DNA from: Diphasiastrum complanatum
Lineage: Eukaryota > Streptophyta > Lycopodiopsida > Lycopodiales > Lycopodiaceae
DNA: 64,000 bases
Assembly: GCA_029204225.1 (NCBI GenBank)
Contig: CM055097.1
Coordinates: forward strand, 11,593,828 to 11,657,827
Direction: 5' to 3'
The notes under the pieces were generated by a model. It searched no databases and had not been told where the DNA came from. It saw nothing but the letters and a program-made list of their open reading frames with translations. Numbering within the stretch: the first letter of the stretch is position 1; each line of letters starts with the position of its first letter. Positions 1 to 64,000 of the stretch are shown one piece after another. The translations under genes were made by a program, and so were the position numbers.

Positions 1-9
1 GCTACCAAT

Positions 10-2491
10 TTGTGTCTAGATTTTAAGTCTGTAACTCATCTTCTCAGATATGTATGTGAAGGAAATAGCGGATTACTTGGATATTGTCAAAGGTTGCGAG
101 ATATTGGAATGCATAGCATATCTTGTCTGAATCAACAATTACAGTTTGCTAATCAACAATTGCAACATGCAAAATCAACAATTGCTTCATTATGTGCAAC
201 ACACTAGTGCTGAAAACAATGCACTCAAGAATGCTATGTCAAAGTTGAATGCTACTGTCACTACTCTTCGAGGATCAAACCAAGAAATGTTAGAATCCAT
301 GAAAAAGTTGCGATTCGAGAGTTTAAATTCTTTTGTTGATCTAAAAGTTATCAATAAGGCAATGATGAAGAGAAAAATAAAGAGAGTACCGATGAAGAAT
401 ATTGATGACCTATCTACACATAGCGGCAATAAAAAAAAAGAATACGAGCATTCAAGTATGTTGTCATCTAAATTGTTTATTTGATTTGTATATGTCATTT
501 AAGTTTGATTTGCACTTGATAACATGGATTATTTATTTATATATAATAATTTGAGTTTCATATGTTTGTTGTAGATCATGTTTCGTGGCAAAGAACTATT
601 TAACAGATCGTTCATGCATTGGATCATCTTTAAGTCATGTTTTCCCAAGAAAGTCAGCAAAGGAAATGATAAAAAATGCTTGGTTTGAAAAAATGAAAAA
701 TGAAATTGTAGAGACTGTTTTGATTAAGGTTCAATCATACTTGGATGCGAATGTGATACACGGTGCATGTGATGTATCTGGAATTAGCAGAAATGCTTAT
801 TCTACTTTTTTTAGAATAGTTAAAGAAGCTTTTTCCCAAGTGATGGTGAAGAAAATCAATCTTCCGCGTCCATATCGGGTAAGATTAGCTAGAAATTTTT
901 ATAATGACGGAATGTTCAAAGTAGTTGGCCAACCACTTCATATAACTAGATTATACAAATCAAAATATGGTGAGCTCAATTACAACGATTGCAATAATAT
1001 TTTCCTTGATATTGAAAATGTTCTAAAATACATTATTTGATTCTATAAACTAGACGAACATCAAGTAAATGGAAAGATCATTATTGTAATAAAATTGGAT
1101 GAATCTGAAATCAACAAGGGTCGGAAGTTGGAACGTGTGAGTGTCACCTTGATGAACAAAATTTCAGATACAGATGATTGAACGTTTAGTGTTCAATCGG
1201 AAAATCACATATGGTGGTTGGCGGCATTTCAGGTATACATTCCAATTTTCATTTAGAATATCTATATTAACAATTCATACCTTGCCAGTTTTTATTGACA
1301 TGTGATGCATTACTTGTTTCTCTACAGGTCTTGAAAGAGGACCATAAAATACTATCATGGATATTTTCAAAAACAAACTATGGCGAGATTATAAAGAGAC
1401 ATTTGGAGGGTGAGAAATCTACAATCGAAAACCATGGAAGTTTTCAAATTCAATGGAACCTTGCAGGGGATTTGAAAACATTAAAATGTATGTATAATGT
1501 CTCTCATGGGGCAACATCAAAGCATCCATGTCTTTATTGCATGAAGGATTGCTACAATATGAATTTGGGACGATCAACAAACATTGGCCCAACACGAGAA
1601 GCTGAAGATCCAAATATGAAAAGTGTCTTGCCAATTCCATTAAAATATGTTCACTATGCACATTGCATGCAGAGATTCGTATTATTGAAAAACTAATTTA
1701 CCTGCATATTCTACTAGCATGGAATCATAAACCAGAGTCAGTGGCTAAAGCAGCAATTAGGAGGCTGGAAATAGTTTTGTCAAATGCAGGACTACATAAA
1801 GGGAATGTCACAATTGAAAAAAGTGACAGACTCTCAGGGAAAAAAGAAAACGTTCCTAATAAGCCATCAATTGGAGGTGCTAAAGCAAGAAGATTTTTAT
1901 CCAATCACAAATGCAAAGAATCAAGTGTCAGATACAAAATTTGGAGAGAAATTGTTCAAGCCACACGAACATTGGAAGGAAGTAATTGAGTGGAAAAGGG
2001 ACAAGTGTGGACCAACTTAGACAAACTCATGGGTGTTATTATGAAAGAAAACCTATCATCAGAAGATATGAGGACTTTGCAAAATCATTGCACCACATTT
2101 GTAAAATCTGTATATGATTGTTGGGGAAAAGACAACGTTACTCATAACATGGTGCTAATCTATATCATTACTGGTACTTTTTTCATTCAGGCTTAAATTT
2201 TTTTTCTATTGATGTAACTAATCAAAACTATTGTTTGCAGCACATCCTTCTTCATTATACAACTTATTTTGTATCTGGTCATCACAAGGCATGGAAAAAT
2301 CTCATTGGCAAGCAAGGGGAGCATTTCATAGAGCAATAAATCATGGAGGACACAATTCAAGAAATAAATATATAGTTCTTTTTCAGCTGTTTTACAGAAG
2401 AGCACAATTTAGATATCAAGCTAAAGACTCGCCAAGTATTACGATATTTCGAAAGGCATTCAAATTCATTACAAAAGAGAGATCCTTGTAA
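10..2491 (+). pseudogene. Broken, intron-containing transposon-like protein gene (family not named)
   Basis: I do not recognise the family with certainty. A Gln/Asn-rich, probably coiled-coil start (10-484) is followed by a long exon in one frame from about 575 to 1232. A clean GT-AG intron (1233-1327, phase 0) leads to a segment with W-x-LAGDLK, then KHPCLYC (a CxxC pair) near 1525-1545. The reading continues with PSIGGAKARRFL near 1865-1900. A second phase-1 intron (2174-2240) joins to SSQGMEKSHWQA near 2280. This layout resembles the uncharacterised transposon-borne proteins of eukaryotes (KDZ/Zisupton-like context is possible, not shown). In-frame TGA stops at 1038, 1176 and 1987 and a frameshift near 1655 make this copy non-functional. 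All three stops could be TGG-to-TGA changes. The 5' end may lie outside the window. Confidence 0.5.
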
Positions 2492-2520
2492 TATATCAAA
2501 AATCTATTACAAAAAATTAT

Positions 2521-4044
2521 TTAATTATCATCATCATCCTCTTCAAGATTCAACAGATGGTTGTCATGAAGGAATAATCTCCTTTCATATGGATCCAAAA
2601 ATTCTAGATTTTTCCTCTTGCTCATATCAATGTAACCCGAATAAAAGGCCATTGCAAATGATCTTTTGGTAGTCTCATTGGGAGTATAACCCAATATCTT
2701 AATAGCCAAATCTCTCTTCACAAAAAGTATTTTATATGTTCCTCTTGCGTACTTATGGCCTCCTAAACAAATTGATAATGATTTGATGGCCATAATGATA
2801 GTGGTTGCATATGGATTATAAGATGAATGATATATACAAATCTCATTATTTTGAAAGTTTTTCAAATAATGAGATAGAGAAACATCTTTTCTCCCAGCTG
2901 ATACACCTCGAACGCCTCCATGTCTCATACCAAAGGCATCTATTTCAATAGCATCTTGTAAACGAGAAAAGAAAATAAATTTAGAATGATACAACACTGC
3001 AAACTCAATAAGAAAACTGAACAATATCAATACCAATAAGAAATAAGAATACTGAACAATATCAATACCAATATTATATCTACTTACCAGATCATAATCA
3101 TCGTAATCAATGACGTTTGCTCTGCTGATGTCATGTCCTCCAATGGCCTCTACATTTTCGGAGGGGATATATCTAGCCCTAGGGGGATATCTTTTTTGAA
3201 ATTCCTCCTCTGTAGGCAAAGTCTTTTCATAGGCTTTAGATTTTTCAATCATGACCTCCAAGGCTGTCAGATTTCAAATTGCCATATTTATCATAATCTA
3301 TCTCACTTTTAAGGTCATCATATGAGTAATCAACACTGTTAGAAAATTCTGATAAATTTTGAGCAAAAATTGAGAGGATTTCATCCTCTCTCAGATTCAA
3401 TACATCTTCTATATCATTAATTGAAATATAACATTCATTATTTATAAAATATAAAGGAACATCGAGTAGAGTTAAGATGGAAGACAATCAGAGAGGAATA
3501 TAGAACGAGGGAGAGTTTTTTGATAATCTGAAGCCATAGAAGCTTCAACTTCAACCCCTATATCAGTATCTGCATCATTTACATCAACTGGAGCAAGTGC
3601 AGATGCTTCGATCAATGGAACAGTTGAAGATTCAACAGACTCATCATCTAGAATTTCAGCAGATATGTAGAACACAAAAGCCATTCCTTTGATTAGAAGG
3701 CAACATATTCTTTTGTGGATATCACAGTATATATTTCTTTTGAAATGGTCATGCAGGTTAGAGTACTTTCTATTGTGTTTATGCTTATAGAATGTTTGGA
3801 AATGTACAAGGTCCTGGAAATGAACGAAACAAAAATTATCTATATCCATGATAGGAGTACTAATAATCTGAGAAAAATTGTCAAGATAAGAAATTAAATT
3901 ATAACGATTCTCATAAACTAGCTTATTGATATCGAAGGGAGCAAAAAAATAACTAGAAAAATACTCTAATTTGTCAGATGGAATGTCACTGGTATTAAAA
4001 AAATCCATAAGTTTGTCATCTGAGGCCATGGAGGAACTAGCCAT
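2521..4044 (-). CDS. Hypothetical protein locus in three overlapping reading segments
   Basis: Three minus-strand segments follow each other: 4044-3472 (190 aa, ATG start, MASSSMASDDKLMDFF), 3487-3245 (80 aa) and 3261-2521 (246 aa), with 16-17 base overlaps. They are probably one gene split by introns or frameshifts. The last segment has a GTAAGTAG donor-like site at about 3087 followed by an AT-rich stretch that translates as a hydrophobic run, so a retained intron is likely; the acceptor is not clear. After it come RHGGVRGVSAGRKD and an acidic C-terminus (NLEEDDDDN). No known domain is recognised. The ATG at 4044 lies 11 bases from a 69-bp unit (4055-4123) and the gene diverges from the histone-like gene at 5410. 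Confidence 0.4.
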
Positions 4045-4054
4045 ATTGAATCCG

Positions 4055-4123
4055 ATATCGGTTCAACGCGTCAGATAAATATCGGTAGAGGAATAAAGCA
4101 AAGTGTGCGCGCTGATCCGATAT
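4055..4123 (+). repeat. 69-bp unit 1 (forward)
   Basis: Left end ATATCGGTTCAACGCGTC, right end GCGCGCTGATCCGATAT. The outer 7 bases are a perfect inverted repeat; the inner arm bases are asymmetric, which gives the unit an orientation. It lies just upstream of the ATG at 4044. Confidence 0.75.
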
Positions 4124-4617
4124 GGTAAGTCTGAGAATGAAATTTTCCGAAAAAAAAACAAGAAGGCTAGAGAGTTCAGAATAAAAGCATACGGAATCGA
4201 AATATGGAAAGTGGTGCACATATTTATAGCCAATTCCTGTTGATCACAGCCGTAAATGTGTGAAATAACGAATTATGATTTACAGCCTATATTTATCCAC
4301 CAATCAGAATGAGACTAATTAGTACCTATGCCGAAATACATTAACTAGTCCAGTTTTAGATTCAACGATTCATCATTAGCCCTGCGTTGGAATACATTAA
4401 ATAGACAATCACTAGCCTCCTAGAATAATCATTAAAAAAATTATAAACAATTGATTAATGGATATCATTGAAAAACGTGAACGAGGAGAATTATTACAAT
4501 CTCTCGTCCTATTCAAGCACCGTAAAGACAAAAAATTTTCTTTTGAGATAATGTTCATTCAGAACATTTTCATAAGTCTTTCATTATGCTATCCAGTATG
4601 ATTTTTCTATGTATGGG

Positions 4618-4686
4618 ATATCGGATCAGCGCGCCTGGCAGACGATTTATTTGCTGCATTTGGACTGCATGCGTCGAATCGCTATT
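4618..4686 (-). repeat. 69-bp unit 2 (reverse)
   Basis: Left end ATATCGGATCAGCGCGC, right end GCATGCGTCGAATCGCTAT. The two arm types are swapped relative to unit 1, so the unit is inverted. The centre is unrelated to that of the other units. Confidence 0.75.
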
Positions 4687-4827
4687 CTAGGACCAAAATA
4701 TTATCAAATTTTTTGAAACTATCGGACCCTATATGCATGATCAAAGCTTGATTCGGAAGACTCTTCATATTGGCCAAAGTTATGCAAAATCTATCGAATC
4801 CAGTTCTGATCATTCATATTGCGCCCA

Positions 4828-4896
4828 ATATCGGATGAGTGCGCAAGAATACATACTATGGTTGTCAAATATTTTATATGCGCGTTGATTAGCTAT
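4828..4896 (-). repeat. 69-bp unit 3 (reverse, diverged)
   Basis: Left end ATATCGGATGAGTGCGC, right end GCGCGTTGATTAGCTAT. Length and arm positions match the other units; orientation is less certain. Confidence 0.65.
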
Positions 4897-5237
4897 CGAG
4901 TGAAAATCTGGCCTTTGGAATTCTCCAAAATTATAATAATTGGATATAAAAAAGGTCTTATATTTAAAGCTTAACGTTGTCAATTTCAGCATTAAATGGT
5001 AGAAGTGTGTCTAATTGTAGATGTAACCATACTTTATTTGAAATTAGTTCTGGTTAATTTGATATGGACTAATCATTTTGATGAGTGATGAATATTTAGA
5101 TTGATTTGATTGACAAGCCTCTGAGTAATCATCATTGTAATACGAGCCACCACATTTGCAATCATTTCTGATTTTCTCTATATATACTGATCGACGATGC
5201 TGAAATGCTTTTGCTTATAGTTATTTGTATCCATGCG

Positions 5238-5306
5238 ATATTGATTCAGCGCGCTCGAAAACAACTTCCTTCAATCCATTCTTAGTCGCTCGCGCCCATT
5301 CACTAC
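5238..5306 (-). repeat. 69-bp unit 4 (most diverged)
   Basis: Left end ATATTGATTCAGCGCGC is clear. The right end CGCGCCCATTCACTAC keeps the arm pattern only loosely, but at exactly the expected distance. Confidence 0.5.
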
Positions 5307-5331
5307 CAGCTAACGGAATTATTTAGCTCAG

Positions 5332-5400
5332 GTATCGCTTCGACGCGTCCGACCTGAGGTCTGATCATGAAATCAACATTATCGCGCGCTGATCCGCTAC
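5332..5400 (+). repeat. 69-bp unit 5 (forward)
   Basis: Left end GTATCGCTTCGACGCGTC, right end GCGCGCTGATCCGCTAC. It ends 9 bases before the first codon of the histone H3-like reading frame at 5410. Confidence 0.7.
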
Positions 5401-5409
5401 TACACAGTA

Positions 5410-6470
5410 GTGGCACGGACCAAACAGACAATACGAGGGCATTCAGGTGGAATACCAATTTCAGGTGCGGGTCAGGAAAATCCACAACCACCACCTTGTC
5501 CACCACCACCTCCTCCTAGGCCAAGGGGCAGAAGAAGAGACCCACCCTGGCTCAAGGATATTCAGAAGCTTCAAAAGACAAATAATCTTTTGATTCCAAA
5601 ATCTCACACAGAGGTCCATCAGACAGGTGACAAGAAGTCTATCTGCAGATGTGAGATGGACGGTAACGACAATTGAGGCGCTGCACACAGCATATGAGAA
5701 TTTCCAGGTGAAATTTTTTTTCTGATATTGTTGTTGCAGCTGTCGATGCCAAGAGAGTGACCATCATGCCCAAGGATCTCCACATTGTGTTCAGACTTCG
5801 AGACACATATGACAAGTTTGCTGAATACTTTAGACTTGCTCCCTCCTCTCCCCCAAAACAAGATTCAGAGAGGAGAAAACAAAAGCAATCTCAACCAACC
5901 CGGCTTGTTATTTGTATACAGAGCGGGAGTGTTTCAAAGAAAAGGAGGTCTCTCGACCCTCCATCTAAAGCGAGGGATTTTTCCAAGCCATCTCCTCTGA
6001 ATACTATTCTTTCTTCTAGGCATTCTCCTCCTAATTCTCTTCTTAAGTCTCCTTCTTCTCCTTCCACTCCATCTTTAACTTCTCCTGCTAAATCTTCCTC
6101 TCCTAACCAATCTCCACCTCCTAAATCTCCTCCTCCTCCTAAACCCGTAAATATTAGTTCCCCTCCTCCTATTGCTGGAAGCGATTTAGATGATTTTGTT
6201 AGTGCAAAGGCAGAATCAATTTTGAATGACAATTCTTTATGTGGTTTATCAGCGTTACTTCCGTCACCCTCTGCACTTGCCTTTGTAAATAGTTCTCAAT
6301 ATGTACAGTATGATCAATTGTTAAATACGTATCTTAAAGGTTTAGGTCCTCGATACAGTTTTAGGATGCCGAAGACCAATGCTGGTCTCCCCCTTTCTAG
6401 TTTAGATACTGGTGAATTAGAAAGTAGGGATAAAATTCTAGGGGACAATGTAGGATGTGGGGCAGTTTAG
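5410..6470 (+). pseudogene. Divergent histone H3 (CENH3-like) with long Pro/Ser-rich C-terminal extension
   Basis: The frame opens with ARTKQT, the invariant H3 tail start, then GHSGG and a proline run. The histone fold follows: QKLQK and LLIP (5560-5600), QRSIRQV with ADVRWT and EALHTAYENF (5605-5710), FFSDIVVAAVDAKRV, and the H3 signature AKRVTIMPKD (about 5745-5775). LLIP, RWT and FSD match plant CENH3 more than canonical H3, but the loop-1 length is that of H3. Two one-base excesses, near 5602 and in a T8 run at 5714-5721, split the fold over three frames. The first codon is GTG, so either the ATG has mutated or an A|TG is made by splicing at the upstream CAGTAG. The frame then continues about 200 residues as a Ser/Pro-rich linker. 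It would package DNA if functional; here it is broken or mis-sequenced. Confidence 0.8.
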
Positions 6471-6926
6471 TACTGGATGGAGTTCTTCCAAACCCTATTG
6501 TTTATAGATGTTGCATTGTTTTCCCTTGCAACATTTGATTTCCCTGATTTCAAAAGTTTGCACGATGATATGCTCTAATACGTCAGACTGGAGACTCCAA
6601 TTCTCATGCTGCCATACATATCAAAGTAAGTGTCTATTTTTCATATTTTATTTTATTGAATTTTTCATATGAATTTTGATTTCACATTGATTCTCATAAA
6701 TTTTTTGTTTTTTGATTTCAGTGATCATTGGAGCTTATATGTGTTGTCTCTGTACGTCAATGATGAGGGTGTGTGTATTCCAGTTTATTTGAAGATGAAC
6801 TCTATTACACACACACACAAAAATTGCCAGGACCCATACACAGAAAATACTAGAACTCTTTCTGGTACCAAATGCAAAAGCATACTCAAAGTTGAAAATG
6901 GTTGATGCATAGGTAGAAATTTTTCA

Positions 6927-6995
6927 ATATCGGTTCGACGCGCCCTTTTAGTTATTGTTTGGTTTATTTTTCCAACGTGTGTGCTGATCCGATAT
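6927..6995 (+). repeat. 69-bp unit 6 (forward), in protease intron
   Basis: Left end ATATCGGTTCGACGCGCC, right end GTGCTGATCCGATAT. It lies between the exons carrying the catalytic His and Cys. Confidence 0.75.
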
Positions 6996-7012
6996 TCAAT
7001 CAAAAAATTTTG

Positions 7013-7081
7013 ATATTGGTTCGACCCGCGCTTGTTTCCATTGTAGATTTTATTCTTACATCCTACACGTTGATCCGATAT
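7013..7081 (+). repeat. 69-bp unit 7 (forward), in protease intron
   Basis: Left end ATATTGGTTCGACCCGCG, right end CACGTTGATCCGATAT. It starts 17 bases after unit 6 ends and has the same length and orientation. Confidence 0.7.
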
Positions 7082-7663
7082 CTCATAATGTTCAAATTTG
7101 GATTCTGCAGTCCTCCCAGCAGGTTGATTTTGTCAGTTGTGGTTGGTATATCGTATGCAATGCCACACTTTTTTTAATTGGCTTGCATTACAAGATGGAC
7201 TTCCAAATCTGGAAGAGGTAATTTTCAATTAATTACTTTTAATTGTGTTTTTGTTTTTTTCATATACAAACTCCTGCTTACTGATCTTTGATTAATTACA
7301 TTTAACTGTGTTTATGTTTTTTTTTTTCAGTTCAAATGCCCAAAGGTCTCCCCAATGGAGATAATGCACTTCAGGTAGGAGACCATAAAGCTTGTGATTG
7401 AAAATTCATATCCAGTTGTAGTGGCCGAGTGTTCTCCACCCAAGCTACTTCCCACTGGAGAAATGGATTTATGGATTATAGATAGTTGATTCTGTTTAAA
7501 TATTCGTCTCACTTGATGTGGATGAGACATATGTACTGAAAATTTTAATAGAAATATACTTATAGTTTTTTATACGGTTGTTCTTACTTGTTATTTTTCC
7601 TCTTATCAATTCAAGTTATGACTCATTCATCTTCAATTTCTACTGTTTTTTTGACATGTTTGT

Positions 7664-7877
7664 TTTTCATTGCCTTGGTCTGCCTTGTCTTTACCATGGT
7701 CTTTTTTGGATAAGTTCAGAATGATGATCTGATTGAACCTTTGCAACAACCAATCCAAACATGCGACATTAGTTCACTTAGAATTGTTGTAGCAAAGCTT
7801 CGATCAGATCATCATCTGAACATATCCAAATATGCCAAGACAAGGACAATACACACCAAGGCAATGAAGACCAAAAA
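7664..7877. repeat. Long imperfect inverted repeat
   Basis: The left arm (about 7664-7749, from TTTTTCATTGCCTTGG to GATGATCTGATTGAAC and TTTGCAACAA) is matched in reverse complement by about 7785-7877 (TTGTTGTAGCAAAGC, then GATCAGATCATC, ending CAATGAAGACCAAAAA). The arms are roughly 90 bp with a 35-bp spacer and small gaps. It could form a large hairpin or record a local inverted duplication just downstream of the protease gene. Confidence 0.6.
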
Positions 7878-7935
7878 TACAACCGATATATACGAGACTT
7901 CAACAAGGGCAAGCGTCGATTGTAGTGATCACTGG

Positions 7936-8030
7936 AGTTCAAGTACTGAAGATCTCCCCAATGGACATAGTGCATTTCTAGCAGGAGACAATGAATCTTG
8001 CTATCGAAAACTCATATTATCCAGTTGAAT
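7936..8030 (+). pseudogene. Second, diverged copy of the protease C-terminal exon
   Basis: CTCCCCAATGGACATAGTGC and the following bases up to TATCCAGTTG copy 7344-7420 with scattered changes. In translation SPMDIVHF, a stop, then QETMNLAIENSYYP parallels SPMEIMHF, a stop, then ETIKLVIENSYP. Only the last exon is seen again, so this is a partial duplication, not a second protease. Confidence 0.55.
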
Positions 8031-8336
8031 TACATTGTGTTTTGCACCATGGAAATGGAGATCAAAGAGCCTCATAGAAAAAGTGGTTCATATATTTTCA
8101 AAAATGATGTATACAAAAAATTGTATTACATAATACAAAATTCCATAGTTCATAATCTATGGATCTTCAATTTCGATGGATGTTCCAATGTCTTTGCATT
8201 TTATATGCTCTTCCTGCCTTACTCTTACCTGCACAAGATAAATTGTTTTAGTTATATATTTTATGAGACTGATTCACTTAGAAATAGAAAAAAAGGAATA
8301 TTTTTATATGGCATAACGTTCCTTTACACCATTCAA
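8031..8336. other. AT-rich non-coding gap
   Basis: No gene, RNA or repeat recognised between the exon duplicate and the next minus-strand segment. Confidence 0.4.
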
Positions 8337-8594
8337 TCAAAATTGATAATACTGAGGTAGATCGAAGTGCAAAATGTCTAGTTCTGATCGAATGTGATTG
8401 AGACACCAATCTTCCTCGACCTCAACCATTGCAAGAATGTTGTCATTTCTTTTCACTGTTATCTGAAGTTGCTCTTGAGGGTTTATACCAAAATCTTGAT
8501 CAAGTGGCTTCCAAACATTTTTGCATTTAATCCATCTTCTGTAATACAGCATCAAAGTGAGCATTTGTTTTTCGATGTGATATCTAAATGTCAT
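8337..8594 (-). CDS. Hypothetical protein segment, likely 3' exon of the 8837-9424 gene
   Basis: An 85-residue minus-strand frame contains MVEVEEDWCLNHIRSELD, a hydrophobic/charged pattern of the kind seen in ubiquitin-like folds, but no family is assigned. The same strand between 8600 and 8720 can read ADIITELLDDGWD, so this may be the 3' part of a gene starting at 9424, split by introns. Function unknown. Confidence 0.3.
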   Translation of the reverse strand: MTFRYHIEKQMLTLMLYYRRWIKCKNVWKPLDQDFGINPQEQLQITVKRNDNILAMVEVEEDWCLNHIRSELDILHFDLPQYYQF

Positions 8595-8836
8595 GGATGA
8601 GTAACATACTCTGCACTCAACTTGCTGATTTTATTTTGTATCCCAACCATCATCCAACAACTCGGTGATTATATCAGCACTCAAGTCCTTACAAATAAAC
8701 ATTGTTTTCGTTCTCCGAACATTGCATTTGAAAAAAAATCAACAAAAATAGTAAAAGGTAGATACCAACTTAATCTATTATTCTTTGATCCAGTGCTACA
8801 TTTTAACATACCCTGAATATCAATATATAGCCTAGG

Positions 8837-9424
8837 TCAAAAACTTTCTGAAATTGCTGCATCAGGAGAAATCCATTCCTCACTCGAAAAATTTGGTAGA
8901 GGATATGGCTCTAATTTACCAACTAAACCATTTTTATCAGGAAAATAGGTGTGATCATAAAAAAAAACTCCTGACTCTAAAAGTGATTTTGGAGAACGAC
9001 CTTTATATTGTAAAATACCGATATTTGAATGTATGACATCAATTATTCCTGCAATATAATTTAAAGAAAATGCTAAATCTAAAGAAATTGAATATGAAAA
9101 CTTACAATTGCATTTCTTTCTATCATTTGGAATCAGATCATGAATGTTGAGATCATTGTGAAGATAAGCACGCTGAACTAAAACTTCCGTGATAGATTGA
9201 CCGGCATGTAATACTTTAAAATCCATTATCCTACCTTTCCAAGAGCTTCTATATATGTTATTCAATCTTTTTCTTTTTTGGAATGAGCCTTTTGTAGAGG
9301 GATGCATCAAGATCCATTGATATTTTCGATATATTCTTGGTATCCATTGATGTTCTGCATTTTTTTCATTGCAAATCTTGATTGCATCAATGGTTCCTCT
9401 TGGCCTCCGATTATGTGTAGTCAT
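8837..9424 (-). CDS. Hypothetical protein, lysine/arginine-rich N-terminus, probable 57-nt intron
   Basis: A 195-residue frame starts at the ATG at 9424 (MTTHNRRPRGTIDAIKICNE). The first half is basic (RKRLNNIYRSSWKGRIMDF) and contains HDLIPNDRKKCNC. Directly after this lies a consensus donor GTAAGTTTTC (9105) and an acceptor ATATTGCAG (9049), bounding 57 nt without stops; this is short for a plant intron and would keep the frame either way. The second part reads GIIDVIHSN, GVFFYDHTYFPDKNG and ends in an acidic/hydrophobic tail. I recognise no domain. The frame is intact, unlike the neighbouring genes. Confidence 0.45.
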   Translation of the reverse strand: MTTHNRRPRGTIDAIKICNEKNAEHQWIPRIYRKYQWILMHPSTKGSFQKRKRLNNIYRSSWKGRIMDFKVLHAGQSITEVLVQRAYLHNDLNIHDLIPNDRKKCNCKFSYSISLDLAFSLNYIAGIIDVIHSNIGILQYKGRSPKSLLESGVFFYDHTYFPDKNGLVGKLEPYPLPNFSSEEWISPDAAISESF

Positions 9425-9769
9425 TAGTTGAAAATACGAGTACGCAAGCTGAGATTGGAAAGAATGTAGAGCTTGCGAGGTAAACCTAAGAATGACAAGA
9501 AAATGAGAGATAGAATGAAGAAAATGAGAGGTATACCTATGGATGACAAGAAGTTCCTTAACTACAAGGATTCGCTAACCACAGTTTATGACTATTGACG
9601 TCAAGTCAACCTCGAGTGAACAATGACGGGCAACATAAGAGTATTCAGGCAGTAATTGTGGTCCAATCACAATTGTTTATTCTGCCTGGCGGGATATTTG
9701 AAAATCACAAAAATTTGGTTGGAAAAGTTGAATACAATTTTTGACCATCAACCACTGTTACAGTTCGTC
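9425..9769. other. Non-coding boundary between the unusual 5' locus and the retroelement region
   Basis: Contains short near-repeats (AATGACAAGAAAATGAGAG and relatives near 9490-9550). No gene recognised. A plausible edge of the 1-9.6 kb locus, but no terminal repeat or target duplication was found. Confidence 0.3.
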
Positions 9770-10090
9770 ACAGATGGACACCATTCATTGATTCTCCCCA
9801 AAATGACTTGGGAGATGCTTTTGAACCTTGAAAAAGGGTACGATTTTTCTTCTTGGCTACACCATTTTGTTGAGGTGTGTTGGGGCATGAATGCTCCTTC
9901 TTGATGCCATTTTGATCAAAAAACGCTTTGAAGCTTTTGGAGATGTATTATCCACCTCCATCTGACCTTAGCTCCTTGATGTTAGTGCCAAATTGCTTAA
10001 CCAAAAGAGCTTTGAATTTTAGAATAGTTTCAAACACCATAGCTTTTGAAGACAAAAGGTACATCCAAGTAAATCTACTTGTTTAACCCG
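9770..10090 (-). pseudogene. Ty1/copia integrase core fragment
   Basis: Read on the minus strand, 10080-9800 gives FKALLVKQFGTNIKELRSDGG, FFDQNGIKKEHSCPNTPQQN and GVAKKKNRT, the typical central part of a copia integrase (second catalytic Asp region, then the [14 protein letters not shown] block). The catalytic Glu codon of that block has become Lys. Nothing flanking forms an LTR, so this is a relic. Confidence 0.7.
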
Positions 10091-10338
10091 AAAAAAATAT
10101 TGTTAAAATCGTGGTGTTATACACTCAAAGATGATACTTCCAGTTTTAGTGATTTATCAACACTTAAATGGGTAACTTTGGATGTACGTATCAATCTGAG
10201 TGTTTGAAAGTTTGGTTGACCGAAAATTTTTACTATATATTTTGTTTGAAGTCATATGTTGGCAAATCTAATGTACTACATTAAAATGAAATACTAAAGT
10301 GCTACAACTACATGGAACTTGTTGTGTTAAACTACAGA

Positions 10339-10965
10339 ATGTTATAGTTTATGCAATCCTGATTGGGCTAGATGGCTTCCACATTGCCAAAGGTGTTTAT
10401 ATGATGACTAGGTTGGTATCTTTTGTTAATTATGTCAATTTTCTAGTGGTGGCTCTAAACTTCTTTGAGTTACCCAACTACCATATATGTCCCACACTCA
10501 CGGGAGGCCATCAATATTCTCCCCTAGTTATGGCATGCTCACTTAGGACCCTTTCAAAGTAACTATTGGGTTGTAAGTGGGAGAGGGCCCACACTAGCGA
10601 TGTGACTAGTCCAACCTATTGAAATCAAAAGCCCAACTTTTTAAGTAGACTTTAGCTTTCTCCAATGTGACATCATACATGGTAAGGTTGGGTTAGGTTG
10701 AATAACACTATTCATCAACCATTTAAGTGGTCCCTTGTGAGTTGTGGGCCATTGAGAGTTGTACTTGTAGGGATCAATAGATAGAATCCTCATTCATACA
10801 AGGTACCAACCTCCCAATTGGCATCCCTTGATGTGAAAGTAACATCAGAGTGGCCACTTGTCACTAGGGAAAGTGCAAGGATAAGCTCTAATTTTAAAAC
10901 TTGCAATTTTCATCAAATGATAAGGAACCGTCTTTGTTTGAAACAAATCCACATTGTATTAACTA
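10339..10965 (+). repeat. Dispersed repeat copy 1 (LTR-like)
   Basis: Shares an extended, gapped similarity with 62797-63377 in the same orientation, including TTTATGCAATC, GGAGGCCATCAATATTCTC, TCACTAGGGAAAGT and ACAAATCC. It starts with TG and is about 600 bp, so an old solo LTR is likely. No clear target duplication. Confidence 0.55.
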
Positions 10966-10977
10966 GATAGTGTAGAT

Positions 10978-11143
<166 letters not shown>

Positions 11144-11600
11144 CTTTTTTGTATTGTTATTTGCAATGAGTAATAGTTTGATAGTTTATAGGAAAATTTA
11201 CAAGTCTTAAGCGTAGAAAGTGCTACACCATCCTAAGTTGGTAGGACCTTAGTTTGTAAATTCCAAAATAATTAAAAATTGCTAGATTATGAATTAAAGT
11301 GGCAAAATGTATAGAGGCTCTAAAATACAACTATTCCTTCACACTTATTCACAAGAATTGTTACTATGTCCACAAAGGTTTAGACTTGAATTATGATTAC
11401 CATGATGTTGACATAAATATGAACACTATCATGAAAATAGTCTAAAAGCGTGTTGTATCAAACTTGATACCATATTATGAAAGAGCTTCATGTTAAAAAA
11501 TTAGCCTATGATTATAAGTGATCAAGTTATTTAAAAAAGAAACTAGAAAATTGCTAGCAAAAAATGATAACAAGAGGAAGAGAACCATGTATAAGCATGA
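11144..11600. other. Non-coding stretch, nothing recognised
   Basis: AT-rich, many stops in all frames, no family recognised. Confidence 0.4.
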
Positions 11601-12217
11601 AATGAAATAGAGAAGAGAGAAGATTACTCTCTCCACGAGTTATTCCTTTTTCTCACTGGGAACCTTCGCACTGGCACTTGCATTGGGAACTAACTCTCGC
11701 AAGCTTCTCTGTAGCCCGGTCTCACTGAGATGGAACTTCAAAGAGCTCTGGGAGAGTTCTTATGGCAATTTGATTTTTTGTTTGATTTTTTACAAGGTTT
11801 TTTTTTTTTAATTTTTATGGTTTTTTCTTTGATTTTTGTAATCTGCTTGGAACTAACTCTTGTACGCCTCTATGCAAGTCTAGGACAGTACCCTGGAGCT
11901 GCTACTAGTCGTGCGAGGGTTAACTCTCACTGGTTTTAAAGAAAACAAAATTTGATGGAAAATTTGGCTCTTTTTCCCTCCAAAATATAAATTGGTGTGT
12001 TTTTTTTTTAGATTTTTCCAGGTTTTGGTTTGAATGTCAAGCTCTTAGAGGCTGTTTAGGGCCTTCTCTACCTCTCACACCTCCTCCGCTAGCTGGAAAT
12101 AGTCCAAACACAAAAAAATACAGAAAACTAAGTCTTCCTACCCCAAAATCCACCTAAAACTATTCTAAAAAGCAAGAAATAACTAAAATGGTAGCTATAC
12201 TAGTTAGAGAGAACCTA
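11601..12217 (-). other. Leader-like fragment of a gypsy element with repeated short motif
   Basis: Downstream (on the minus strand) of the primer site at 12218-12235. Between 11640 and 11940 variants of GGAACTAACTCTCGCAAG and CTCACTGGGAACC recur. This parallels the motif-rich leaders of gypsy elements A, B and C. No gag follows; the fragment is truncated. Confidence 0.35.
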
Positions 12218-12235
12218 TCCTCAGCAACGGTGCCA
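12218..12235 (-). other. Primer-binding-site-like sequence (gypsy type)
   Basis: Minus strand TGGCACCGTTGCTGAGGA resembles the TGGCGCCGTTGCCGGGGA primer site of plant gypsy elements and follows a CTACA LTR-type end. Confidence 0.5.
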
Positions 12236-12236
12236 G

Positions 12237-12510
12237 TGTAGGGATGTTGATCTTTTGTAGTAGTAGCCCTTCCGTCTATCAACAAGGGCTAGAATGCTGG
12301 ATAGGTGCCTAACTATGTAAAGATGCAACTTTTAGATACTTCTCTACTTCCTCCCTTAACTCTACTCACCACTAACACTACCCACCATTAACTCTACACC
12401 ACTAACTAACATTCCACATGATTTTAGAGAGAATGTGAAGGGAAGAGTAGAAGAGATAGAGGGGAGAGAGAGAAAGGGAGTGAGGGTGGAGGTTAGCTCA
12501 AGTGCTCCGA
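12237..12510 (-). repeat. 3' part of a gypsy LTR (fragment)
   Basis: On the minus strand this carries the pyrimidine-rich block and AGTGTTAGTGG-like repeats seen near the end of LTR A (34860-34960) and ends in CTACA before the primer site. The other side joins abruptly to copia RT sequence at about 12510. Confidence 0.4.
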
Positions 12511-12808
12511 GATTCTCATCATTGCCCATGATAATAATATCATCAACATAAAGTAAAATTAAGGCAATGCTATCTTCGTTTATAAGAACATAAAGATTTG
12601 GATCTGAATTTGTCCTTACAAACTCATGAGAAAGAAAGTAATGGTCAATGCATCCATACCATGCACGTGGCACTTGCTTAAGGCCATAAAGTGCTTTGCG
12701 CAGCTTGCATACCTTATGTTCTTGTCCCTTTGCTATAAAGCCTTGTGGTTGGACCATGTAAACTTCTTCCTCTAAGTCACCATTTAAAAATGCGGACTTC
12801 ACATCCAT
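12511..12808 (-). pseudogene. Copia E reverse transcriptase, truncated
   Basis: Opens with MDVKSAFLNGDLEEEVYM and contains KALYGLKQVPRAW and LLYVDDIIIMG, the copia RT fingers/palm with the YVDD active site intact. The coding sense is lost at about 12510, where an LTR fragment begins, so thumb and RNase H are missing. It lies downstream of the integrase and gag of the same minus-strand element. Confidence 0.85.
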
Positions 12809-12837
12809 TTGATGGATTTTTCACCCAAAATGAGATG

Positions 12838-13677
12838 TTAAGGCGATGATAAGACGTAGCGTAGTCCACTTAGCCACTGGAGCATCAAATTTGCTTTACT
12901 CCTCCTTTGGCACATGTAGGCCCTACATCCAATGACATGAAACTTGTCAACTTTTGGCTTTATTCCTGTAAATGCCTCTTCGAGAGTCACATTTGGAACC
13001 GCAACTATAGGACTCATGTTTTGCAAGAATGTTGTTGCACTGCACACTTTCAACCAAAGTGAATTGGTTAAGCCCATTTGCTTCATCATGGAGTGTGCAC
13101 TTTCCATAATAGTCCTCTTTTTCCTTTCAGCTACACCATTACTATGCGACATTTGTCATTGTGTGAATTGCCTTTTGATGCCATGTTCCTTACAAAAGTC
13201 CTCAAAATCATCAGAGTTGTATTTGCCCCCTCTATCTAATCTTAGCACTTTGATGCATGCATCCAGTTGGTTCTCTACTAAAGCCCTAAACTCCTTGAAG
13301 CGAGCAAAAGCATCTGATTTCTTCTTCAAGAAATAAATCCATGTCCTCCTAGAGTAATCATCTATGAAAGTCACAAAATAATAGGCTTTCCCCATCGACA
13401 TGGTCTTCATTGGACCGCACAGGTTGCTGTGAATAAGTTCTAGCAGTTTCTTAGCTCTTGCAGCTCCACTTTTCTTGAATGTCTCTCTATGTTGCTTTCC
13501 CATAACACATATGGCGTGATAATCATCTTGTAGTGCTGGTAATCCTGTTACCATCTTCAGTTTCGCCATCAATCTTAAGCTCTCATAGTTTAAGTGACCA
13601 AGTCTCTTGTGCCACAACTCAGTTTGTAATGTTGTTGAGGTAGCCAAACCATATTCACCTGGTTTTGCAGCATCCAA
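12838..13677 (-). pseudogene. Copia E integrase (two frames)
   Basis: 13677-13156 contains ELWHKRLGHLNYESL (GAG-pre-integrase), IHSNLCGPM (the catalytic Asp of DLCGP is Asn), FIDDYSRRTWIYFLKKK and LRLDRGGKY with the second Asp. 13152-12838 continues SNGVAERKKRT with the catalytic Glu, then GLTNSLW. The change of frame near 13154 and loss of the first Asp show decay. The enzyme would insert the element's cDNA into the genome. Confidence 0.85.
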
Positions 13678-13771
13678 CTTATAAAAGCCACAGTTACTAT
13701 CTCAATAACCTTTTACTACCACCTTATTGTTGTAGTCCATATCCTTCATTAGGCATCCATCCTTGATAAAT

Positions 13772-14932
13772 TCAACCTTGAGATGTTGATTTGCCATCAC
13801 ACCAACAGATTGCAAGCTCTTTTTGAGTCCAGGAAATAAAGCACATTAGGGATACTCTTGATTTTACCATCAGGAAACTACACAGGTACATTGTCGACAC
13901 CCTGTATTTGGCATTCCTCCCCATTGGCTTGTGTGACCTTGTCCCTATCATGGATTGGCAAGAATTCTCAAACCAATCGCGTTTCCCGGTCATATGCCTT
14001 CTGGAATGTGAATCTATGAACCATCTGGCACCATCGTCAACCTGAGATACCAATGTCGATGAGAAGACACTTGTCTTGTCATCTTCCCCATCACCTTCGG
14101 CAATGTTGCCTTGTTGCTTCACTTTTCCCGCCTTTATGTCCGCTTTCTTCTTGTAACATTCACGTGCCCAATGACCTAGTTTGCGACAATAGTAACATTT
14201 GCCCTTCTTCTTCTTTTTCACCTTCGATGACGACTCTCCCTCGTCATCATCATCCTTGGATTTCTTAGGAATCCTCTTCCACCCTTTTTGCTCGCCTTTA
14301 GCAAGCAATGCTTGATCATCCTGTGGGGTTTGCCTGGACTTCACCACCTCGCGACGTTGCTCTTCCTGCAACATGATTCCGTGCAAGTCTTCAAAAGTAG
14401 GCAATCTCTCCCTCGAAGCAATGCCGCTCACAAACATTTGTAGACCTTCCGAAATTCTGCTCATAGTGGTATGTACCAATTTAACGTCCCTAATTGGTTT
14501 TCCAATTGCCACAAGTTGATCTCTCAGCTCTTTTATCCTGGTGAAGAAAGATCCCACCGATTTGCCTTCTTCCATCCTAATTGTGTTCAATCTCAACTTC
14601 AAGAACATGGCTCGAGATGGATTGCAAGTTTGAAAGTGTGTTCTAAGAGCTTCCCAAGCTCCCCTAGTTGTCGTGGCATCACTTATGTGGGTGATCATAG
14701 GGTCTTTCACTGAAAGATTGATCAAGGACAATGCTCTCTGTGCCTTTTTATCAAAGGCCCTCATGTCACCTGGAGTGGTATTAGGCCGGACTTCAATACC
14801 TGCAACAATATCCCATAACTCCTTATCCATCAAAATGCTCTTCATTTTGAATTTCCAGATGTTGTAGTTAGAAGCCCCATCAAGTTTGCTTGCATCGCCC
14901 AAAATTGCCTCATTGATGTTTGCCATTTCCAA
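13772..14932 (-). pseudogene. Copia E gag with CCHC knuckle and start of protease
   Basis: 386 residues start at the ATG at 14932. The N-terminal part (LDGASNYNIWKFKMKSIL, GAWEALRTHFQ) is the UBN2-type gag core. A Lys-rich stretch precedes CYYCRKLGHWAREC, a standard CX2CX4HX4C zinc knuckle, about residue 245. RWFIDSHSRRHMTG follows, the protease active-site region with DSG changed to DSH. After about 13950 the sequence drifts. Gag forms the particle and binds RNA; the protease would cut the polyprotein. Confidence 0.85.
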
Positions 14933-16143
14933 AGTGCTTGAAACTCCACCTGTAGCCTATAAAGTGTATGCCAAAGCCAACCGTGATGTCAAAAATAAAA
15001 AATAATGACCTGCATTTTTTGGCTTACTAGGCCACCTGTTTTTTTTCTGCCAAATTGAAAGCCAAATCGGCGTCGCCTTCCGAAATGCTCCTTGTCACCA
15101 ACTCCCAACTACGTGCCCAATGAAATGGTGAAATCACTTCTAGCATGTTCCGAACACTTTCTCTGTGGCAATCACTCTGTTTTGACGTACCGTACTTGTA
15201 GGTACAGTCAAGGTGCCCTCCGTTTGGAGGCTATAGCCTTTTGTTTGGCCAAAATAGGCTAAAGGAAGTGAAAATAGAGGCACTTTGAGTTTTTAAATTG
15301 TCTTTTCACCTTGAGAAGACTTCACTTTTCACCAACTTCAGGACCCAACTCAAATTTCAAGTTGAAAATTTTTAAAGAAGGTGAAGTGTGATTTACACTT
15401 CAGGCCCCTTTCACCCTTTCATGGGTCCCTTTACTTGCCATTCAATGGTCACATGCGATCTGACGGCCTTAGCTCTTAGATCTTCCACCATCGATTATGA
15501 GTACTCCGATCCGATGGTTCTCAAGCAATCCGTGCATTGATCCATGGTTTTGGATCCATTGGACCCCTAGATACACTGAAGGAGAACTCTTTCTCCATGC
15601 GCGAGCAGACTCGCGAGCCCGTCTCCCTTCCTACACAACCAGTTCATTTATAAGCTTTAGTTATGGCTGATCTACAAATATGGATTCAGCACACTTAATG
15701 GCACATGGCTGCTCACGGCCTTTCAGGGGTCAATTCGACTAGTTAGGACGCCCACCACCACCAATTTACAGCTTCCAAAAACCTTCAGAGACAAGAAAGA
15801 TTTGTAGTTGCTCAGTTTTAAACCCTAGTTGAACGAAGGATGAGCATTTCTTGGACTTTATTCAATCTTTTTTAGATATACTTTTTGTAGCTACCTATCC
15901 CACTGAGGTCGCCCTATAGTAAGCTATCTTTTGCTTCAAACCATTCTTCAAACGATATCCGATTGGATTCATGCCAATCACAAATGCCAAGCAACCCTCC
16001 TACTAATTAGCCAACAATACTTTGTCGACACTACAGTTTTGAGCAAATTCTTCGAATTTCCACAACTCGATTTGTGCTACCCAGCAAGCAAACCGCTGTG
16101 AATCTGCAGCTCTTCATCCTTCTCCAGTGATTATAGCCACCAA
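14933..16143 (-). other. 5' leader of copia E
   Basis: About 1.2 kb without coding sense lies between the primer site at 16144-16157 and the gag start. It is less AT-rich than its surroundings and includes CTGAAG/AAGTGAAG repeats near 15240-15420. No other gene recognised. Confidence 0.5.
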
Positions 16144-16157
16144 GGGCTCTGCTACCA
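16144..16157 (-). other. Copia E primer-binding site
   Basis: Minus strand TGGTAGCAGAGCCC is a one-base variant of the copia TGGTATCAGAGC site for initiator tRNA-Met. Confidence 0.7.
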
Positions 16158-16160
16158 AGT

Positions 16161-16250
16161 TGATAATACGATTTAAAACCCGATCGAATCAATCACCACA
16201 AAACAACATTAAGTACAACAAGACGAGACAACAGAATTGCTCTCCCACAT
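16161..16250 (-). repeat. Last ~90 bp of copia E 5' LTR
   Basis: Minus-strand sequence ends TTATCA just before the primer site. The rest of the LTR is missing; the sequence joins directly to the RT of another copia element near 16255, so the boundary is a deletion or recombination junction. Confidence 0.5.
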
Positions 16251-16254
16251 ACGT

Positions 16255-17174
16255 CAATGCCAAGACAATAGTGCATCAATCCTAGATCGCTCATGTTAAA
16301 AACATTGGAAAGATCTGATTTGATTTCATCAATTAAGCTCTCATTACTTTCTATAATAATCAAATCATCGACGTACAAAACAATGAGCACTATATCTGAA
16401 TCTTGTCTTAGAATGTAAAGATTAGGATTAGCATTACTCCTTAGCATTTTCCTTCGCTTGAAGTGCTCATCAATGCTAGAATACCACGCTCGTGGTGCTT
16501 GCTTCAATCCGTAGATAGCTTTGTTGAGCTTAAAAATGCTCTGTCCCTGGCTCAAGAAATCCTTGAGGTTGTACAAAATACACCTCTTCATCTAGCACTC
16601 CATTAAGAAAAGCAGCTTTAACGTCCATTTGTTGGATCTTCCAACCATAGAAAGCAGAAATAGCAATGAAAGAACATATAGTCACCATCTTAGCTACGGG
16701 TGTGAAGGTTTTCTCAAAATCAATACCTTTCTACTACTCAAATCATCTCGCAACCAACCGTGATTTGTACTTGTTGAGTTGTCCATTTGCTCCATATTTG
16801 ATCTTATAAATCCATTTGCAAGTGATAGGCGTCTTACCATCAGGTAGCTCAACCAAGTTCCATGTCCTATTTTTCGATATGGCTTCCATTTTTGTTTCCA
16901 TAGCTGCACACCACTCCTTGTGCTCCTTTGTTTCATCAAAAGTTTTTGGTTCTTGAGCCTTGAGCACGGAACCCATTAGGGCTAGATTCATCTCTAATCT
17001 TGTAGGAGGTTTCTGATTTCTACTTGACCTTTGAAGCTCTCCCTGCTCACTAGATGCGGGAGTATCTCCCTTCTTATCACCACCTATGACTGATAAGTAC
17101 CATTTAGGTACTCTCTTAGAAATTTCAGCATCAAACTTGCCTTTGTCCATTGGATCTTCCACATCAAAATCCAC
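16255..17174 (-). pseudogene. Copia F reverse transcriptase
   Basis: 17174-16743 holds KEWCAAMETKMEAISKNRTW, LPDGKTPITCKWIYKIK and YKSRLVAR, the standard start of copia RT. After a frameshift near 16740, 16591-16193 holds NKAIYGLKQAPRAWYSSID and VLIVLYVDDLIII with an intact YVDD, then MSDLGLMHYCLGI. The frame dissolves at about 16255 where the LTR end of copia E begins. A different family from copia E. Confidence 0.85.
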
Positions 17175-17199
17175 TTCCTTTTTGACCTGTATAGTTGTA

Positions 17200-17760
17200 T
17201 TTTTACTCCCTCATTAAAAGGGTCAGTAATTGTTTTAGTTTGTTCACTTGACCCATCTCATCAAATGTAACATCTCTAGAAATCACAAGCTTATATGCAT
17301 TTGTGTCATACATCATGTATGCCTTGACCTTCTCATCATACCCCAAAAAAATACACTTGACAGCCTTTGCATCCAATTCCTTTGTGTCTCATCAGGAATA
17401 TGAGCATAAGCATCACAACCAAATACACTCAAATGAGAAATATTATGTTTCTTTCCAGTAAAAGCTTTATGAGATGGCTTACCTTCCATGGATTTTGTAG
17501 GACACCAATTCAGGATGTGCGTAGCTATGTTGCAAGCTTTTGCTTAAAAGGTTTTTGGAAAACCCTTGCCTTTGAGCATTGCCCTTGCCATCTCAACAAT
17601 GGATATGTTCTTTCGTTCTGCAACTCCATTTTGTTGTGGTGAACAAGGTGCTGCAGTCTGCCTCTTCATCCGTTGATCTTAGCAAAAATCTATAAATTAT
17701 GTCAAAAATTACTCACACCTCCATTAGATCTCAAAGTCTTGATGCAACATCTTGTTTGCT
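17200..17760 (-). pseudogene. Copia F integrase C-terminal half
   Basis: The minus strand reads [13 protein letters not shown] near 17640-17600, KGFPKTF, then SMEGKPSHKAF, VFGCDAYAHIPDE and LGYDEKVKAYMMYDT-like sequence down to about 17290. This is the copia integrase catalytic Glu block and the C-terminal region, broken by frameshifts. Confidence 0.75.
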
Positions 17761-18394
17761 TTTCAAATAATGCCTAGAATTCCGTAGACCTATGGTTGCA
17801 TAAGAGTTAGGAAGATGCAATATAACTTAAAGTCGCATAAGTGTTATCTTTAGAAAAACTTAGAAATAACCTTTAAAAAAATGCCAACTTTTTTAACTTT
17901 TATCTTCAAGAAGAGTGATATATGTTGAAAGTACAGTACTAAGGACCATAAATGAACCTACATAAGGCTCCAAGAGTGATTGATTGATTGATACATCTAT
18001 ATATTGCAAAACTAGTCACAAGATCTTGATCTAGAAAAGCCATACTGGATCCCACAATCAAGAGCAATCAAAATCATTGATCAAAAATTGAATTTTGACC
18101 CCACAAATGTGTGGTACGGCCTCCAATATGGCATGTTATCAAATATTAAGTGTAATCAAGTTTAGATACCAAAGCATTCACAAAAACTCAAGACAAATGT
18201 GTAGAAACCTCAAGATTGCCAATCTGCTCCAAAAATTCTATCTCCTCACTATGGATGATGGATTGTATGTACAATATGGCTCTTCTCCTCTCAAGTCAGG
18301 TGAAAATACAACATGTAATAAGGAAGATGATTGACTATTTTTGTCCTAAAAAAAAACCTGACTAACCATATGAATGATATCTAACCTATCTAGT
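17761..18394. repeat. Old LTR-like remnant related to the D-family LTR
   Basis: Contains ACAAATGTGTGG and a segment (18170-18300) loosely matching 27010-27130 (CTCAAGACAAATGTGTAGAAACC; GTACAATATGGCTC). No ends could be set. Confidence 0.3.
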
Positions 18395-19146
18395 TGTAGT
18401 GGGTTTCTTTCCTTGCCTAACCTGAATCCAAGATCTAGTCAATCTAGCATCAAAGAGATAGAGTTAGTTGTCACGCGTAGGTTCGTTCCCATGAGAGCGA
18501 TAGTTTAGTTCAGATTTCAACATGAATGGAGGATTTACATCTATCTCTACATCCATTAACCCTAATCTTTAACACTACACATCCCTTAACACTACACATC
18601 CACAACAGAGATAGCTTACTCTTTCTCTCTCTCCCTTTCTCTCTCATAAAAAGTATAATAACATAGAATCCCAATAACACTCAGATCCAACAATTAGCAA
18701 AATCCAAATAAGCATGAGAGATGGAAGAAAAGTGATAGAGAGCAAGGACATTCATCAATCCATTTCTGAAGAGAACCAATCTGCTTTATTGAAATGAGGC
18801 AATGAACATGAGGAGCAACTCGAGTTGGTCCCTTCTTATAGTAGAGAGGAGGACCCTGGCCTCTGAATCCTATTGGTCTAGTCTTGCCTCTCTTTTTATT
18901 CGAATTTAAAAAAGTGTGGGAACCATCAAAATTGGAGGGAAACCCAACTTTATTCACTAACTTGAAATTTAGGCCCTACGACATTAAAAGTCTCGCAAAA
19001 AGGCCTAAAGTCCTTTTATTGACTTTCAACTAATCAATCAAATAATTGTGTGATTATCGGGTTGGACTTATACATGCAGGGTGCCAAATCCCTCTCACTT
19101 ATTAACTAGAGTTAGGGTTGCCTTGAGATCCGCAAACCCTCCAACA
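18395..19146 (-). repeat. 3' LTR of gypsy element A'
   Basis: On the minus strand it begins TGTTGGAGGGTTTGCGG and ends CCCACTACA. It is a close copy of LTR A at 34353-35114 in opposite orientation, including TATAAGAAGGGACC and AATAAAGCAGATTGG (a polyadenylation-type AATAAA). Confidence 0.9.
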
Positions 19147-19163
19147 GTATCCCCCACCAAAAC
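19147..19163 (-). other. Polypurine tract of element A'
   Basis: Minus strand GTTTTGGTGGGGGATAC directly precedes the LTR start TGTTGG, which marks the 3' LTR and the minus-strand direction. Confidence 0.65.
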
Positions 19164-19196
19164 TGGTGGCGGCGCCATGACACCTGCAATATGTAG

Positions 19197-22100
19197 TTAT
19201 CGGAAACTTTTATTGGCTTTGCGTTGAATCTTGATTAAATGATGCTGCACCTTCTCCATAAATCGAGACATCCAAATTGTGTGGCAGGAAACAACGATGG
19301 GCTCCAGCAATCCACTTGGAGTTGTCCATGATGTGAAGCATGATTCCCAGGAGCCTCCCATCATTGCCACACAAAAATATAAACAAGAAACCGACAATTG
19401 ATCTTTGATTTGCTCTGAGGCCATCGGCTTATTTGGATCGAATGCCAGAGGAGGGAGGCAATCATCCGATCTGGTTGCCACTAACGCCAACAGAGTTAGA
19501 TCTTTAGCAAACATTGTTGATTGTCTCACTGTTGGATCTGGAGAGTGGACATACTCTCATTGATAGGCTTGTAAGGCGTGGTGGAAATCCACTGAGATGG
19601 TCCAGCTATAAGGTTGATGGATGATTGGCCAATTGGGCGTATGGATGGTGATCTTGTCCATAGCCAATCTCAAATCTTTTCATTTATTTCTTTGCGGCAT
19701 TGGCACATAATAGGGATCTACCCGCAATTGGCGAGGGCTGGCGACGTAACTCCTAATTGATTATGGAGTTTTCTCAAAAATCGTGATTCTCCATTTTGGC
19801 TGCTCTCCCAATGCAGGTATTTTGTCCAACTCTTTGTTGGCCTCGATCTCAGAGGTCTTAAACTTCATAACCCATCTACCACGTGAGGACTCATGCAAAT
19901 GTTGCTTTAAGAAAGTCTGGATCTGGTCCTCAACGCTGATGGGCCTTCTGAATAGAGGTGTTGTCCTTGATGAAGATGGACCCGCTTGTACTACCGGTAT
20001 GATTAGCGGTTGGTCTGCTATATCTGGATCTCCCCCTGGTCCATGCTCAAATCAACCCCTGTATCCATTGGTACGGCTTCTTGGCACGGAGGGGAGAATT
20101 GCGGCATGACCGGTATGGGGATTTGTGGTCCGACTTCCAACACTCGAACGGCTGTTTTTTCATAGACGGTGATGGTCTCTTTAGCCTTTGCCAACTCAGT
20201 TGAAGCTGCTCCGTTGAACCTGTCAAAGCGGCCTTGAAATTTCTGAAGGGCCACCTTGTATATCTCCACTTTCTTGAACAAATACACAATCTCTGTCGAT
20301 GTGACCGGATGATCTAGTATTTGTGTTTGAAGATACACATCATGCTCAAGGGTGGTTGCATCCAATTCACCTTGAAGCTGCGTGCGATCTTGTTCAGCCA
20401 TCTATAATTACCCCTTCAGCAGCTGCACTTGTTGCTTTGCATCCTGCACGACCTTATCCACTTGATCATGTGCGGTTGTCAGGGCGTTTTGCAGGGAGTT
20501 GATGTAGTCTTCCAAGCGATCAGCTTGTTGCTGGGCCAACTTCTTTTTCGACTTCAGCCTTGTCTTCGTGTTGTTTGGCAATTTTCAACTCTTGATCCCC
20601 CCAGTTGGACAAGTTTCTAGCTGATCAGAGTGTTTTCGGACCCCAGATCAGAGATTCTCTGCTCCATTTTCTTCTTCTTATCTAACATCGACGAAATCAC
20701 TTGTGCAAGGCTTGAAACCAAACCTAGAGCATCACCAGAATCGACGGTTGTGGAGGTGGTAGTAGTAGCAGGACCTGATGGAGCTATCCTTGGTTGGCGT
20801 GGAATAGGTGCCACTACGTCTTCTTCTTCAAAAAGGTCTTCCTCTTCAAACCTTTCAGGCATTGTGGCATCGAACTGTTTTGGTGATTTTACAACTTTGT
20901 CGACCCGAAGTGCGGTTGGACTGTCTTTCATATGAGGTTGTTGGCTGACATCTTCAACACCAATAGTAGATTCATGGATATGTTCGAATCCTCTTCTAGG
21001 GGATTGGAGTTCAAAGGGCGTAGGGCTCTGGGGCATTTCAAAAAATTTGGTGGCCCCAAGGGGGTCGGAATCATCGAACATATCCATGAAGAATTGTGTG
21101 TTTGGTGAGGTGGCTTTGGTGTGTGGGGGTGAGGCGGCCTGGGCAACTGTGATGAGAATGGTAGGCCCAATGGTCACAGACTATCCTTGAATGGAAGCAG
21201 AGGCGAGGGAAGCATCAAAGGCTGGGGGAATGGGAAGTTCAGTGTGAACAACAACAGAGGGTGGAAGCGCAGCTAACGAGGTATGCCTAGTGCGACGTCG
21301 TGACATGGAAGGTGAGTCAGGAATAACAATCTCGCTGTGTGGACAACGACGACTATGAGAACTTGAGGCCTGGTGAGATGACTCTACCGGTGTTTCTTCA
21401 TAAATCGAAAGCATAGAATCTAGGTGGAAGCCATGGATTCTGTTTTCTAAGTGAGAAGCGGCTAAAAGAGACAATAAAGAGCCAACAGCGAACTACTGCT
21501 TAGTATTGGCCTTAATAGCTCGTTTGACCTCACCAAAAACAATCTTGAACCAATTATATGGTTCAAGAGGGGCTTTGGCTAACTTGGTGTGGGACTCCAC
21601 TATCCTATGGAGGATCTGTGATGTGATGTGGTCTTTCCTGAGGTTGCCAACCATCAGGAAGTTGTTCAGTAGCTGGGCAGCAGCGTGGATTAAAGGCTCA
21701 GTGATGGCTTCCAGAAGGTAGCCGTCATTGGTCTAGTGCAGATCGTTGGTGAGGTCAATATATGGCTTGATGGTCTGTTTGGCGTGCTTGTGATTGGGTG
21801 AGGCCTGCGTGTCAGATGCTATAGCTATAGCTGCAAGAGCGGCCTCAGTGACGTGCACCTTATATGTGGCTCCCTGGAAAGTGATATAGAATTTCCTTCC
21901 ACGTACTGAAGACAAGAGTGATGAAATCCATATTGATGCGACCAGAAAAGGCTCTCTCATGAATACCCATTGTAGTGAGCAGCGGCGGCTCCGCAAGGGT
22001 CATCCACTGAGTGACCGTGCTTGTGCTAGGAAGAATCATGATGTCCGTTGCAGATGGGACATCATGATAGATAGTATAGCGCGGAGACTGGGAAGTATCG

Positions 22101-22246
22101 GTAGAAGACATGATGATCAGAAAGGAAATATAAAACCCGTAAAAGTGTATCAGAAAGCAATGCAAAAAATTTGGAAGGCTTTGGTTGCAAGAAAAATTTA
22201 CAAGAGCTTCGCTAGCACAAGTGAGAAATGAATCGAATTCAGTCAA
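19197..22246 (-). pseudogene. Gypsy A' ORF3 (extra ORF after pol), degenerate
   Basis: Several minus-strand segments in changing frames form one eroded gene. It starts MSSTDTSQS near 22110. A central part reads KPYIDLTNDL, DGYLLEAITEPLIHAAAQ and PLEPYNWFK (21790-21530). A Ser/Pro-rich linker follows (21474-20900), then a Lys-rich coiled-coil piece with LDKKKKMEQRISDLGSEN (20650) and another helical stretch (20401-20018). The last part has LAFDPNKP near 19440. The order and DGYxLEAI motif match ORF3 of gypsy B at 46165-49550. Function unknown; such third ORFs follow pol in some plant gypsy lineages. Confidence 0.6.
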
Positions 22247-22249
22247 CTT

Positions 22250-22870
22250 ATAGGTGAATTTGGTGGGTCCATTACACTAAATACTAGTTTGGTTGATCTG
22301 AACGAAAATTTGTAGGCATGTACAGTACTGTAAAAATAGGCTATAAAAATCTCGACGAAGGTTTCTAGGGATCTGAACCTATCAGGCAAATGTTTTCTAG
22401 GTCTGGCGAAGGATGAACCTTCGTCCAGGAGACCCCTTTGCCCAGGTACTGTCATAAATGCATTTTTTTCACAATCTAAACCTATGGACAACCTAATTTT
22501 AACATTTCAAGATCATCTAGCAGGTCGACGAAGATTCATAATGAGGTTAAGATGCTCGGCGAAGGTTCCCAAAATGGCATATCAGTGATACTTCGTCTAA
22601 CTCAAAAACTGGATTTTTTACTTAATAGGAAGCTTCGCCCACCTCAAATTCGATAAATCTAGAGTGGATGTACAATCTGAGAGCTCAACGAAGATTTATG
22701 GTACTGTATAGGCCAAATCTGACCAAAACAGTGATTTTCTAAGTCTTTTTCCATAAAAAAATTACTTTGTTTCATTTTTTCTATGCTGATGACTTTCTGG
22801 CTTTTGCTCATTAGTCTTTTCTCATTTTTTGCTTTACCTTTTTTTTTTTTACTGTCTTTTTCCAAAAATC
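22250..22870 (-). repeat. Motif array upstream of ORF3 in A' (CCTTCGYCGAG type)
   Basis: The minus strand shows about seven variants of AACCTTCGTCGAG (near 22355, 22415, 22428, 22530, 22560, 22595, 22690). The same motif recurs in sense orientation in the leader of gypsy A (35450-36060). Confidence 0.6.
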
Positions 22871-22879
22871 TCAACAAAT

Positions 22880-23924
22880 TAAGTGCTGAAAAAAATTGAA
22901 AAACAATTAAAATTTATTTCCATGAGGTAGTGATGAAATTTTCGAACAGAAAAAATCATGGCTAATGCCTCACGTTCTGTTGTTAAATAATTCTTTTCTG
23001 GATCTGTAAGCTGTCTGCTTGCAAATCGTATAGGATAATCTTTCTTATAGTCACATGGCTGCGTCAAATCTGATCCAATGTCATATTTTGAGGCATCCGT
23101 ATGAACATGAAACTCTATCGTCCAATCTGGAGAACGCAGTATTGGTGCTAAAGTTAATGCTTTTTAAAAATTTTCAAAGGCTTCTAACGCTTCTACTGTC
23201 CAAATAGGAACAATAGTCAGTTTGTATATAGGTCGTGCTAAATCCGCAAAGAAGATAATAAAGATTCGATAGTAGTTCGCATGATCCATAAATATATAAA
23301 CTCCACAAATTGTTGCTGGCAGTGGCAATTTCACAATAACTTTGATCTTAGAATAATCCGTGGCAATACCATGTCTTGATATCACATGTCCAAGCACAAC
23401 TCCGTGGGAAATCCATATCTGACATTTTTCTGGATTTAGAGAAATCTGATATTTGCGACATCTTTCAAATCCTTTCTCCAATCGATCCAGGTGGTCTGTA
23501 TCTGTACTATAAACCCCCAAGTCATCCAAGTAAATTTCAAGAAATTTCTATAGATAATCTTTAAAAGCAAATTGCATTACTCTTTGGAATGAACTTGGTG
23601 CATTACAGAGTGTAAACGACATTACTTTGTAAGCATAGGTGTCCCATTCTGTTGCAAAAGCAGTTTTATGGCAATCAGCAGGTGCAATCTTAACCTAGTT
23701 GTAACCACTAAATCCATCCAGGAAACTGTAAGCTTCCGCTCCAGCAAGACGATCCAAAATGATTTCAGTAAAAGGTAACGGAAAGTGATCCTTTCGCGTC
23801 ACTTTGCTCAACGCTTTGAGATTCACACAGATCCGCAATTTTCCATTTTTCTTAGGAACAATGACAATCAGTGAAATCCATTCAGTATGCTCGATCTCAT
23901 ACATAAAATCGGCATCAAGCAATC
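22880..23924 (-). pseudogene. Gypsy A' reverse transcriptase and start of RNase H
   Basis: 23922-23695 reads MYEIEHTEWISLIVIVPKK, GKLRICVNLKAL and FLDGFSGYN. 23529-23164 reads MDDLGVYSTDTDHLDRLEKG and CRKYQISLNPEKCQIW with the active-site MDD retained, then ISRHGIATDYSKIKVI. 23067-22879 has PIRFASRQLTDPEKNYLTT and TEREALAMIF of RNase H, broken off before the second Asp block. Integrase is absent; the motif array begins right after, so RNase H end and integrase are deleted. Homologous to gypsy B at 41793-43181. Confidence 0.88.
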
Positions 23925-25132
23925 TCTAAAGTTCTTTCTTTATCAGGTCCGCCACATTAGGATTACAGCGATAGAACTTTGTAACCTTTGGAACTGCATC
24001 AGGTACTAAAGGTATGGTATGTTCAATCACTGATGTCGGAATACCCTTCAAATCTTGATAAGTCCATGCAAAGCAATCTTGATACTTAATAAGTAACAAG
24101 CGGAGTGTTTGATACTATTCAGGAGTAAGTTGTGATCCAACTTGTACAATCTTTTCTGGTTCTCCTGGTTCGGCAAGATTCATTGGCTGTGGCCTAGCCG
24201 GGCCATCGTAAACCTCTTTAGATTTTGGCATATATTCTTCAGGTTCACGAGTGCTTTAGGTAACATGATAACCACATCATCCAGGGTATAACATTTAAAA
24301 TGTTCAGGCATATCATGCTGGACTACATCTGTTTGTTCTTTTTCGAAAGGACTTGTCTTGGATCTTCGCTTAGCCTTCTTAGCAGGAATTGATCATGGAG
24401 GTGATGACTTTCGAGATAATAAATCTTTCTTCATAGGTAAAGACTTTCTACATGATGATGTTTTACTAGAAATCTGACTTGAAAAATCATCCTCGACTTT
24501 TCCTTTGCCTTTATCCAATAAGGGTGGCACTGTCTCTGAATCAATCTTTCGAGGGGGATTTTCCCATTCCAAGACCGTATTATATTGTTCCTTAGATTGT
24601 TTCTTCATCATCGATCATGTGATCCTGTCTTCCTTTAATATAACTACTTTGGACGATTTTACTGTGAGTTCATCAGGAACATTACGCACTCCAAATCTGG
24701 TTGGATCCATATGATTTAGAATTTGCTCGTCCGTAAGTTCTGCATTGCCATCATAAGTCAAGGCATGACTTACAGGAATGAGTTCATCCTCAATTGGATC
24801 TGGTATAGGTTCCATTGATATCCAGGCTACATTTAGCACATTCAGTGGAAACGTAATTGGTGTATCCAAAGTTCGATCTAATAAGGAAATCTTTCTCAAA
24901 TTTGATTGATTATCTTGTTGACACATATATCCTGTTGTACAGTCAATTCTTGCAAGAGCTTCATTCCAAATGACAGTATCCGTTTGAGAATCGTTATGAA
25001 CTCCCAAATTTTTCTCTGGTCGATCACAAGTATGATCTGTTGTTGCGGCTGCAATGCTGAAGACTGAACTTTAGCTGTTGCTTTAGCAGCTTCAAGCTCC
25101 TCTTCTTCTTGCAGATGTTTAATCATGTTCAC
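23925..25132 (-). pseudogene. Gypsy A' protease-RT linker region
   Basis: Minus frames 25132-24896, 25007-24615 and 24611-24393 read NEALARIDCTTGY, DTPITFPLNVLNVAWISMEP and MDPTRFGVRNVPDEL, then a Lys/Ser-rich stretch. The same order stands in gypsy B (40730-41270: NWGHALATMDCADS, DTPITPLMMIDPIPIAW). It lies between protease and RT. Gag and the protease active site are missing: the sequence joins LTR-type DNA directly at 25133. Confidence 0.65.
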
Positions 25133-25440
25133 AGATTCATTGAATCTGTGTACACATTTTTTCTCTTTCTTTTGTGGCTTATCTCTCTTGGATTACTTCT
25201 ATTGTTATGGTTCTTTGTGATTACTCTTCTTATTAGAACAGTTATAGAGCAGAAGCAATATTCAAGGATGCCTTACATATTTTTCAGCCTGTCAGTGGGT
25301 AACTCAAATCCGATACGCAGCTACATGCATACACTAGCTATGCAACCATCTACAACTCAAGCAGATCAACGTTCAGCACAGAGAGAGATCCTACTACTAA
25401 TTACTGAATCAAAGAACAATCAAGAACTAGCAAGAGTTTT
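25133..25440 (-). repeat. End of a B-type LTR abutting A' pol
   Basis: Reverse complement of 25133-25440 closely matches 38690-38991, the end of the gypsy B 5' LTR, up to GTGAACA. The plus strand here holds a 129-residue open frame with a hydrophobic segment (FFLFLLWLISLGLLLLLWFF) that also stays open in the 38-kb copy. The junction to pol without primer site or gag indicates a deletion or chimeric element. Confidence 0.7.
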
Positions 25441-26429
25441 AAAAAATCCTACTACAGCCTTACATGCAATCAATAAGAGGATACAAGCACTCTACTAAGG
25501 TTCATTAGAAAATAATACAAGCTTTTATCAGTCCAACAAACATTCATAGGCTCAGATTCACCGAAAATTGCTTCTATGGAAGGCGCCATCAAGCTGAAAT
25601 TTGGGAGATCGGTGCCTAAGCCTGGCACCACCAAATTGGGTGTATGAGGGCTTGAACTAGAGGCAATAAACCTATCTTTCAGACTGTATACAAGTTTAGA
25701 GATTGCAAATCGACTACAAAGAGTTATTCATCTCAAAAATCATCAAAATACACTAAATCGATAACACACCTGAGAATGTGCATGCAAAGTTTCGTGTCAA
25801 GATCTTGTGTATAACTTCCGAAATAGTGAAAAAAAAAATCATCAAAAAACGTTGTTTTTTGACCAATTTTTTATTTTTTCGACATGTTCTAATGGATCAA
25901 ATCCACATGCAAGTGCAATTGGACCCTACCTACTATATTTTATCTACATGCAAATGCCAACGGTTCTGACTAGGCTCAATAATTTATTCTTACAATCGAT
26001 TATAGCTAAACCAAAATATTGTCTCGATTTTACTTTGACCATAATATTGTTATGCAATCATTAGAACCTATCCTAATGCCTAAAAAACAGCAAGTACAAT
26101 CCAAAAAAAACTTTTTTGAACAGTAGATTTGACAAATTTCAAGTTAAAATAGTGAATACTAGTTACAAATAGATCCCCAGAATTTGAGAACAAAAAGTAA
26201 TTGGAATATGTTCCATATAGGAATTTTTTATTTTGGATATTATAAAGTTTCTTTATAATAAATGAGACAACCAAAAATTCTTTTAACTTTGAAAGAATGA
26301 ATTGCCATTCTTCTTGTCTATTTTGAAATGGATCTTGGATATTTATTATAGTGTTGGCTCGGATTTCATAAATTCTTAATACACTTGTGTTATTGAATAG
26401 TCTATGAACGATTTTTTTTGTGCATACTT
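25441..26429. other. AT-rich non-coding stretch
   Basis: No known gene. A minus-strand 118-residue open frame (26436-26080; IQDPFQNRQEEWQFILSK) is not recognised and has low-complexity character. GGTGCCTAAGCCTGGCACCA near 25610 is a short inverted repeat. Confidence 0.35.
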
Positions 26430-26545
26430 GGGTCAATGCCTAGTGGTATTCTTAAATGATATTTTCATCTATTGTGGAACTCTTAAAGAGCATGAGAGAA
26501 TTTTTTTATTAAGAAGTATCTCCTGGAATTGGCTGTGAAATGAAT
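26430..26545 (+). pseudogene. Gypsy reverse transcriptase active-site scrap
   Basis: Plus strand reads CLVVFLNDIFIYCGTLKEHER, the gypsy palm motif V-Y-LDD-I-L-I-Y-S with the DD changed to ND. Only about 35 codons are recognisable. Confidence 0.6.
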
Positions 26546-26884
26546 CCTATATTCAAGTATAGGATAGCCAATTAATCTTTTTGATTTTTCTGGTAAACAG
26601 ACATAGAAGAAGATAACCGTTTTGGAGGAAAAACTGGTGGTATGAGACATCATTGATTCCAAAGAAAATTTCTTATCTACTATACTGGTAATACTAATAG
26701 GTGAATTAATTGGTTATTTGTTTCAAGGTATCATGGGAAATTATGAGATATAGATTTGGATCCCAAAAAAAATTTCATTGTGAAAAAAGTACAAAATGGA
26801 CCAAGAGTGGATCCTAATTTGATCCTCAAGAGGGATTGGTTGTCAGATTACTTGATCTATCAATCTACTTCAGATTAAGATCAA

Positions 26885-27608
26885 TCTAGATCAATTCTAG
26901 ACACAAAATTCTAACAAGAACAATCATTAATTGAAGGTAAGTGTACTTTATGGTTTCACACGTGTGAAACACTATCTAAGTACGGACTCCAACCTGAAAA
27001 TCAAGTACACATTGATAGAATCTCAAAACAATCAAAACAAATGTAGACAAATGGAGAGAATCACTCAAAATTGCTTCCAAAACCAAGATTGGTGTCTCAC
27101 ATTGATTATGGCCAAATGTGGCTCTATATATACAATAAGTGGGAGCTCGTGGTACTGATCATCCCTCTGGTCCCACATGTGTGAAGGTGCTTTGTCATAT
27201 GATAATTCATCATGCAAAACTGACACTTGGACAAAACCTTCTATTTTGAGTACTTTTGGTCCATTTGCCTTCTATATGGAGATCTATTTGGAAATCTTCT
27301 AGAAGTCAAAATTTGCCTACTTCAGCTTATTCCACACATGTGAGCTGTCCTCTACACATGTGATATGACACCTAACCAAAGGATGTGGCTCATGCAATCA
27401 ATAGATTGATGCCATGTGTCATATGTCTAGAAAACTAGTTTTTGGCCATTTTAGCCACTAGAACTTGAACTAAATCATATGTACAACCTATATGATTATG
27501 GTACATGACAAGTACATTATTTTCACACTGGGAACAGGCTCCACACATGTGTGTTTATCTATATACAAGATTTTTGGCCTCTACAAGCTTATTTTTGCAT
27601 TTTTCACA
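26885..27608 (-). repeat. D3 LTR (minus strand)
   Basis: Starts TGTGAAAAATGC after a polypurine tract and shares ACATGTGTGGAGCCTGTTCCC with 53410-53430. Four to five CACACGTGTG/CACACATGTG palindromes lie inside. The far end, near 26885, is approximate. Confidence 0.6.
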
Positions 27609-27624
27609 CTCCTCCTCAAAAATC
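27609..27624 (-). other. Polypurine tract of D3
   Basis: Minus strand GATTTTTGAGGAGGAG directly before the LTR start TGTGAAAA. Confidence 0.65.
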
Positions 27625-27748
27625 TAGCTTGATAAATTTAGCTTGATGGAAAACATGATGATTTTGAACTTGACTCCATGGGCTGAATTGGTCTTTTCTG
27701 GTTCAAAAGGTGTGAAGATCAGCCAATGAGCTTGATGTTGATCAGAAA

Positions 27749-28495
27749 TCAACATATCCATGATAGTGCTTCTTTGATGTTGACATCTTTGATGAACTTG
27801 AGAGCTTTGCACCATCCTAGCATCTTCGAAATTGATTCCTTCCAAATTTCATGTAGATGCTTGACTTTGAGGCTTGCTCCTTCTTCATGTGCATGCTCCT
27901 CCATGAGAAAATAAAGATTTCTTCTTGACTTATTAGGATCACAAAGATCTAACATCATGTTACCATGATCTAGAGAATTAGACTTACCCAAATTGGCAAG
28001 ACTATGCATGCTATAATAACAAAGTGTTTGCATCATATCTTCATGCCTGTTTACCATGCTAATCTCAGATCCAATGAGGCTAAATACTTCATTATGGAGA
28101 TAAGTGTCTTTAGAAGATGATTCACTTACTCTCATAAAAAGTTTACAATTTGCCTCAATACAAATTTTCAAACTATGAGTCAAATCACTTTTGCTCTTAC
28201 ATGACTCAAGAGCATACATTTGATGAAATAACCATTTGCTTTCTAATTGATTTAAAATCAATTTCAACCTTTTAAGAACATCATCTATGTTCTCAAGAGA
28301 GACTTCATACTCAACTAGTATGGCTTTACTCCAATTTTGAGATGAAATGATCTCACTAAAGCAAATTGATTTATCAAATGACATAGGAGAAGTAAGTATG
28401 AGATGTATACCACACGAGGTATGCTCCTCTTTCCCTTGAAATGTGAGCCACATGGACTCAATCTTTGGATATATATGTATGTGGATATATATCAT
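27749..28495 (-). CDS. D3 terminal ORF (unknown, 248 aa)
   Basis: An intact minus-strand frame ends 125 bases before the polypurine tract and LTR, the place of the last coding region of a retroelement. It contains SFDKSICFSEIISSQNWSK, LKRLKLILNQLESKW and NKSRRNLYFLMEEH. No integrase, RT or RNase H motif is present. A faint resemblance to the D1 ORF (50583-51350) exists around MMLDLC/IMVVFC. Upstream (28500-28640) the frame dissolves. Function unknown; probably helical. Confidence 0.45.
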   Translation of the reverse strand: MIYIHIHIYPKIESMWLTFQGKEEHTSCGIHLILTSPMSFDKSICFSEIISSQNWSKAILVEYEVSLENIDDVLKRLKLILNQLESKWLFHQMYALESCKSKSDLTHSLKICIEANCKLFMRVSESSSKDTYLHNEVFSLIGSEISMVNRHEDMMQTLCYYSMHSLANLGKSNSLDHGNMMLDLCDPNKSRRNLYFLMEEHAHEEGASLKVKHLHEIWKESISKMLGWCKALKFIKDVNIKEALSWIC

Positions 28496-29179
28496 GGCAT
28501 TGTGCTCCCAATAATTTATGGCTTGTCATGGTGTTGAAGGGAGTTCTTCAATAAGTACATTACAACCCAAAAGATTTTTCTTCAAGGTATTAGATATGTT
28601 TCCATTTCTAGTGCCATGACCAACATCTCCATATCCACTACCCCCCTTGTGATTTTATTATAGAGCAACTCATTTTCCAATTTTTTAATCCTATAGGATC
28701 TTTCATTTTCCACTCAAAAGCGATAATATATGCTATTTTCCATTGCAACTATATGAGATATTGGAAAAAAATTTCCTCACATATTTGAGAACATGAATTA
28801 AATAATTTTAGTTGGTAAAATTTCATTATATTTGTGTAGAAGTCTAGAAAAGCTCAAAATACACATTGTTCAATGTTTTACAAATGACTATTTGCCCATT
28901 ACAGTCACTATCTTGCACACTGGTCTCAACTCCATGCACATCTAGATACTTCATAAAGGTTAAGTCCCATAAGATTTATTTTTTTCACCTTCACTTATTG
29001 CATTTCCAAATCTACCACTATGACTAGCCTTCATCTTTGAACTTATTTAGTCATGAGACTATAATCTATTTGTCATATTCACTAGAAGTGTAGTATCTTT
29101 ATTCTAGAACTATATTATCTCCCATTGAATTTTGCACCTGAATAAATGATAATCAAGAATAAGTAATGGGTGTATAATG
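28496..29179. other. AT-rich remnant, no gene recognised
   Basis: Possibly the decayed 5' part of D3. No motif supports a call. Confidence 0.3.
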
Positions 29180-29330
29180 TATGTGATGGTCAAACTCATC
29201 GAACATGGAATGGTCAAGAAGACCAAAACCCTAGAACTCAAGCTTGGAGGCTATTGGGAAACAAAATATTTCATTGTCAATCAAGACATGATGGAAGAAC
29301 ATGACATTTTACTTGGTTGAGGTGAATTTT
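29180..29330 (+). pseudogene. Gypsy aspartic-protease scrap
   Basis: Reads MVKLIEHGMVKKTKTLELK, then YWETKYFIVNQDMMEEHDILLG, a pattern like the flap-to-ILG end of gypsy retropepsins. No active-site DSG is visible. Confidence 0.4.
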
Positions 29331-31049
29331 ATTTATTTTCAAGTTCCTAGAAATTTGTACAACATAACTAACAATAAATTATACCATTCACAATTGTTAT
29401 TCTAGGCATAACACGTAGTACCATGTTTATGTCAATTTTTCTTGAAATCCATCCATACTTTCATAGTTTCATATTTGAAATCTAAAATGAATTGTACACA
29501 TATTCATGTCAAGTATTAAAAAACTCATGACATTTTTCATGAATTTTTGCTCATATTATAAAGCATCAATGCAATGTTTATAAGAAAAATAGATGCATCT
29601 CTTTTGTGATTATAAGAATCACTAAAAATTATTTCCTTGAAATTGTATTCATTATGAGGAGAAAATAAATATTTTTGTCTCAGCTTTATGAGATTACATT
29701 CTAGTTTACAATTTGGACTATTTTTATTTGTCTTAAAAAATGTTTGTGCAATTTTAATTTGATAGTTATTGTAGTTTTTGGCCTTGTTTAGTAGAGGAAA
29801 GTTGTTGCAAATTGATGCTTCAAAAGTTGAGATAAGTTACTTAAATTTATTGTGATTTTTAATGTCTGCAAATGCACTATATCCATAAATGAGAGAGCTT
29901 AAACTTTTAACTATAGTGAAGGTTAAGGATGTTAAATTACACAACAAGGATTGGATGATTTCTTGTGGTACCACTATGTAGATGTCTACTGCATTTGCCT
30001 CATTGCTGACTCAAACATCGCTACTGAGATTGGTAACATTACAAGGGCAAATACATGAAGCTTCCTTGAAGAAAAATGATACTCCTTAAAGAAATTGAAT
30101 GAATCTAGTGACTTCCTAAATTTAATAATTGGTGTCATTTACCTGTTAGTTTGGATAATCGAAAGCAAATATTTTCTTTCATGGGAGTTCAAAGGTTTAT
30201 AGCCTACCAATATCAATATTTTATTCACGAAGTGTACATACGATTTTGATATTATACACAATTGTGATTGTTTGAAAGTTACCAAACATTCAAACACTAG
30301 ATTGCATACAATGACATGCTTTGATAGATTTGGGAAAAAGGCCACCGATCAAATATTGTAATGCAAATTCTAAGAAACTGGTCCTGACTTACGTGGATGG
30401 CACCACATATAGCCCATGGATGGTTGTACTTTGGGTTGATTTAGCATTTCAGATCAAGATCTACAATCAACTACAAAAAAAACAATAATGTGCAATGATG
30501 TACAGGTCACTTACATGAGAAATCCTATCTACACTGCTTTACCTTTAACGCATATATCAAGGTTTTCCAAGCTACCCTTTTCCACTTCATGCACTATCTT
30601 GAACTAAGATTCTTGCAATCATCACATTGAAATGAATCTTAACTATTGAAATGAATCTCTCCTAGTGATACAATTACATACTACATCTATACTTTTGAAT
30701 TGCTTGAAGATGAAATTTTTATATTGTTGAATGTCATAGGAAGGTTATTAACAATGTTTTTGTTCTATGATTGGGTGCTTTTTTTTATCATCTTTGGAAT
30801 TTTTGCTAAGAAATTATACTTTAAATCTATCAAGCTATTAATTCAAGATGTTAGAGCAAAATGACAAGCAACATAATTTTTCTTCACCAAAATGCTTTTT
30901 ATTGAAGGGCTTATATGGTGCTATTGAGCATTTTCGTGTCTCTTTGAAGACACATCATTTGCCGCAAACTACTATTTGTACACATCATTTGTCGCAAACT
31001 ACTATTACTTTTAGAAGAGAAGGTTGGTTCGTTTGAATCCCTTGTGCTG
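29331..31049. other. AT-rich stretch without recognised genes
   Basis: Frequent stops on both strands. Small tandem CACATCATTTGCCGCAAACTACTATT occurs twice at 30950-31010. Confidence 0.4.
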
Positions 31050-31054
31050 GTGTT

Positions 31055-31986
31055 TGAAGAAACAAAACGTTTCTATTATCAAAGCTTTGCTAGCTTTCAG
31101 CCCTCACTCTGACGAAAAGACGCGAAGCAAAAATGTTCGCGAATGCGAAAGTCAAAAGGCACGAACAAAAAATATTTCCGAACACCTTGACGAAAAGACA
31201 CGAATGCGAAGAATTCGCGAAAGAGAATTTTTTGCGGTACAGCAGGAGGAAAAGTCAGACGACGTGAAAGTCAAACGACTTGATGCGACACAAAAATCGT
31301 CGCGGCACCTTTTTTCTGCCCTCATGCTCCAAAAAGGTCAAGAAGATCATGCAAGTAACCAGAAGTACAGATATCTGATCTGATAGCATGACATCAGCAG
31401 ATGCACTCTAAGTCATGGCTAATCTGCCATTCTTGTAATTCGTGATTAGTTGTAGATGTTTAATCACTCTAATCTAGAAGTTACACGACGCGACTATATA
31501 CTTTTTGGTTGATGCATGATACACATGAAGAAGCCTAATGCTAGTAAACAAGAAGACAAAAATACATAACACGAGTCAATTCTGCATAGGATCTGAAGAA
31601 CCACAAGTCCGCTAGTAAGCGAGACACGAATTTGTGAGAGAGCTGCATTTCTCTCACGCCAACGCACTGCGTGGATCTGCATGCAGTGCTCAAAGAATCA
31701 AAAAGATCAATAGATGACTTTGTAGTTGTTGTGCACATTATTAATCTATATGATTGTATGGTCTTGAATGTAAATTAGTATACTACTATTTGTGTGTCTG
31801 ATTCACTTGTTCATTTAATTCTGCATCTTGATTTGATATTGTTGAATGCTGTGTTAATCTAAAATGTAGATCAGCAGTGTTTGTCTACATTCTGGAGGAC
31901 TATAGGAATGATACAGCTGGTAGTGACCAACAATCATATCTGAAATCCATCCGAATTGTTGGCTTTTGCTTCCACGACTGTCATCA
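31055..31986 (+). repeat. Copia G 5' LTR
   Basis: 932 bp, TGAAGAAACAAAACG to GACTGTCATCA, preceded by GTGTT (31050-31054) and followed by a primer site. Near-direct copy at 32559-33478. Confidence 0.93.
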
Positions 31987-31987
31987 A

Positions 31988-32000
31988 TGGTATCAAAGCC
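31988..32000 (+). other. Copia G primer-binding site
   Basis: TGGTATCAAAGCC, a variant of the tRNA-Met site, one base after the 5' LTR. Confidence 0.85.
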
Positions 32001-32558
32001 TACCTTGTCATAGTCTGACGTAGCCAAAAAGCTATCAGATCCAGGAGGCCAAGCATTCAGACAAACAACCATCAACAAGAGAATACATTTCAGAAGAAAT
32101 GGCTTCAATTAGCAGCATACAGCAGTGATGCTAGCTGGGCATCCCTCACGGACGATTGTAAAAGTGTCTCAGGACGATGCGCCATCACGTCAAGGGCGAC
32201 GATTCTCTAGGTCAGCAAGAAGCAGACCATTGTGGCTAAGTTATCCTGCGAAGCAGAGTACGTTGTGTCAGCAAAGATGGTCAATGAAATAATTTGGCTC
32301 AGGCCTTTCTTGGACGAATCGGGCAAAACAAGGAACAAGCCTCTGGTTTTGTAGATGGATAACACATCTGCAATACATCTAATGAAAGATCATGTGTTCC
32401 ACTCAAGAACAAAACACATCGCAATCAAGTACCACTTGATCAGAGATCTGATTGAGAAGAAGATGCTATAGACCACCTTTATTGGAACGAAAGACATGGT
32501 TGCTGACATTTTCACAAAAGCCCTAGACAAAGGTCTTTTCGAGAGACAGAGAGGGAGC
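32001..32558 (+). pseudogene. Copia G internal remnant: RNase H only
   Basis: Reads SKKQTIVAKLSCEAEYV, NEIIWLRPFLDESG, DNTSAIHLMKDHVFHSRTKH and DMVADIFTKALDKGLFER, the copia RNase H with its Glu and Asp blocks. Stops interrupt it. Gag, protease, integrase and RT are gone, so the element is internally deleted and needs proteins in trans. A purine tract AGACAGAGAGGGAGC (32544-32558) precedes the 3' LTR. Confidence 0.9.
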
Positions 32559-33478
32559 TGAAGAAACAAAACATTTCTATTACCAAAGCTTTGCTAGCTT
32601 TCAGCCCTCACTATGATGAAAAAACACGAAGCAAAAATGTTTGCGAACGCGAAAGTCAAATGGCACGAAGCAAAAATGTTTGCAAACACCTTGACAAAAA
32701 GACACGAACGTGAAAAATTTGCGAAAGAAAATTTCTCACCGTACAACAGGAGGAAAAGTCAAACGACTCGAAGCGACACAAAAATTGTCGCGACACCTTC
32801 TTTCTGCCCTCACGCTCCAAAAAGATCAAGAAGATCATGCAAATATCCAAAAGTATAGATATCTGATCTGATAGCATGACATCAACAGATGCACTCTAAG
32901 TCGTGGCTAATCTGCGATTCTTGTAATTAGTCATTAGTTGTAGATGTTTAATCATTCTAATCTAGAAGTTACACAACGCGACTATATACTTTCTGGTTGA
33001 TGCATGATACACATGAAGAAGTCTAATGTTAGTAAGCAAGAAGACGAAAATACATAATACGAGTCTGCCTATGAGCGAGACAATTCTGCATAGGATCTGA
33101 AGATCCACAAGTTCGTTGGTAAGCGAGACACGAATTCGTGAGAGAATTGTATTTCGCACTGCGTGGATCTACATGCAGTGCTCGAAGAATCAGAAAGATC
33201 AATAGATGATTTTGTGGCTATTGTGCACATTATTAATCTATATGATTGTATGATCTTGAATGTGAATTAGTCTGTTGCTATTCGTGTTTCTAATTCACTT
33301 GTTCATTTAATTCCGCACTTTGGTTTGATCTTGTTGAATGTTGTGTTAATCTAAAACGTAGATCAACACTGTTTGTCTACATTCTGGAGGACTATAGGAA
33401 TGATACAGCTGGCAGTGACCAGCAATCATATCTGAAATCCATCCAAATTGTTGGCTTTCGCTTCCACGACTATCATCA
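32559..33478 (+). repeat. Copia G 3' LTR
   Basis: 920 bp, TGAAGAAACAAAACA to TATCATCA, followed by the target duplication GTGTT at 33479-33483, identical to 31050-31054. Confidence 0.93.
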
Positions 33479-33742
33479 GTGTTGGTACTTTTCAAATGTA
33501 TGTTGATTTTAAGATTTTTTTTGGTGACCTCCAATAATTGCTGTGCTCACTAATTTCTTTTGTATAATCCATTGCTTCTATTTTTTTGCTACTATGTGTT
33601 TTGTTTTCTCCTAGTTTAGCAACACAAAATTAGCCTCATTCACTATGTGAATGCACACTTGACATCAGGTAGAGATTAATAAGTCTTCACTAACAAAGCA
33701 CTTATTGGAGACTTTGTTTTGTGTTCCTAAGAACATTGCAAC

Positions 33743-33952
33743 TATTTTAACACTATCTAACACTCATTTGGAATATTTGTTTTTTGGTTTATTCCATCCA
33801 ATGTTGCCATGATGTGACTAGACATGGATCCTTCTTGAGCTTTGGAATATTTTAACACTATCTAACACTCATTTGGAATATTTGTTTTTTGGTTTATTCC
33901 ATCCAGTGTTGCCATGATGTGACTAGACATGAATCCTTCTTGAGCTTTGCTA
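33743..33952. repeat. 105-bp tandem duplication
   Basis: TATTTTAACACTATCTAACA and the following bases up to GAGCTTTG repeat at 33743 and 33848 with about two changes. Confidence 0.9.
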
Positions 33953-34352
33953 AAGGATGTTTGCTACATAGTTCTCAAGATTCATCTATCACCTTGGTAG
34001 CTAATATTTCTTTTTGGTATTTAGGATGTTTGTTCAATATATAAAATCCTTTAAAATTTGACAGTTTGTTGAGGTCAATTTGCTAATATGGTCCAAACAC
34101 ATGGAAAGTCACTAACAATTGCAAGTTTGTAGAAATACACACAATTTGTACAAGGTAAAAAAGGTTGGCATTTTTTTTGAAAGGATCTAACTTTTTTAAG
34201 GTAGAAATAATGTGATCTATGTGACTTTAGGTGTATTTTATGAGAAATTATAAAAAATTGGCAAATCTAGATTGATTAAAACCATGTAAATTTGTACATA
34301 GGGTGGGTCCCACACATGTGAATCCATGTTTCCATGTTGTAGGCTATACTAG
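33953..34352. other. Non-coding, weakly D-LTR-like
   Basis: Contains CCCACACATGTGAATCC (34309-34325) like the D-family LTR palindromes. Otherwise nothing recognised. Confidence 0.3.
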
Positions 34353-35114
34353 TGTTGGAGGGTTTGCGGATCTCAAGGCAACCCTAACCCTAGTTAATAA
34401 GTGAGAGGGATTTGGCACCCTGCGTGTGTAAGTCCAATCCGATGATCACACAGTTATTTGATTGATTAGTTAAAAGTTAATAAAAGGACTTTAGGCCTTT
34501 TTGCGGGACTTTTAATGTCGTAGGGCCTAAATGTCAAGTTAGTGAATAAAGTTGGGTTTTCCTCCAATTTTGATGGTTCCCACACTTTTTAAATTTGAAT
34601 AAAAAGAGAGGCAAGACTGGACCAATAGGATTCAGAGGCCAGGGTCCACCTCTTTACTATAAGAAAGGACCAACTCGAGTTGCTCCTCATATTCATTTTC
34701 TTATTTCAATAAAGCAGATTGGTTCTCTTCAGAAATGGATTGATGGATGTCCTTGCTCTCTATCACTCCATCTCTCATGCTTATTTGGATTTTGCTAATT
34801 GTTAGATCTGAGTGTTATTGGGATTGTATGTTATTATACTTTTTATGAGAGGGAAAGAGAGAGAGAGAAAGAGTAAGCTATCTCTGTTGTGGATGTGTAG
34901 TGTTAAGGGATTGTAAGTGTTAAGGGATGTGTAGTGTTAAAAAGTAGGGCTAATGGATGTAGAGATAGATGTGAATCCTCCATGCATGTTGAAATCTGAA
35001 CTAAACTATCGCTCTCATGGAAACGAACCTACGCGTGACAACTAACTCCGTCTCTTTGATGCTAGATTGACTAGATCTTGGATTCAGGTTAGGCAAGGAA
35101 AGAAACCCACTACA
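34353..35114 (+). repeat. Gypsy A 5' LTR
   Basis: 762 bp from TGTTGGAGGG to CCCACTACA, with ACTATAAGAAAGG as TATA-like box and AATAAAGCAG as polyadenylation-type signal. Inverted copy at 18395-19146. Confidence 0.92.
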
Positions 35115-35118
35115 ATTT

Positions 35119-35136
35119 TGGCGCCGATGCCGGGGA
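35119..35136 (+). other. Gypsy A primer-binding site
   Basis: TGGCGCCGATGCCGGGGA, the common plant gypsy site with one change, four bases after the LTR. Confidence 0.88.
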
Positions 35137-35449
35137 GCTATGCCAATTTTTTAGTTGCAACATGATTGTTGGATAGTTATCTTGCATTAGGCATCTTGTC
35201 GTGGCATGAATAGTGTTAGATCTGCATTTTAGGGTTAGTTCGGAATTGATTTTGCTTGATTTGAGTGGATTGGCTTGTTTGAAATCTAATCTGACTGATA
35301 AACAAGAAAAGCTATTCAGATCACCAATCTTAAGATCCATTTGAATCTGATATATCAAAGAAAATAACAAAAATTGGTCAAATCTGTCAGATTTGGTCAA
35401 AAAAGAGACAAAAAGTGTCATCAAAGCTGATAACTTTTTACTCTCTTTT

Positions 35450-36060
35450 AGGAAACCTTCGCCGAGTTGCAGACACCTTCGGTTTTGTTTATAGAACCTT
35501 CAGTTTGAAGGGGAGCAGATTTTCAAAAACATCAAAAAAATCGTCAAAAAACATCGAAAAATCGCCAAAACCCTAAAAATACAAACAAAGAACCTTCGCT
35601 CGATTCACTGTGCTTAGGTGTGATTCAGATCTACTGCCAGGTCGGCAAAGAATAATACCAAAAATAGAAAGGCTTTCAAAGGATCAATTGTCATATTGCC
35701 ATAATTTTGTCAAAAAAGTCACATTTTTGCAAAAATATCAGTATTACTCTTGATACTTTGCCGGAACCTTCGTCGAGATTTTAAAACATGTTATTTATAG
35801 TAGAATACTATTTTTTGAGTTCGGCGAAGATCCTTCTTGATCAGATCATAGAACTCTTGAATTTTACCCTCGTTAGACTACAAAAACCATAATTTCTTGT
35901 GTCAGAAAACTTCGTCCGATTTTCCATAGTTGTATCTGTGTCAGATCCTTCAACTGAGAGGTTGGTGAAGGTTATTGCCCTAGAAATTGCCTGAAAAGTG
36001 TTTAGAGAGTTTTTTTTTTTCCAAAATAGCACTATTGAACCTTTGCCGAGACAACCTTCG
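35450..36060 (+). repeat. Leader motif array of gypsy A (CCTTCGYCGAG type)
   Basis: About ten variants of AACCTTCGCCGAG or its complement between primer site and gag (for example 35454, 35595, 35766, 35820, 36040, 36052). Non-coding, irregular spacing. Confidence 0.6.
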
Positions 36061-36314
36061 CCAATCCTATTTTTAGTTTCTGATTTTCTAGATCAAGTCT
36101 CTGTCAAAATTTGGATCAAATCTGATATATTCTGATTTGGATTTTGAGAGATTTATCATTTTTGAGAAGTATCGATTGATCGAATTTCAAAAAGTTTTTT
36201 ATCATATAGAATCAGATTCTTGAAAAGTGGAATAGATCTAGTAGATCTAATTTGAAATAGTTTTTTGGAAAATCTAGATCCAATCTCATTATCTATTTGA
36301 TCTAAAATTGTGAA

Positions 36315-37893
36315 GATGCTGCCCTTGGAGCTGCTTCACAGGAACTCAATCCAATTATTGTTAGAAGAGTACCCCGATTGGATCTATCCAAATATAATGG
36401 ATTAACAGATCCAGTTAGATTTCTTCAGATCTATGCTGAATCTTGTGAAGTCTATGGTGAGATTTATCCTCAAGATAAACTTAAACTGTTTTCTACGACC
36501 TTAATAGGTGCAACACAAGATTGGTACTATAATCAAGATGAAACTGAACGTACAGATTGGGAGGTTGTTAAGCGAGCCCTGATCACACGGTTTAAACCAC
36601 GAAAGTTTATGGAAGACCCTTTCCTACTCTTAAGTAAAATTAAAATGGGAAAGCGGGAAATGGTTCGAGATTACATTGAACGGGTGAAACGTCTTAAATC
36701 TGAATGCGAACTTGAGCTAATTGACAAAAATGCCATGATTATGTGGTTTTTGTCAAGTCTACCTAAACGGATCAGACGTGAGTTGAAACGCCATAATGAG
36801 TATGCACTCTTGCAAAATGCTATGGATGATGCAATTCAGGAGGAGGATGAAGATTCAGATGAGGAGCCAAATATCATTATGTTGGCTTATACAGCAGGGC
36901 AGACTACTACGACATCCACCACTATTGCATCAACGAATGCCAATGCTACTACAAAAATGATGCTCAATGAGTTTGAGAAACTTGGGAAGAACGAGTAGAA
37001 ACAGATGGAAAAATTGCAGTTGCAATTTGATGAGAAGATCAAAGCATTGGAAAATTTCCATGGGGAAGCAAACAAGGAACCTGAAAAGCTTGCAAAGACT
37101 TTTCCTACCAGGGAAAATGTTTGGTGTTCTTTTTTTATAGGAAATCACACAGTGAACAAGTGTCTCAATTGAAAAAACGAATGGAAATCAGTGTTTGCCA
37201 TCTGTGTAATTCACCTGATCATGAGACTGCTTTTTGGAATTTCAACCCTCGGATAATTCAACAACGGTATGCCCAGATGGGATATCGAGAACCACAATAT
37301 GGAGGTAATCTAGCAGTAAGACCGCGACAATCTGCTCTTGGATACCTGGAACATTTAGCTTTACCTGCTCCACCAAAACACTCCGCTCCTCCAGCCAATT
37401 TGATAGAACCGAAACCTTACGAAAATGCTGAGCAATGGAACTATGGAAATGATTAAGCAAGTGGATCTTCAGAACAATATGCCATTTGTGCGGCTACTCA
37501 ACAAGAAGCCTCCATAAATTGGACCAGAGCACCACTCGAATGCTTTGCATGTGGAGAAAATCACAGAGTTGCAGAATGCTCAAATGAAGAGAAATTTGTA
37601 CCATTATGTCGTGACTATGGTTACAGGCATTGCTATAAAGACTGTCCAGCAAGACCGAAGCCACCACCAGTTATAGCACCTGTAAATTTGATAACAATTA
37701 AGCAAAGACTAGTGGCTCAAAATAAACCAAGCGCACTCTTGATGGTGGTCACCAGAGCACAGAAGCAGAAAGAACCAGTAATGATCCAGTACCTGTTGAT
37801 TCTATACCATTGAATGATATACCAATAGCATCAGGAGTCTATCCAAATCTTAATATAGAAAAACAAAGATATCAGGATATGAGATAGTGGATC
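36315..37893 (+). pseudogene. Gypsy A gag with zinc knuckles, truncated by gypsy B
   Basis: The capsid part reads LDLSKYNGLTDPVRFLQIY, GATQDWYYNQD and FKPRKFMEDPF, then an acidic linker and a coiled-coil piece (LNEFEKLGKNE, stop at 36996). The nucleocapsid has CHLCNSPDHETAFW near 37195, then CFACGENHRVAEC and CRDYGYRHCYKDC near 37540-37650, the latter a variant knuckle. Frames change at about 37100 and 37457. The sequence is cut at 37893 by the gypsy B LTR and its pol is not found to the right. Related to gag C at 59175. Confidence 0.85.
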
Positions 37894-38991
37894 TGTTAGC
37901 CGATTCTCTAGTGCCGAGCCAAGTTGAGGACATAAGTTATCTCTCACCCATGACCGAGGAGGTCTCAGAAGGAAGAGAGTAGAATAAGCTGAGAGCCGAG
38001 CATGAGAGCCGAGGAAATACTAGCTAGGAAGATAGTGATTAACTATGTGAGCCTACATGGTGTATCCCAAAGAAGGAATGACCATGTAGGAGCTAGTAAC
38101 ATTTTATTGAATAGTTGTAATAAATGTAGACCCCCTTAAAATAGTAAGAGTGAGCCACCTTTTGATGGTGATCTCTAGTGGAAGGGCAAATTCCACATGT
38201 AATTTCTAATTTAGTGGAACTGCCACATGGGCACATGGGTAGCCTTCTTGCTTAATTAAGGGCCCCCCTCTCTTGTGAGGGAGCTTTGATTGTATTTTCA
38301 AGTTCTCTTGAGCTAATAAATGGGATCCTCCACGAGTTCTTGAAGATCACTAAGCTCCTTGTTCATGGCAATGATCTTGAGTGATATTTCTATGAGCATG
38401 TTTGATTCCTTGCTTGTGGATTAACTAGGTTCTTGTTTCTTGTTCTTGCTTAGTTGTGGATTAGCTTCAGTTCTTGCTTGTGGAATCTTGTAGAAATCAG
38501 CATTCAAGTAAACTATAGAGGCTAGAAATGTGGTGTAAATCTTGCATAATCTTGACATTCTAGTTCTTGATGTTCTTGGATAATCTAGGCATCAAGTAAT
38601 GTGTGTTTCTTGATTCTTAGATTGTTAAATGCTGCTAGGAATCTTGTTTCTTATTTCTTGAATCTTGTTTTAGTTTCAGTAGCTAATCTAGTTATTGATT
38701 GTTCTTTGATTCAATAGTTAGTAGTAGGATCGCTCTCTATGCTGAATGTTATTTGCTTGAGCTGTAGATGGTTACATGGCTAGTGTATGCATGTAGCTGC
38801 GTATCGGATTTGAGTTACCCACTGACAGGCTGGAAAATACGTAACACATCCTTGAATATTGCTTCTGCTCTGTAACCGTTCTAATAAGAAGAGTAATCAC
38901 AAAGAACCATAACAACAGAAGTAATCCAAGAGAAATAAGCCACAAAAGAAAGAGAAAAAACATGTCCACAAATTCAGTGAATTTGTGAACA
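37894..38991 (+). repeat. Gypsy B 5' LTR
   Basis: 1098 bp from TGTTAGCCGATTCTC to GTGAACA. The first half recurs at 49711-50287 and a diverged relative at 56535. TTAATTAAGG near 38255 corresponds to TATTTAAGG in the 3' copy (TATA-like). Confidence 0.9.
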
Positions 38992-39010
38992 TTTGGTGCC
39001 GTTCCATAGC
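38992..39010 (+). other. Gypsy B primer-binding site
   Basis: TTTGGTGCCGTTCCATAGC directly after the LTR; resembles the TGGCGCCGTTGCC type, diverged. Confidence 0.6.
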
Positions 39011-39109
39011 TACACACACGCTCAACCAAGCCATATCTCACTAACCTGTATTGCGACACCATCGTCTGAGAGCTCCTACACATTCATTGCCGAGCTCATC
39101 ACTTCGGTC

Positions 39110-39900
39110 TCGACTGAAGTCCTGCTCGTTTCTCAACTGGAGTCTCACGATCCTCACCACGATGAGCTCCACAACTCAAGTCTAGACCGGACCACTACCT
39201 CATACCTCTCGACCGAACCACAACTTTACGATCCTAACATGTCCTGAGTTACACCTCAACCACTGCTAATCGCTCAAAACTCGAACGGAGTCATAACTCC
39301 ACATTTAGAACGAACATCTCTTTGACATCTCGATCGAAGGAAACCATCACATCTCAACTGGACCCTTCAGTCCAAATTTCAACTGGAGTGCTCAATCAAA
39401 ACTCGACCGGAGCATTGCCATCAATTCTCAACTGAAGCATTTCGCTCGCATCTCAACCGGAGTGCTCAGTCCAAACTCGACCAGAGAACTACCATCAATT
39501 CTCAATCGGAGCATTTTGCTCGCATTTCAACTGGAGTGCTCAGTAAAAACTCGACCGGAGCACTTCCATCACATCTCAACCGGAGCATTTCGCTCACATC
39601 TCAACCGGAGTGTTCAGTCCAATCTTGACCGAAACAATCTGTTCAGTTTTCAACCGAAGCACTTCTGTCAGATCTCAACCAAAGCATTTCGTTCAGATCT
39701 CAACCGAAGAACTCTCCTCATATCTCGACCGGAGCACTCTGCTTAGATCTCGACTGGAGCACTCTTCTCAAATCTCAACCGGAACACTGCTCTTGAATCT
39801 CAACCAGAGGCCATAGTCACCTCTCAACTGACGGCCTACTTCCAGTCTCAACCGGAGCCGGACCCCTGTCAAATTTCAACCGGAGCCGGACGGAGTCCAC
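39110..39900 (+). repeat. Leader motif array of gypsy B (TCTCRACCGRAGC type)
   Basis: Some 24 copies of TCTCAACCGGAGC/TCTCGACCGAAGC variants with period about 25-26 bases occupy the place where gag would be expected. Open frames across it are repeat artefacts. Confidence 0.88.
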
Positions 39901-39904
39901 ATTA

Positions 39905-41270
39905 CCAAAAGATTACCCAGACCCAAAAGTGGAACGAAGGCAATACAACGAATTTCGAGATGAATTTTTGCGAGAGGAAGAACATACATACAGTCTGTTA
40001 TCAGCTCATATCCTCGAAAAGGAGCAATCCCTCTAGGGACTTGAAGTATTTTCTGACCTCCTGCAAGCCCAACTCACAATGCCGTTCCATAGTGCTATCA
40101 AATCCTTCACCGGACTTCAACGTTATATCCATCGTAGTTTTCAGCTGTCTCCTATTCCTGATGAACAGTGAAAACCAGAAGCGATTCCTGAAATTCCTCA
40201 GATTCCTATGAATCTGATGAATATAGGTGCTGCTAAGGGGAATAACATCACACTACCCTTGTCCTATAAAGATTATCCCACAGTATCTTCTATCCTCGAT
40301 AGCAAATCAGGCGTCAATATAATGGCTTTGTCATTGGCAAAGTCATGAGGCTTCAATACCCTCGATCAACCATGATATAAACTTCGTATGGCTGATCAAC
40401 GAGTTACCAACCCTGCTGGTCATTTATCAAATATAAAAGTTTGAATAGCAGTTGTCAAGTTTATCGTTGATTGTGTCATCTTAGACCTACCAGAAGATGC
40501 CAATACGTATAAACTCCTTCTTGGTACACCCTGGCTCCAGATGGCAGGTGTTGTCCAAGACTGGAAGAACAACAAAATTACCTTTGGCAACCACGATAAA
40601 CAAGTCACGGTTGACTCAAATGGCCATGTCAAGCCCGCCAAGGTATACAATGATTGGTCATCTACAACATATGATGAGTCATATAGTGTCTCGATCCAAC
40701 CAAAAGGCCACTATACACGAACCACGGACATAATCAATTGGGGTCATGCACTAGCTACCATGGACTGTGCGGATTCCAATCGATGTCGTTTCAAAACGGC
40801 TGTAGAAGATGTGGATATTCTTCCATCTTTTACGAACATTGACACACCCATCACCCCCCTTATGATGATAGACCCCATTCCTATAGCTTGGTGCCCAGGA
40901 GAACCTAGTGTCTCTACTGCCCATGTTTCGAAAGAAGGTATTCTTTCCATGGATGATGTCGAAATGACGGATGATCATGTACTCCTCTATCTAGATGCTC
41001 AACGTTATCCATCAAAAGTCATTCCTAAGGAGATCAAGTCACCAGGACTGTTGGCTCATGTCCAACTAACATCCAAAGTACCAAACACACAAGCATATAG
41101 GCCCAAAACCAAATTATATACTTGGGACGTGTATCCCGATGAAGTATGGGATACAATCGATAACAATATGGTAAGTGAGGCCACAACACCACCCATTCAA
41201 AAACCACAAAAACCTCGGTTACAAAAAGATAACATTATTGATACAAAATTAATCGAGCGACAAAAATAGA
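39905..41270 (+). pseudogene. Gypsy B protease region and linker
   Basis: One frame reads PDPKVERRQYNEF, HILEKEQSL and PIPMNLMNIGAAKGNN-like sequence, then SILDSKSGVNIMALSLAKS (aspartic protease; the usual D-S/T-G triad is DSKSG) and YKLLLGTPWLQMAG (ILG motif). A long linker to 41270 has NWGHALATMDCADS and DAQRYPSKVIPKE. In-frame stops (near 40033, 40169, 40347, 40374, 40441) look like TGG-to-TGA or CAG-to-TAG changes. No gag core or zinc knuckle precedes it, unlike gypsy A. Confidence 0.75.
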
Positions 41271-41367
41271 TGTGTGCAAAGCTTAAACAACCAATCAAGC
41301 CCTTGTCAGAGGGGACAGACAACAAACACTCTGACAAAGCTTCCACGTTGATAAAGAATCACCTCAA

Positions 41368-42527
41368 ATGATTCCTAAAGTCCCAGAACATTTTGTGGAC
41401 CCACCTTTTGATCTTCCACAGAAGTTCAAAGACTTTACACTGGATGACGTTGTTATCCAGTTACCGCAGCCACATCCGGAACCTACACCAAGTTCCAATT
41501 CCTTTGAAGGACCCGCTAAGACAATTCCACTAAACCTGAAAGATCCTGACAAGGACATAGATCGAATAGTGTATGTTGGTGCACATTTGTCATCAACCCA
41601 ACTGTCTGATCTAGAGACTTTATTACGCAAATACAGGAATGTATTTGCATGGAATTATACCGAGATGAAAGGAATCCCCCCTGAACTAGTAGTACATCGG
41701 ATCCTCTAGAAGACAATGCTAAGCCTGTTAGGGCTAAACCTTACCGCAATAACCCAGTCTATCATGAGAGGATCGACAAAGATATTAAAAAATTGTTGGA
41801 TGCTGGCTTCATTTATGAAGTCCAACATACTGATTGGGTATCACCCATTGTGGTTGTACCCAAGAAAAACGGCAAGCTTCGTATTTGTGTTGACCTCAAG
41901 AACCTTAATGCGGTTACGAAGAAAGACCATTTTCCCTTGTCCCTAACGACCCAAATATTAGAGGAAATGGCAGGAGATGAAGTTGTCAGCTTCTTGGATG
42001 GGTTCAGCGGCTATTTCCTTGTTCAAATAGCCCCTGAAGATAAACATAAAACGGCTTTTGCCACAGAGAGTGGAGTTTACACTTATAACATTATGCCTTT
42101 TGGCTTATGTAATGCCCCCTCAACATTCCAACGGGTCATGCAACTGGCCTTTCAAGATCTGCTACATCGGGTCGTGGAGATTTATCTCAACAATCTAGGA
42201 ATACATTCTTCCGCTGCTACGCACCTAGACGCCTTGGAGAAAATCTTCATTCGTTGTCGTAGGTTTGGCATCTCACTAAACCCTGATAAATGTCAAATAT
42301 GGGTCACCCACGGGGTTGTACTCAGCCATATAATATCAAAGGACGATATTTCTACCAACCCGTCAAAAATCAAGGTTATCGTGGACATGCCCCTACCTGC
42401 AACAGTGAAGGAAGTATATGTCTTCCTCGGTCATACCAACTACTATCGCATCTTTATAATCGACTATGCCGACAAGGCACATCTCGTTTATTTAGTTGTG
42501 GTAGATCCTCGTTGGACCGAAGAATGA
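41368..42527 (+). pseudogene. Gypsy B reverse transcriptase
   Basis: 41368-41709 is the pre-RT region (YVGAHLSSTQLSDLETLLRK, FAWNYTEMKGI). After a frameshift near 41700 the RT reads LLDAGFIYEVQHTDWVSPIV, KLRICVDLKNLN, FLDGFSGYFLVQI and MPFGLCNAPSTFQRVM. The active site YxDD is YLNN (EIYLNNLGIHS near 42180), so the two metal-binding Asp are lost. CQIWVTHGVVLSHIISKDDI and HTNYYRIFI follow. A TGA at 42525 separates RNase H. Confidence 0.93.
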
Positions 42528-43181
42528 ATTAAGGCCTTTGAGGAGTTGAAGACAACACTCACAACGGCTCCCATACTCCGCTCGGCAGAGTACACGAAAG
42601 AATTCCATGTGCATACTAACGCAAGTAAGTATGCCATTGGGGGTCTTCTTGCACAAACGGGCGAGTATGGCAAGGACTTTCCCATACGTTTCTTAAGCAG
42701 GCAACTGGTGCCTGCTGAAGTAAACTATACCACTACCGAGAGAGAAGCATTGGCAATGGTCTATGCGGTACAACAACAACAACATTATTTATTAGGCCAA
42801 ACCTTTGCTTTCTACACAGACCATCAAGCACTCCTATATATCGTTAATAAGTCCTGTAAGACGAGACGAATAGCTCGATGGCTACTAATTTTGGAGGAAT
42901 TCAATTTCTGTATTGTCGTTCGGAAAGGGTCCCAACATTTCATGGTGGATCACCTTTCCAGACTACCAAGTGTTGAAAAAGAAACTGCACCAGTCAACGA
43001 TGATCTTCCTGATGCATGCCTTTTTCAGATCGATGCCACACCCCTATGGGTTGAGGAGATCACTCAGTTTCTCACAACAGGCCGACTAAAAGAAGGCCTG
43101 AGTACAATGAAATTTTTTTTTTTTAATAAAAGCAGCGCCCTTTCAGTTAATTGCGGGACAACTTTACAAAAGGGGCATTGA
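42528..43181 (+). pseudogene. Gypsy B RNase H
   Basis: Same frame as the RT after the TGA. Contains APILRSAEYTKEFHVHTNAS (first Asp region; D replaced by N), IRFLSRQLVPAE, TEREALAMVYAVQQ with the catalytic Glu, and FYTDHQALLYIVNK with the catalytic Asp, ending GSQHFMVDHLSRL. The last part runs into a T-rich stretch (43110-43125) with loss of frame. Confidence 0.9.
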
Positions 43182-44120
43182 CGGCATTATTCGACGATGT
43201 GCTTATGAATCTGAGATACGACCGATAATATCTCAGGCTCATGAGGGCATTGGAGGTGGCCACTTTTCTGCTGAAGCCACAACGAAGATTATCCTTCGAG
43301 CAGGATCATGGTGGCCATCTTTGTTTAAAGACATGTTTGCTGTCATTAAAGCATGTGATTTCTGTCAAAGAGCAAAGAAAAATACCAAAGCAGACTTCAC
43401 ACCATTGACTCCAAGACGAAGCCTTTCATAAGTGGGGGATTGACTTTGTTGGACCTATCAGTCCAGCAGCGAAACATACCCAAGCTCGATACATCCTCAT
43501 AGCCACAGATTATGCCACTAAATGGGTAGAGGCCGAGCAACGAAGGACGCCAACGCAAAAACGGTTGCACATTTTCTTTACGAAAATATTATTACCCGTT
43601 TTGGCTATCCCATTGAGCTTGTTAGTGATTGCGGCACGCATTTTTTAAATGCTGTCATTGATAACCTCCTACGCCATTACCTTTCGTTCATAGAAAAAGT
43701 ACACCATACTATCCTAGGTGTAATGGCCAGGCTGAATCAACTAGCAAGACGATCTATAAAATTCTAACCAAGATAGTTGAAACCAGTCGCTCTGATTGGG
43801 AAACAAAATTTTTCTCAGCTATCTGGGCTTACCACACCACCCCGAAGAAAGCCACTGGGTGGATAACCCCTTTTTACTTAGTATATGGTCAAGAAGCAGT
43901 AATGCCTGTAGAATTCTTAGTACCTTCGCTAAGAGTTACGGAGGCTTTTTCAACAGATCTCTATGAAAAGGCTTCAATCGAACAACAAGTCAAAACCAGG
44001 CTATTTACGTTAGCCCAGTTATGCGAGACAAGACTAATATCTTATCACACGCAACTAGTTAACAAACGACGCCAAAAAGCTTGGCATGACCATAACCTGC
44101 ACAATAAAGATCTCATTTAG
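43130..44120 (+). pseudogene. Gypsy B integrase
   Basis: The HHCC zinc finger is complete: HEGIGGGHFSAEATTKII, then CDFCQRAKK (43230-43380). The core is split by frameshifts: GDWLCW region near 43435, DYATKWVEA near 43510, then AKTVAHFLYENIITRFG and ELVSDCGTHFLN with the second Asp (43555-43650). The Glu block is degraded. AYHTTPKKATGW, PFYLVYGQEAVMPVEFLVPS and HTQLVNKRRQKAWHD follow to 44120. No chromodomain was seen. Confidence 0.88.
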
Positions 44121-44719
44121 GTGACCAGGTACTTCTTTATACATCAAAGAAGCACCCCGGCAAGTTGAAGTTCAGAAGTGAAGGGCCATATGTTATTAAC
44201 AAAATATTTTCTAATGGTGCAGTCCAGTTACAAACACTTGACGAGACACTCCTAGACACTGTCGTAAACGGTGGTCGTCTACGGCAGTACTACGAAGAAT
44301 TGTTCTTTGTTGACCCAATTTAGGATCTTTTCCCTTGAAGATCAAAAAAAGAAAGAAGTGTTTTTTAATGTTATTTTATTCCTTTCCTTGTACATCTCGC
44401 CTATTGTTCACCTCGTTCCTTGTTTATACTTCATATCATTACTTATGTATATTCTATGCATTTTTTTTTCTTTTTTTCTTCTGTTCATACTCATGAGTCA
44501 TGGGTGTCCTAGATCGACAACTGATAGGCTACATCTTAGGAAATCATTCTCACACTTTGGCCACCTCATCTCTGTCTCACTGGTATCTCAGGGTAACCAA
44601 CATTCCTGGAGATACACCTCTTTTATAAGAAGTTCTACTCTGAGCTATAGTCCTATTTTCCTTGGAGTTCTTCACTTGCATCAAACAGATCCATTTATGC
44701 ATCATGAGATTTTTCTCAA
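44121..44719 (+). other. Integrase 3' end and spacer
   Basis: Integrase C-terminal sense remains to about 44320 (GKLKFRSEGPYVINKIFSNG in another frame, RQYYEELF). Then hydrophobic, T-rich sequence without recognised gene. Confidence 0.5.
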
Positions 44720-45260
44720 ATCTCAACCGAAGTGCCTCTGTCAAATTTTGACTGAAGCAGTTCCTTCAGATCTCGACCGGAGCCTTCCTTCAGATCTCGA
44801 CCGAAGCGGTTATGTCAAATCTCGACCGAAGCCGTTCCTTCAGATCTCGACCAGATCCTTCCTTCAGATCTCGACCGAAGCGGTTCTGTCGAATCTTGAC
44901 CAAATCCGTTCCTTCAGATCTCGACCGGAGCCTTCCTTTAGATCTCAATCGAAGCGATTCTCTCAAATCTCGACCGAAGCCGTTCCTTCAGATCTCGATC
45001 GGAGCCTTCCTTCAGATCTCGACCGAAGCGGTTCTGTCGAATCTCGACTGAGCAGTTCCTTCAGATCTCGACCGGAGCCTTCCTTCATATCTCGACCGAA
45101 GCGGTTCTATCAAATCTCGACTGAAGCAGTTGATTCAGATTTCGACTGGAGCCTTTCTTAGAATCTCGACCGGAGCAGTTCTGTGAGATCTCAACCGAAG
45201 TTCCCTGTTAAATCTCAACCAGAGCAGTCATTTTGAATCTCGACTGGAGGACATACATTC
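44720..45260 (+). repeat. Second motif array of gypsy B, after pol
   Basis: About 20 copies of CAGATCTCGACCGAAGCSGTTC-like units, period about 25. Same core as the leader array. The SDLDRS-type protein frame is a repeat artefact. Confidence 0.9.
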
Positions 45261-45879
45261 AAATTTTAAGAACCGGCACATCCCATCTCCCTTGCAACCA
45301 GACAACGACGGCAATAAATGCCCTCTCCCCGAAGCCATTTGCACCTCAGCGAAGTGCGAAGCTAAAGCGTTTTCTGACGATGATATGTGGTGATCTTCCT
45401 GCTCTTGACACCGATCCTGGCGCTTGACTGTTCAATCCGTCCGTCATCATCTTCACACCATCTCACCATCGTTATCACTCCCTTATGAGCGCCATCACCG
45501 AAACCTTCAACACAAACATCGCCGACAGAATACCTTATATCTCAAGTTTCGCATGCTGAGGGGTAGTGTCGCATGAGCACTTATCACACTCCTATCACAC
45601 TATTGAACATCCTACAATCACAATCACAAACCATACACCTTCAACCTGTTTCATCCCTGAAAGATACACATCCATAACATTAAAACCATTGTCAAACACC
45701 TCCACTTCCTCCTATTTCACTCCCCATCTTTTTAGCTCGACCTCGTTCTGTTCACCCACCTTTATTTCATCACCCACACCGCTCTACCCAACACAGCCAT
45801 CTTCCACATATCTCCCTTTCCAAACCCGTTCATACATCCCTCCCTCCACACTTTCTGAACAATTCTACACCGCCACTTC
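45261..45879 (+). other. Spacer between motif arrays
   Basis: Low-G, C-rich sequence (ACACTCCTATCACACTATTG and relatives). No gene recognised. Confidence 0.4.
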
Positions 45880-46125
45880 CCATCTCAACCGGAGCCCCCT
45901 CCTTCAACACTCGACTGAAGTCCTCCTTTCCCATCTCAACCGAAGCCACTCCATCAGATCTCAACCGGAGCCCAACCCTTCAGATCTCAACCGAAGCCGC
46001 TCCATCAGATCTCAACCGGAGCCCAACCCTTCACATCTCAACCGAAGCCACTCCATCAGATCTCAACCGGAGCCCAACCCTTCACATCTCAACCGACGCC
46101 CTTTCCACTGTCTCAACTCTCAACC
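45880..46125 (+). repeat. Third motif array of gypsy B, directly before ORF3
   Basis: About ten TCTCAACCGGAGCC/TCTCAACCGAAGCC copies with a higher-order dimer of about 50 bp (CCACTCCATCAG alternating with CCCAACCCTTCA). Ends 40 bases before the ORF3 ATG at 46165. Confidence 0.9.
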
Positions 46126-46164
46126 GAAGAAGTTTTTCCAGAACCCTCCTTCCATTTTCCACCC

Positions 46165-49100
46165 ATGTCGTCCAACCCCAGTCCAAGTTCAGATGATCCC
46201 GAAGCAAGCAAGCTCGACATCCAGTTGTCCATGCTTGACCTTATAGAGATACAGACCTGGTACCAGCAGGCGGAGTCCTTCTTCAAGGAAATCAAATTTC
46301 AAATCCATGTCTTGATAGGTTATCAAAGCCCCTATCTGGTACACATGGCATATGCCAATATTCATACCATGACAAGATCATGTCAAATCATAGTTCCCCC
46401 TATCAGGAATTATGTCTATAATGTATCCCTTGCGGCAGCTGACTTGCAACCTTATGGTTTCCCATGAGGACCAAACACTGTCACACGGACACTCCAGAAG
46501 ATAGAGCAAACGACATATTTCAAATATATTGATCCCTCTGTGACCAAGTGGAAGAACAAGGATGGGTACAGGCTGGAAGCAATCAACGACAATCAACTTC
46601 AAGCAGCATGTGTATATCTCACCAGATGCACACAAAAGCCTCGAATGAAACTGCCGAGGGTACCCATGTCCCTGTTTCACATGATGGCAGATTCACGACT
46701 GCATGCCCAGAACCTCTATGATTGGGCACAGTTTGCTTCGAATTGTCTTCATGAGTGCATTAAGAACAAGCAGCCTATCACGGTATTAGGATATCTGATG
46801 ACATATATCACTCTGCATCAAGTACAAAATGGGCCAAAGCTCCAACAACAACTGCAGCTTGCAGACAAGGCATGGGATATTCCCATTGAATACAAGAAGC
46901 CCAAGCGTGCAAGGACAACTTCACCATCGGGGTCCCAGGCCAAATGAGTCAACACTAGTATCCTCCCTCTGGTACACAAGCCAAGAAGCCCACCCCAGAA
47001 TCCACAAGCAACTGCAACCTCCGGAGCTCAACATGCAGATACCTCAAGGGCTCAGTTGCCAGGTACATGGCAACAACGAAGACAAGAGAAGCTTCAAGTT
47101 GGGAGCACATCACCAGTGGGATCAGTTTCACATGGTTCCATGTCAGATGGTGGCAGCTCGTCCACAACATCACAACAATACTCGTCACCCTCACATGTCA
47201 TTGACGGGGGTAATGGAGCAACTACATCTACATTGGCACCTGACACGACAGTACCTCAAGTCCCAAGTCAGCCAGATGAAGCCACCACCCCACCCACACT
47301 TATTACAATGCCAACGCCACCAACATCACCACTGGCACAAGTTTTTTGGGGGGGAAGGAGTGGGGATATCCAGTCCCCAAGACACGGGAGCAGCCCAACA
47401 GTCACAAGATCAACAATCACAGGCCCAACAAGTCCACATATTGGACACATCTCAATATTTTGATGTTGCGGACCTGATGGAGATAAGCGACAATGAACCA
47501 GAAAAGGGAAAGCAGCCAGTAAGAAGTCAGATACCTCCACTTCCACCTCCACCTCCATCTTCAGTTCTAACACCACGCCTATTTTTTGGTTTAGCCTCAC
47601 CATCCCACACTCCCGATCAATACCCAACCCTCTCTAACTCTGAAAAGCTCACTGAAGCAGCCAAACGCTCAATGATTGGCCTATCCGAAATGAGCTACCA
47701 CATGCATTGGTTGGTGAGCCAACATCAAGTTTTAGAGAGAAAGGTCCAACATCAAGGCCAAGAGATTGCGCGATATCAAAGGATGGCCAAAGAACAAAAA
47801 AAAAGAGGCAGTAGAAAGTAGATCCGTGATGGCCGGGCAGAAATCCACCTTGGAAGAGGTCCAGTAGCAGCTGAAGCACCAGATGGTCCAAATCGACCAA
47901 GTACGAGATGAATCATCGGGTGCAATGACAATCAATGCTCCTCCAGTCAAGCCCGAGAACATTCAAATCCAGACCCCCACAGGCCTCAGTCATCCGGATG
48001 GAGAAATACATAAGGCTGATCCAAGAGCGAGAGGCCGATAAAAAGAATTTTGAAAACATTATGACGAAACATAGAGTCCCAGAAGCAACTGGAAGAAACA
48101 ACGAAGGCCCTGCAGGAAGTCATGGACAAGGTGAGCCAATTATGGGACACGGCATGCAAGGCCCAAGCAGGTGCTCATGTAATGAAGCCACGGGACGATG
48201 ATGGGAATGATGGAGCAGGGAATCAGGACGAGCGAATCCACCCATCAGACGGTAGCTCAGGATCGGGTGGCCAGAGAGCCGGTGCTGCTTCCATGAGCTT
48301 TTCTGGACCCCCTCCCACCTTTAACCCTTCCTCCTACTCCACATTTAATTTCTCTATAACATTCATTCCAACTTACCCAATTCTTCCATCTCCCCTTTCT
48401 TCATCACCTCCTAGTCACATAATGGGCCCATCAAAAGGTCCAGTTGACACCCACAAAGCCCAACGGGATGAGTTCCTCCAACAACTCCACTCCCCCGGTG
48501 CTACGTATAACTTATTATTTTCGCCTCCTCCTAAACCGTTCAGCCATGCACCCCTCTCCCCAGATCACTCCATCCCCGACCTTCCGGAAACTAACATAGA
48601 CATTGGAGCCGATGATGACTTCATGGCTGACCAACCGGAGACAAGAAGATTCCCGCCCAGGCCAGACACGGGTGTAGATGAGCCGTCGACAAGTGAGCGA
48701 GCAAAAGAGAAAGACACGGGCACCAAGGCTCTTGATGATTATCAGGCAAGGCCGCCCCAGCCGCGTAGGACAACTTCCCCTACCCGGCCTAGAAGTAAAC
48801 TGGTTAATACAAGAGAATCAGAGAGATTTGAAAGAAAATACCCTTCCAATATGAGGGGCGACAAAGAGGACATCCATCAAAGCCAATACTCCACCAAGGC
48901 CGGGATCATTACCGCGTTACAACCGCAGCTAGAATGCGGAGCAAAGTCCTGAGGATAGCAGATGACTCCAGGAATATTTAAGAGCATCGGCATGGAAGTG
49001 AGTGGATCCTTTTTACATGCCGCTCAAATGCAGAAACCCATGGTCGATGGAAAAGCCTCAAGTGGAGTTAGTAAACTGGCCAGTCATTCCGGGAACTACA

Positions 49101-49554
49101 GAGAGAACCTCCCCGGATGTTCTGAGGCTACAGTTACTAGACTTCGGTCACAAATACAAGTCAAGTGCCGATCTCTGCGTGTAGGAAAGTGCCGAGTATT
49201 GCAGATCCATGGCCTTCCTGATGCAGCAAGAGTGTTTCTGGGATTGAGGTTTGGATCCCATTAGAATCAACCCAAACACAGCCCTCCATTCAGAAGAAGA
49301 CCATGAGATGATGGCCAGGCTATACTATAGAGCGGCCTTCATGTCGTCACGCTATGTGACCATGGTGGAAGACTGGCAGGAAATGGGCTTCGTAGAAAAA
49401 ATAAGAGAATATCTGGGGCCCCTTAATTTCGGAAGTAAGCTCCGCTTCCAAGTTTTTGAAGCCCTGGACCGGAAGATGAGCTTGCAAAAACAGACGGCAC
49501 GACGACGAGGCGAACAAGATTCACAAGAAGTTCTCAAGGGAACTGGTATGTAGC
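46165..49554 (+). pseudogene. Gypsy B ORF3 (extra ORF after pol)
   Basis: Starts MSSNPSPSSDDPEASK at 46165. One frame runs to 47461 with stops at 46465 and 46945 and reads YFKYIDPSVTKWKNKDGY, RLEAINDNQLQAAC, NLYDWAQFASN, then a Ser/Thr/Pro-rich linker. A shift in a G run near 47346 gives DLMEISDNEPEKGK and a coiled-coil helix ending QRMAKEQKKRG (47820). 48122-48952 is a disordered, Pro-rich part. A C-terminal piece (49251-49553) reads MDPIRINPNTALHSEED and ALDRKMSLQKQ. Order and DGYxLEAI match A' ORF3. Function unknown; not env-like (no clear membrane segment). Confidence 0.6.
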
Positions 49555-49695
49555 GGCCAATTGAGGGACTTCCAATTTTGGCGAATAAATTTTGCGGATA
49601 ATAAGCACTTGGTTTTACGGAAGCGAACGAAAATCCATGCTTTTCCAAGTGCCAAGCGGAAGACATCACCGGTGTTGCAAAGGTTCCTGCAACAG

Positions 49696-49710
49696 ATTAG
49701 GAGTGGATAA
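49696..49710 (+). other. Polypurine-like tract of gypsy B
   Basis: GATTAGGAGTGGATAA ends directly before the 3' LTR TGTTAGCC. Confidence 0.5.
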
Positions 49711-50287
49711 TGTTAGCCGATTCTCTAGTGTCGAGCCAAGCTGAAGACATAGGTCTCAGAAGGAAGAGGGCAGAATAAGCTAAGAGCCGAGCATGAGAGC
49801 CGAGGAAATACTAGCTAGGAAGATAATGATTAACTATGTGAGCCTACATGGTGTATCCCAAAGAAGGAATGACCATGTAGGAGCTAGTAACATTTCCTTG
49901 AATAGTTGTAATAAATGTAGACTCCCCTTAAAATAGTAAGAGTGAGCCACCTTTTGATGATGACTTCTAATGGAAGGGCAAATTCCACATCTAATTTCTA
50001 ATTTAGTGGAATTGCCACATGGGCTCCACATGGGCAGCCTTCTTGCTTATTTAAGGGACCCCCTCTCTTGTGAGGGAGCTTTGATTATATTTTCAAGTTC
50101 TCTTGAGCTAATAAAGAGGATCCTCCACGAGTTCTTGAAGATCACTAAGCTCCTTGTTCATGGCAATGATCTTGAGTGATATTTCTAAGAGCATGCTTGA
50201 TTCCTTGCTTGTGGATTAACTAGGTTCTTGTTTCTTTTTCTTGCTTAGTTGTGGATTAGCTTCAGTTCTTGCTTGTGGAATCTTGTA
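49711..50287 (+). repeat. Gypsy B 3' LTR, truncated
   Basis: Matches the first half of the 5' LTR (TGTTAGCCGATTCTC to TGGAATCTTGTA), lacking a 50-base ATCTCTCACCCATGACC block. It stops where copia-type D1 sequence starts. Confidence 0.92.
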
Positions 50288-51350
50288 TGTCCTTAATGTA
50301 TCATCAATCACCAAGAATATGATTAGTGTTGGTCTACTCTTAGAAAGTGGTTTGGATGTCCACTTTAAGCATGGTGTTTGCTTCATCTTGAAGAATGATG
50401 TTTGCATTGCAAAGGGATTTAAACATGGAAGATTGTTTAAGTTGGAAGCTAGTGTTGCTTTTGAAAGAATGAGCTTGGCAAAGGAGGAGATCACTCAAGA
50501 GGAGATTTTGGCAAAGTGTGATCTTGATTGCATTGAGTAGGAGCATCAAAAGGAGGAAGATCTTGAGGATCAGCCTCAAAGAATGAGAGTTCCAAGTGAG
50601 TCCTCAATGACAATGGCCGAGTCATCAAATTGCATGCAAATTGTCCATTCAAGTGTGCATCTTGCAAGGGTGGTGAGCATTGGAGAGTCTACTATTTCTG
50701 AATACTTTTTGGAAAGTATTAGTAGACATGAGGTGACTTGTTTCTTACATTTAAGATCCATGGTGTTTATTACTTTGTATGACAAGACAATGAAATGGGA
50801 TGCTTTGAAATCTACATTTGTTCTTGATAAAGCAATTTCATTGCATAACTATTTTTGTAATAGTTTGAATAGAGTCATAAAAGATGAAACATCATTTGCT
50901 TTGGAAATCTTTGTGTCCACATGCTTTGAGCATGATCATTCCAATGTAAGGACTAGATATTATACTATTTCAATGATAGAAATAATGGTAGTGTTTTGCT
51001 CTTCAAGTAGAGATTGTAGAATCTACTTGTTTTCCATCAAAGAAGTTGTCAATGGTGGAAATGTGATCTTTCAAGAGTGGAAGATTTGTAAACTTGAAGA
51101 AGCACTTTTGGATCAACACCTTATTCAATTCATTGATGGTTTGGAGTCAAGTCAAGTGGAGGAGCAAGCTCAAGTCCCGAGGACTCCAAGAAGAACCTTG
51201 AGTATTAAGATGGAGCCATCAAGGCTCAATCATATGGATCAAGCAAGGCAAATTGTCTTTGGAAACATTATGTATGCACTTAATAGTTTAATTGATGTAT
51301 CTTCAAGTGCACAAAATGCCTTGGAATCCATGGCTTGGCATGATGTATAG
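50288..51350 (+). CDS. D1 polyprotein remnant: GAG-pre-integrase part plus unknown C-terminal region
   Basis: The frame enters at LNVSSITKNMISVGLLLESG and GRLFKLEASV, the copia protease/GAG-pre-integrase linker. After one TAG at 50538 the same frame runs to a stop at 51350 (MRVPSESSMTMAESSN, LHNYFCNSLNRVIKD, RTPRRTLSIKMEPSRLNH, NALESMAWHDV). No integrase, RT or RNase H motif occurs before the LTR at about 51385. The 270-residue C-terminal region is not recognised. The 5' part is lost at the junction with LTR B. Confidence 0.6.
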
Positions 51351-51384
51351 TTTTTGAAGTGTGTTGCATGTATATAGACACATT

Positions 51385-51978
51385 TGTGGAACATCTTGTA
51401 AGGCCAAAACTCAATTTAGACTTAGAGATAAACTTTTTGAGGTTATATTACATTCAATAAATACTTTTTGAAAGTGTGGGAAAGTTGGTAGTCAAGTTTG
51501 AGAGAGATTCAGATTTGAACTTTGGGTACATTGAATCTAGACCCAAAAATAGTAGGGTTTACATTTTGGAGGGAAAGCCAAGTGGCCAAATAGGGTTTTG
51601 ACACTCTATAAAAGGATGTAATTCATGGAGAGACACATCTTCTCTCTTCTCTCTCTCATTTCATTATCATACATGGTTCTCTTTGGGTTCTACTACTCAT
51701 TGGTGCACTATCTTGGTGATATCTTGCAATCTTGTATGTAGAATGCTCATATTTTGCTATTTTCGGTTCCACACGTGTGAAATACAGTAGGGTACTGTAA
51801 TTGTATGGACAGAAACTATATATTATGTTTTGGTTCATGTTTGATTAGTATCTCTTAAAGTTTGCATCTCATTTTGTATGTAGATGCTGATTTTTCTACA
51901 TTGGCAGGATTGTTGGCTTGCTCCTTATTGTAACCAAAGATTTGGGACATGAATTAGAATGATATGAAATCCTTCACA
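51385..51978 (+). repeat. D-family LTR (3' of D1 / 5' of D2)
   Basis: Ends CACA before the primer site. Contains TTCCACACGTGTGAAAT at 51768. The 5' boundary (51362 or 51385) is uncertain. Followed by D2 gag, so it serves as the D2 5' LTR. Confidence 0.65.
51607..51614 (+). promoter_or_regulatory. TATA box in D LTR
   Basis: TATAAAAG about 25-35 bases before ATTCATGGAGAGACACATC, a plausible transcription start of the element. Confidence 0.5.
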
Positions 51979-51990
51979 TGGTATCAGAGC
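51979..51990 (+). other. D2 primer-binding site
   Basis: TGGTATCAGAGC, the exact copia tRNA-Met site, directly after the LTR. Confidence 0.93.
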
Positions 51991-52579
51991 TATTGTGTTT
52001 CAGGTTATGAAAGGATCAGCCACATTTAGCAAGGATTTGGAGGAGTTACCAATGCTAGAGCATGCTAGATTGATCTCTACTCAAAAATCAGCATTTTTGC
52101 ATGTGTAGAATTGATCTTTTGTAGGTCAAAACTCAATATAGAGTTATATACTTGATCAATTCCGATTTCACACTTGTCTTACTAGATTTAGATGATTTTT
52201 GGTGCATTAGGAAGGTCTCATTGGGGTCTACAAGAATATATATCAAGCTTCTAGAAATTGCATGTAGAATTTGAGATATTCAATTTTTTGTGATTTTGTC
52301 AAAACCCTAATTTTGATTGGATCTCTAGTTTGTGAGGTTACTGAACTTCATTTGAGTGTGTTTCAATCTTAGGAAGTGGCAAGAATCATTATATTGAGGA
52401 TAGATCATAGGCGGATCAAGATTTCACTATTCTATGTGTTGATTTTCTAGTGAGAAGTGCTAGAAGAGAATCGAGAGGTTCCATATCTTTGTGATTTCTT
52501 CTTGAGTTCATTTGTTGACATTCAAGAGAGTGCTTTGTGCATTGGAACATGTTGAAAGAAAAGATCAGGTCACTTCAAC
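51991..52579 (+). other. D2 leader
   Basis: Non-coding leader between primer site and gag start. No repeated motif array was seen here, unlike the gypsy leaders. Confidence 0.6.
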
Positions 52580-53342
52580 ATGGCTACAAGTGGAGGCTTT
52601 ATGTTGGAGAGCAATGATAGGCTTACCTCAATCAACTATTCTACTTGGAAGGTGAGGATGGAGTCCTTATTGGAGATGAATGAGTTGATGGAGATTGTTG
52701 AAGGTGTGGAGGAGAGGCCTCAAGCACCTCAAGATCAAGTGAGGTATGACAAGAGAGCAAAGAAGGCTCTACACATGATTAAGATGAATGTTACCAATGA
52801 ACTTCTCAAGGAAGTTGGTAAGTGCACATCATCTTTGGAGGCTTGGGAAGCCTTGAAGAAGCTTTAAGAATCCAAGTCTACATCAAGAATGCTTACTCTT
52901 AGGAGGCAAATCTTTCAAAGTTTTCAAAAGAAGGAAGAGTGTACTCATGCTTTTGTTTTGAGGGTCAAAGCATTCAATGATGAGTTAGTATGTATTGATG
53001 AAAGCATTAAGGAGGTAGAACTTGTTCAAGTTATACTTAATGGCTTGTTGGATGATCATGCTAATCTTGTTCAAAGTTTTGCTATTCAAAAGACTTTGCC
53101 AAGTATTGTGGATTTGCAAGAGATCTTGGTGAATGAGGAGTATAGGCTTCAATCAAGAGGAGGTGGATCTACATCGACATCTCAATATAAAGAGGAGGCT
53201 ATGTTCATCAAAGGCAAGTTCAAGGGCAAAGGCAAAGGCAAGTGGTTTAAAGGTCAAGATCAAAGTGAGAATTCCTTTTTTGGCAAAAAGAAAGATAAGT
53301 CTAAGTTGAAATGCTTTTATTGTGGAATCAAAGGGCATTTTG
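52580..53342 (+). pseudogene. D2 gag, interrupted by a solo LTR
   Basis: ATG start MATSGGFMLESNDRLTS, then STWKVRMESLLEMNEL and SSLEAWEALKKL (UBN2-type gag), one TAA at 52865, FQSFQKKEECTHAFVLRVKA, and a Lys/Gly-rich stretch before CFYCGIKGHF. The zinc knuckle stops there because a retroelement LTR is inserted; the missing ANECLKK lies at 54182-54202 in the matching frame. Confidence 0.88.
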
Positions 53343-54176
53343 TGTTAAAATATCACTTCCAACTTGTTGTATCTTGTAGATCTCAAGTTATTTGAGCTTG
53401 ATAGGATCTCACACGTGTGGAGTCTATTCCCACGTGTGAAAGAATGTACATAAGTCATTTTTATTAAGTTAGATTGGTTTTAGCTTGATCTACACTAGTG
53501 TGAAATTGACCTTTGAGTAGAATCTTGAAAATGGTCAAATTGGTCAAACTTTTTGTAAATAGATTGGACTTCCATGTGAATGAGTTATTACTCACACATG
53601 TCAAGATACCATTCACACGTGTGGATAAGCTTCTAGAAGATAAGATAGGAAGATTTCATTAGATCCTATTTTATAGGGAATATTCCTATAAATGTTTTCT
53701 AGCCAAAGAGAATAGTCAACTTTGGAAAATGAGCACATATGACTCCCATTGGTGGATATGAATGACCAAGCACTCTTCACACGTGTGAAGACCTGCTGGA
53801 TAGTACACAACTCATGGATGTACTTGATCTATAAAGAGATCAACCAAATCAATAACAAGTTGATGTGACATTGGCAAATTCTAGTTTTGTTGAGATTTCC
53901 ACATTTGTCTTGAGTTTTGATGAATGAAATGCATTTGAGTGTTAATGTACTTTACTTTCTGTAAACAGGCCGTACAGGTACTTTCCTCCACACGTGTGAG
54001 GCCGCTCATCCATGTTTTTGATCGTTTGATCCATTGCTCTTGCTTAAATCATAGTGTAAAGCATCTATATCAAGATCTAACATCTAAAACTTGATAGATC
54101 TTTGGATTAAGCATTCAATAACTCTTAATGATTGATAGTACAATCAATATTAGTCCTTTTTCTCTGAAAATTGACA
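53343..54176 (+). repeat. Solo LTR inserted in D2 gag, with target duplication
   Basis: 834 bp, TGTTAAAATATC to ATTGACA, flanked by TTTTG at 53338-53342 and 54177-54181. Removing LTR plus one TTTTG restores the gag frame. It contains six CACACGTGTG-type palindromes and resembles the D3 LTR. Confidence 0.93.
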
Positions 54177-54181
54177 TTTTG

Positions 54182-54774
54182 CAAATGAATGTTTGAAGAA
54201 GCAAAGAGATGAAGGTAGCAAGCAAATCAACTTTATTACTAATGATGAGGATCTAGGTGGTGGTGATTCTCTTTTGATGTGTTCTTCAAGTCCAATATCA
54301 AGTGAAGGTGACAAAGATTCATGGTGGATTGATAGTGGAGCTAGTTCACACATGATTAGTCACAAGGAGTTCTTTACTTCTTTGGTCACTTATGATGGAG
54401 CCAAGAAAGCAATTCACAGGGCCAATGGTGGTGAGTGTGTAATTGAAGGTATTGGTTCAATTCCTATTTGTCTCTCTACTAATAGGAAAGCAAGACTTGA
54501 TGGTTTTCTTTACATTCCTTTACTTTCAAAGAATTTGCTAAGTGTTGGTCAAATGATAGAGAAAGGATACATGGTAAAGTTTGGTGGTGATGGTTGTTTC
54601 ATTACAAAGGAGGAAATCTTGGTTGCTAGGGGCAATAGACAAGGTAGACTTTTCAAGCTTGATGATTTTGTTATGGCTAACAAAAAGGATGGAATGGAAA
54701 AGGAGATTGGTCTCAACTTTCCAAAGTTACCTTTTAGCATCAATAAGATTGGTGGATCTTATGCAAAGTCTTAA
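54182..54774 (+). pseudogene. D2 zinc knuckle end, protease and GAG-pre-integrase linker
   Basis: Continues the gag frame: ECLKKQRDEG, then DSWWIDSGASSHMISHKEFF, a canonical copia protease active site (DSGAS). FLYIPLLSKNLLSVGQMIEKG and QGRLFKLDDFVM form the linker normally followed by the integrase HHCC. Here the H-C residues are absent. A single TAA at 54772 interrupts the frame, which then continues into the unknown region. Confidence 0.85.
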
Positions 54775-56534
54775 AAGCTTCCTTATGCTAGATCTAGGTC
54801 AAGATCTAATATGCTTCTTGGAGATGTTCATCTTTTGCCTAACTTGGCTAGTCTTGAGGATAATGATGGTGTTTCAATGGTTCTTCATGGCAAGTGCATG
54901 CATGCAAAAGGTAAGGAAAGAGCTAACTTCATCAATGGAGGTGAAGGTTCTTCCTTGAAAAAGATTGTTGCTAATGATTTCTTTGATCATATGGAAAAAG
55001 ATGCTGCTAGGTGCATGCATGAAGGAGGTGGTTCTTCTACATTCTTTTGTTATGATTCCAAGAAATTCATTTTTCCAGCAAGTGGAGTCACATGTCTTCA
55101 CAAAGAGAGTAGACCAAAAGGTTCTATCAAGATACTTGGTGAGGGAGATAGTCACAAGTCAAGGAGAAGAGAAGTATGTGAAGAGTTCAAAGTAGGATGT
55201 ACTTTGAAAGATGTAATTGTGAATGATAGTGAGGAAGAATCATTATCATATGAGTCATTATCAAAAACATTGAGTAGAAGTTCTTGTTTGAAAAAAGAGA
55301 GTACTTCAATCATCCTTATATTGAAGGTACTATTCATTTTTTTCATGGCTTCTAATGTTTTTGAGGCTTCTACTTCTTATGATGCAATCATTGAGAGGGA
55401 GTCTTATGAAGGAAAGAGCAATGGAAGATTGGTTCTTGGGAAGATCCAAGACATGGATCTCACATCTCTTCATCAGCTCAAAGGATTCTATGATTGTGAA
55501 TTGATCACTCATGATCAAGATGGCAAAAGGTTGGTTGGAGAAAACTACATGGAGCAAATTGAGAGGAAATTTCTTCAAGGCAAGGGAAATCTCATTGGTG
55601 AGCTTATTGAGGTTTGTTATGAGCTCAAGAAGGCTGGATTTATTAGATTTAATACTCATCTTCACCTACTCTACTTCATGTTGGATGGAAAGTTTGGAAT
55701 CTATCTTTTGATTTATGATGGTGACATTGTTTTCACTAACCTTTGTGGAAATTTGGATATAGATCATATGTTTGAGAGGGAGTATATCCAAAGGTTCAGG
55801 TCTGAAGATATTCATATCTTTGATATCTTTGATGATCGAGAGAAAGGTAAGCAAGTGGAAGTGACTCACTTTGCTTTACTCACATGTTTTGGAGAATCTT
55901 CTTGTGTAAACGATGCTTTGCAAGTGAATATTGATTCTCATGGTTTTCATACTGGAAAAGAAAGTAATGGATCTCAAAAACAAAGTTTGTTCAATGACTT
56001 TGATGGTCAAGAGGAAGATCAAGAGGTTGGTCTCAAAGGGCTTCAACAACACAAAAGGAAAGGTGGCAATTTGGAGCTAGTCAAGAGCATCAAAGGAAGC
56101 TTATTTGGCAAAGATATTATGGATCTGTTTTTGCAACTTATTGAAGACTCAAGTAAGGTCAAAGGAGCAGCAAGGAAGTGTTGTTCAAGTTTACTTCACT
56201 TGTTCTATCTCATGTTTGAGCTATTTCATGTGGATGTGTGCCAATTGTCAAGATATGGACAAACTAGCTACATTGTCTTGCAATATCTTATTGTTGGAGT
56301 TGTACTAGCATTTTTGGCTGGTTTTGCTGATGGAAATGAAGCTATTGGAGGTTCATTATATCACTCATCCATGATCAAGCTCTCAAGTGTTGAGCTACTT
56401 GATGTCAATACTTGGAGATTGTCAATTTTTGGTGAATTCATGTTTATTTTCTTGTGTCAAGTAGATCTTGAAGATGGACTAGTGCAAACTACTTGGTTTA
56501 TGGAGTCATGTGGTGCTGGATTTGCATCATTTAT
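54775..56534 (+). CDS. D2 unknown C-terminal region replacing integrase and RT
   Basis: In the same frame as the protease, 577 codons from the first ATG (54811) stay open to the LTR C insertion point, where the coding sense ends artificially. It starts MLLGDVHLLPNLASLEDNDG and contains SLHQLKGFYDCELITHDQDG, GDIVFTNLCGNLDIDHMF and DDREKGKQVEVTHF. Hydrophobic stretches are IILILKVLFIFFMA (near residue 170), SSLLHLFYLMFELFHV and YIVLQYLIVGVVLAFLAGF (near 470-500), and FGEFMFIFLC. No DDE, YxDD or RNase H motif is present. The hydrophobic stretches suggest a membrane or envelope-like protein, unproven. Codon sense is well kept against the decayed surroundings. Confidence 0.6.
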
Positions 56535-57437
56535 TGTTGGCTAATTCCGACGAATCCCCAAGATACTCGAACTGAGCAACTCAAGAGCACTTCTCACATT
56601 AGACTGAGGAGGTCTCTGAGAAGACGAGACTAATGAAGACTGAGAGCCAAGAAATGCTAGTTAGGAATGGCAAGCAAGAACTGTGTAAGCCTTGTGGTGA
56701 ATCCCAGAAGATGGAATGACAATGTAGGAGCTAGTATTTCTAGGCAAATGTAATAAATGCAAGTAGACCCCTCTTAAAGAAAGTAGAGTGAGCCACCTCT
56801 TGATGGTGACCTCTAGTGGAGAGCATTATTCCACTTGTAATTTGTGAAATGTGGAAATTCCACTAGGATGCCACCTAAGGAGCTCTCTTGCTTATTTAAG
56901 AGGCTCCCTCTTTGTGAAGAGGAGCTTTTTGTGATTTGTATCAACTCCATGCTGAAATGAGAAGAGCCATCACGCGTTTGGTGCATCCTCCTTGATCATG
57001 TTTGTTTCTTGAGTGATGCATTTATGATCTTGCCCTTCCCTCCTTTTGTGTGTGGTTGTGGACTGTAGAGTGGATTAGATTTGCTGCATTCGTAGAGTGG
57101 ATTAGTTTCTTTTCTTGTTTGTGGATTAATGTAGGAACCAGCATTCAGGTAAACTAAATAGGCTGGATCTGTGGTGTAGTTCTTGCATATCTCTTTAGAG
57201 TCCAGTTCTTGATGTTCTTGGGATGTCCAAGAATCAATAGACTAGTTTGTTTCTTGATTCTTGGACTTCTAACATGCTGTAGATTAGTTCTTGTTTCTTG
57301 TTTTGTCAATTTATGCAAGTGTAGCTCAGTTCAGTAATGCTTAGGCTCTGATTCGGTTTGTTTTATCTATCTGCAATGCTGTAAATGAGGCCAACTACAT
57401 GAGCCTGCATCTGCATCGGGTAATAACAAATTCATTC
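56535..57437 (+). repeat. Gypsy C 5' LTR
   Basis: Starts TGTTGGCTAATTCCG within the D2 ORF and is a diverged relative of LTR B (shared TGTAGGAGCTAGTA, GTGAGCCACCTYTTGATGGTGA, CTTGCTTATTTAAG). The end near ATTCATTCA (57437) is approximate. Confidence 0.75.
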
Positions 57438-59100
57438 ACCTGGAGCAACCGCCTTGAGCCGTCACCATCACCAAAAACCAGCACTGTAGCTATCGTATTC
57501 ATCGCCATCACACAACCTCCACACTAGACCCATGGAGAATGCATTCGTAGATAGTGCACCTCCATTCACCCTTGAATCGCACTACACCGCAATCCACCAT
57601 CAACCACTGCACACAACTCACCTAACTACCTCCACATAGAACACCTTCCTTCATCATTCACCCACCCTTCCTCACCTCTCAACTTATCGCATGCCATCGC
57701 ATTAAACACACCTTCCACTTCAATCTCTGCACTCTCCCCACCTTACGGACCACAACACCTCCACCCGTAACCCGTAACCCCAGTATTCCTCCACAACAGA
57801 CCTCCAGCTTCACCCCCTAAAGCTTCACTCTCTCTCAGCCTCAACAAACCACTTTCCACCTTCATCCGCTAGTGAACCGTAGCGCCTGCATCTCAATCGC
57901 ATTCATTCACAATCGCAACAAGCCGCAATCACACACCCCTACGACTACCCTCAGGCCACCTTTAACCGCAATTACCCACGGAAACCACAATAGACTGTTG
58001 AAACCACAATCAATCACTAACACCGTAATCAACCACTGAAATGCACTCAACCGCTGACACAGCAGCTGACCACACTTCCACAACAACAGCCGCATTCCAC
58101 TGATCCACCGTAGAAACCGCAATCCATCGCAACACACAACTTACCCATATCCCACCGCATTCAATCGTAGACACTTGCATCCCAACCAACTGCAACCTGT
58201 AATCCGATACTTTTCCCAAATAGACCTCTCCATCACACCCTAAAGCCTCACTCCCCCTCAACCGCAACAAACCACTTTCCACCTCCATCCGCCAATGACC
58301 CATAGCGCCTGCATTTCAACTGCACTCGCCCACACTGAACTATACTCAGATCGTAATCACCTACACCCACCGCAAACAGACACGCTCCAACCGTAATCGA
58401 TCGCTAACACCGCCACTAACCGCACCAGTCCGCATCCCTCCGCCCTTAACCAAATCACATCCACTTCTCAAACCATCACACTCGCACCCAACAAGCAAAC
58501 AAGCACCTGCATTAATCGTTCACCTGCTCCAACCCGCAATCAAACCGTAAACCTCCACGTAAACTGCACTGAACCGCCTAACTACCTTGAACCGTTACCA
58601 CCGCATTGAACCACACCATACCGCCTTCAACCACAAATAGAACACGTTCTAACTACCACCGCTACAACCACATGCCCACACACCCCATTTGCATTCACCC
58701 TCGCACTGCCGTACCTCACCTTAGGCCGACAGCCACCCTCTAACCGCATCCACATTACCACCGCAAACCACCCTTTTCACCCGTCCCAACCGCAATAGTC
58801 CGCCCTCGCCCCATCACAACTACACACCGACTGCCTCTGCATAGCACCGCCACTGCACACAAACATTCGCTAAAACCTCACTCACCCGTCTCCACCGCAA
58901 TCAACGCCACAGATCACAACACACCGCAATCGACCGCTGACACCACACTCAATCGCCGCACCCGTAAACACCGCATACAAACGTAGACACCGCAATCACA
59001 ATGCCTCCACCTTCACTTGTCACCCGCAGTGATCCGTAGCACCCACACCAGATCGTAGACCGTAAATCGTAGGACCACAAAAAAAAAAATTCCAAAAACA
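57438..59100 (+). repeat. Leader motif array of gypsy C (ACCGCAATC type)
   Basis: More than a dozen ACCGCAATC/ACCGTAATC units with ACCGCTGACACC-like links in C-rich sequence (for example 57590, 57965, 58023, 58105, 58387, 58790, 58925, 58990). It takes the place of the A and B arrays, with another motif. Poly-A tracts at 59080-59140 separate it from gag. Confidence 0.75.
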
Positions 59101-59174
59101 CCAACACCTCGAAAAATCAAAAACAATAAAAAAAAAAACTCATACCCAACACAAAAAAGACACACCAGTCCTCA

Positions 59175-59577
59175 ATGGACCACCAAAACGACCCTGAAAT
59201 TCCAGACGATTATCCATACGAGGTCAGGTCTCCTGTCGCTGAACAAATCAGACATCATAGGCTCTACCGCATACGGGCTGAACTCCAAAAGCCATCCACA
59301 AATCCATTCGACGGACAAGAATCTGATAGAGCCGAGTCTTCACGAGCACGAGCCCATTTTTCTAGTGCTGAGCCCTCATGGGTCAGAACCAGCCCTAATG
59401 GAGTTTCTGCTGTCCATGGAGCTCATCTTGAGAGATGTACACCCAAGCTAGATCTACCAAAGTTTGACGGTAGTTCGAACCCTCAAAGATTTTTGCAAAT
59501 ATTTGAGAATGCATGTGATGTGTATGGCGAAACATCTCCCGATGCTATGGTCCACAAAGTCAAATTTCGCAGCCAAT
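59175..59577 (+). pseudogene. Gypsy C gag N-terminal part
   Basis: ATG start MDHQNDPEIPDDYPYEVRSP, acidic and then Arg-rich. The capsid start LDLPKFDGSSNPQRFLQIFE, NACDVYGETSPDA matches gypsy A gag (LDLSKYNGLTDPVRFLQIYA). Coding sense ends at about 59577, where copia RT sequence begins. Confidence 0.8.
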
Positions 59578-59705
59578 TGAGGTACACCATATGGATGTAC
59601 AAACAACATTCTTCAATGGAGTTATTGAGGAGGACATTTACATAATCCAGCCAGAAGGCTACATCCTCAATGGTCGAGAAGATCAGGTATGCACTCGTAA
59701 CAAAA
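59578..59705 (+). pseudogene. Copia RT scrap
   Basis: Reads HHMDVQTTFFNGVIEEDIYI, IQPEGYILNGRED, the start of copia RT, on the plus strand. About 40 codons between two gypsy fragments. Confidence 0.7.
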
Positions 59706-61560
59706 TCTAATGAAGCCAAGAAATGACTTCACATCATGAATCTTTTGTGGGTTTGGCCATTCTCGTACCTTGTGGCCCTTTTTTATAATCAATTTCAATG
59801 TCATGGTCAAATATAATATGATCCAAGTACTTGAACTTGTTCCAAAAGACCTCACATTTTGACTCTTTCACATAGAGCTTTTCTTGTCTTAGGAGCCCTA
59901 AGATAATATGAAGAATATCATGCTCCTCAATGGTCTGACTATAAACCAATATGTTTTCCATATACACTACCAAAAAACTTTCTCAAATATGGCCCCAAAT
60001 GATAGTAGCCATCATATACTAAAATGTAACAAGTGCATTTGTGAGCCCAAATGGTAACACCAAAAACTCATAATGGCCATACACGGTTCAGGAACTAGTC
60101 TTAGGAACATCCTCATCTTTAATTCTTATTTGATGGTAACATGATCTAAGGTCTCACTTGGAGAAATACTTTGATCCATCCAAATGGTCCTAGATCATCC
60201 TTCGCAAGTAAATGATATGAATTCTTGATAATAGTCTTGGTAAATATAGAGGCGAGTGCCTCTAAGCTTTTTCTTAACTAAATGGAATGGTGCTCTCTAA
60301 GGGGACTTAATTGGCCAAATGTGGCCCCTAAGATATATCTAAAGTTTCTTGAAAACCTCATCCTCTTTTTTCTCATTGACACTTTAGGTAGACACTTAGG
60401 AAAGACATCGCTAAACTCTATCTAAGCCTCCTAAATATCCTATCCTCAAGTGAATTCTCAAGTCATGGGTTAATAAGGATGAATCCAAAGACCTTTGCAA
60501 CAAACCAATGGCATGATCATCTATAAAAGTTACATTTTTTCAAGATTTAAGATAAACATTATACTTAGAAAATTTCAAATGTTCCTTAATTTTCAAAGAT
60601 GGACTAAGAAGAAGAAGAGAATATTAGGTCCATCCACATCCCTTATAAGTTTTATCAATGAGCCATTATGCAAAAATGACAAAGTATAAAATACATAGTC
60701 ATTTTTTAATGACTCATTTTTGGAGTAAAACCACTTCTTATCCAAGATTATATCTATTCTTTTTCAGATTCATTGTATTAAATTGAAGGGGTTCACTATA
60801 ATCTTGGGTTCTCAAGGTAGTTGAGGAATAATCTGGTCCCAGATTTGTGACTCATCTCTCATCATCATATTTACTACATGCTTGTGATTATTGGGTGGTA
60901 GCCACTCCAAGTTTATGCACCAATTTCAAATTAACAAAATTATGCACTGAACCATTAATAAATAAAATATTCACATTTAATGTTGGACTGATCTCAGATT
61001 ATTATCTCGTTAGGAGGTCAGTAAGCCTTGCTTGACCTATAAATTAATAATGACTATGAGTTTGGGGCCCTTATGGGCGAAAGGTTATAATTAATGGTTG
61101 GATCCCTAAAACTCAAGATGATGAAATTTTATGGGTCTATCAGTGACTCATAGGAGAACTGGATGGTGTGGCCGAGTTAGGCTACAAATGTGTCCAGTGA
61201 GGTGTCATAGTGCACAACTAGTGGTGCATGGGCCTTGGAGGGTATATTACATCCATTGGGCTCTCAATAGTGTAGGCTTGATTTTGACGTTAGTAGCTAC
61301 ATGCTGAAGATGTGACTCCTCTCTCCTTTTGAGTGATTGATCCATAGCTCGAGGGCTAGATCTATTCAGTCTAGATTTGGTTGGGTTGGTTTGTTCACCA
61401 TCTAATTCCCTAGTGTTTCTTTGTTGCGGTTTGCTTGGCCTTTGTATTTTTGGTGAGGAGTTAAAAACAATCATGAGTTTCAATAGTTCTCCTATTGGCA
61501 TACAAATCATAGTGTACTTTTGCTATTTTTAACCATGGGCATATGAGTAACAAGCTATAG
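59706..61560 (-). pseudogene. Degenerate gypsy gag/protease-RT
   Basis: The minus strand reads, from 61510 down, a Lys/Arg/Gln-rich gag-like piece (LKRREESHLQHVATN), weak protease-linker sense around 60500-60300, and RT palm sequence at 59973-59700: VVYMENILVYSQTIEEHDI (active site MDD changed to MEN), LYVKESKCEVF, IKSFLGFIRFCYE-like. Many stops and frameshifts. An older gypsy of chromovirus-like RT style, different from A-C. Confidence 0.65.
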
Positions 61561-62796
61561 GATGTAGGGATATTATGTGATTCCTTGACTATGATGTTGA
61601 TCACAAATCAAAGATCTTCAATTTTGACAAGAACATTCTTGAATATCCCTTGGGGTTTCATGCACCACTAATCAATAAAATTAATGATAAAGTTTCTTAA
61701 CAAGTGTTAGCCACAAAAAGAGCTTGGAGTGTCACGTATTACAATCATGTGCATCATGTAAGATTAAATAAGGAGACTTGTAGATGGCTTCCAATCCTCA
61801 AGTAGTTATGCTATCACAATCATAAAAGGCACTACCACATCAAAACCAACTATAACAACCTTCAAGGCACACTTAACAACTATTCTTACAACACAAAATG
61901 GACACTACATTAGCACAAGTTCAACACATCACCACACCATATTGATCAACATCACAACGTTTACACTACTACTTCAAGCTAAATCCATCTCCTCTGATTA
62001 AAGAGACTTAAAGTTTGAACTCAAGGATGCTACCAAGAAGAGCTATTGCATGATGGAGAGGCAATACTCAATCCTAGCCTCAAGAATGCATTAAACATAA
62101 GCACAAGCTAAACCCACTTCCTCTAATTAAAAGGACTTAATTTTTTACTACGTGCTACCAATTAGAAGAACTATTGCATGATGGAGAGGTTATAACCCCA
62201 ACAATGCATAAAACATAAGCACAAGCATAAAGAGCACAATGCAAAAATGAGAACAACAACATTCACAAACGAAACGAGAGCTTGAGGGTCCAAAATAATA
62301 CCATCTTCCCATTAATATTAAGGATGTCACTTTGTACAAAAGGGACTTATTTATAACAAAAAGAGTGGTGCCCATTCTCACTTTTACTTATGGGATTAAA
62401 CTATCCTAGTTACAATGTTTGACTTGAGGAGCTTTTGAAATCTTACAAGCTTACGTTGAACTAGCTTAGACCTTTAATACTTTTGAAAGTCTGAGTTTAA
62501 CATTATAACTACAAAGTTGTTTCATTTATTCTCGTGCTAGCCGCATCGATGCTACAAGCTAGGCTTATACATGAGGATGCCAAACTTGGTCTTAATATTA
62601 CAAATTAGTCAATACATTGTAAGGTTTGACTTTTCATGTACTCCTATGCTCCATTGAAATACTCCTTGAGCCATTTGTCACACCTATGTTGTGTTCCCAT
62701 CTAATCCCATGTATTGGAAAGAAGAGACACTATAATGCTATGATGAATAGGTGATTGCCTTGGAGCTTGTTGGGTCAACTCTTAATATTGACAAGA
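61561..62796. other. Non-coding stretch with a two-copy tandem repeat
   Basis: At about 61968-62095 and 62096-62220 a 120-130 bp unit repeats (CAAGCTAAAYCCAYYTCCTC; CTATTGCATGATGGAGAGG; AACATAAGCACAAGC). No gene recognised elsewhere. Confidence 0.55.
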
Positions 62797-63377
62797 TGTT
62801 ATGATTTATGCAATCTTGTTTGGGCTAATCCATGTTGCTAAAGGTGATGACTGGTTGACCATACTGTTATCTTACGTTAGTTAATGTCAATTGTTTAGCT
62901 GTAATTGTGGATCTACTTGAGTCACCTAGCTATCAAATGTGCCCCACATTTTAGGGAGGCCATCAATATTCTCTCCCAGTTGGGGAGTGCTCATTTAGGA
63001 CCACTTCAAACTACTAGGTGGTTAGTGGAAAAGGGCCCAAAGTTTCAATGTGAGTGGTCCAATTGAGACCAACTCTTGTACAACACATTACGTTTTCCCA
63101 ACGTGATATCCTATGTGGTAGGGTATGAGAGGCACTTAGCTTGAATAGCACTATTCACCAACCTTTTAAGTGTGGTGGACCATTGAGGGTTCTACTAACA
63201 GAAATCAATAAATCATATCCTCATTCATGCAATGCACTTATCCCTTAATTGGCACCCCTCAAGTTGAAAGCAACATGGGTGTAGCCACTTGTCACTAGGG
63301 AAAGTATGTCAGTAAGCTCAAAACTATTTAAAACCACCCTTGTTTTGATACAAATCCCCATTGCCTTACCGAGACAA
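62797..63377 (+). repeat. Dispersed repeat copy 2 (LTR-like)
   Basis: Same-orientation relative of 10339-10965. Starts TGTTATGATTTATGC and ends near CCGAGACA, so TG...CA ends fit a solo LTR; no target duplication found. Confidence 0.55.
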
Positions 63378-64000
63378 TACATGTGTATTCTTGTAAAACT
63401 AGAAATATACATATAGATGTAGTACAAGGTCATAGATTTGTTCAAAAGAATTGTTGTGCAATATAACTATTTCATATCAATACATTCAGCAAACAAAGTG
63501 GTCATATTGTACATCCACTCACATGATAAGCCAAGATTGGAGCATGAAGCTCCTTAAAGTCTTTATTTTGTAACGATCAGGATTTGAGTTAACATCTTTA
63601 ACGAGCCTTCAAGGATGCAACAACCACTCTATAATAATGATGTTAATTTTAAGTTCTCGTAAGAAATTGTTGCAAAACCTAACCCATAGTGGATCAAATG
63701 TCTCTAATTTGTGTTAGTGGGGAACTACGAGTCAATGGTGACCATAGAAGCATAATGCTTAGCTTGTTAATGCCAATTTAGCAATAGATTGAGGAGCAAT
63801 CATTTTCTTATTTCATGTCATCAAATTCTTGTGCTACGAATCGATTTTTTTCTATACAGAAATTAAAAAAATCAATTGGTAAAAGATTTAGTTGTTAGTA
63901 AATGACATTCTTCTTGTATTATGATATGGTTAGCATATTTATGCAACTCAACTGTGATTAACGTCTTATGTAATCCTCTCGTTGCGTGAGAGCTGCTCCT
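63378..64000. other. Non-coding end of window
   Basis: AT-rich, no gene or repeat recognised. Confidence 0.4.

Follow-up and report, generated by a model that had tools for sequence, protein, structure and literature searches.

The transposon and its genes

The window, a stretch of 64,000 nucleotides from the genome of Diphasiastrum complanatum, opens inside a DNA transposon (Table 1), and the seven units described below belong to this transposon family of the plant genome. Each unit consists of two facing, CpG-rich half-sites of 17 bp (ATATCGG(A/T)TC(R)(R)CGCGC and its reverse complement, with mismatches present). Other copies of the transposon extend about 83 bp beyond the right end of the window copy, to the terminus CCCCTAATG. 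The terminal inverted repeats (TIRs) are about 35 bp long (CATTAGGGG...CTCAAAATGGGCCCTTT, with CATTAGGGG as first bases), and no target site duplication, 3-bp ones included, was found in any of five complete copies. We compared the window with 20 stretches of 10 kb on contig C1, chosen mostly at clusters of motif matches rather than at random. Fifteen of the 20 (L009-L014 and L018-L026) align to the window over at least 1 kb, and L017 does so over 2.4 kb; L015, L016, and L027 carry the same TIRs, with L016 also aligning near the right end. In all, 19 of the 20 loci are members of this family or carry its ends, and L028 shows neither. The half-sites were also considered as copies of the TIRs and this was rejected: the left TIR has ATATGGGCTCAA, but shuffled TIRs did equally well in 35 of 500 trials for the left repeat and in 405 of 500 for the right. 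A gene with an MA3 domain lies in the flank; it has 158 matches, and among the 120 listed the named ones are from plants, mostly at 40-66% identity, and the best are unnamed sequences with 74% identity over 68-71% of the query. These matches suggest a host among land plants other than flowering plants.

Table 1 Features of the transposon copy in the window (unit strand runs from the T-type to the A-type half; the intron is placed by GT/AG in the sequence)
Feature	Position	Strand	Remarks
Transposon, window part	1..9790	none	Begins 593 bp before the window (L029:7408); truncated on the right at 9790
Transposase-like gene (candidate, by look of sequence)	555..2500	+	Broken frames
Divergent minus-strand gene	2521..4044	-	ORF pieces 3472-4044 and 2521-3273; putatively a single gene
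S1	4055..4123	+	69 bp; ends 10 nt before ATG (4044) of minus-strand gene
S1b deletion scar	4150..4154	none	Eighth unit, missing from window copy
S2	4618..4685	-	68 bp
S3	4828..4896	none	69 bp; A/A type
S4	5238..5306	+	69 bp; right half-site weak in window copy
S5	5332..5400	+	69 bp; ends 9 nt before start codon of H3-like gene
H3-like tail, histone fold, and proline-rich part, in this order	5410..6470	+	Frame broken; start reads GTG in window
C48/Ulp1-like catalytic part (HW ... Q ... C)	6721..7215	+	At least two putative exons
S6	6927..6995	+	69 bp; inside putative intron 6913-7110
S7	7013..7081	+	69 bp; same putative intron as S6
Fourth gene	8837..9424	-	No function assigned

The genes follow one another as a transposase-like candidate on the plus strand, a gene without a named function on the minus strand, the H3-like/C48-like gene on the plus strand, and the fourth gene on the minus strand. 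The H3-like part is best preserved in L018, which retains a reading frame with MARTKQTAR and matches the Pfam family Histone (E = 1.9e-18); among the 120 listed of 5820 homologues, identity is 28-37%, and many are named H3 or centromeric H3. A single frame runs from the end of the histone fold through the proline-rich part into the start of the C48-like part in the window, L010, and L022, and the catalytic C48-like part appears to come after putative introns. A composite of several copies matched Peptidase_C48 at E = 0.0042 with 17.4 bits, below the cut-off of 20.7, the 71-residue piece from the window matched no Pfam family, and no protease was among the matches of the C48-like part to solved structures; by our reading, the usual aspartate position seems to hold N. 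These matches and the shared frame weakly suggest that a Ulp1-like part is joined to the H3-like protein. The first-pass annotation had proposed testing for an association with C48/H3 loci; the units sit in a transposon with an H3-like gene and a tentatively assigned Ulp1-like part. None of the papers listed by a targeted literature search seemed to deal with a transposon-encoded H3/Ulp1 protein.

Searches with the other genes gave little. Pfam returned nothing usable for the minus-strand and transposase-like ORF pieces and no tnp2-type (CACTA) or MULE transposase match for the ORF pieces of broken copies, and none of the element ORF pieces tested contained a recognisable DNA-binding domain. 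For a transposase-like piece, two unnamed homologues reach E 0.01 or better. Predicted structures of two minus-strand ORFs in the window had a mean pLDDT of 30.2 (8840-9424) and 44.5 (2524-3270), too low to be of use.

Form, number, and conservation of the units

All seven units listed by the first-pass annotation were recovered at the positions it gave. It had described every unit as exactly 69 bp long, which holds for six of them, with half-site starts 52 bp apart; in the unit at 4618 the starts are 51 bp apart. A strict full-length pattern (at most three mismatches) matched three of the seven units, each on both strands, and had no match in 100 dinucleotide shuffles of the window, which rules out chance for this stretch. 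A half-site weight matrix trained on 96 units from the 20 loci and the window (six of the window's seven units included) found 14 half-sites scoring at least 11.3 in the 10.4-kb window element, all 14 inside the seven units, and the next best score was 8.1. The shorter length of S2 recurs in its counterparts in 10 other loci, and S2-like units of 69 bp, their likeness judged by eye, are present in L011 (6389) and L014 (5461). The right end of S4 has six mismatches in the window by our count and is better in L010; counterparts of S4 are present in L010, L012, and L013. The eighth unit, S1b, is present in 10 of the 15 loci that align over a kilobase, probably also in L014, and is deleted in the window at 4153/4154.

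We searched the genome in which the window lies (1,744,706,496 bases) with the half-site pattern, using the reversed pattern as control; the resulting repeat counts may be lower bounds. With at most two mismatches, the half-site has 7197 + 7198 matches (14,395 in total), and its reversed control has 60 + 47. Exact ends form 808 convergent pairs with a total length of 54-84 bp (control: 0), and these pairs are not independent: many come from a small set of sites that multiplied with the element, and S1, S6, and S7 make up many of those listed. The first-pass annotation had asked for the length distribution: 708 of the 808 pairs are exactly 69 bp long (control: 0), and five pairs are 85-115 bp long (control: 0), one of which (C1:68015911, in L022) is a deletion that fused two units. 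In direct orientation, the 54-84 bp range holds 19 + 21 pairs (control: 5 + 7). Some of the direct pairs resemble internal deletions or tandem arrays.

Independent support for the spacing comes from the eight sites per element, which have different centres (seven are 69 bp long and one is 68 bp), and from further centre types among the exact 69-bp pairs listed. In the 20 loci and the window, 96 of 108 convergent pairs no more than 80 bp apart have their half-site starts at 51 (16 pairs), 52 (75 pairs), or 53 bp (5 pairs). A spacing of 52 bp is compatible with five helical turns, as had been pointed out from the window alone. Base 8 is heterotypic, one half having T and the other A, in 641 (330 + 311) of the 708 exact 69-bp units and in 74 of 88 units in the loci without L015, L017, L027, and L028 (13 of the others are A/A and one is A/C); the unit therefore has a direction, unlike a simple symmetric palindrome.

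The centres had been called unrelated, which is correct between the sites of one element, but the centre of any given site is homologous from copy to copy. We compared copies at eight sites with 5 to 10 copies each, in 68 unit copies hand-picked to have both half-sites (without L014, L015-L017, L019, L025, L027, L028, and the second S2-like unit of L011). Mean pairwise differences were 0.126 in the ends, 0.171 in the centres, and 0.164 in the flanks, and the corresponding values for transversions were 0.023, 0.090, and 0.076. S7 is an exception in that its total difference is not lower in the ends (0.152) than in the centres (0.140). The gap between ends and centres is largest in transversions because changes in the ends are mostly transitions at CpG positions, as would be expected for methylated dead copies.

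Indels were counted in 70 unit-spanning and 15 partial alignments with L013 as query (L019 and L028 left out). We found 1 indel in 2502 end bases, 6 in 2520 centre bases, and 64 in 9992 flank bases, or 0.4, 2.4, and 6.4 per kb, respectively (centre vs. flank: p = 0.016), in counts where some flanks hold neighbouring units, overlapping stretches were counted repeatedly, and the copies share ancestry. The centres drift at a flank-like rate but with fewer indels. Paired binding sites, which the first-pass annotation had named among its explanations, are what the fixed spacing, the 808 convergent against 40 direct pairs, the slower change of the ends, and the fewer indels in the centres favour as a prediction.

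Placement, origin, and loss of the units

S1 and S5 keep their positions at the two start codons. In all 10 copies looked at, exactly 10 nt separate S1 from the ATG of the minus-strand gene; S5 and the start codon of the H3-like gene are 9 nt apart in eight of nine copies, no recognisable S5 being present in L018. S2, S3, and S4, together with S1b where present, lie between the divergent start codons. Gene-less short relatives retain similar sites: complete copies of 1574 bp (L027), 1734 bp (L015), and 2009 bp (L016) carry 2, 4, and 5 pairs, respectively, and none has an ORF of at least 190 amino acids. The 52-bp spacing occurs in four pairs of these short complete copies, all in L016. The T/T-type pairs of the short elements L015, L017, and L027 have spacings of 39, 45, 51, 53, and 59, so that the 52-bp rule is not absolute, and these pairs may be another kind of site; in L027 the T/T-type units have 41-nt arms that are 90% complementary.

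S6 and S7 lie side by side in the same orientation and have 19 of 35 centre bases alike, with an uncorrected p = 0.002 that is the lowest among 110 centre comparisons; the second-best likeness is between S4 and S6, inverted (17 of 35, p = 0.005). In L014, two neighbouring units agree at 25 of 35 centre bases, a closer tandem pair than S6/S7, and L028 contains an array with a period of 83-84. By the likeness of its centre, S7 probably arose long ago as a tandem duplicate of S6, and, given the S6/S7 and L014 pairs, new units seem to arise through tandem duplication, after which the centres seem to drift while ends and length persist. The losses seen are imprecise. That of S1b from the window removed about 100 bp, both of its breakpoints lying beyond the unit and overlapping by 4 bp, and the deletion in L022 joins the inner edges of facing half-sites of the neighbouring S6 and S7; no precise gain or loss of one whole unit was seen among the copies compared.

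A probable two-part operator and its alternatives

What counts in a unit is its length and its ends rather than its centre, and two of the units directly adjoin start codons of the element's genes; a two-part operator would look like this. We consider it probable, judging from the sequence, that the units are bipartite operators of the transposon, bound by a dimeric and probably element-encoded protein. The two half-sites, with their starts about five helical turns apart, would be bound jointly by the dimer, and the middle would be a spacer whose length counts and whose sequence is free. Candidates for an element-made binding protein are the H3-like/Ulp1-like protein and the product of the divergent minus-strand gene. 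Once bound, the protein would control the divergent promoter between the two genes; it might further counter silencing, as VANC does, or also be needed for mobility, as TNPA is. If a protein does read the units, they would be a clear example of a transposon operator, placed at two divergent start codons, that holds the sequence of its half-sites and their distance constant but leaves the middle free. Together with a gene that seemingly joins an H3-like tail and fold to a Ulp1-like part, they would then bear on how a plant transposon outside the known anti-silencing families may escape silencing.

The reader of the units could instead be a host factor, i.e., a transcription factor or chromatin protein of the plant, binding units that were acquired as promoter parts and have no partner in the element. 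The position of units next to start codons and in a putative intron fits such a factor, as does the failure to find a DNA-binding domain in the tested ORF pieces, but 19 of the 20 motif loci (chosen by us on C1, mostly at clusters) share alignment or TIRs with the element, the short relatives retain sites, and host promoter elements are generally shorter than a bipartite site of 34 bp; we regard a host factor as unlikely. Much less probable is that the units are old tandem repeats only, remnants of duplicated blocks that lack function and whose ends changed slowly by chance. The likeness of the S6/S7 centres and of the L014 pair and the array in L028 are what such remnants would leave, but CpG-rich ends should decay faster under methylation and nevertheless show fewer transversions than centres, indels are nearly absent from the ends, and unit position is kept at both start codons. 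The first-pass annotation had argued that conserved ends, a fixed length, and a free centre do not fit copied repeats. This is partly wrong: the units travel with the transposon, and S6/S7 and the L014 pair appear to be tandem duplicates; such an origin corrects the argument without weakening the case for constraint.

Two further explanations offered by the first-pass annotation fared poorly. In a structural RNA (a hairpin or small-RNA precursor), the inverted ends would pair as a stem, and the inverted repeats themselves and the long complementary arms of the L027 T/T-type units lend this some plausibility. However, arms of the same unit match at 12.04 of 17 positions and randomly paired arms at 12.52 (Watson-Crick matches only, shuffled across all sites), with 1999 of 2000 shuffles at or above the observed match. 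Deviations occur in one arm only in 270 cases and in both arms in 40, near the 33.0 expected, and although 30 of these 40 keep the arms alike, compensatory changes between arms were not found. With arms that do not covary, an RNA stem is not supported, no Rfam match was found in the window at the gathering threshold, and we think a hairpin most improbable. We give equally little credence to a site-specific recombination site or a tiny mobile unit. In outline, recombination sites such as the integron attC likewise have conserved inverted ends and a free centre between them, and the L022 deletion does join two neighbouring half-sites at their inner edges. This join lies in GCGC-rich sequence, however, where microhomology would suffice, the deletion of S1b ends outside the unit, and we found no evidence of exchange. 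A 69-bp mobile unit (a very short MITE) is not supported: units stand at matching positions in copies, have different centres, and show only imprecise losses among the copies compared.

A bolder version of the operator reading is that the element's H3-like protein, with its ARTKQTAR tail and SUMO-protease-like part, loads at the 69-bp units as sequence-specified sites and forms a private nucleosome-like particle at the element's own promoters, keeping these out of silencing. DNA on an H3-H4 tetrasome is about as long as a 69-bp unit. The point centromere of budding yeast (CDEI-CDEII-CDEIII), like the units, has conserved ends around a spacer that is fixed in length and free in sequence. We nevertheless regard this version as a long shot.

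For the two-part operator, the closest known systems are the TNPA-type repeats of CACTA elements and the VANC/KIU motifs of VANDAL elements, and by this analogy the units may work like them. The element itself is a member of neither group, lacking defining features of both. The TIRs of CACTA elements begin CACTA or CACTG, and here they begin CATTAGGGG; CACTA elements make a 3-bp target duplication, which the five complete copies lack. CACTA motifs are subterminal, whereas the units are internal, near divergent start codons and in a putative intron, with all 14 half-sites scoring at least 11.3 in the window copy lying within 4055-7081. In PMC2613891, the soybean CACTA element Tgmt* has a 17-bp motif with AT-rich and GC-rich parts that occurs in inverted pairs, like the half-sites here, inside a plant DNA transposon; the same paper states that recognition of the soybean motif by a protein is still to be determined and that in En/Spm TNPA binds subterminal repeats, cis sites of a kind that non-autonomous copies must retain. 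Set beside the Tgmt* motif pairs, the units have a near-fixed spacing of 52 bp between half-site starts.

VANDAL elements, as described in three reports (PMC5735166, PMC10398659, PMC13317346), have VANC and KIU proteins that target element-specific motifs in non-coding parts. Binding of the motif by the protein goes with loss of DNA methylation in these systems. As here, they hold many copies of one motif in their non-coding parts, and their motifs multiply through tandem duplication. The VANC21 motif is 9 bp long and stands in tandem repeats, whereas here two 17-bp half-sites make one unit of fixed length, and the VANDAL TIRs are degenerate (non-TIR MULE), in contrast to the TIRs of about 35 bp described above. 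KIU, found in some VANDAL relatives, is a VANC carrying a Ulp1 domain; in the present element, the tentative Ulp1-like part (E = 0.0042, below the cut-off, from a composite) is preceded by an H3-like part. If a protein reads the units, the 14,395 half-site matches in one genome would make a natural library for the effects of spacing and half-site sequence on binding.

Ends and coding content of the element

Terminal inverted repeats (TIRs) of the complete copies (L021/L031, L011/L033, L015, L016, and L027) are ~35 bp long (CATTAGGG...), and a target site duplication was absent in these copies, which may reflect an unknown superfamily or else an unusual mode of insertion. The histone-H3-like protein encoded by the element carries an ARTKQTAR tail; the H3-like part is followed by a proline-rich part and then by a tentative C48/Ulp1-like part. 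For the flanking MA3-domain gene, the named matches among those listed were from plants, and the top identity of all listed matches (74%) was to unnamed sequences; the host is thus probably a plant from a sparsely sampled group.

Coordinates of genes and of the tandem array
Feature	Location	Remarks
MA3-domain gene	L029:3-977	upstream of element
H3-like protein gene of element	window 5410-7215; L018:5382-6125	ARTKQTAR tail, proline-rich part, tentative C48/Ulp1-like part
Array of three tandem units	L028:4868-5105	period 83-84; half-sites related; spacing (between half-site starts) 51-52

Units in tandem and in short elements

No related TIR was found in locus L028, the first 3 kb of which are given as N (masked or withheld). 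Direct-orientation matches (half-sites the same way round) from the genome-wide search suggest that arrays like that of L028 exist elsewhere. Units with T at base 8 of both halves (T/T type) are carried by short elements with related TIRs (L015, L017, and L027); their arms are lengthened by GCCCTTAG...CTAAGGGC, their lengths are not constant (56, 62, and 70 bp), and two of those in L017 are tandem copies.

Deletions touching units

The window copy has lost the whole eighth unit, S1b, plus ~30 bp of surrounding sequence at 4153/4154, with a 4 bp overlap at the deletion. At L022:4912-5021, a deletion fused the inner edges of two adjacent half-sites, and the join sits within GCGC-rich sequence.
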